From a virus, in the IMG/VR virus record IMGVR_UViG_3300035698_005563, positions 1 through 24,549 of that record: 24,549 nt of DNA. One strand, written 5' to 3'. This document shows, piece by piece, positions 1-24,549 of this stretch. Under the pieces are notes generated by a model, which saw only the letters and a list, made by a program, of their open reading frames with translations, was not told the origin of the DNA and did no database searches. Within the stretch, counting starts at the first letter, position 1. Every line of letters begins with the position of its first letter. Position numbers and translations under genes: made by a program.

Positions 1-247
1 CTTTGAGATTTCCCCATAACTCTGTGCAATCACCCTCTAAGCCTGAGCAATCACCTCTTAAGCCTGCGCAATCACCTCTTATGCCTGAGCAATCACCCCA
101 TATGCCTGAGCAATCACCCCATATGCCTGAGCAATCACCCCATAAGTCTGAGCAATCTCCTTTTAAGAACTCATGAATTCCTTTGATACGTTTATTGTTT
201 TTTATGTGATACAATTCTTTGTTTTTTTTGATTAATTTTCTTTTCAT
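1..247 (-). CDS. Gly-Asp-Cys heptad-repeat phage protein (3' end beyond window)
   Basis: An open frame runs from an ATG at 245-247 to the window edge, giving 82 residues with no stop. The N-terminus is lysine-rich (about 28 residues). It is followed by seven tandem seven-residue repeats of the form G-D-C-S-G-I/L-x, then a G-N-L variant. Each repeat is encoded by one 21-bp DNA unit. The start codon overlaps the stop of the DUF1064 gene (TAATG), so the two are translationally coupled. From memory, short phage proteins built on S-G-L-x-G-D-V/C heptads are widespread next to DUF1064 genes and have no known function; the regular spacing would suit a beta-solenoid. The plus strand is also open through the repeats (P-E-Q-S-P heptads), but only the minus frame has a coupled start. 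Function unknown. Confidence 0.72.
   Translation of the reverse strand, partial: MKRKLIKKNKELYHIKNNKRIKGIHEFLKGDCSDLWGDCSGIWGDCSGIWGDCSGIRGDCAGLRGDCSGLEGDCTELWGNLK
20..160. repeat. 21-bp tandem repeat array, about seven copies
   Basis: The core gcaatcacc recurs at exactly 21-bp intervals, with copies starting at 26, 47, 68, 89, 110, 131 and 152. The copies at 89 and 110 are identical and those at the edges diverge. The period is seven codons, and the array encodes the heptad repeats of the minus-strand protein. There are no unique spacers. Confidence 0.9.
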
Positions 248-558
248 TATTTTTCCTCAATAGTTATAGGATATAAATTCTCTATTATTCGTTTTTTTAA
301 TTTATAGGTTTCAGTTTTAAACCCCTTGACATCAACAAAATGGCATGTACCATCAGCATGAAACTCTAAAAAGTCTAGCCTATAGACTGTATTACCAGGC
401 ATATGTATCGGGACTTGACGCAAAAATAGGATTACTTCGCCATCTTTAACTCTTTCCTTTAAATTTAGGTAATATTTCGACTCTTTTTTAGAATGAAACT
501 TAATGCCATCGCATTCTGTACGCTTAGCATGATATTTATGATATAGGTGTCTTGTCAT
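247..558 (-). CDS. DUF1064 family protein, predicted PD-(D/E)XK nuclease-like
   Basis: This 103-residue protein has the layout of the phage DUF1064 family. The N-terminal part (residues 8-30) holds the Y-H-x-K and D-G-I-x-F-x-S-K-x-E pattern. The C-terminal half has Y-R-L-D-F followed by F-V-D-V-K-G at about residues 60-80 and then Y-K-L-K-K-R. The D...(D)xK arrangement fits a restriction-endonuclease-like fold. DUF1064 proteins usually sit in phage replication or recombination blocks, and their substrate is not established. The start ATG overlaps the end of the Cro-like gene (ATGA), and the stop overlaps the start of the repeat protein (TAATG), so it is the middle gene of a tight three-gene operon. 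It is slightly shorter than members I recall. Family call good; nuclease activity inferred. Confidence 0.8.
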   Translation of the reverse strand: MTRHLYHKYHAKRTECDGIKFHSKKESKYYLNLKERVKDGEVILFLRQVPIHMPGNTVYRLDFLEFHADGTCHFVDVKGFKTETYKLKKRIIENLYPITIEEK

Positions 559-728
559 TTTAAAATCACTTGTTTGTTAGTAATTAAATAAATCTTTACG
601 GCTGTTTTTTTATGTGGGATAGCTTTACCACCCAACCATTGATAGACAGAGGTTCGGCTAACACCAACGCGTCTAGCAAATTCGCTTTTCGACATCCCTG
701 TTTGTTTTAACCAGCCTGTTAATCTCAT
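555..728 (-). CDS. Cro-like helix-turn-helix repressor, 57 aa
   Basis: This small open frame starts at ATG 726-728 and ends in a TGA that overlaps the next ATG. Residues 10-35 read as a compact XRE/Cro helix-turn-helix: T-G-M-S-K-S-E-F-A, then R-V-G-V-S-R-T-S-V-Y-Q-W-L-G-G. Residues I-P and the C-terminal A-V-K-I-Y complete the usual Cro-type small domain. It is the first gene of the leftward operon and diverges from the recombination operon. It lies beside a region with two similar dyad sites (734-749 and 767-782), so it probably represses its own promoter and the opposing one. There is no room for a CI-type oligomerisation domain. No partner repressor is seen in the window. Confidence 0.85.
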   Translation of the reverse strand: MRLTGWLKQTGMSKSEFARRVGVSRTSVYQWLGGKAIPHKKTAVKIYLITNKQVILK

Positions 729-733
729 AAAAC

Positions 734-782
734 TTTACACTTTTGTAAATTAATGTTGCATAAAACTTAACAGTTGTGTATA
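734..782. promoter_or_regulatory. Paired operator-like dyads O1 (734-749) and O2 (767-782)
   Basis: O1 is a perfect dyad, TTTACA-CTTT-TGTAAA. O2 is an imperfect version, TTAACA-GTTG-TGTATA. Counting flanks, the two sites share 18 of 22 positions, and their centres are 33 bp apart, about three helical turns. O2 overlaps the -10 boxes of both divergent promoters, while O1 lies between the leftward promoter and the repressor start. This is the expected arrangement for an autoregulated Cro/CI-like switch. Binding by the adjacent 57-residue protein is inferred. Confidence 0.65.
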
Positions 783-784
783 TT
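756..784 (+). promoter_or_regulatory. Putative rightward early promoter
   Basis: TTGCAT (756-761) and TATATT (779-784) are separated by 17 bp and lie 30 bp before the start at 814. The -10 box matches the sigma-70 consensus at five of six positions and the -35 at three. O2 lies in the spacer and overlaps the -10 box. Confidence 0.5.
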
Positions 785-792
785 TAAGTCAA
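764..792 (-). promoter_or_regulatory. Putative leftward promoter for the repressor operon
   Basis: On the minus strand TTGACT (complement of 787-792) is followed after 17 bp by TAAGTT (complement of 764-769), preceded by an extended -10 TGT. The -35 is a close sigma-70 match and the -10 is weak. It overlaps the rightward promoter face to face. Confidence 0.45.
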
Positions 793-813
793 ACTAAAAT
801 TATGGAGAATAAG

Positions 814-969
814 ATGAGACCTCAAGATGAAGGCGATTTTGATGCAATCACACAAAAAGTTCTTGATGAATTAGCCAAAGAAATGGTGAAGCAACAAGAT
901 AATAAAGAATTTAATTTAATTAGTTTTATAAACCAAGTTAACGAAAAAGGAGAAGAAGATGGAGAATAA
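814..969 (+). CDS. Small acidic phage protein, 51 aa, first gene of recombination operon
   Basis: The frame ATG 814-816 to TAA 967-969 is preceded by GGAG six bases upstream. An in-frame ATG at 802 lacks such a site. The protein is charged and mostly helical, with an aspartate/glutamate-rich start and an E-K-G-E-E-D-G-E tail. I do not recognise a family. Its last 11 bases overlap the start of the ERF gene, whose Shine-Dalgarno sequence lies inside this coding region, so the two are co-translated. It is the first gene behind the rightward promoter, a position often held by small early regulators or host-takeover proteins; that role is only inferred from position. Confidence 0.6.
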   Translation: MRPQDEGDFDAITQKVLDELAKEMVKQQDNKEFNLISFINQVNEKGEEDGE

Positions 970-1561
970 CACAAAAATATACCCAGCTTTATTAAAAGCG
1001 GTATCAGAGATGAAGCAACCTATACTCAATAAGAGTGCAGGTAAAGGAAGCTATTCATATAAATATGCTGATCTTTCAGAAATATTGAATGTGGCTAAAG
1101 CACCATTAGCTAATAATGAGATCTTTATCGTACAGAAGCTAACTTGTGATGCTGAGCTAACTTATGTAGAGACTAATCTAGTTCATTCTTCAGGAGAAAT
1201 GATTACATCTAAGTATCCTTTAGAAAGAAAAGGGCTTAACATGCAGCAGATCGGTGGTCAAATCACCTATATCAAGAGATATTCATTAGCTTCAATGCTA
1301 GGTCTAGCAGCAGAAGAAGATAAAGATGCTGAAGAATTAAAAGCTAAGCCAACAACTGAGAATTGTATCTCTACAGGCCAAGTAGTAAACATTTCATCAT
1401 TGCTATATCAGTTAAAGAATGGAGAGAGAATGAAAGCTATTCAAGCTTTACCAACTTCAAACATAAATGAAATACCTGCTGAGAAATACGATGCTATCAT
1501 TCAGTATCTAACCAACATGGTTAACATAGCTAAAAGCCATAATACAGGAGAAGTAAAATGA
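959..1561 (+). CDS. erf: ERF family single-strand DNA annealing protein
   Basis: This 200-residue protein belongs to the ERF superfamily (P22 Erf-type single-strand annealing proteins). Seen in the sequence: an N-terminal helix L-L-K-A-V-S-E-M, the conserved Y-K-Y-A-D-L-S-E-I-L near residue 35, and the family signature G-G-Q-I-T-Y-I-K-R-Y-S-L with L-G-L-A-A-E-E-D-K-D-A-E near residues 98-125. The rest is a variable tail. ERF proteins form rings on single-stranded DNA, anneal complementary strands, and help circularise or recombine phage DNA. AAGGAG lies just upstream of ATG 959. The stop overlaps the start of the YqaJ exonuclease gene (ATGA), pairing annealase with exonuclease as in lambda Bet/Exo. 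Confidence 0.93.
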   Translation: MENNTKIYPALLKAVSEMKQPILNKSAGKGSYSYKYADLSEILNVAKAPLANNEIFIVQKLTCDAELTYVETNLVHSSGEMITSKYPLERKGLNMQQIGGQITYIKRYSLASMLGLAAEEDKDAEELKAKPTTENCISTGQVVNISSLLYQLKNGERMKAIQALPTSNINEIPAEKYDAIIQYLTNMVNIAKSHNTGEVK

Positions 1562-2427
1562 AACAACTAATTCAGGGAAGTGCGGCGTGGCTGGAAATCC
1601 GTAAACGTTCGATCACTTCAACAGACGCATCAGTCATTAACGGGACTAATACCTTCAGAGGCAACTGTCCCTTTAAGCTATGGCAACAAAAACTAGGGCT
1701 TATCGATTGTGATATCCCTAATGCATTAATGATAGAAGGCTCAAAACTAGAGCAAGAAGCTCGTGACTGGTATAACGAGACATATAAAGTAGACATGCAG
1801 CCGAAGGTAATGTTTAGCGATGACCATGAATGGATGATGGCTAGCCTAGATGGGACTAATGGCCATAAACTAATCGAGATTAAATGTGGGGAAGCTGCTT
1901 ATCAGAAAGCTAAGCAAGGTATTATCCCTCCATATTATCAAGATCAGATGACACATGCTTTATTTGTCACAGGGCTGGCTACTTGCGATTATATAGCATA
2001 TCGTCCAGGCGAAGTGCCAATAGTCCTTAAATGGGACTTTAAATTAAATGTATGGCTAGATTTATGTGCTAAAGAGATAGAATTCTATGAGTACCTATCT
2101 AAACAGGTGCCACCACCGCTAAATGAAAGAGAGTTTGTAGAGATAGATGATGCTACGGCTAATCAGCTAGCTTTAACATGGAAATTATTAAAAGTTAAAG
2201 AACAAGAAGCGATAGAAGCTCGTAAAGCTATAGAAAAACAAATTCTAGAGTTTACAGATGATGGTAATTGTGTCTTTCCACAGGCAGGCGTTAAGATAAC
2301 AAGAGTTAATTCCAAAGGAATGGTTGATTGGAAGAAAGTCTGTGTTAAATGGAAGATTAGCGAACATGAGGTAGAAGAATTTAGGAGGAAATCGATAGGT
2401 TATCCTAGATTTACTATCCTAGAATGA
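1558..2427 (+). CDS. YqaJ-like viral recombinase (lambda Exo-type nuclease)
   Basis: This 289-residue protein is a YqaJ-type exonuclease. It begins with the typical G-S-A-A-W-L-E-I-R-K-R-S-I-T-S-T-D-A-S pattern. It then has G-S-K-L-E-Q-E-A near residue 62 and the catalytic PD-(D/E)XK core: S-L-D-G near residue 96 and I-E-I-K-C near residue 106. Q-D-Q-M-T-H-A follows near residue 130, the usual helix after the active site. Such enzymes resect double-stranded ends 5' to 3' so that the annealase (the ERF protein, whose stop overlaps this start) can load on the 3' strand. The C-terminal 100 residues are helical and charged, as in relatives. It is the last gene of the early operon. Confidence 0.92.
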   Translation: MKQLIQGSAAWLEIRKRSITSTDASVINGTNTFRGNCPFKLWQQKLGLIDCDIPNALMIEGSKLEQEARDWYNETYKVDMQPKVMFSDDHEWMMASLDGTNGHKLIEIKCGEAAYQKAKQGIIPPYYQDQMTHALFVTGLATCDYIAYRPGEVPIVLKWDFKLNVWLDLCAKEIEFYEYLSKQVPPPLNEREFVEIDDATANQLALTWKLLKVKEQEAIEARKAIEKQILEFTDDGNCVFPQAGVKITRVNSKGMVDWKKVCVKWKISEHEVEEFRRKSIGYPRFTILE

Positions 2428-2430
2428 AAA

Positions 2431-2451
2431 AGGGGCTTTTTTAAGGCCCCT
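2431..2451 (-). terminator. Hairpin with U-tract on the minus strand
   Basis: AGGGGC (2431-2436) pairs with GCCCCT (2446-2451). The run of A at 2427-2431 becomes a U-tract if transcribed leftward, so the intrinsic-terminator polarity is minus. It sits 4 bases past the YqaJ stop and may also stabilise the 3' end of the rightward transcript. Confidence 0.55.
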
Positions 2452-2530
2452 CAAGTTAAAATGAAAAATCGCATATGAACAACGATCGTTCTCGTTTTAT
2501 TAAATATGTTAATTAAATGCAAATAAAAAA

Positions 2531-2553
2531 AAGGGGGCCAAATCAACCCCCTT
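2531..2553 (-). terminator. Second hairpin with U-tract on the minus strand
   Basis: AAGGGGG (2531-2537) pairs perfectly with CCCCCTT (2547-2553) around a 9-base loop. A run of eight or more A before it gives a strong U-tract on the minus strand. There is no minus-strand gene directly upstream, so it would block antisense readthrough into the recombination operon. Confidence 0.55.
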
Positions 2554-2655
2554 AAATCAAATATATAATTGCAATAACATTAATCAATAAACTTAATGTT
2601 TTTGGTTTTTTTTGGTATCTTCGTTGTGAAGTTTCTTGTTGGCAAACAAGTAAAC

Positions 2656-2672
2656 AGGGCTTACCACGCCCT
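2656..2672. other. Third short GC-rich hairpin
   Basis: AGGGC (2656-2660) pairs with GCCCT (2668-2672) over a 7-base loop. There is no clear T-tract on either side, so a terminator role is uncertain. Confidence 0.35.
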
Positions 2673-2753
2673 TAAAGAACAGTTTTCCTTATAGATAAAT
2701 CTCTGAATAAATACAACTAAATTAATTTTTTGTTAGCATTCTTTTATTGAAAT

Positions 2754-2768
2754 CCTTACAGTTAAAAT
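2754..2768 (+). promoter_or_regulatory. Shared motif, copy 1 (upstream of replication gene)
   Basis: CCTTACAGTTAAAAT ends 36 bases before ATG 2805. It matches CTTTACATTTAAGAT before the portal and CTTTACAATTAAAAT before the scaffold, giving the consensus CYTTACANTTAARAT. The TTACA part could act as a -35 element, but the -10 region is not consistent among the copies. Confidence 0.4.
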
Positions 2769-2804
2769 TTTACTAGTACTAAAATTTAATTGAAAGGAGT
2801 AGGC

Positions 2805-3944
2805 ATGGCCATCATAAAAATAGGTTATAATAGAGATGATCAATATTCTGTTTTTTCAAGAAGAACGCTTCAAGATTATAACTTATCCATTAAAGCTCTA
2901 GGAATGCTAGTTAGATTGACCTCATACCCACCTAATTGGCAAATCCATCAATGTCAATTAGCGAAGACATTTAAAGAAGGGAAAGACGCAATTCATTCCG
3001 CCATTAAAGAATTAGAAGAAAACCATTATCTAATAAAACGGCAATTATTTGACGCAATGGGAAGATTCTTTGACTATGAATATGTTGTATGTAATGAGCC
3101 ACAAACCGCTGAACAATGGAAAGAAATGCTAGCACGGCTAGATGGTGAAGCATATGAATTATCAACAACAAATCGCCCTCATACGCCATATGAACCGAAT
3201 GCGGATTATCCGAATCCGGAAAACCCGCCACTACAAAGTAAAGAGTTTACAAAGTACATAAAGAAAGAAAAAATAATAAAAAAGAAAGAAAGCCCTCTTT
3301 CCGTCGATGCTAAAGCATCTCCTCGTAGCAAATCAAAGAATTTGCTACCCTCCTCTATTTTCTTGTATGAGAATAATAAAGAGATCAAAGAGCTAGTAGA
3401 TCATCTAAGCAGATCTATCATGCGTGTTAAGCCAGACTACAAGTTTCCAGCTACTTATAAGCAAAACTGGGCTAAAGAAATAGATATGATGATCCAACTA
3501 GATAAGCGGGATGCTAAGAAAATCCATGAGGTATTGGAATGGCTTCCTTCAGACTCATTCTGGAGTACAAACATCTTATCGGGTAAGGCATTACGTAAAC
3601 AATTCGATAAGTTAGAACTTCAGCTTTTAAAAGAAAAGAAAGAGAACTCATCTCCCGAGATGCAGCTTACCCCCGGCGGTCCACACCACGGCATCATCAT
3701 TGACACGCTCTACCAGCATTACAAAGCCTGGTACGGGCAGTTAAACGATCCGTTCCTAGTCAACAAAGGACTCTTGCAAATGGATGATAAGTATTTCTAT
3801 GATCAGAAAGATGGAATGGTAGGTATTAAGTACAAGAAAACCCTCAAAACCCTTGTGACAATGCTCAAGGATAAGTATCAGATTCCAGAGAGGATATTCG
3901 ATCAAGTAAAGAAAAAGCTTGATCTCCGTAGCTTCCCTGTATAG
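2805..3944 (+). CDS. Phage replication protein with N-terminal winged helix
   Basis: This 379-residue protein starts at ATG 2805 behind AAGGAG; an in-frame TTG upstream lacks a ribosome site. Residues 1-105 form a helix-turn-helix domain common in phage replication initiators: F-S-R-R-T-L-Q-D-Y-N-L-S-I-K-A-L-G-M-L, then W-x-I-H-Q-C-Q-L-A-K-T-F-K-E-G, I-K-E-L-E-E-N-H-Y-L, and the R-F-F-D-Y-E-Y-V-V wing. A lysine/serine-rich linker (about residues 150-190) follows. The C-terminal half has no family I can name; it carries a helical segment and an aromatic-rich end. The role is probably origin recognition or helicase loading. No separate helicase or polymerase gene is seen, so replication likely relies on host enzymes or genes outside the window. 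Confidence 0.72.
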   Translation: MAIIKIGYNRDDQYSVFSRRTLQDYNLSIKALGMLVRLTSYPPNWQIHQCQLAKTFKEGKDAIHSAIKELEENHYLIKRQLFDAMGRFFDYEYVVCNEPQTAEQWKEMLARLDGEAYELSTTNRPHTPYEPNADYPNPENPPLQSKEFTKYIKKEKIIKKKESPLSVDAKASPRSKSKNLLPSSIFLYENNKEIKELVDHLSRSIMRVKPDYKFPATYKQNWAKEIDMMIQLDKRDAKKIHEVLEWLPSDSFWSTNILSGKALRKQFDKLELQLLKEKKENSSPEMQLTPGGPHHGIIIDTLYQHYKAWYGQLNDPFLVNKGLLQMDDKYFYDQKDGMVGIKYKKTLKTLVTMLKDKYQIPERIFDQVKKKLDLRSFPV

Positions 3945-3974
3945 TATACTTTTATTTAAACATGGAGGCAATTT

Positions 3975-4157
3975 ATGGACTTAGAAGATGTTATAGAAAC
4001 ACTAGAACAAATGTTAAGTAATTTAAAGATTCATTTAGGGAAAGCTAAGGGTGGTAACAAGTCAGCAGCTCAAAGAGCAAGAGTGACATTACTTCATCTA
4101 GAGAAAATGGGTAGACAGTACAGAAAACAAAGCATGGCAGAATCAAAATGGACTTAG
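3975..4157 (+). CDS. Hc1-like histone H1-type DNA-binding protein, 60 aa
   Basis: The 60-residue protein resembles the N-terminal domain of chlamydial Hc1 (HctA) along nearly its whole length. A leading helix with L-S-N-L-K-I-H-L is followed by G-K-A-K-G-G-N-K-S-A-A-Q-R-A-R, L-E-K-M and Q-Y-R-K-Q-S-M. The corresponding Hc1 signatures, as I recall them, are G-N-K-A-A-A-Q-R-V-R, L-E-K and Y-R-K-E-S. The lysine/alanine-rich C-terminal tail of Hc1, which compacts DNA in elementary bodies, is absent. GGAGG lies 7 bases before the ATG. The gene follows the replication gene and overlaps the next gene by 10 bases. Binding of DNA or of the host histone-like protein is inferred. Bacteroidota also carry short relatives, so the host link is suggestive only. 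Confidence 0.75.
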   Translation: MDLEDVIETLEQMLSNLKIHLGKAKGGNKSAAQRARVTLLHLEKMGRQYRKQSMAESKWT

Positions 4158-4456
4158 AAATCCTCGATTTCGTTGATCTCGTCAACGGCTTCCGCAAGGG
4201 CTATGTCGATATCAAGGTCATTTATCCGGGAGACAAATGGGAAATCTTCAGGAGCATTGGCTTTTTCGAAAAAGAAAACAAAAGGTGGCTCAGTCTCCCA
4301 AATGTGAAACGAGGGGATAATTGGCTTCCGTACTACGAAAGAAGTCCTGCGATCAATAAGGATATGCTTCCCATTGCGTTGAAAGCTCTCGAGAATCATC
4401 TGAATCTATCTCCTCTATCTGAACGGATGAAGGATCAGGATCTAAAATTTTGGTAA
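4148..4456 (+). CDS. Hypothetical phage protein, 102 aa
   Basis: The frame starts at ATG 4148 inside the end of the Hc1-like gene (10-base overlap) and has no strong ribosome site, so it probably depends on coupling. The body reads D-I-K-V-I-Y then I-G-F-F-E-K-E-N-K-R-W-L-S-L-P and N-W-L-P-Y-Y-E, ending in a helix. This G-F-F-x-K-x-x-x-R-W-L-S-L-P pattern recalls short phage proteins with SpoVG-like beta sheets, but I would not assign the family. Its last 104 bases overlap the minus-strand membrane protein gene tail to tail. Base composition is somewhat more GC-rich than its neighbours. Function unknown. Confidence 0.65.
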   Translation: MDLEILDFVDLVNGFRKGYVDIKVIYPGDKWEIFRSIGFFEKENKRWLSLPNVKRGDNWLPYYERSPAINKDMLPIALKALENHLNLSPLSERMKDQDLKFW

Positions 4457-4601
4457 TTAATGCAAGCTGAAACGAGTTATACAAGCATAGTAAGATGATT
4501 ATAGCTATTAGAGCGTAGAGTATATAGTTTTTCATAGTTCCTCTTGTGTTGGGGGATGGTTGTAGCCATACCCCATCTTTATTAAGAAAAAAATCATCCA
4601 T
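4353..4601 (-). CDS. Small single-pass membrane protein, 82 aa
   Basis: The ATG at 4599-4601 follows GGGAGGGG on the minus strand and overlaps the stop of the HTH gene by 8 bases. A second in-frame ATG at 4533-4535, behind AGAGGA, would give 60 residues. A hydrophobic segment of about 20 residues, beginning N-Y-I-L-Y-A-L-I-A-I-I-I-L-L, lies at about 24-45. It is followed by an acidic tail with I-E-E-I-D-S-D-D and an end in aromatic residues. This is an inner-membrane topology, and could be a holin-like or exclusion protein, but with a single helix and no lysis neighbours a lysis role is not supported. It is the last gene of the minus operon and overlaps the plus-strand gene 4148-4456. Confidence 0.6.
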   Translation of the reverse strand: MDDFFLNKDGVWLQPSPNTRGTMKNYILYALIAIIILLCLYNSFQLALITKILDPDPSSVQIEEIDSDDSRELSTQWEAYPY

Positions 4602-4794
4602 TTTTCCCCTCCCTTTGGCTTTCGATCCAATCTTCAAATAGGTCTCTTCTGAGATAGAGACGTTTGCCTATTTTACGAACAGCCTTTTCTAAGCCATTTT
4701 TATGTCTCATTAGAAGGAAATGACGTACTTGACCTAAGGTGAATGGATATTGATCACTATGGCCAATTTGTTTTGGTTCTATATATTCGTTCAT
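4594..4794 (-). CDS. Excisionase/AlpA-type helix-turn-helix protein, 66 aa
   Basis: The protein contains a short winged-HTH of the helix-turn-helix_17/excisionase kind. F-T-L-G-Q-V-R-H-F-L-L forms the first helix. N-G-L-E-K-A-V-R-K-I-G-K-R-L-Y-L-R-R-D follows, with L-F-E-D-W-I-E-S-Q as the closing helix. I chose the ATG at 4792-4794 because GGGAG stands 8 bases before it; a longer frame starting at 4842 lacks such a site. It may regulate the minus-strand accessory operon or act as a recombination directionality factor, but no integrase lies in the window. Its stop overlaps the start of the membrane protein gene. Confidence 0.7.
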   Translation of the reverse strand: MNEYIEPKQIGHSDQYPFTLGQVRHFLLMRHKNGLEKAVRKIGKRLYLRRDLFEDWIESQREGKNG

Positions 4795-4842
4795 ATAGAT
4801 AACTCCCGGCAGGTTTTTGCCTTTTTGAATTAATATGAACAT

Positions 4843-5036
4843 TATTGGAACAAAATCAGCTATATGTTGTCGTACGGGTGAAAAAATAAATTCGGGTTTT
4901 TAAAAAAGTTTTTTATGAAAGTCATTTATAATAAGGTCTTTATAAAAAGATTTTTTTAATTGAAAGCTATTTTTATTGCAGGATAGAATTATGTTTTTGA
5001 ATAGCACTTTGAATCTGTTTTTTGATTTCTTGTGAT
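4843..5036. other. AT-rich spacer, no gene seen
   Basis: I see no credible frame. The sequence is rich in T and A runs, with two similar stretches near 4905 and 4950 (a run of T, then gaaag). It lies inside the minus operon and could hold an internal promoter for the HTH gene, but no clear -35/-10 pair stands out. Confidence 0.4.
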
Positions 5037-5213
5037 TTAATCCGATCTTTCTTCAAATTCTTCAGGAAAAAATGGCTTAAGTATATGTTTTGCAATAGCG
5101 TCTAATAACTTCTGTTGTCTGCTAGCAAATTCTATAGGATGACAAGACAAAGAAGCTCTATAATAAACATTGAATAACTCTTTTAGAGCTTCTTTTTTAG
5201 TCTGTTTTTTCAT
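5037..5213 (-). CDS. Hypothetical small protein, 58 aa
   Basis: The frame runs from ATG 5211-5213 to TAA 5037-5039 on the minus strand. GGA lies 6 bases before the start, and the spacing to the upstream outer-membrane protein gene is only 11 bases. The product begins with a basic M-K-K-Q-T-K-K-E-A segment and is predicted to be helical throughout, with a short hydrophobic patch I-L-K-P-F-F-P near the end. I recognise no family. Codon use matches the neighbouring genes and the operon spacing is tight, so it is likely real. Confidence 0.6.
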   Translation of the reverse strand: MKKQTKKEALKELFNVYYRASLSCHPIEFASRQQKLLDAIAKHILKPFFPEEFEERSD

Positions 5214-5224
5214 GGTCTAGTCCT

Positions 5225-5728
5225 TTAAAACTCAGCTCCGTATCTTAAAGTAAATGAAGGCTTCCATTGATGGCCTCTGTATGGGCCTATATTATAAGCT
5301 GCAGGTGTAATAGTCTCTAATTGAACAAAGCATTGTTTCTTTTTATGTTTAAACTGCTCTCCAAGAGTAAACATAGCTCCGCTTCCTTCAGATGTAGTAT
5401 AAAATGCTTTTTCATATCCAATGCCATAATGTAAACCAGCACCTAAATAAGTTTGAGCTTTAGGGTTAGGGTTTATGTAATAAAGATAAGAACTCTTTAG
5501 ATTGAATCCAAAGCTTCCCTTATGGGTTATCATGTTAAAGTTATTATCTATTCCATGATGATTATTTTGGATTCTTTGTCCAACTCCAATTGACACAGCA
5601 GTATGAGGGAGTGGCCCTAATCCTACTTGTGAATAGAAAAAAGCTTGTTTTACTTCTTTAGACTCTGCTTGAGCAAAAGAAAATGTTAGTAGGCTTAGGC
5701 CTAATAGTGTGACTAATAATTTATTCAT
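5225..5728 (-). CDS. Secreted outer-membrane beta-barrel protein, 167 aa
   Basis: The N-terminus is a textbook signal peptide: M-N-K, a hydrophobic core L-L-V-T-L-L-G-L-S-L-L, and A-Q-A just before E-S, the likely cleavage site after residue 21. The mature part alternates polar and hydrophobic residues with many glycines and tyrosines, and it ends in R-Y-G-A-E-F. A terminal phenylalanine on a beta strand is the recognition signal for the outer-membrane assembly machinery. The length suits an eight-stranded barrel. AAGGAG lies 8 bases before the ATG. Phage-encoded outer-membrane proteins such as Lom or Cor-like proteins alter the lysogen surface or block superinfection. That role is an inference here; no specific family was recognised. 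Confidence 0.75.
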   Translation of the reverse strand: MNKLLVTLLGLSLLTFSFAQAESKEVKQAFFYSQVGLGPLPHTAVSIGVGQRIQNNHHGIDNNFNMITHKGSFGFNLKSSYLYYINPNPKAQTYLGAGLHYGIGYEKAFYTTSEGSGAMFTLGEQFKHKKKQCFVQLETITPAAYNIGPYRGHQWKPSFTLRYGAEF

Positions 5729-5788
5729 AATTTACTCCTTATTTTATGTTTTCATTTTTATGGGACTCTTGGGACGCTTCTTTTACAT

Positions 5789-6040
5789 TTATTTTTTAAT
5801 ATTTACTAGGTCTTTAACAAAACATACACTTTCAACGGCAATAGAGGCTAATCCACATACAAAAATTACAAAACCAATAATTGATCCTATATCAGTGTAA
5901 ATTAAATATTCATAGGGAGATAAAGTCAATAAACCCCCACCTAGAAACAACGATATAAACAAATCCCTTATGGCTTTTTTTCTTATAAATCTAAAAAGAA
6001 ATGATATCATCAGTATGGCAATAGCAATTATTTTAATCAT
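5789..6040 (-). CDS. Small polytopic inner-membrane protein, 83 aa
   Basis: The protein has three hydrophobic segments. One is at the N-terminus (I-I-A-I-A-I-L-M-I-S-F-L-F). One in the middle runs through D-L-F-I-S-L-F-L-G-G-G-L-L. The last is I-G-F-V-I-F-V-C-G-L-A-S-I-A-V. They are joined by short basic loops (R-F-I-R-K-K). AGAGGT precedes the ATG. It lies between an acidic soluble protein gene (10-base gap) and the outer-membrane protein gene on the same strand. I recognise no family. Size and topology would suit a holin or a superinfection-exclusion protein, but no endolysin is adjacent, so the role is open. Confidence 0.65.
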   Translation of the reverse strand: MIKIIAIAILMISFLFRFIRKKAIRDLFISLFLGGGLLTLSPYEYLIYTDIGSIIGFVIFVCGLASIAVESVCFVKDLVNIKK

Positions 6041-6050
6041 GACTTACCTC

Positions 6051-6344
6051 TTATTCTTTGTAATACGCATCTGGTTCTAAATAATTAAGATGCTTATTAA
6101 ATTTCTCGTAAGCTGCCTGTAAAGACTCTGATATAGATGATAGCATTGTCTCACGATGGATAACGCATAGATCAGCATAGTCTAACCCGCCGTCTATCTC
6201 CTCTTGCATATGATCAAAACCGTGGTAATTTGCTAGATCAACTAACGCATCAAACAAAGCTTTACGGTTAGTTGTATATCTTGAATCATATAGTTCTTCA
6301 AATATGATTTGGATAGAATCTTTTAGTTTTTCTTTTGACATCAT
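6051..6344 (-). CDS. Hypothetical acidic helical protein, 97 aa
   Basis: This is the first gene of the minus accessory operon, starting at ATG-ATG behind AAGGAG. The product is acidic and appears all-helical, with Y-T-T-N-R-K-A-L-F-D-A-L-V-D-L-A-N-Y-H-G and a stretch of negative charge E-E-I-D-G-G-L-D-Y-A-D in the middle. No signal peptide or membrane segment is seen, and I recognise no family. It diverges from the terminase operon across a region with inverted repeats (6374-6421), so its expression is probably coordinated with, or opposed to, packaging genes. Confidence 0.65.
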   Translation of the reverse strand: MMSKEKLKDSIQIIFEELYDSRYTTNRKALFDALVDLANYHGFDHMQEEIDGGLDYADLCVIHRETMLSSISESLQAAYEKFNKHLNYLEPDAYYKE

Positions 6345-6373
6345 ACCGGACTCCTTTATTGATCTATATTACT

Positions 6374-6421
6374 TATGAAGCTATATTATGACTTCATACG
6401 CCATATAAAGACAAGTCATAA
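6374..6421. promoter_or_regulatory. Overlapping dyads between divergent operons
   Basis: TTATGACTT (6386-6394) and AAGTCATAA (6413-6421) form a perfect 9-bp inverted repeat with an 18-base spacer. TATGAAG (6374-6380) and CTTCATA (6392-6398) form another 7-bp one sharing the middle arm. On the minus strand TTGTCT is followed after 18 bases by CATAAT, a plausible leftward promoter. The site lies 30-77 bases before the minus operon and 57 bases before the small terminase gene. It looks like an operator cluster, perhaps for the HTH of the terminase small subunit. Confidence 0.45.
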
Positions 6422-6477
6422 AATATCTTTTAATTTATATACTACTGTGGTACTTATAAAAGAAAAAAGGTATTTGC

Positions 6478-7104
6478 ATGACAATATATAAGAACTCTCT
6501 TAACCATGACAGAGTTCAAGAAGCTAGAAGAGATAGAGGACTAACTACAGAGAGAGTCGCCGAGTATATAGGAACTTCACCTAGCACCTATTCAAAAATG
6601 GAAGCTAACATTCGATTATGCACAGACAGCGAGGTGGAACTATTAGAAGAGATATTGGGCATCAGTAGGAGTACAATGTTAAATCGAGAGGCTATTAAGA
6701 AGCCTGATAATATGGGTGAACAAAGACAAATAGAGGCCACCAGAAAAGAAAGATCAGATAAAAAGTACACCGATGAGTTTATTGAGAAAGAAGCTAAAGA
6801 ATTACTTAAGTGGATAGAAAAGCCTGATAGTTGCTTTGTTATTGACTTTGCTAGAGAGAGAAAAATTAACTATCAAAGAATGTACGACTGGGCTAAAACT
6901 AACGTTCTCTTCGGGGAAACTTGGTCTTTAGCACAGCAAGCAGCCGAGAGTAGAATACTTAAAAAGTCCTTCCATAACAAAGCTAACGCCAACTTTGGTA
7001 GATTTCTGTTGATAAGCAAACATGGATATTCTAACGATGCTCATCCAGCGATAGTAGCGGCAACTCCAGAAAACAGTTCACTAGGCTTTAATGACCAAAA
7101 ATAA
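6478..7104 (+). CDS. Terminase small subunit with an N-terminal XRE-type HTH
   Basis: Residues 10-65 form an XRE/Cro-type helix-turn-helix: R-V-Q-E-A-R-R-D-R-G-L-T, then V-A-E-Y-I-G-T-S-P-S-T-Y-S-K-M-E-A, and V-E-L-L-E-E-I-L-G-I. After a charged linker, residues 95-200 match small packaging proteins: Y-T-D-E-F-I-E-K-E-A, a W-I-E-K-P-D-S segment, F-A-R-E-R-K-I-N, R-I-L-K-K-S-F, then N-K-A-N-A-N-F-G-R-F-L-L-I-S-K-H-G-Y-S. Small terminases bind pac or cos DNA and regulate the large subunit. Here the added HTH could supply pac recognition or also regulate transcription. The gene overlaps the large terminase start by 14 bases. AAGGT precedes the ATG. Terminase assignment is good; the role of the HTH is inferred. 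Confidence 0.8.
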   Translation: MTIYKNSLNHDRVQEARRDRGLTTERVAEYIGTSPSTYSKMEANIRLCTDSEVELLEEILGISRSTMLNREAIKKPDNMGEQRQIEATRKERSDKKYTDEFIEKEAKELLKWIEKPDSCFVIDFARERKINYQRMYDWAKTNVLFGETWSLAQQAAESRILKKSFHNKANANFGRFLLISKHGYSNDAHPAIVAATPENSSLGFNDQK

Positions 7105-8398
7105 ACTTAAGATTCCTCTTAATCGCAGATGGTATCAGAAAGAATTCATGGATGCCATGGAGACTAAGAGACGAGCAATGCTGATCTATCACCGTAGAGC
7201 CGGTAAAGATATAGCTTGTTGGTCTTATCTAATATACAAAGCATTTAATGATAAGGGCGTTTACTACTACATCTTTCCTGAATACTCACAAGCCCGTAAA
7301 GCATTATGGGATAGTATTACAGAGGATGGCTCTACTTACATGGATCTCATTCCTAAGAAGATACTTGATAAGAAATGGAATCACGAAATGAAGATAAGAC
7401 TCACTAACGGTTCAATCATTCAAGTAGTAGGATCTGACAACTATGATGCAATTAGAGGCACAAACCCAAAGGGTGTAGTCCTTTCAGAATATGCCTACCA
7501 GAATCCATCCATATGGACTCTCATCTTAGACCCCATATTAACCAAAAATAAAGGCTGGGCAGTCTTTAACTCTACACCTCAAGGGAAGAACCATTTCTAT
7601 GAGCTATATCAACATGCTATCTCAAACTTAGATGATTGGTACGTTAAGCTGCTCACAATCGACGATACTAATTTAATCGATGAATATGACCTAGAAAAGA
7701 AGATAGGCCAAGGAATAAGCGAAGAATTCGTTCAACAGGAATATTTTTGTTCATTTGACATAGGAATTCAAGGCTCGTTCTACGGTAGATGCATGAGAGA
7801 TGCTCAAAAAGAAGACAGAATCATTCTATTTCCTTATGATAGATCAATGCTAGTCTATACAGCATGGGATCTAGGATTCACTGACTCCATGAGTATCATA
7901 TTCTTTCAGAAGAGAGGAGATAATATCCTCATCATCGATTATGAAGAAGACAGAGGCTATGCGTTATCTCATTACTTGGACATACTAGAAAGAAAGAAAT
8001 ACAAGTATGGCAAGCACTTCTGTCCTCATGATGGCAAAGCACATAACAACACAGGCACAACATTCCAACAAGTAGCAAGAGCGCTTAACGTTGAGTTCAC
8101 GGTGCTAGAGAATAAGCTCAGTGTCATGGAAGGAATCGAGAAAGTAAGAGTATTGTTCCCAAGATTATTATTGCATAAAGATAAATGTGACTACCTCATT
8201 AAATGCTTATTACAATATCATGCCGAATATGATGATAATGCCAAGGTATATCGCAACAAGCCCAAGCACGATTGGTCTAGCCACGCATGCGATGCCCTCC
8301 GCTATTTAGCAATGGCGTTAGACCACATAGACATTGGCAAAGGCATGTCTAAAGCTAGGCTTAGCGATTTAAGAAGAGAGGTTGGCATTTATACTTAA
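7091..8398 (+). CDS. terL: Terminase large subunit
   Basis: The 435-residue protein has both motor parts. The ATPase has the Walker A-like loop H-R-R-A-G-K-D at residues 34-40, a Walker B region G-V-V-L-S-E-Y-A near residue 130, and the coupling motif N-S-T-P-Q-G-K-N-H near residue 160. The C-terminal RNase H-like nuclease has A-W-D-L-G-F-T-D near residue 258, H-D-G-K-A-H near residue 315, and S-H-A-C-D-A-L-R-Y near residue 396, giving the acidic metal-binding residues. It packages DNA into proheads through the portal. The start lies inside the small terminase gene with no strong ribosome site, consistent with coupling. Length is normal for the family. Confidence 0.96.
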   Translation: MTKNKLKIPLNRRWYQKEFMDAMETKRRAMLIYHRRAGKDIACWSYLIYKAFNDKGVYYYIFPEYSQARKALWDSITEDGSTYMDLIPKKILDKKWNHEMKIRLTNGSIIQVVGSDNYDAIRGTNPKGVVLSEYAYQNPSIWTLILDPILTKNKGWAVFNSTPQGKNHFYELYQHAISNLDDWYVKLLTIDDTNLIDEYDLEKKIGQGISEEFVQQEYFCSFDIGIQGSFYGRCMRDAQKEDRIILFPYDRSMLVYTAWDLGFTDSMSIIFFQKRGDNILIIDYEEDRGYALSHYLDILERKKYKYGKHFCPHDGKAHNNTGTTFQQVARALNVEFTVLENKLSVMEGIEKVRVLFPRLLLHKDKCDYLIKCLLQYHAEYDDNAKVYRNKPKHDWSSHACDALRYLAMALDHIDIGKGMSKARLSDLRREVGIYT

Positions 8399-8399
8399 C

Positions 8400-8460
8400 G
8401 GAGGAATCTCAGTAGCCTAAAAACTACTTTGTAGGAAGAGTGCTAGCGCTTCCGCCCTCC
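8400..8460 (+). other. Predicted three-way RNA structure after terL
   Basis: GGAGG (8400-8404) can pair with CCTCC (8456-8460), closing two inner hairpins: AGTAG/CTACT (8411-8415 with 8424-8428) and GGAAG/CTTCC (8434-8438 with 8449-8453). It begins two bases after the terL stop and precedes the Shine-Dalgarno of the next small gene. It lacks a T-tract and a tRNA T-loop. It could be a processing or translation-control element. Confidence 0.45.
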
Positions 8461-8479
8461 ACAATTAATGGAGCAATAG

Positions 8480-8650
8480 ATGGAAACACCAGAATACATT
8501 AAAGGCCCTCATAAAAACCACAACATAGAATATTCAATGGACTACGATGCTCACTATTGCAGAGAATGTAACGAATGGATAGACTCCGCCTGTAAAGACC
8601 CAGACTGTGAGTTTTGCGCAGAAAGGCCTGATAAACCAATGGAGGAATAG
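8480..8650 (+). CDS. Small cysteine-rich protein, 56 aa, possible zinc-binding
   Basis: ATG 8480 follows GGAG by 6 bases and the frame ends with TAG directly before the next ATG. The C-terminal half holds five cysteines in a C-x2-C, C-x5-C-x2-C pattern (C-R-E-C, then C-K-D-P-D-C-E-F-C), with histidines nearby. That suggests a small zinc ribbon or knuckle. The N-terminal half is histidine- and asparagine-rich. I recognise no named family. The next gene product also starts with a cysteine cluster, so the pair may be related in function. Confidence 0.6.
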   Translation: METPEYIKGPHKNHNIEYSMDYDAHYCRECNEWIDSACKDPDCEFCAERPDKPMEE

Positions 8651-9097
8651 ATGTGGTTCCCGAGTTGCACGTGCAAGCCGAAAGAAGTAACGTTTAAGTT
8701 TGATAACTCATGCAATTGTTGTTGGGGGATATCTAACAATTCAATTCCCGTGTATGTTAACCATTACAATATAGTTGAAAAGTTTGATTTTGAAAAAAGT
8801 ATTCCATCGGGATGCGAGCACACTACTTCTATTAATAGAATTATACAAAGAGTAGAAGAAAAAATAACAGAACGTGTTTCTCTTATTGAATGGTCTTCAA
8901 AGTTAAATCAGTATTTTATAAACAAATATCAAGTAAGAATGTGTAATACCGAAGAACTTGTTGAATTTGAGCTGGATCAGTTAGAAAGCAAAGTTAATAT
9001 GCCATTGAGAAGATATGAGGGAGTGGTAGACTATTCTCAAGTGAAGAGAATCAATAATGCAATGAATAAGATACTAGATGAACTAAAGCAATTTTAA
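8651..9097 (+). CDS. Hypothetical protein with N-terminal cysteine cluster, 148 aa
   Basis: ATG 8651 comes directly after the stop of the preceding gene, with GGAGG inside that gene. The first 25 residues hold C-T-C and C-N-C-C, likely a metal site. The rest is helical and charged, with I-I-Q-R-V-E-E-K-I-T-E-R-V and a C-terminal E-L-V-E-F-E-L-D-Q-L-E plus I-N-N-A-M-N-K-I-L-D-E-L. No family is recognised. It sits among small genes between terminase and portal, a common place for accessory genes. Confidence 0.65.
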   Translation: MWFPSCTCKPKEVTFKFDNSCNCCWGISNNSIPVYVNHYNIVEKFDFEKSIPSGCEHTTSINRIIQRVEEKITERVSLIEWSSKLNQYFINKYQVRMCNTEELVEFELDQLESKVNMPLRRYEGVVDYSQVKRINNAMNKILDELKQF

Positions 9098-9107
9098 AGG
9101 AGCAATA

Positions 9108-9551
9108 ATGGGAACAGACATAAACTTTTATATAGAACAAAAAGTAAATGGCAAATGGAAAGAGGTAGATATACCTTATCAATTCTTAGAATTTGGGAGG
9201 AATCAATATGTCTTTGGAGTATTTGGTCAAGGTCAATGGGCTAATGATTTTACTACTGATAACATTGCTGACCATCCGAGATGGTTAGAAGATATAGAAG
9301 GTGATACATCATTTAATCTAAAAGACTCTCAAGAAGAGGCCTTTTATAGTCACACTTACGCTTACTTAGATGAGCTTATGCAAACTAATTGGTGGTGTAT
9401 AGATGAAAATGATGATGAAGAAATTAGTTATCCTCTTTATGAAAGCTACTTCAGAGCATTTATAGAACACATTCTACCTAAATATCTAGAAATTGAATAT
9501 TCTCCAATTGCATACAGAAACGTTAGAATAATCGCTTACTTTGATAACTAA
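9108..9551 (+). CDS. Conserved hypothetical phage protein, 147 aa
   Basis: AAGGAG stands 5 bases before the ATG. The product starts with M-G-T-D-I-N-F-Y-I-E-Q-K-V-N-G-K-W, a pattern seen in a group of phage and plasmid proteins of unknown function that begin M-G-T-D-I-H. The middle has F-G-V-F-G-Q-G-Q-W-A-N-D-F and an acidic D-E-N-D-D-E-E segment, and it ends in beta-rich aromatic sequence. It is cytoplasmic by sequence. The role is unknown; the adjacent gene starts directly after its stop. Confidence 0.7.
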   Translation: MGTDINFYIEQKVNGKWKEVDIPYQFLEFGRNQYVFGVFGQGQWANDFTTDNIADHPRWLEDIEGDTSFNLKDSQEEAFYSHTYAYLDELMQTNWWCIDENDDEEISYPLYESYFRAFIEHILPKYLEIEYSPIAYRNVRIIAYFDN

Positions 9552-9788
9552 ATGACAACAGAGTCACAAAAGAAAAAGTTTGCATACGGCCGTATACCTA
9601 TCGACATAGACGGCTGGGCGGACGCCAAGAAACACAAACCGTTCCCTTATGATTTAGTGTTTATCAAGACTCCAAAGAAGGTGCGTGTTGGTTGGTGGGC
9701 ATCTGGAGCATGGGAAAGCATGAGGCTAAATAGGAAAGAAAGGCGTTTTGTTATTTACTGGAAACTGTATGATGGGAAAAGAGACTAA
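9552..9788 (+). CDS. Hypothetical basic protein, 78 aa
   Basis: The ATG abuts the TAA of the preceding gene, so translation is probably by reinitiation. The product is basic and tryptophan-rich (D-G-W-A-D-A-K-K-H, then V-R-V-G-W-W-A-S-G-A-W-E-S). The W-W-x-S-G-A-W-x-S/T pattern is found in several short phage proteins that look like small beta-barrel folds; I cannot name the family. It closes the transcription unit before the portal promoter region. Confidence 0.65.
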   Translation: MTTESQKKKFAYGRIPIDIDGWADAKKHKPFPYDLVFIKTPKKVRVGWWASGAWESMRLNRKERRFVIYWKLYDGKRD

Positions 9789-9821
9789 ATAATAATTTCA
9801 TTTAACATATCCAAAAAAATA

Positions 9822-9836
9822 CTTTACATTTAAGAT
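9822..9836 (+). promoter_or_regulatory. Shared motif, copy 2 (upstream of portal gene)
   Basis: CTTTACATTTAAGAT lies 36 bases before ATG 9873, the same distance as copy 1 before the replication gene. TTTACA could act as a -35, but the expected -10 position is poor, so an activator or phage-specific element is possible. Confidence 0.4.
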
Positions 9837-9872
9837 GAAAATTTAGAAAACCATTAAAAAACGGTATTTATC

Positions 9873-11873
9873 ATGAGTGTAAGAGTATCTGAAGAATTCA
9901 TGGTCGATGGTGACCAATCTATATTAAAATTTATGCATGAAGCTTTCGACAAGAATGCTACAGCTAATCAAACCTATTGGCTGGAGGGAACGAGAGATGT
10001 CAGGTTTAAAGCTGGAGATCAAACGATATGGAACGAGCTATATAATAACTATCCTATTTTTCAAAAGAATAGGTTCAACTTCAATAGAATTAGACGTGTA
10101 GTCAACCTAATTGTAGGACATCAAAGAAGAAACCGCAGTGCTACTACCGTTATGCCAATTGAAGGATCAGATGAGCAGACGGCAGATCAGTTCTCTAAGT
10201 TAGTACATTGGTCGATGAACTCACAAAATGCCTATCATCTTATCTCAGAGGCCTTTGAGGGAGCAATAACTACAGGCATGAGTCTTATTGCCCCGTGGGT
10301 AGACTACAGAACCGACCCAATCAACGGAGAGATCAAATACAACAATCTATCTTACAATGGTTTTATGATAGATCAATTCTTTACTAAGCCCGATTTATCA
10401 GATGCTAACTTCGTATGGACTAGAAAATACCTTTCTAAAGCCCAAACGGCTTCTTTAATGCCTGAGAGAAGAGATGAGATATTCGAGATGCAAGGCAATA
10501 GACGTGATGATAAATTTACATTCCAACCTGAGAACTTCAACATATCCAATCCTGATTTACTATCTTATGATGAGTTTTGGCACACAGATTACAGAACAAT
10601 TAAGCTTCTTGTTGACACGCAAAGCGGGGAGACAATGGAGTGGACAGGGGACGATGATGGTCTCAAGGCATTTAGACAAGAGTTTCCGCAGATTAACGTT
10701 CAAGAGACCGAGAAGCAAACCGTCAAACTAGCTATCGTAATACAAAATAGAGTTATGTATGACGGCCCTAATCCATATGAAATAGACAGATATCCCTATG
10801 TGCCGATACTAGCATACTTCGAACCAGATGTGCCTTTCTTTGAATGGAAGATACAAGGAGTTGTTAGATCGCTTAGAGACTCTCAATTCTTATATAATAG
10901 AAGAAAGGTGATTGAATTAGACATCATGGAATCCCAGATTAATTCTGGAATGAAAGTTATGGAGGATTCGTTAATAGATGATAAAGACGCATTCTTATCG
11001 GGGCAAGGAAGAGGCCTGTTTATTAAAAAAGATGCTCCTTTAGGCATGGATTCAGTCCAACAAATCGTTGCCCCACAAGTTCCTCCATCGATGATTGAAT
11101 TGTCTAACTTATTATCACAAGAGATAAATGAAATCTCTGGAGTTAATGAGGAGCTACTTGGAGCTGCTAAAGATGACAAGGCCGGTATATTGGCGATGCT
11201 TAGACAAGGAGCTGGTTTAACCACGCTTCAAACGTTATTTGATAACCTAGATAGATCTCAAAAGCTTTTAGGTGAGCTTACCATGTCTTTAATCCAGCAA
11301 AACTTTACTCCTGGTAAGGTAGCTAGAATAATAGATGAGCAACCATCAGAGCAGTTCTATAATAAAGCATTCCAAAAGTTTGATGCGGTAGTAGCTGAGG
11401 GTATATTAACTGAAACACAAAGAAAGGCTACATTCATAACATTATTAGAAATGCAGAAATTAGGCATAGAAATTCCACCAATGGTATTACTAGATAAAGC
11501 GCCTATACCTGATAAGAAAGACATCAAAGAAGCTATGCAACAACAAGCAGAGCAACAGCAACAAATGCTTGAGAAGCAACAACAAATGGAAGCCGCTAAG
11601 ATTAAAGCTGAAATAGATCTTGCAGAAGCTAGAGCAATGGCAGACCAAGGCTTAGGAGTTGAAAGAATATCTAGAATTGAAGAGAATAAGGCGCTGGCCG
11701 TTGAGAGAAGAGCCGAAGCTGTGAAAGATCTAGAGATGGCATCGCTTGACAAAGTTAAAGCTGCTAAAGAGCTACAAGGCATAGATATCACCCAACTACA
11801 ACAATTGGTTGATATTTTAAACGCAATACAGCAACGTGATATTGAAAAAACTGAGGTATTGAAGAATGTGTAA
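9873..11873 (+). CDS. Portal protein (P22-type)
   Basis: The 666-residue protein is the dodecameric ring at the capsid vertex through which DNA is packaged and ejected. Features seen: F-N-F-N-R-I-R-R-V-V-N-L-I-V-G-H-Q-R-R-N-R near residue 70, typical of P22-like portals; A-F-E-G-A-I-T-T-G-M-S-L-I near 130; a stem and crown region with S-L-R-D-S-Q-F-L-Y-N near 335; and E-I-S-G-V-N-E-E-L-L-G near 420. The last 120 residues are a glutamine/glutamate-rich coiled coil, as in the long P22 portal barrel. The length fits that group. The ribosome site is weak (GGT). Confidence 0.92.
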   Translation: MSVRVSEEFMVDGDQSILKFMHEAFDKNATANQTYWLEGTRDVRFKAGDQTIWNELYNNYPIFQKNRFNFNRIRRVVNLIVGHQRRNRSATTVMPIEGSDEQTADQFSKLVHWSMNSQNAYHLISEAFEGAITTGMSLIAPWVDYRTDPINGEIKYNNLSYNGFMIDQFFTKPDLSDANFVWTRKYLSKAQTASLMPERRDEIFEMQGNRRDDKFTFQPENFNISNPDLLSYDEFWHTDYRTIKLLVDTQSGETMEWTGDDDGLKAFRQEFPQINVQETEKQTVKLAIVIQNRVMYDGPNPYEIDRYPYVPILAYFEPDVPFFEWKIQGVVRSLRDSQFLYNRRKVIELDIMESQINSGMKVMEDSLIDDKDAFLSGQGRGLFIKKDAPLGMDSVQQIVAPQVPPSMIELSNLLSQEINEISGVNEELLGAAKDDKAGILAMLRQGAGLTTLQTLFDNLDRSQKLLGELTMSLIQQNFTPGKVARIIDEQPSEQFYNKAFQKFDAVVAEGILTETQRKATFITLLEMQKLGIEIPPMVLLDKAPIPDKKDIKEAMQQQAEQQQQMLEKQQQMEAAKIKAEIDLAEARAMADQGLGVERISRIEENKALAVERRAEAVKDLEMASLDKVKAAKELQGIDITQLQQLVDILNAIQQRDIEKTEVLKNV

Positions 11874-11997
11874 GCATAGAATAAAGATGAGCATGCAAGA
11901 CCATAAAGAGAATAAAAACTTCGATAATAAGTTTGAGAAGAAGCAAGCGGCTATGGTTCGCAAAGACAAACAAAAAAAGAAAAGGAAGAATAAATGA
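11866..11997 (+). CDS. Lysine-rich small basic protein, 43 aa
   Basis: The frame begins at ATG 11866 inside the portal's end, with GAGG about 9 bases upstream; an internal ATG at 11887 would give 36 residues. The stop TGA overlaps the GroES start (ATGA). About a third of residues are lysine or arginine, with K-K-K-R-K-N-K at the C-terminus, so it probably binds nucleic acid or an acidic partner. No family is recognised. The coupling at both ends argues it is real. Confidence 0.55.
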   Translation: MCKHRIKMSMQDHKENKNFDNKFEKKQAAMVRKDKQKKKRKNK

Positions 11998-12284
11998 CGT
12001 TGAAAGTCTTAGGTAATAGAATATTATTAGAAATAATCAAAGAAGATAACGAGGTAAAGAAAGGAATAATTGTTCCTGACACACACAATAGCAATCAGAT
12101 TAGAGCTAAAGTTATAGATATTGGAGAAGGAATGAGAGCTCCGAATGGCATATTAATCAACATACCTGTGTTGCCTGGAGATATAGTTCTTATTTACAAG
12201 TTTTCAACGCAAGATATACATTTTGATAACAAGGATTATGTAATAGTTAAAGCTGAAGACATAATCGGAACAATTAACGAATAA
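11994..12284 (+). CDS. Phage GroES-like co-chaperonin
   Basis: The 96-residue protein is a Cpn10. It has the opening V-L-G-N-R-I-L-L-E, the mobile loop around K-K-G-I-I-V-P-D-T (residues 22-30) that binds GroEL, the A-K-V-I-D-I-G-E-G strand, the L-P-G-D-I-V-L dome turn, and the closing Y-V-I-V-K-A-E-D-I-I-G-T-I. Length is normal. It would cap the host GroEL ring to fold phage proteins, as T4 gp31 does for its coat protein. The position between portal and scaffold/coat genes supports a role in coat folding, which is an inference. Confidence 0.93.
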   Translation: MTLKVLGNRILLEIIKEDNEVKKGIIVPDTHNSNQIRAKVIDIGEGMRAPNGILINIPVLPGDIVLIYKFSTQDIHFDNKDYVIVKAEDIIGTINE

Positions 12285-12301
12285 ACAAGACGAGGTAATA
12301 T

Positions 12302-12484
12302 ATGTCTAAGTTCGAAGAAAAAGGGAAAAAGAGTTATCCCAACAAAAACTCTGCATTTTTAGCTAGTAGAGGAACACCAGAAAGTGGTAGTGTGTCCTTT
12401 AAACAGCAACAAAGTGCTTTTTTAGCTCCAAGAGGCGAGCCAGAGAAAGTTAAAACAACATTTGCAGAATCAAGATATAAGTAA
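12302..12484 (+). CDS. Small protein with two S-A-F-L-A-x-R-G-x-P-E repeats, 60 aa
   Basis: ATG 12302 follows GAGG by 6 bases, and it is the last gene of the portal operon, directly before a terminator. The sequence contains the 11-residue element S-A-F-L-A-S/P-R-G-T/E-P-E twice, separated by 11 residues, in an otherwise lysine-rich, disordered-looking protein. Such spaced short peptides often dock onto a partner, for example a capsid, portal or chaperonin subunit. No family is recognised. Confidence 0.6.
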   Translation: MSKFEEKGKKSYPNKNSAFLASRGTPESGSVSFKQQQSAFLAPRGEPEKVKTTFAESRYK

Positions 12485-12489
12485 TTTTT

Positions 12490-12550
12490 AAGGTCGCACG
12501 GTTCTACCCTTCCTAGGGCTTAATCCTATATACATTATGTGCGGCCTTTT
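12490..12550 (+). terminator. Rho-independent terminator with a large structured loop
   Basis: AAGGTCGCAC (12490-12499) pairs with GTGCGGCCTT (12539-12548), ten pairs including one U-G, followed by a T-run. The 39-base loop contains CCCT/AGGG and could form an inner hairpin. It ends the portal-GroES transcript, just before the convergent DUF551 gene. Confidence 0.75.
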
Positions 12551-12748
12551 TTATTTCTTAGGTAATTTAGGTAATGGCATCCAGTGGGTAATGTCCCCCA
12601 TTCGAAAACATTCTTGCTTTCCTAACCAATCTTCACCATCCCAAAACTTAACGTCCGCGTTAATTCCGTCTGTTACTAAACATCCAATTTCATAAGAACG
12701 AACATCTTTTGTATAAGGTAAAAAATCATCAACACTTATCCATTCCAT
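12551..12748 (-). CDS. DUF551 domain protein, 65 aa
   Basis: The protein shows the DUF551 pattern almost end to end: M-E-W-I-S-V-D-D-F-L-P at the start, V-K-F-W-D-G-E-D-W in the middle, and I-T-H-W-M-P-L-P-K-L-P at the C-terminus. This small domain is frequent in phages and prophages, often in accessory genes, and has no known function. AAGGAGG lies 4 bases before the ATG. It is transcribed against the structural genes and ends at the terminator of the portal operon. Confidence 0.9.
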   Translation of the reverse strand: MEWISVDDFLPYTKDVRSYEIGCLVTDGINADVKFWDGEDWLGKQECFRMGDITHWMPLPKLPKK

Positions 12749-12761
12749 AAATCCTCCTTAC

Positions 12762-12798
12762 AAAAAAAAACCGGGCTAAACAAGGAGTCCGAGCCCGG
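12762..12798 (-). terminator. Rho-independent terminator on the minus strand
   Basis: CCGGGCT (12771-12777) pairs with AGCCCGG (12792-12798) over a 14-base loop. On the minus strand it is followed by nine U (complement of 12762-12770). It ends the transcript of the 149-residue gene and insulates the DUF551 gene. Confidence 0.85.
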
Positions 12799-12799
12799 C

Positions 12800-12837
12800 G
12801 GTGAAGTACTCAACTTAAAATGAAATCGAACTTCACC
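12800..12837. other. Second inverted repeat beside the minus terminator
   Basis: GGTGAAGT (12800-12807) pairs perfectly with ACTTCACC (12830-12837) around a 22-base loop. It lies between the 149-residue gene and its terminator. No T-tract follows on the minus strand, so it may be a 3'-end stabiliser or a small RNA element. Confidence 0.5.
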
Positions 12838-12881
12838 TATACAATGTAGTTTCTGCCTTCTATATTACATATCACGGCAAT

Positions 12882-13331
12882 TTACTTCAATTTCTTTTTG
12901 CTTTTTTTAAGAAAGTCCTTGTAAATGTTGATCCATCTCACTATGTCTTTGTCAGGTTTTGGTTGATTTAAGATTAAATCGAACTTGTCTTCTTCTGGTA
13001 GACACCAAAGGAATTCAAGCTTTTCACTTAAGTTATTGACATACCACACATCTTGATTAGGTTGCATTTGGGGAAGTGTCGGATGAGCTATAAAAGTCAA
13101 TCTATACCCCCTTCCTTTAGCTATCATCTCATTAGTCATAATAACTTCGATATAATACTTATCTATCAAGCTGTTGTGCTTCAACATGCACTCGGTTAAG
13201 CCATTCACATAGCTTTTTCTCATTTCATTGCCTAGATCACCAACTAAGATAGGTGAGCTATTTATGTGTTCTTCATGTGTTTGAGCGACTGTTTCGCCTA
13301 ATGTTTCTCTATCTCCAAACTCTGACTTCAT
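12882..13331 (-). CDS. Hypothetical phage protein, 149 aa
   Basis: GGAGG lies 5 bases before the ATG. The product is soluble; its central part reads R-G-Y-R-L-T-F-I-A-H-P-T-L-P-Q-M-Q-P-N-Q-D-V-W-Y-V, then L-E-F-L-W-C-L-P-E-E-D. Proteins with a similar H-P-x-x-P-x-P-x-x-D-x-W/Y and W-x-(I/L)-P pattern occur among podophage structural genes near the coat gene; I know no function. The C-terminus is a lysine run. It diverges from the scaffold gene and has its own terminator, so it is independently transcribed. Confidence 0.7.
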   Translation of the reverse strand: MKSEFGDRETLGETVAQTHEEHINSSPILVGDLGNEMRKSYVNGLTECMLKHNSLIDKYYIEVIMTNEMIAKGRGYRLTFIAHPTLPQMQPNQDVWYVNNLSEKLEFLWCLPEEDKFDLILNQPKPDKDIVRWINIYKDFLKKSKKKLK

Positions 13332-13346
13332 AATCCTCCAGATATA

Positions 13347-13401
13347 AAATATTTACTTTACAATTAAAATATATAATATATACAAGTAAAATATTTAATT
13401 G
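13347..13401. promoter_or_regulatory. Divergent promoter region with two overlapping inverted repeats and shared motif copy 3
   Basis: AAATATTTACTT (13347-13358) is repeated inverted at 13384-13396 with one extra A. CAATTAAA (13361-13368) is repeated inverted as TTTAATTG (13394-13401). Motif copy 3, CTTTACAATTAAAAT, is at 13356-13370. TTTACA followed after 16 bases by TATACA is a possible rightward promoter. The block lies between the 149-residue gene and the scaffold. Confidence 0.5.
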
Positions 13402-13434
13402 TCGTTTGATCTACGTAAAAGATCATGCGTAACC

Positions 13435-13449
13435 GGATTTCGCAAATCC
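13435..13449 (+). other. Tight hairpin abutting the scaffold ribosome site
   Basis: GGATTT-CGC-AAATCC forms a perfect 6-bp stem with a 3-base loop directly before AAAGGAG at 13450-13456. It may set mRNA stability or ribosome access for the scaffold gene. Confidence 0.5.
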
Positions 13450-13460
13450 AAAGGAGAATA

Positions 13461-14147
13461 ATGACTGCAGAAGCTGAACCAATAGACGTAAACAATCAGG
13501 AAGCCGTTGTCCCTGAACAGGCTCAAGAACAGTCTAAACAGCCAGATGATCAACCTAAATCTACAGAAGATTCGAAAGAATATAACTGGAGAAAGATGGA
13601 AGAGAAGATGGCTGCACTTGATAGAAAGAATCAGGAGTTAGCTAGATCTTTAGAAGAAAAGGCTCAACCTCCCAAAGTAACTCAACCAGACGAACTATCT
13701 ACTCTGCAAGATGATGATCTTATCACCGTTGGCCAAGTCAATAGACTGGCTGAACAAAGAGCGCGGAAGATAATCGAGGAAGAGTTCGCAAGAAAGGATA
13801 AAGAGAATTTACCTTCTAAGGCTAGAGCTACATACCCTGATCTTGATCAAGTGTTAACTGATGAAAATATTAAACTATTAATAAAAGAAGACCCAGACCT
13901 TGAACATGATCTTCAGAATGTTCGAAATCCTTATACAAGCACCTATAAAGCGATTAAGAGATCAAACTTTTATCGTGAAAGAAATGCTAATAAGGAAACA
14001 GAACAGCGAATCTCAGACAATTCTAAAAAGCCTGTTAGTGGCAACTCACTCGGTCAGCAGCGTCCGTTATCGCAAGCAAACGAGTATGCTAAGGGCTCAA
14101 AGGATCTATATGCTGAGATGATGAAATATAAGGGCGGGTCGATATAA
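13461..14147 (+). CDS. Capsid scaffolding protein
   Basis: I chose ATG 13461 because AAAGGAG stands just before it; an in-frame ATG at 13425 has no such site and would read through the hairpin. The 228-residue product is highly charged and mostly helical. It has an acidic, glutamine/proline-rich start, a coiled coil K-M-A-A-L-D-R-K-N-Q-E-L-A-R-S-L, a central A-R-K-I-I-E-E-E-F segment, and a basic C-terminal part. That composition and its place directly before the coat gene are typical of podophage scaffolds, which line the prohead and exit before DNA entry. The assignment rests mainly on context. Confidence 0.75.
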   Translation: MTAEAEPIDVNNQEAVVPEQAQEQSKQPDDQPKSTEDSKEYNWRKMEEKMAALDRKNQELARSLEEKAQPPKVTQPDELSTLQDDDLITVGQVNRLAEQRARKIIEEEFARKDKENLPSKARATYPDLDQVLTDENIKLLIKEDPDLEHDLQNVRNPYTSTYKAIKRSNFYRERNANKETEQRISDNSKKPVSGNSLGQQRPLSQANEYAKGSKDLYAEMMKYKGGSI

Positions 14148-14159
14148 CGAGGTATTATA

Positions 14160-14468
14160 GTGACAACAACCACGACTATTCTTCCTCCACCGGTACAACA
14201 AAAGTTCAATGCTAAGTTATTGAGTACTCCTCAAGCTAGACTTATCTATGGTGCTTTTGCAATGCCATTTGAGATGGAAGAAAGAAGCGGCGATATCATG
14301 CGCATGAGACGTTACACCAGATTAGCCACTGCCCCAGTTCCACTAGGAGCGGCAATGAATAATCCTCCTGTACAAACCATGCGAGCTGTTGATATAGACG
14401 CTAGAATTGATTGGTATGCGACATATGTGCTTATAACTAAGCAGGTTACGCTCATCAATCAAGACCCT
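14160..14468 (+). CDS. Major capsid protein, exon 1 (N4-gp56 family)
   Basis: Exon 1 encodes 103 residues from a GTG start behind GAGG. It holds the N-arm M-T-T-T-T-T, the E-loop region M-E-E-R-S-G-D-I-M-R-M-R-R-Y and the strand W-Y-A-T-Y-V-L-I-T-K-Q-V-T, ending in I-N-Q-D-P. In relatives the next residues are V-L-N-E-A, found at the start of exon 2 after the intron. The frame would otherwise read on into the intron and stop at 14540. Joined to exon 2 it gives 315 residues, the usual length for this HK97-fold coat family. The exon ends in CCU, whose U forms the required U-G pair with the intron guide. Confidence 0.88.
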
Positions 14469-14565
14469 AAACGACAAAATGGGGTCTCTAAACTTTCACT
14501 AATTGACTTGGAAACCTACGCTATGCAGGAGGCTGCATAATATGGTGACAGGGGCCAAGTCGTTA

Positions 14566-15051
14566 TTATTGCTTGAGGGCATGATTATGAAATCTAGAAT
14601 TGAGTTTTCTCATTTGTTTAAGAAGTTCAGTTCTTTTTTGAAGAACATTATCGGGAAGTCTTTTGCTTCCCCAATTTTTAAATGTTTTTCTAATTTCTTT
14701 CATGACCTGACATTGTTTTTGTTTAATAATAAGAAAAGGTTCCAAAAGAGGGAGAAAATAATCAAGGGCTTCACCACCAATAGACCAATTATAAACAGCT
14801 CTACAAAAAGCTTTTTTACTAGTCCAGCGGTATTGATTTTGAGAACAGCCAGTAAAATGTTCTCTAAGCCATTCAATAAGACAAATATCACAAGATGTAA
14901 TTTGAATTTTAGCATGCCATTGTTGGCGTGTTCCATATTTGCCTTGTTTTATATGTCCTACATAGAAGCAACCTTCTCCATCTATAATTCCTGCAAGGTA
15001 AGCGAGTTGAACTGGAGTTTGTCCAGTTGTAAAAATAACTTTTCTAGCCAT
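14566..15051 (-). CDS. LAGLIDADG homing endonuclease, antisense within the intron
   Basis: The 161-residue protein carries one LAGLIDADG motif, L-A-G-I-I-D-G-E-G at residues 19-27, with E26 as the likely catalytic acid. A single motif implies a homodimer. K-I-Q-I-T-S-C-D and L-R-E-H-F-T-G follow as in the beta-sheet saddle of this family, then W-S-I-G-G and a helical basic C-terminus. It lies wholly in the P6 loop of the intron but reads opposite to the coat gene, so it cannot be translated from the coat transcript. It has its own AAGGA 6 bases before the ATG and a TATAAT box 31 bases upstream. Its stop codon overlaps the P6 stem. It would cut intronless coat genes at the splice junction. Confidence 0.93.
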   Translation of the reverse strand: MARKVIFTTGQTPVQLAYLAGIIDGEGCFYVGHIKQGKYGTRQQWHAKIQITSCDICLIEWLREHFTGCSQNQYRWTSKKAFCRAVYNWSIGGEALDYFLPLLEPFLIIKQKQCQVMKEIRKTFKNWGSKRLPDNVLQKRTELLKQMRKLNSRFHNHALKQ

Positions 15052-15081
15052 GTAAATCCTTTTTACGTTAATGACGAATAC

Positions 15082-15087
15082 ATTATA
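15082..15087 (-). promoter_or_regulatory. Putative -10 box of the endonuclease gene
   Basis: The minus strand reads TATAAT exactly, 31 bases before the ATG at 15051. Seventeen bases further upstream lies TGTACG, a poor -35. It sits inside the intron next to the P6 strand and would drive an RNA antisense to the intron. Confidence 0.5.
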
Positions 15088-15234
15088 AACGAAAGCAATA
15101 ATAACGTACAGGCTGAACGACTGAGTGTGAGAGATCCTAATTGGATATGCGACAGTCTGAACTCACGAGGAAACCGTGAGAGGAAAGTTGAAGTGCTTTC
15201 CCGCCTAGAGATAGGTCATAAAAGTAACAGTTTG

Positions 15235-15873
15235 GTTTTAAATGAAGCAGCTGCTCGTCTTGGTCAATCGATGAGAGAGACCGAAGATGAACTTATCCGT
15301 GACATGCTTGCGGGTACAGCTTCTGTAATTAACTGTGTAAATGGTGTAAACGGAGATAATCCGACTGAAATAACCAGAGCTGACGTAGACGCTGTTGTAG
15401 CGACCCTACAAAACAACGATGGTGATTTCATTACTAACATGATCGGTGGCGAAGACAAATTCGGCACTGGACCTGTAAGAGATGCTTATTTTGCTATGGC
15501 AGACACAAATTTAATTGGACAACTAGAGAATGTTAATGGATTCATTAACAAAGCTTCCTATCCAAATCAAACTGGTGTTATGTCATCTGAATGGGGTAAC
15601 GTCGGAAACGTTAGATTCATGTTAAGTTCTAGAGGTTCTATAACCACTGGCGCTTCACTACTAACTGCTGATATTTACAACATCTTTATTACAGCACAAA
15701 ACTCTTACGCAAAAATAGAGCAAAACGGCGTATCTGCTAAATTCATTTACCATCCTCCGGGACATGGTGATGACCCTGCAGAACTTCGTCAGACTGCTGC
15801 TTGGCGTATGGCTCAAGTACCAAGAATAACAAACGATGCGTGGATAATAAGTCTACGTGCAACATTAGCATAA
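15235..15873 (+). CDS. Major capsid protein, exon 2 (N4-gp56 family)
   Basis: Exon 2 begins in frame with V-L-N-E-A-A-A-R-L-G, the conserved continuation of the D-P motif, and runs 212 residues to TAA. It carries the helix E-T-E-D-E-L-I-R-D-M-L-A-G-T, the A-domain strands and V-R-D-A-Y-F-A-M-A-D, and the conserved S-Y-P motif and late W-G-N-V-G-N-V-R-F, typical of the N4-gp56/P22-like coat family. An uninterrupted frame also extends upstream into the intron from ATG 14503, but that part reads through core RNA helices and the antisense endonuclease and has no coat similarity. About 415 copies would build a T=7 shell in relatives. Confidence 0.88.
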   Translation, partial: VLNEAAARLGQSMRETEDELIRDMLAGTASVINCVNGVNGDNPTEITRADVDAVVATLQNNDGDFITNMIGGEDKFGTGPVRDAYFAMADTNLIGQLENVNGFINKASYPNQTGVMSSEWGNVGNVRFMLSSRGSITTGASLLTADIYNIFITAQNSYAKIEQNGVSAKFIYHPPGHGDDPAELRQTAAWRMAQVPRITNDAWIISLRATLA

Positions 15874-15884
15874 GGAGGTAAAAC

Positions 15885-16826
15885 ATGAGTACACCAATGT
15901 CGTTAGTAGCTCAAGGAAGTTTTATTTCTGATGCTGCTGCTAGAACAATTGAATTCCCACAACAAATAGATTATTTCAAAGTTAGAAATAGATCTTTGTG
16001 GGGAACCGCCCCGACCGCTGTCGTAGAGTCAGAATGGTCTAGGGGATATGCCGATGGTCAAGCAACTCACTTCACCGAAGGTGGTGGATCTGCTATTACT
16101 GCTACTGCAACTGCAGCTGGTGGAGCAGGTTATACTGAGATTGATCAGACAATTTTAACCCCAGGAGCTTTAGTAGCCACTGGTACAGCAATTACAGCTG
16201 CAACCCCTGCGGTTGTATCTGATGCAAATAACCCTGCAGTTGGAGACATCGTGAGAATGATGAATACCACAGGTATGTTGCAGATTGCTGGCATGGAATT
16301 TCAAGTAACAGCAATAACTGGTGGTGTAGATTTCACGCTAGGTTATTTAGCTGCTGTCGGCTTTGCTGCCGCTGCAACTAATGCAGATTACAGAATTGTA
16401 GCTAATCCAAGATATCTTCCAACAAGAAGATGGATCACTGGTATTACTGCTGCAAACCCTGCTGTTATTACTTGTTCCATAGACCACGGTTATTTAGTAG
16501 GAGACAGAATTACAGTTCATGTACCTGCTGCTTTTGGAATGGTTGAAATGGAAGGATTGACAGCAACAATAACTGCGGTAACTGCTAACACAATTACTAC
16601 AGATATTAATAGTGCTGCATTCACTGCTTTTGCATTCCCAACATCTGCTGTTGCGGCTGCTGGGATATCTTTTCCTCACGTAGTACCTTTTGGCGAAGTA
16701 GCCACAAAGCTTACTACTGTAGTAGACAATGACACTTTCTTTGGTTTACAACTAGGAACAGCTGTTGTTGGTGCTAATACAAATGTGATGGATTGGGTAG
16801 CTTATGCTCGTGAATACACATTTTAA
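15885..16826 (+). CDS. Virion structural protein with two FCCH-like beta domains, 313 aa
   Basis: AAGGAGG stands before the ATG. The first 80 residues have an alpha/beta segment (I-D-Y-F-K-V-R-N-R, W-S-R-G-Y-A-D-G), as seen in podophage proteins encoded directly after the coat gene. Residues 99-160 and 184-250 each contain a beta repeat of the form I-T-x-A-x-P-A-V-x ... G-D-x-(I/V) ... G-M-x-x-x-x-G ... T-x-I/F, also present in the 17261 and 19115 gene products. It is alanine-rich. It is probably a head decoration, neck or minor tail component; its placement and beta domains support a virion role, but the exact role is not known. Confidence 0.7.
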   Translation: MSTPMSLVAQGSFISDAAARTIEFPQQIDYFKVRNRSLWGTAPTAVVESEWSRGYADGQATHFTEGGGSAITATATAAGGAGYTEIDQTILTPGALVATGTAITAATPAVVSDANNPAVGDIVRMMNTTGMLQIAGMEFQVTAITGGVDFTLGYLAAVGFAAAATNADYRIVANPRYLPTRRWITGITAANPAVITCSIDHGYLVGDRITVHVPAAFGMVEMEGLTATITAVTANTITTDINSAAFTAFAFPTSAVAAAGISFPHVVPFGEVATKLTTVVDNDTFFGLQLGTAVVGANTNVMDWVAYAREYTF

Positions 16827-16838
16827 TTAATTAAGGAT

Positions 16839-16855
16839 GGGGACTATATGTCCCC
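16839..16855 (+). other. Perfect hairpin between coat-proximal and neck genes
   Basis: GGGGAC-TATAT-GTCCCC is a perfect 6-bp stem 12 bases after the preceding stop. It is followed by TCCCTTTT, a short weak U-tract, then AAAAGGAG. It may cause partial termination, lowering expression of downstream tail genes relative to the coat gene. Confidence 0.55.
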
Positions 16856-16875
16856 TCCCTTTTAAAAGGAGATTT

Positions 16876-17247
16876 ATGACTTTTGTAAAAGATGTTTTAA
16901 CGCATCAAAGAAAAAATTTAACATCAGACCAGAAAAGAAAGGCTCGAGAAGAAATCGAAGCCGCTAGAAAAGAAGATTCCCAGTTAGTGAAAGGAGTATT
17001 CAAGAATCTTGACTGTCTTGGGGGAGATGTACAATTCGCTTACGGCGCTTATAAAGGCGATCCAATAAGAGTTTATAATTTAATAGATGGTGAAACCTAC
17101 GAATTACCACTTGGTGTTGCCAAACACTTAAACAGACAATGTAAATATAAAAAATCGAAACATTTAGTAGATAGAGAAGGTAACCCAATGGTGGGATCTG
17201 ACAAACCTATTGAGAGGTATCAGTTCGTAGCCACTGATTATATGTAA
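16876..17247 (+). CDS. Hypothetical structural protein, 123 aa
   Basis: I chose ATG 16876, behind AAAAGGAG, over an in-frame ATG at 16837 that lies at the hairpin. The N-terminus is a charged helix (Q-K-R-K-A-R-E-E-I-E-A-A-R-K-E). The core reads C-L-G-G-D-V-Q-F-A-Y-G-A-Y-K-G-D-P-I-R-V-Y-N-L-I-D-G-E-T-Y-E in beta-rich pieces, then L-P-L-G-V-A-K-H-L-N. Podophages commonly carry a similar protein between coat and adaptor genes, with the L-P-x-G-x-A-x-H-L-N motif; I do not know its function. It is probably a neck or tail-associated virion protein. Confidence 0.6.
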   Translation: MTFVKDVLTHQRKNLTSDQKRKAREEIEAARKEDSQLVKGVFKNLDCLGGDVQFAYGAYKGDPIRVYNLIDGETYELPLGVAKHLNRQCKYKKSKHLVDREGNPMVGSDKPIERYQFVATDYM

Positions 17248-17260
17248 TGGAGATATAAAT

Positions 17261-17563
17261 ATGGGCAGTCCAGATTTTGAACCAGATAGAAAAGTAATAA
17301 CAGCAATTACAAACGCAAATCCTGCTGTTGTTACGTCTGCTGCTCATGGATATACTTCAGGAGATATAGTAAGAATAAATATTCCTAGAGCATATGGTAT
17401 GCTATTAGGATCAGATCAATTTGAAATAACGGTAGTGAACGCCAATAGCTTTTCCATCCCACTGGATAGCTCCTTTATAGATCCTTTTGTTGTTCCTGCC
17501 GTTACTTCTTATATAGCGGCTGAGGTGCTACCAATAAGCGCCGAAACAGATAATATTGCTTAG
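17261..17563 (+). CDS. Single FCCH-like domain virion protein, 100 aa
   Basis: GGAG lies 10 bases before the ATG. The product is essentially one copy of the beta domain repeated in neighbouring genes: V-I-T-A-I-T-N-A-N-P-A-V-V-T, A-A-H-G-Y-T-S-G-D-I-V-R-I, Y-G-M-L and V-V-N-A-N-S-F-S-I-P-L-D, then a short tail. Such domains (resembling the E1 FCCH fold) decorate phage tail and capsid proteins. It may be a small tail or neck decoration subunit, or a source of the copies found in the neighbours. Confidence 0.65.
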   Translation: MGSPDFEPDRKVITAITNANPAVVTSAAHGYTSGDIVRINIPRAYGMLLGSDQFEITVVNANSFSIPLDSSFIDPFVVPAVTSYIAAEVLPISAETDNIA

Positions 17564-17571
17564 GAGAACAT

Positions 17572-18528
17572 ATGACAACACTTGAAAATATTAGAGCTAA
17601 AGTTAGAAGAATAACTGCTAGACCATCAACAAATCAATTATCAAATGATGATCTAGACGCATATATAAATGATTTTTATGTATATGATTTTGTAGCTCAT
17701 TTAAAAGCATGGAATCTGCGAACAGGAGCTAGTCCTTTATTAGCCACCACCCCTAGTGGAGATAGAGTCCTTGTAGAAGGAGACTTTTTATATGCTATTG
17801 ACACTACAAAATACGTTAATATCGAGCCTCCTTTCTATGTTGGCGGATATGAAATTGAATACTTTCAAAATTCAGCAGCCTTTTTAAATTACTTTCCTTC
17901 TCAAATGAGTCATCAAACTTTAGCAACGGGAACTGCAATAGCTGGTCCATATACGGGTACTATCGAAAATATCCCTATATTATCCGATAGCGTCTTCATT
18001 TCGGCCATTGATGCGGCAGGTAATACGTTGGTAGCGGGAGTTAATGCCGCCGGCGTTATAACAGGCGATGTGCTTGCTGGTGGAACGATTAACCTTACAA
18101 CAGGAGCGGTTGCCGCTTTAACTTTTACAGCTGTAATTCCTGCCGGTAATGATATTACAGTACAAAATCTAAACTTTACATCTGGAAGACCTACAGCGGT
18201 TTTATATGAACATCAGGCATTAATGTTTTACCCTGTACCTGATACTGCCTATGAGTGCGCCTGCACGGTATATTATACACCAGATGAATTAGGTGCTGGC
18301 GATTCAGTTGAAATTGGACAATGGTGGAATTTGGTGGCGATGGGAGCTTCATTAAAGATATTTACTGATGATTTAGATACTGAAAGCATTGCCAAGTTAA
18401 AGCCATTATTTGATGAGCAGTTACGACTTGTTGAAAGAAGAACGTTAAAACAATTAACTCCGAGTAGGGTCTCAACAATCTATTCAGATGATTATCATTA
18501 TAAAAATCCATTTAGTAGTGGACAATAG
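17572..18528 (+). CDS. Head-to-tail adaptor (P22 gp4-like) with an inserted beta domain
   Basis: The N-terminus T-L-E-N-I-R-A-K-V-R-R-I-T-A-R-P-S-T-N-Q-L followed by D-L-D-A-Y-I-N-D-F-Y-V-Y-D-F matches podophage tail-adaptor proteins that bind below the portal. The C-terminus (Q-W-W-N-L-V-A-M-G-A-S-L, then L-K-P-L-F-D-E-Q-L-R-L-V-E-R-R-T) is helical, as in that family. Residues about 118-200 are a beta domain with G-P-Y-T-G-T-I, G-T-I-N-L-T-T-G-A-V-A and F-T-A-V-I-P-A-G, also found twice in the 19115 gene product, so it appears inserted between adaptor parts. AGGAG precedes the ATG. Adaptor call good, insertion inferred. Confidence 0.78.
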   Translation: MTTLENIRAKVRRITARPSTNQLSNDDLDAYINDFYVYDFVAHLKAWNLRTGASPLLATTPSGDRVLVEGDFLYAIDTTKYVNIEPPFYVGGYEIEYFQNSAAFLNYFPSQMSHQTLATGTAIAGPYTGTIENIPILSDSVFISAIDAAGNTLVAGVNAAGVITGDVLAGGTINLTTGAVAALTFTAVIPAGNDITVQNLNFTSGRPTAVLYEHQALMFYPVPDTAYECACTVYYTPDELGAGDSVEIGQWWNLVAMGASLKIFTDDLDTESIAKLKPLFDEQLRLVERRTLKQLTPSRVSTIYSDDYHYKNPFSSGQ

Positions 18529-18536
18529 GAGGTCTA

Positions 18537-19115
18537 ATGACTACATATAATCCCAATATTCCAGTAGGCACGGATGTTCCAAGTCAATCACGTGCTCAAA
18601 TATTAAATAATTTTACTTCACTTAATACGATATTTAATGTTGATCATTTAGCGTTTAATGCAGTAGACGGAGGGGAACACCAACAAGTAACTTTAAACAG
18701 TGTAGTAGGTGATCCAGGTTTAGCTACTCCGAAGTGTAGCTTGTATATTAAGACAGTAGCTGGTGATAGCGAGTTATTCTTTGAAAAATATGACAATACT
18801 GCTGCAGCCAATTTAGTTCAGCAGATGACAAACTTAAATATAACAAACCTAGTGAATGCGGGAACAGCCGGTGGTTCTTTATATAGAATGGACTTACCAT
18901 TAGGATTCACTCTTTTTTGTGGACAGACTAACGCATTTTCCGGAGCAAGAACGGTAACTTTTCAAGCTCCAGTATTTACTACAATTTATACAACTAATTG
19001 TACTGTTGATGATGCCACAGCACAGGTTGTTTCGGTACAACAAAGCGCTGCTGGATTAACGATTCATACAGTAAATAGTGTTACAGTTAATTGGTTATCC
19101 ATAGGAACAGTATAA
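18537..19115 (+). CDS. Tail appendage protein with gp53-like C-terminal domain, 192 aa
   Basis: AGGAGG lies 5 bases before the ATG. The N-terminal part reads N-P-N-I-P-V-G-T-D-V-P-S-Q-S-R-A-Q-I-L-N-N-F, T-I-F-N-V-D-H and E-H-Q-Q-V-T-L, a pattern common in short podophage structural proteins. The C-terminal 75 residues (G-F-T-L-F-C-G-Q-T, V-T-F-Q-A-P-V-F, I-H-T-V-N-S-V-T-V-N-W-L-S-I-G) look like the gp53-like or tail-fibre tip domain, which forms trimeric receptor-binding ends. It could be a short tail fibre or knob. Its stop overlaps the next start (TAATG). Confidence 0.65.
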   Translation: MTTYNPNIPVGTDVPSQSRAQILNNFTSLNTIFNVDHLAFNAVDGGEHQQVTLNSVVGDPGLATPKCSLYIKTVAGDSELFFEKYDNTAAANLVQQMTNLNITNLVNAGTAGGSLYRMDLPLGFTLFCGQTNAFSGARTVTFQAPVFTTIYTTNCTVDDATAQVVSVQQSAAGLTIHTVNSVTVNWLSIGTV

Positions 19116-21919
19116 TGTCAAAATTATTTATAGGTCCTTATAAAGAAGGTTTAGAGAGAAATGTTGAGCCTTGGTTATTACCAAATGATGCATTTCCTAC
19201 AATCGAAGACGCATATATTTGGAGAGGTAGAGTAAAAAAGAAAGAAGCATACTCATTTACTGGTAGACTTCATAGAGACGCTCCTACTTTACCTGATGCA
19301 TTAGGAAATACGATAGCACCCGGAGCCACCTTTACAGGAACTATAAATGCAGCAAATCTTCCTATATCGCCTGGCACGGTTACAATAACAGCAGGAGCAT
19401 TAACCTTTACAGATTATCAATCTGCCGTATCTAACAGAACGAACCAATTTTTTGATGGAAATGGAACATTAACTACAAATACTGTGAATGCTAATTCTGG
19501 AACTATAGACTATCTAACAGGGGTTGTTACATTAAATTTCGATCCTGGAGTAGGTATCGTTGCAGTAGCTCTTACAGCTGCCCAGAGAAACGATAGATTA
19601 GCTGTAATGGGAATAGGAACCTTTGAACAACCAGAAATCAACAGAGAAGATGTCATAGTTTTTGATGAAGATTATTCGTATGATTTTAATGCTGGAACCG
19701 GATGGTTTAGAGATGTTTCATTTTATGACATGGCAGCTCCTCAAAATCCAGTACAATGGACAGGAAGTAACAGTGATTTCTTTTGGGATGCTAATTATTA
19801 TGATGTATTTTGGGCGACCAATAATGTCGAAGGCAATCATGGACGAGCTCTTACTAATATAACAGCCGCGGCGGCAGCGGTGATAACTGTTGGTGCTGGT
19901 CATCCATTTATTATTGGAGATGTAGTCTTCATCAATCAAGTTACAGGAATGGTAGAGATTAATGGATTAACCGGAACTGTAACAGGTATTGCAGCGGCAA
20001 CTATTACTGTAAATATTAATTCAGGTGCTTTTACACCTTATGCTGCTGGTGGAGTGGTTTTTGCTCTTACAAGAACTATAACAGGAGATGGAATAAGATT
20101 TTATAATGGTTTTGGAGTAAATTTTGGATGGAGAAACTTCTGTCCTCCTCTTCAATCCGCTGCCGTACCAGAGTATTTAATGAGGGCGTTAATGGTAATC
20201 CCTTTTAAAGATCGATTGATAGCATTAAGTACGGTTGAAAGACCATTTCTTGGTGGTGGTGGTGCTCATTTACAAAGAGCTCGCTGGTCACAGAATGGAA
20301 CGCCATTTTATTCTACAACAAATGTTTATACAGCTGGAGTGCCAAACCCCGGTTATTCATGGACAGAAGACCCTGGAAGAGGTGGTTACGTAGATGCTCC
20401 TACGAATGAAGCTATAGTATCAGCAGCATTTATAAAAGACTCTCTAATGGTTTTTTTCGAAAGATCTACATGGCAATTAAGATATACAGGAAGTGAAATT
20501 CTCCCATTTACTTGGGAACGTGTTAACGAGGAATTAGGAGCTGAAAGCACATTTAGCCCTATACCTTTTGATAAAGGAATATTAGCTGTTGGTGACAAAG
20601 GAATAATCACATCAAATACATATAATGTTGAAAGAATAGATCAAAAGATTCCTGATGAAGTATTCAATATTCACAATGATAATAATGGAGTCACAAGAGT
20701 TCATGGAATACGTGATTTCTTTAAAAAAATGGCATACTGGACATTCCCAAATGATGATGCGAATGCTATTTTCCCTGATAAAATCTTAGCCTACAATTAC
20801 GAAGAAAGTACGTTTTCTTTATTTAACAATTCATTTACCTGCTTTGGAAGTATGCAGTTCACTACAGATTATACATGGGACACATTGCCTTACGCTTCTT
20901 GGGATGATTGGAATATACCGTGGGATGCGCCACAAGCACAAAGTTACTTTCCTTCTATTATAGCGGGCAACCAACGAGGGTTTGTTTTAAACCTAAGTAC
21001 CGACAGAGTGGAAAATGATATTAGTTTAGATCTAGTGACTACTATTGTTGTTGCAGATTCAATTACTAATGCTACTCCTCCAGTTTGTCAGGTAACAAAT
21101 CATAACCTACAAACAGGTCAGTTTGTTAAAATCACTAATACTACTGGCTTTGGTGTTGCTGTAGCAGCAGAAGCTATTGGGAATGCCGTTGTTGGTACAA
21201 TTACATTTACAGGTACTCTAGACAATCTAGGTCTTTTCCCTACTACATTAGAAGTAACAGTGGGAGCAAATGTATTTACAGACATAGGAGATGGAGTTCT
21301 AAATGATGCAGTTGGAACGCCATCTGGAACTGTAGATTATGCTACTGGAAACTTTACTGTTAATTTCGCTGCATTAGGAGCTGCCACACCTGTAACAGCT
21401 AATTACACCTACAATATATTAAATTTCCGTAATTTCTATGTTAATGTGATAGGCGTTAACACCTTTTCATTATTTACCATAGATGAAGTGACTGGCAATA
21501 GAGATGCAGTCGCATTAGCTGGCTTTGGTGCTGCTTACCAAGGCTCAGGGCAAGTAAGCGTCATAGATAATTTTAAAATACTAACTAAACGGTTTTCACC
21601 CTTTATACAAGAAGATACTGCCTTTAGGATTATAAATTTTGATACATTTTTAAAAACAACTGATGGTGAATTTACTGTTAATGTTTATGGAGATCAAAAC
21701 TCTTCTGATCCAGTCATCACCTTAATTGGATCTAGTGCTGATTATAATAATCAAAATTCAGAAAAAAACATAAAAAGGTTTTTTCCTTATGTTCAATCTT
21801 CATTTATACAATTACAATTTGGAATGTCAGAATTTCAGATGACTCAAACAAATAACCCATCTAATGACTTCGAACTTCATGCACTAAACTTAGACATACA
21901 ACCTGCAGGTAGAATATGA
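19115..21919 (+). CDS. Large tail protein (stabilisation/hub type) with reused beta domains, 934 aa
   Basis: ATG 19115 overlaps the preceding TAA and has AGGA upstream; a TTG further 5' is unlikely. The start E-G-L-E-R-N-V-E-P-W-L-L-P-N-D-A-F-P, A-Y-I-W-R-G-R-V-K-K-K and later R-A-R-W-S-Q-N-G-T-P-F, W-Q-L-R-Y-T-G, I-I-A-G-N-Q-R-G-F-V-L and I-Q-L-Q-F-G-M-S match a podophage tail protein family with a propeller-like core. Inserted beta domains: type B at about residues 67-155, type A (FCCH-like) at 244-313, and at 645-815 a type A copy split by a type B copy (about 684-770). It overlaps the next gene by 4 bases. It probably forms the tail tube or nozzle; exact place unknown. Confidence 0.75.
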   Translation: MSKLFIGPYKEGLERNVEPWLLPNDAFPTIEDAYIWRGRVKKKEAYSFTGRLHRDAPTLPDALGNTIAPGATFTGTINAANLPISPGTVTITAGALTFTDYQSAVSNRTNQFFDGNGTLTTNTVNANSGTIDYLTGVVTLNFDPGVGIVAVALTAAQRNDRLAVMGIGTFEQPEINREDVIVFDEDYSYDFNAGTGWFRDVSFYDMAAPQNPVQWTGSNSDFFWDANYYDVFWATNNVEGNHGRALTNITAAAAAVITVGAGHPFIIGDVVFINQVTGMVEINGLTGTVTGIAAATITVNINSGAFTPYAAGGVVFALTRTITGDGIRFYNGFGVNFGWRNFCPPLQSAAVPEYLMRALMVIPFKDRLIALSTVERPFLGGGGAHLQRARWSQNGTPFYSTTNVYTAGVPNPGYSWTEDPGRGGYVDAPTNEAIVSAAFIKDSLMVFFERSTWQLRYTGSEILPFTWERVNEELGAESTFSPIPFDKGILAVGDKGIITSNTYNVERIDQKIPDEVFNIHNDNNGVTRVHGIRDFFKKMAYWTFPNDDANAIFPDKILAYNYEESTFSLFNNSFTCFGSMQFTTDYTWDTLPYASWDDWNIPWDAPQAQSYFPSIIAGNQRGFVLNLSTDRVENDISLDLVTTIVVADSITNATPPVCQVTNHNLQTGQFVKITNTTGFGVAVAAEAIGNAVVGTITFTGTLDNLGLFPTTLEVTVGANVFTDIGDGVLNDAVGTPSGTVDYATGNFTVNFAALGAATPVTANYTYNILNFRNFYVNVIGVNTFSLFTIDEVTGNRDAVALAGFGAAYQGSGQVSVIDNFKILTKRFSPFIQEDTAFRIINFDTFLKTTDGEFTVNVYGDQNSSDPVITLIGSSADYNNQNSEKNIKRFFPYVQSSFIQLQFGMSEFQMTQTNNPSNDFELHALNLDIQPAGRI

Positions 21920-22404
21920 CCTTTAGTCCTCCTAGTAGTCTTGAGACAGCGTTACCAGAAAATGTTACTTTTGCACCTGAATGGCAACAGTTTTTAGAAC
22001 AATGGACAGATCTATATAGAAAAGTATCTACAAAGATTAATTCTAAAGAAAGAGCGATTTATCCATTAAATAATGAAATAACCAATGATCAACAGTTCTT
22101 CACTGTTGGAGACACTAGAAATTACAGAAGTGTTTTTAGAAAAGCATTTAATTTTGGCGCTATTGCAGCAGGTGCTACTTTAAACATTCCTCATGGCATT
22201 GCAGCATTTACGGAATTCACAAGAATTTATGGGACTGTTATTACAGATGCAGTTGATTATCGACCTATTCCTAGGGTATCTACGGTCAACATAAACCAAC
22301 AAATATCCCTAGATGTAGTGGGTATAAATGTTGTTATTATCAATGGAGCTGGTGGGCCTAATATTACATCTGGTTTGTGTGTGCTCGAATTCGTTAAAGG
22401 CTAA
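21916..22404 (+). CDS. Podophage tail-associated protein, 162 aa
   Basis: The start overlaps the stop of the large tail gene (ATGA). The N-terminal third is helical (E-W-Q-Q-F-L-E-Q-W-T-D-L-Y-R-K-V-S-T-K-I-N). The remainder is beta-rich with Y-R-S-V-F-R-K-A-F-N-F-G, L-N-I-P-H-G-I, F-T-R-I-Y-G-T and a closing G-L-C-V-L-E-F-V-K-G. This architecture is common directly after the large tail gene in podophages. It may form a short fibre or plug with an N-terminal attachment helix. Function is not established. Confidence 0.65.
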   Translation: MTFSPPSSLETALPENVTFAPEWQQFLEQWTDLYRKVSTKINSKERAIYPLNNEITNDQQFFTVGDTRNYRSVFRKAFNFGAIAAGATLNIPHGIAAFTEFTRIYGTVITDAVDYRPIPRVSTVNINQQISLDVVGINVVIINGAGGPNITSGLCVLEFVKG

Positions 22405-22412
22405 GATATTGT

Positions 22413-22430
22413 AATTACTTGATAGTAATT
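22413..22430. other. AT-rich hairpin between tail genes
   Basis: AATTACT-TGAT-AGTAATT is a perfect 7-bp stem with a 4-base loop, 9 bases after the preceding stop. It is followed by CAAAAAAAG rather than a T-run, so it is not a plus-strand terminator. It may mark an mRNA processing site. Confidence 0.4.
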
Positions 22431-22473
22431 CAAAAAAAGATTTAACTAAAAACAAAAACTCTAGGAGTTTAAA

Positions 22474-23079
22474 ATGAGTGCATTTAAAGATTTCTTCTTG
22501 GGACAAGGCGCGAGGTTCGAGCAACTGCCAAACGTGACTCCTCAACAGCAAGACATACTTTCTCAAATACTAGGTGGTTTAGGCGGTCAAGGTGGAGGAT
22601 TAAGCGCAGGAATGGGCAATCTACAACAAATATTATCTGGAGACCCAAAGGCTTTAGAAGCTTTCCAAGCACCTGAATTAAGACGCTTTCAAGAACAAAC
22701 CGTTCCAGGCCTAGCTGAAAGATTCACAGGAATGGGTGGTCAGCGTTCATCTGGTTTCCAACAGGCTTTAGGTGGTGCAGGAGCTGATTTAGGCGAAAGA
22801 CTATCTGCTCAAAGATCTGGATTACAATCTCAGGCGTTCTCTCAGTTGCAACAGCTATTAGGAAAAGGAATGCAGTCTCAGTTTGACACTCAACAGATTC
22901 CGGGTAAAGAAGGGTTTTTACAGCAATTACTTGGAATGTTAGGACAAGGGGCCGGAGCTGCTATGGGTTTTGGAATGCCTGGAGCTATGGGAAGAAAAGG
23001 GGCCGGAGCTGCTATGGGTTTTGGAATGCCTGGAGCTATGGGAAGAATGGGTTCATCATTAATGCAAGGGGGAGGGTAA
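22474..23079 (+). CDS. Glycine/glutamine-rich internal virion or ejection protein, 201 aa
   Basis: AGGAG stands 7 bases before the ATG. The N-terminus F-K-D-F-F-L-G-Q-G, Q-L-P-N-V-T-P-Q-Q-Q-D-I-L and the middle L-A-E-R-F-T-G-M-G-G-Q-R-S-S-G-F-Q-Q-A-L fit a group of podophage proteins encoded just before ejection proteins. The C-terminal part is hydrophobic and glycine-rich, with a 17-residue element repeated twice (G-A-G-A-A-M-G-F-G-M-P-G-A-M-G-R plus one residue), like glycine-zipper membrane-inserting segments. It may help form the DNA ejection channel. The role is inferred from context. Confidence 0.6.
   Translation: MSAFKDFFLGQGARFEQLPNVTPQQQDILSQILGGLGGQGGGLSAGMGNLQQILSGDPKALEAFQAPELRRFQEQTVPGLAERFTGMGGQRSSGFQQALGGAGADLGERLSAQRSGLQSQAFSQLQQLLGKGMQSQFDTQQIPGKEGFLQQLLGMLGQGAGAAMGFGMPGAMGRKGAGAAMGFGMPGAMGRMGSSLMQGGG
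22948..23046 (+). repeat. 51-bp tandem duplication inside the ejection-type gene
   Basis: The unit beginning ggggccggagctgctatggg occurs at 22948 and again at 22999 with no visible base change over at least 48 bases, adding 17 residues in frame. The absence of silent changes suggests a recent duplication. Confidence 0.9.
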
Positions 23080-23080
23080 A

Positions 23081-24549
23081 ATGACAGTACCAACAAGAAC
23101 AGCCTTACAATTACCTAGAACTGGTCTAGGTGAGGCTTTAGGACAGGGATTACAGCAAGGCGCTGGAAAGGGAATACAGAGTGCTTTGAAAGCGTTATTA
23201 AGTGAGCAAGGACAGAAGAAAAAAGTTGAACAGCAAGGAGCTTTTAGTAATGCTTTAACACAAATGTTAACTGGACAGCAAACCAATACAGATTTATTGA
23301 CCGATCCAAGTAATCCTCAACAAGAAGGTCCTGATCAAAATATAGGGTTAACTGTTGACCAGAACTTACAGTTATTTAAAATAAAAAGTGAAATTGACAG
23401 AAATAAGTTAGCTGAAGAGAAATTTGCTGCTGGAGAAACTAAAAAGCAAAGAGAATCTATTAGAACCTCAGCAACAGAAGCTACAAAAACTAAAAGAGCT
23501 GTTTCTAATATGAAAGATATTTTAGAAAAAGCAAAAACAGGCCCTTTGACTTTTGATAGTATGATGTTTAAATTAGGCTTAAAAGGAGCTGCCTCCCCAG
23601 AAGCTCAACAATTTCAAGCTAATTTAGTAGATTTTATGAACGGAATGAGAGAAAAATTTGGCGTAAGACTTACAGATGCTGATTTGAAATTAATTTTAGA
23701 TAAATTACCTGATATCAGTAGAACTAAAGAAGGTAACACAGCCATTCTAAATATGCTTGATTCGCAAGCTGACTTCGAATTACTTAAAAAACAAGCTATG
23801 AATGATGTATTAAAAGAATCAAAAGGTATTCCTCGTAATTTTGATGAATTATTTGAAAATAAACTAAATGATTTAATAGATAAGAACAAAGCCATTGAAT
23901 CTAAATTTGAAGAATCTGTTTCTAAATTAAATAGTTTAAGTGGAGGAACGCCTCTTCAAGAAGATGGTTTAAGTAGAGAACGAGCTTTAGATTTATTAAG
24001 ACAAGCAGGCGGTAGTAAAGAAAAAGCCCGTGAATTAGCTAGAAAACAAGGAGTTAATATGCCGGATATTTTTGATCAAATAACAGAGCCACAAGAGCAA
24101 CCTCAAGAACAACCGAGAGATATTTTTGATGAAATAGCCGCTCCAACTCCTGAACAAGAAAAGAGAGCTAAGGAATTCAAGTTTTTTGGCTTTCAACCGA
24201 AAGCAGAAACGATTGAAGGCATTAGAGAATTTACGGGAGTAGCTTTAAAGAAACTTGCTGGCGGATTATTAGGAACTCCTGGAGATATTCTTAAGTTTGT
24301 TAGTGGTTTAACCGGCAAAGAACAACCTAGAGACCTTATTCCAACATCAGAAAAAGTAGAACGCGGATTTGAAAAACTTGCTGGAGAAGAATTTAAACCT
24401 AAAAATGATGCTCAAGAATTTGTGGGAAATGCAGCTGGTTTTCTAGGTTCTATCATTGGAACTGGTGGCCTATCAGTTGGTGGTAGTGCAGCAAAAGCTT
24501 TAGGAAGATTAGTTTTAGCAGCTTTAGTACCTTCAGCAGTTGCTACTGC
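23081..24549 (+). CDS. Large ejection/DNA-transfer-type protein, N-terminal 489 aa (3' end beyond window)
   Basis: ATG 23081 follows the preceding stop by one base, behind GGAGGG. The frame stays open to the window edge. The first 60 residues are glycine/glutamine-rich. Residues 100-300 are charged and helical, with coiled-coil stretches such as K-Q-R-E-S-I-R-T-S-A-T-E-A-T-K. A proline/glutamine-rich linker (about 320-365) contains D-I-F-D-Q/E-I twice. The end becomes glycine- and alanine-rich and hydrophobic (A-G-G-L-L-G-T-P-G-D-I-L, F-L-G-S-I-I-G-T-G-G), consistent with a membrane-active segment. These traits fit podophage ejection proteins that enter the host envelope with the DNA. Because the C-terminus is missing, a peptidoglycan hydrolase domain cannot be excluded. 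Confidence 0.65.
   Translation, partial: MTVPTRTALQLPRTGLGEALGQGLQQGAGKGIQSALKALLSEQGQKKKVEQQGAFSNALTQMLTGQQTNTDLLTDPSNPQQEGPDQNIGLTVDQNLQLFKIKSEIDRNKLAEEKFAAGETKKQRESIRTSATEATKTKRAVSNMKDILEKAKTGPLTFDSMMFKLGLKGAASPEAQQFQANLVDFMNGMREKFGVRLTDADLKLILDKLPDISRTKEGNTAILNMLDSQADFELLKKQAMNDVLKESKGIPRNFDELFENKLNDLIDKNKAIESKFEESVSKLNSLSGGTPLQEDGLSRERALDLLRQAGGSKEKARELARKQGVNMPDIFDQITEPQEQPQEQPRDIFDEIAAPTPEQEKRAKEFKFFGFQPKAETIEGIREFTGVALKKLAGGLLGTPGDILKFVSGLTGKEQPRDLIPTSEKVERGFEKLAGEEFKPKNDAQEFVGNAAGFLGSIIGTGGLSVGGSAAKALGRLVLAALVPSAVAT

Follow-up and report, generated by a model that had tools for sequence, protein, structure and literature searches.

An Intron-Encoded, In-Frame C-Terminal Tail in a Phage Major Capsid Gene: A Putative SsrA-Like Degron for the Product of Unspliced mRNA

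Introduction

In bacteria, ribosomes follow the polymerase. With transcription and translation coupled in this way in bacteria and phages, introns in protein genes should yield harmful fragments, and it is an open question how capsid genes tolerate them. That question is raised here by a stretch of viral DNA of 24,549 nucleotides (the window), the major capsid gene of which is split by a group I intron. We suggest that the intron probably encodes, in frame with the upstream exon, a C-terminal degron that would remove the protein made from unspliced mRNA. A cis-encoded degron would answer the question directly, making the intron 'self-cleaning'.

The in-frame tail and its reading as a degron are the new part; an antisense endonuclease within a capsid intron is an architecture already known, from the mycobacteriophage LittleE. 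No prior report of an SsrA-like degron tail in phage introns was found in the open-licence literature, including that on unspliced introns and on antisense LAGLIDADG introns; an earlier report elsewhere is possible.

The Interrupted Capsid Gene

The layout of the split gene is as follows.

14160..14468, plus strand: first exon (exon 1) of the major capsid gene, 103 codons beginning with GTG
14469..15234, plus strand: group I intron, 766 nt, with U.G at the 5′ splice site and omega-G at 15234
15235..15873, plus strand: second exon (exon 2) of that gene, 212 codons and a stop

It is practically certain that 14469–15234 is a group I intron interrupting a phage major capsid gene. The original prediction had placed such an intron in the coat gene, and it is borne out by the gap-free alignment of the joined product, by introns at the same site in relatives, and by a covariance-model match (see below). 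The ends can be fixed to the base, as had been claimed: the terminal guanosine found at the 3′ end of group I introns is G15234, and GUUUUAAAUGAAGC opens exon 2. Joining 14468 to 15235 restores the frame at D-P/V-L-N-E-A, giving 103 + 212 = 315 residues, and the exons join exactly, in that the proposed coat alignment has neither gap nor duplication at D-P/V-L-N-E against nine intact homologues. The expectation that automated calls would give two frames also holds; the upstream frame, 14160–14540, encodes 126 aa and takes in the intron-encoded tail.

In profile searches, the joined 315-aa product matches the PHROG 1357 major head protein (phrog_1357; 6.3e-29, 102 bits) and the Pfam Phage_capsid_4/N4-gp56 type (PF25209; 27.3 bits against a cut-off of 27, 5.5e-6). 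Relatives of the protein are encoded on 33 viral contigs. In twelve loci (L001–L012) the capsid protein is uninterrupted or nearly so, and thus intronless alleles are present; several other contigs are interrupted at the identical residue, 103/104, by an intron at the identical site. The junction reads GAYCCN/GTNNTNAAY in intact genes and GACCCT/intron/GTTTTAAATGAAGC, or nearly so, in interrupted ones. The window intron is predicted to self-splice in a GTP-dependent manner and to be spliced in vivo.

At the left end of the window, an ORF on the minus strand (2–247) with tandem WGDCSGI/RGDCAGL-type repeats runs off the sequence.

The Intron Fold

The elements of the fold are as follows.

14462..14468, plus strand: P1 exon strand AGACCCU, pairing with 14481–14487
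14481..14487, plus strand: internal guide sequence GGGGUCU, with U.G at the splice site
14493..14499, plus strand: P3 5′ strand, pairing with 15125–15131 with one U.U mismatch; the family P3 covaries in 7/7 pairs
14507..14510, plus strand: P4 5′ strand CUUG, pairing with CAGG at 14549–14552, from the family structure
14562..14574, plus strand: P6a 5′ strand GUUAUUAUUGCUU, pairing with 15093–15105 (AAGCAAUAAUAAC), a 13-bp perfect complement that brackets the endonuclease ORF in the loop
15119..15123, plus strand: P7 5′ strand GACUG, pairing with CAGUC at 15153–15157, with compensatory A-U/G-C/U-A changes in the family
15134..15146, plus strand: P8 hairpin, from the match to model R1
15162..15180, plus strand: P9 hairpin CUCACG/CGUGAG, from the family fold and model R1
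15182..15201, plus strand: P9.1 hairpin GGAAAG/CUUUCC, from the family fold and model R1

P1 has the guide pairing typical of group I introns: the exon end AGACCCU pairs with GGGGUCU as originally proposed, and the diagnostic U-G is U14468.G14481. A P10 of GUUUU with AAAAU (15235–15239 with 14476–14480) is possible. The P7 GACU/AGUC and the P8 and P9 hairpins of the original prediction are present, as are helices at P4 and P6, but the 7-bp P4 that it drew, GACUUGG/CCAAGUC, is probably not the real one, as it would clash with the helices of the family. There, P4 reads CUUG/CA[A/G]G, and P6 is a covarying 3-bp GCC/GGC that continues into P6a.

A match to a library model is not a defining biochemical feature of group I introns. 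The Infernal search that had been suggested as a check, with Rfam RF00028, gave no match in the window at either the gathering or a permissive threshold, and a family covariance model was therefore built instead. A MIR480 match within exon 2, with an E-value of 0.13 right at the threshold, was dismissed as chance.

To collect members of the family, the P8/P7′ motif ATGCGANAGTCTGAAC was searched for in viral contigs. At least 119 more contigs were recovered in this way, and in almost all of them the P4 motif TRATNGACTTGRA lies upstream. A scan of genomes gave mostly chance matches, and only loci with P4 and 3′-end context were kept. Forty-two endonuclease-free members were aligned (alignment A1) and scored against a named group I structure, P3 pseudoknot included. 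Of the cells, 97.2% are paired, and in 28/39 pairs both sides have changed; structures slid along the alignment give at most 62 doubly changed cells against the 350 observed, and the observed values were reached in 0/500 shuffles. The covarying core comprises the P3 pseudoknot, P4–P6, P7, and P8. Covariance model R1, made for the 3′ half of the intron from 30 other phage introns with the window left out, finds a single significant place in the window, 15115–15230 (98.7 bits, E = 8.7e-26), and also detects the introns in related capsid loci. The family has a group I core despite the RF00028 miss.

It is highly improbable that the gene is instead dead or misassembled and the insert no intron. 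Such a reading could draw on the Rfam result and on the intron being known here from sequence; against it, several independent metagenomes have the identical insert at exactly this base, the flanking frames are intact, the fold covaries, and model R1 finds it at the E-value given above.

The loci collected (L034–L152, and L286 onwards) form a large family of phage group I introns, with at least 119 and at least 120 contigs in two scans, of which RF00028 misses the window member at least. For the protein frame to be restored at one intron (L022, 3669–3910), the 5′ splice site seemingly has to use C.A in place of U.G.

The Antisense Endonuclease

The loop of P6 holds a gene that the earlier account of the locus did not include.

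14566..15051, minus strand: LAGLIDADG homing endonuclease ORF, 161 aa, in the P6 loop, antisense to the capsid gene

The ORF has one LAGLIDADG motif, AYLAGIIDGEGCF, and matches PF00961 (LAGLIDADG_1; 26.4 bits against a cut-off of 23.1, 1.4e-5) and phrog_5046 (1.2e-22). It is a putative homing endonuclease that would cut the intronless allele. A peptide-pattern search across viral contigs found no relatives of the endonuclease; relatives were found by tblastn in the retrieved intron loci. Where a homologue lies between P4 and P7′, it is antisense in 15/15 family introns. In two loci (L022 and L030) it is the P1 loop that contains an LAGLIDADG-type ORF, in sense orientation, and the guide lies about 900–1000 nt downstream of the splice site.

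A single capsid gene can be interrupted by group I introns at three or four separate positions (L029, 400–3020; L032, 3290–4620; L022, 1894–4790), and some of these introns carry their own endonuclease gene.

The In-Frame Tail

Exon 1 stays open into the intron, a feature that the original prediction did not mention.

14469..14540, plus strand: in-frame C-terminal tail KRQNGVSKLSLIDLETYAMQEAA-stop, a putative degron, in the ORF 14160–14540; expected only from translation of unspliced mRNA

The tail is 23 residues long and ends in YAMQEAA, with the stop at 14538–14540. In relatives, the tails end in NYAKAA, EQFALAA, EHYALAA, FTALAA, LQLAA, MELAA, VMAA, or RWAA. Introns with the endonuclease in P1 have a separate tail straight after the splice site (NHKGFTALAA, REQLQLAA). 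In P22-type coat genes the tails are ANDEKFALVA, ANDSSFALVA, ANDQSFALVA, and ANDKMFAMVA, and in another gene SNDAVFALAA; a Burkholderiales MAG bearing a family member encodes ANDERFALAA in its own tmRNA. The tape-measure exon ends in KLVAA/KIVAA in two Paenibacillus isolates.

To quantify the endings, the exon frame was taken as the sole frame with 60 or more open codons ahead of the intron P4 motif, and the tail was followed as far as its stop codon, with the two remaining frames of the same introns as controls. Counts are of distinct intron/site clusters, which are homologous introns and not fully independent. The P1-loop endonuclease frames of L022, L023, and L127 (pseudo-exons) were excluded, LittleE and its fellow mycobacteriophage Baka were left out, and five poorly fitting tails (L014, L018a, L028, L029a, L032) were retained as negatives. 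In a first set of 52 clusters, 38/52 tails end in Ala against 3/106 controls (p = 2.5e-21), and 22/52 in Ala-Ala against 2/106 (p = 1.0e-10); among ordinary ORFs on these contigs, 12% have a final Ala and 3.9% a final Ala-Ala. A second set came from a new P4-pattern scan (at least 120 contigs), restricted to new contigs and unseen clusters under the same exon-frame rule. Among its 24 clusters, 14 end in Ala-Ala, against 0/48 controls (p = 6.6e-9). Pooled, the Ala end is found in 53/76 exon frames and 6/154 other frames (p = 6.5e-27), and Ala-Ala in 36/76 and 2/154 (p = 1.8e-18). The enrichment is significant separately for each place of the stop: before P4 (16/34 vs 4/130), in P5 (21/26 vs 0/17), and in P6 (16/16 vs 2/7).

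The C-terminal Ala-Ala of SsrA-type degrons, usually LAA, is thus seen in the tails: among the 76 clusters LAA is the commonest final triplet (20), followed by LVA (6), IAA (4), EAA (3, the ending in the window), and CAA (3). The Ala ending is absent in 23/76 clusters (about 30%), some of which stop directly past the splice site. It is also absent from the introns of a Desulfovibrio phage and of Roseobacter phage CRP-118.

Codon usage in one stop class is informative. The P4+26 class, with its stop 26 nt from where the P4 motif begins, comprises 17 distinct sequences of the form xxC CTN GCN GCN stop; in two of them GTA replaces the first GCN, so that the ending is Leu-Ala/Val-Ala-stop. Entropy is 1.4–1.9 bits at wobble bases against 0–0.5 at codon positions 1–2, and TAA, TAG, and TGA are all in use. 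Nearly invariant first and second positions with free third positions and varied stops are a protein-coding pattern, which suggests that the amino acids are selected.

Several further tails may be noted. A second recurrent site, near capsid residue 302 (L003, L018, L020, L022), has the same YVM(L/Q/E)EAA tail as the window site. The P4+32 stop class (L028, L032, L041, L059, L093) has a conserved VAFS/VAIS/VAIG end, which is not SsrA-like. Family introns also interrupt a gene, possibly that of ribonucleotide reductase, whose exon motif is MFNTEFVP, and the tails there end in MFCAA, GHLAA, and GHKVA (L299, L352, L240); the Ala-ended tail may therefore not be limited to structural genes. In CRP-118 (L283, about 2400–2880), an annotated ribonucleotide reductase gene pair looks like one gene split by the window's intron family.

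What the Tail May Do

We propose the following course of events. The mobile group I intron, with the antisense LAGLIDADG endonuclease in its P6 loop as mobility gene, would self-splice from most capsid mRNA to give the full coat protein. Because bacterial ribosomes follow the polymerase, some pre-mRNA would be translated before splicing. Where the ribosome comes first, exon 1 would be read on into the intron, yielding capsid residues 1–103 plus the Ala-Ala tail. The tail (YAMQEAA in the window; FALAA, YALAA, FALVA, or LLAA in relatives) would imitate the SsrA (tmRNA) tag, and it may be recognized by ClpX or ClpA, with SspB. Proteases of the ClpXP/ClpAP type would then destroy the truncated coat protein before it could poison assembly. 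Judging from general knowledge of capsid assembly, such a fragment is likely a poison; it follows that a protease tag would protect the phage and hence the intron, and both would presumably benefit from the tail.

In favor of a degron are the enrichment in the exon frame, the codon pattern of the P4+26 class, the separate tails of introns with the endonuclease in P1, and the near-copies of SsrA tags among the tails, such as ANDEKFALVA, ANDSSFALVA, and SNDAVFALAA, to be set beside the ANDERFALAA noted above. On the other side, 23/76 clusters, the P4+32 class among them, have no Ala ending, nor do the Desulfovibrio phage and CRP-118 introns, and T4 td and nrdB have no tail. In addition, the window's EAA is a poorer SsrA match than LAA, the GCAGCGUGA of P6-class tails is the paired P6 strand itself, and the AND..FA tails lie partly within a perfect hairpin; RNA constraint therefore accounts for some of the match. 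One could go further and hold that this is an ordinary group I intron whose Ala-Ala ends are by-products of conserved RNA, namely the P5 loop, the P6 strand, and P1/P2 hairpins. We regard this as unlikely. The P6 3′ strand is indeed structural, the LittleE/Baka tail sits inside a GCUGC-GUAA-GCAGC hairpin, and the introns are related by descent; yet other frames of the same RNA seldom end in Ala (the 6/154 above), the stops are spread over many places, the P4+26 codons vary solely at wobble bases and the stop codon, and L022 and L030 have their separate LAA tail ahead of the P1-inserted endonuclease.

Somewhat less probable still is that the extension matters only for its stop, which would keep the ribosome from reaching the catalytic core, whatever the amino acids. 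Translation and folding are known to interfere with each other in phage introns, and T4 introns have a stop at the splice site. Many tails, however, cross P3, P4, and P5 and do not end until P5 or P6, where an early stop would be expected, and the LAA/LVA endings and SsrA-like tags would be left without explanation. A degron remains our preferred reading for the window. For the generalization that phage group I introns widely carry a cis-encoded SsrA-tag mimic directing proteins translated from unspliced mRNA to host proteases, we lean towards acceptance with more reserve.

If true, introns could persist, several per gene and at little cost, in the most highly expressed and assembly-critical phage genes. 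A sequence signature would also be gained, that is, an exon frame ending in LAA-stop within the intron, by which introns that Rfam misses could be found. Degron tails would likewise account for some of the short 'capsid' proteins in phage annotations.

Comparison with Known Systems

The closest precedents are mycobacteriophage introns. The LittleE major capsid intron has a bottom-strand LAGLIDADG gene and its splicing was demonstrated by RT-PCR, and Baka has a group I-type intron in a minor tail gene (PMC3706429). Both resemble the window in being group I-type introns in virion genes, and LittleE also in the strand of its endonuclease. They differ in belonging to another intron subfamily, to which model R1 has no match, and LittleE in its other capsid gene. 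Reading through the deposited sequences gives the tails WNSVATAAA (LittleE) and LSDDLAAAAA (Baka), both in one shared P1/P2 hairpin; the passages of PMC3706429 on these introns do not discuss an in-frame tail.

The T4 td and nrdB introns are likewise phage group I introns with mobility genes, but they have a stop codon at the splice site and no tail, and their endonucleases are of other families and, in the record, on the gene's own strand. In the GenBank phage MW202674 (ctn9Y15), a P22-type coat gene is split by a member of the window's intron family and the deposited exon-1 protein, UOF80249, ends in YFLLAA; it differs in its coat family (PHROG 283) and is annotated as two genes, with no intron noted.

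In E. coli the SsrA tag, AANDENYALAA, bears sites for both SspB and ClpX, and SsrA tags usually end in LAA (PMC9382460); the LVA variant, AANDENYALVA, is a strong degradation tag (PMC11003136). The intron tails share with tmRNA tagging an ALAA- or FALVA-like C-terminal peptide on a truncated protein. In contrast to the tmRNA system, the intron tag would be encoded in cis, on the same mRNA, and would need neither tmRNA nor a stalled ribosome.
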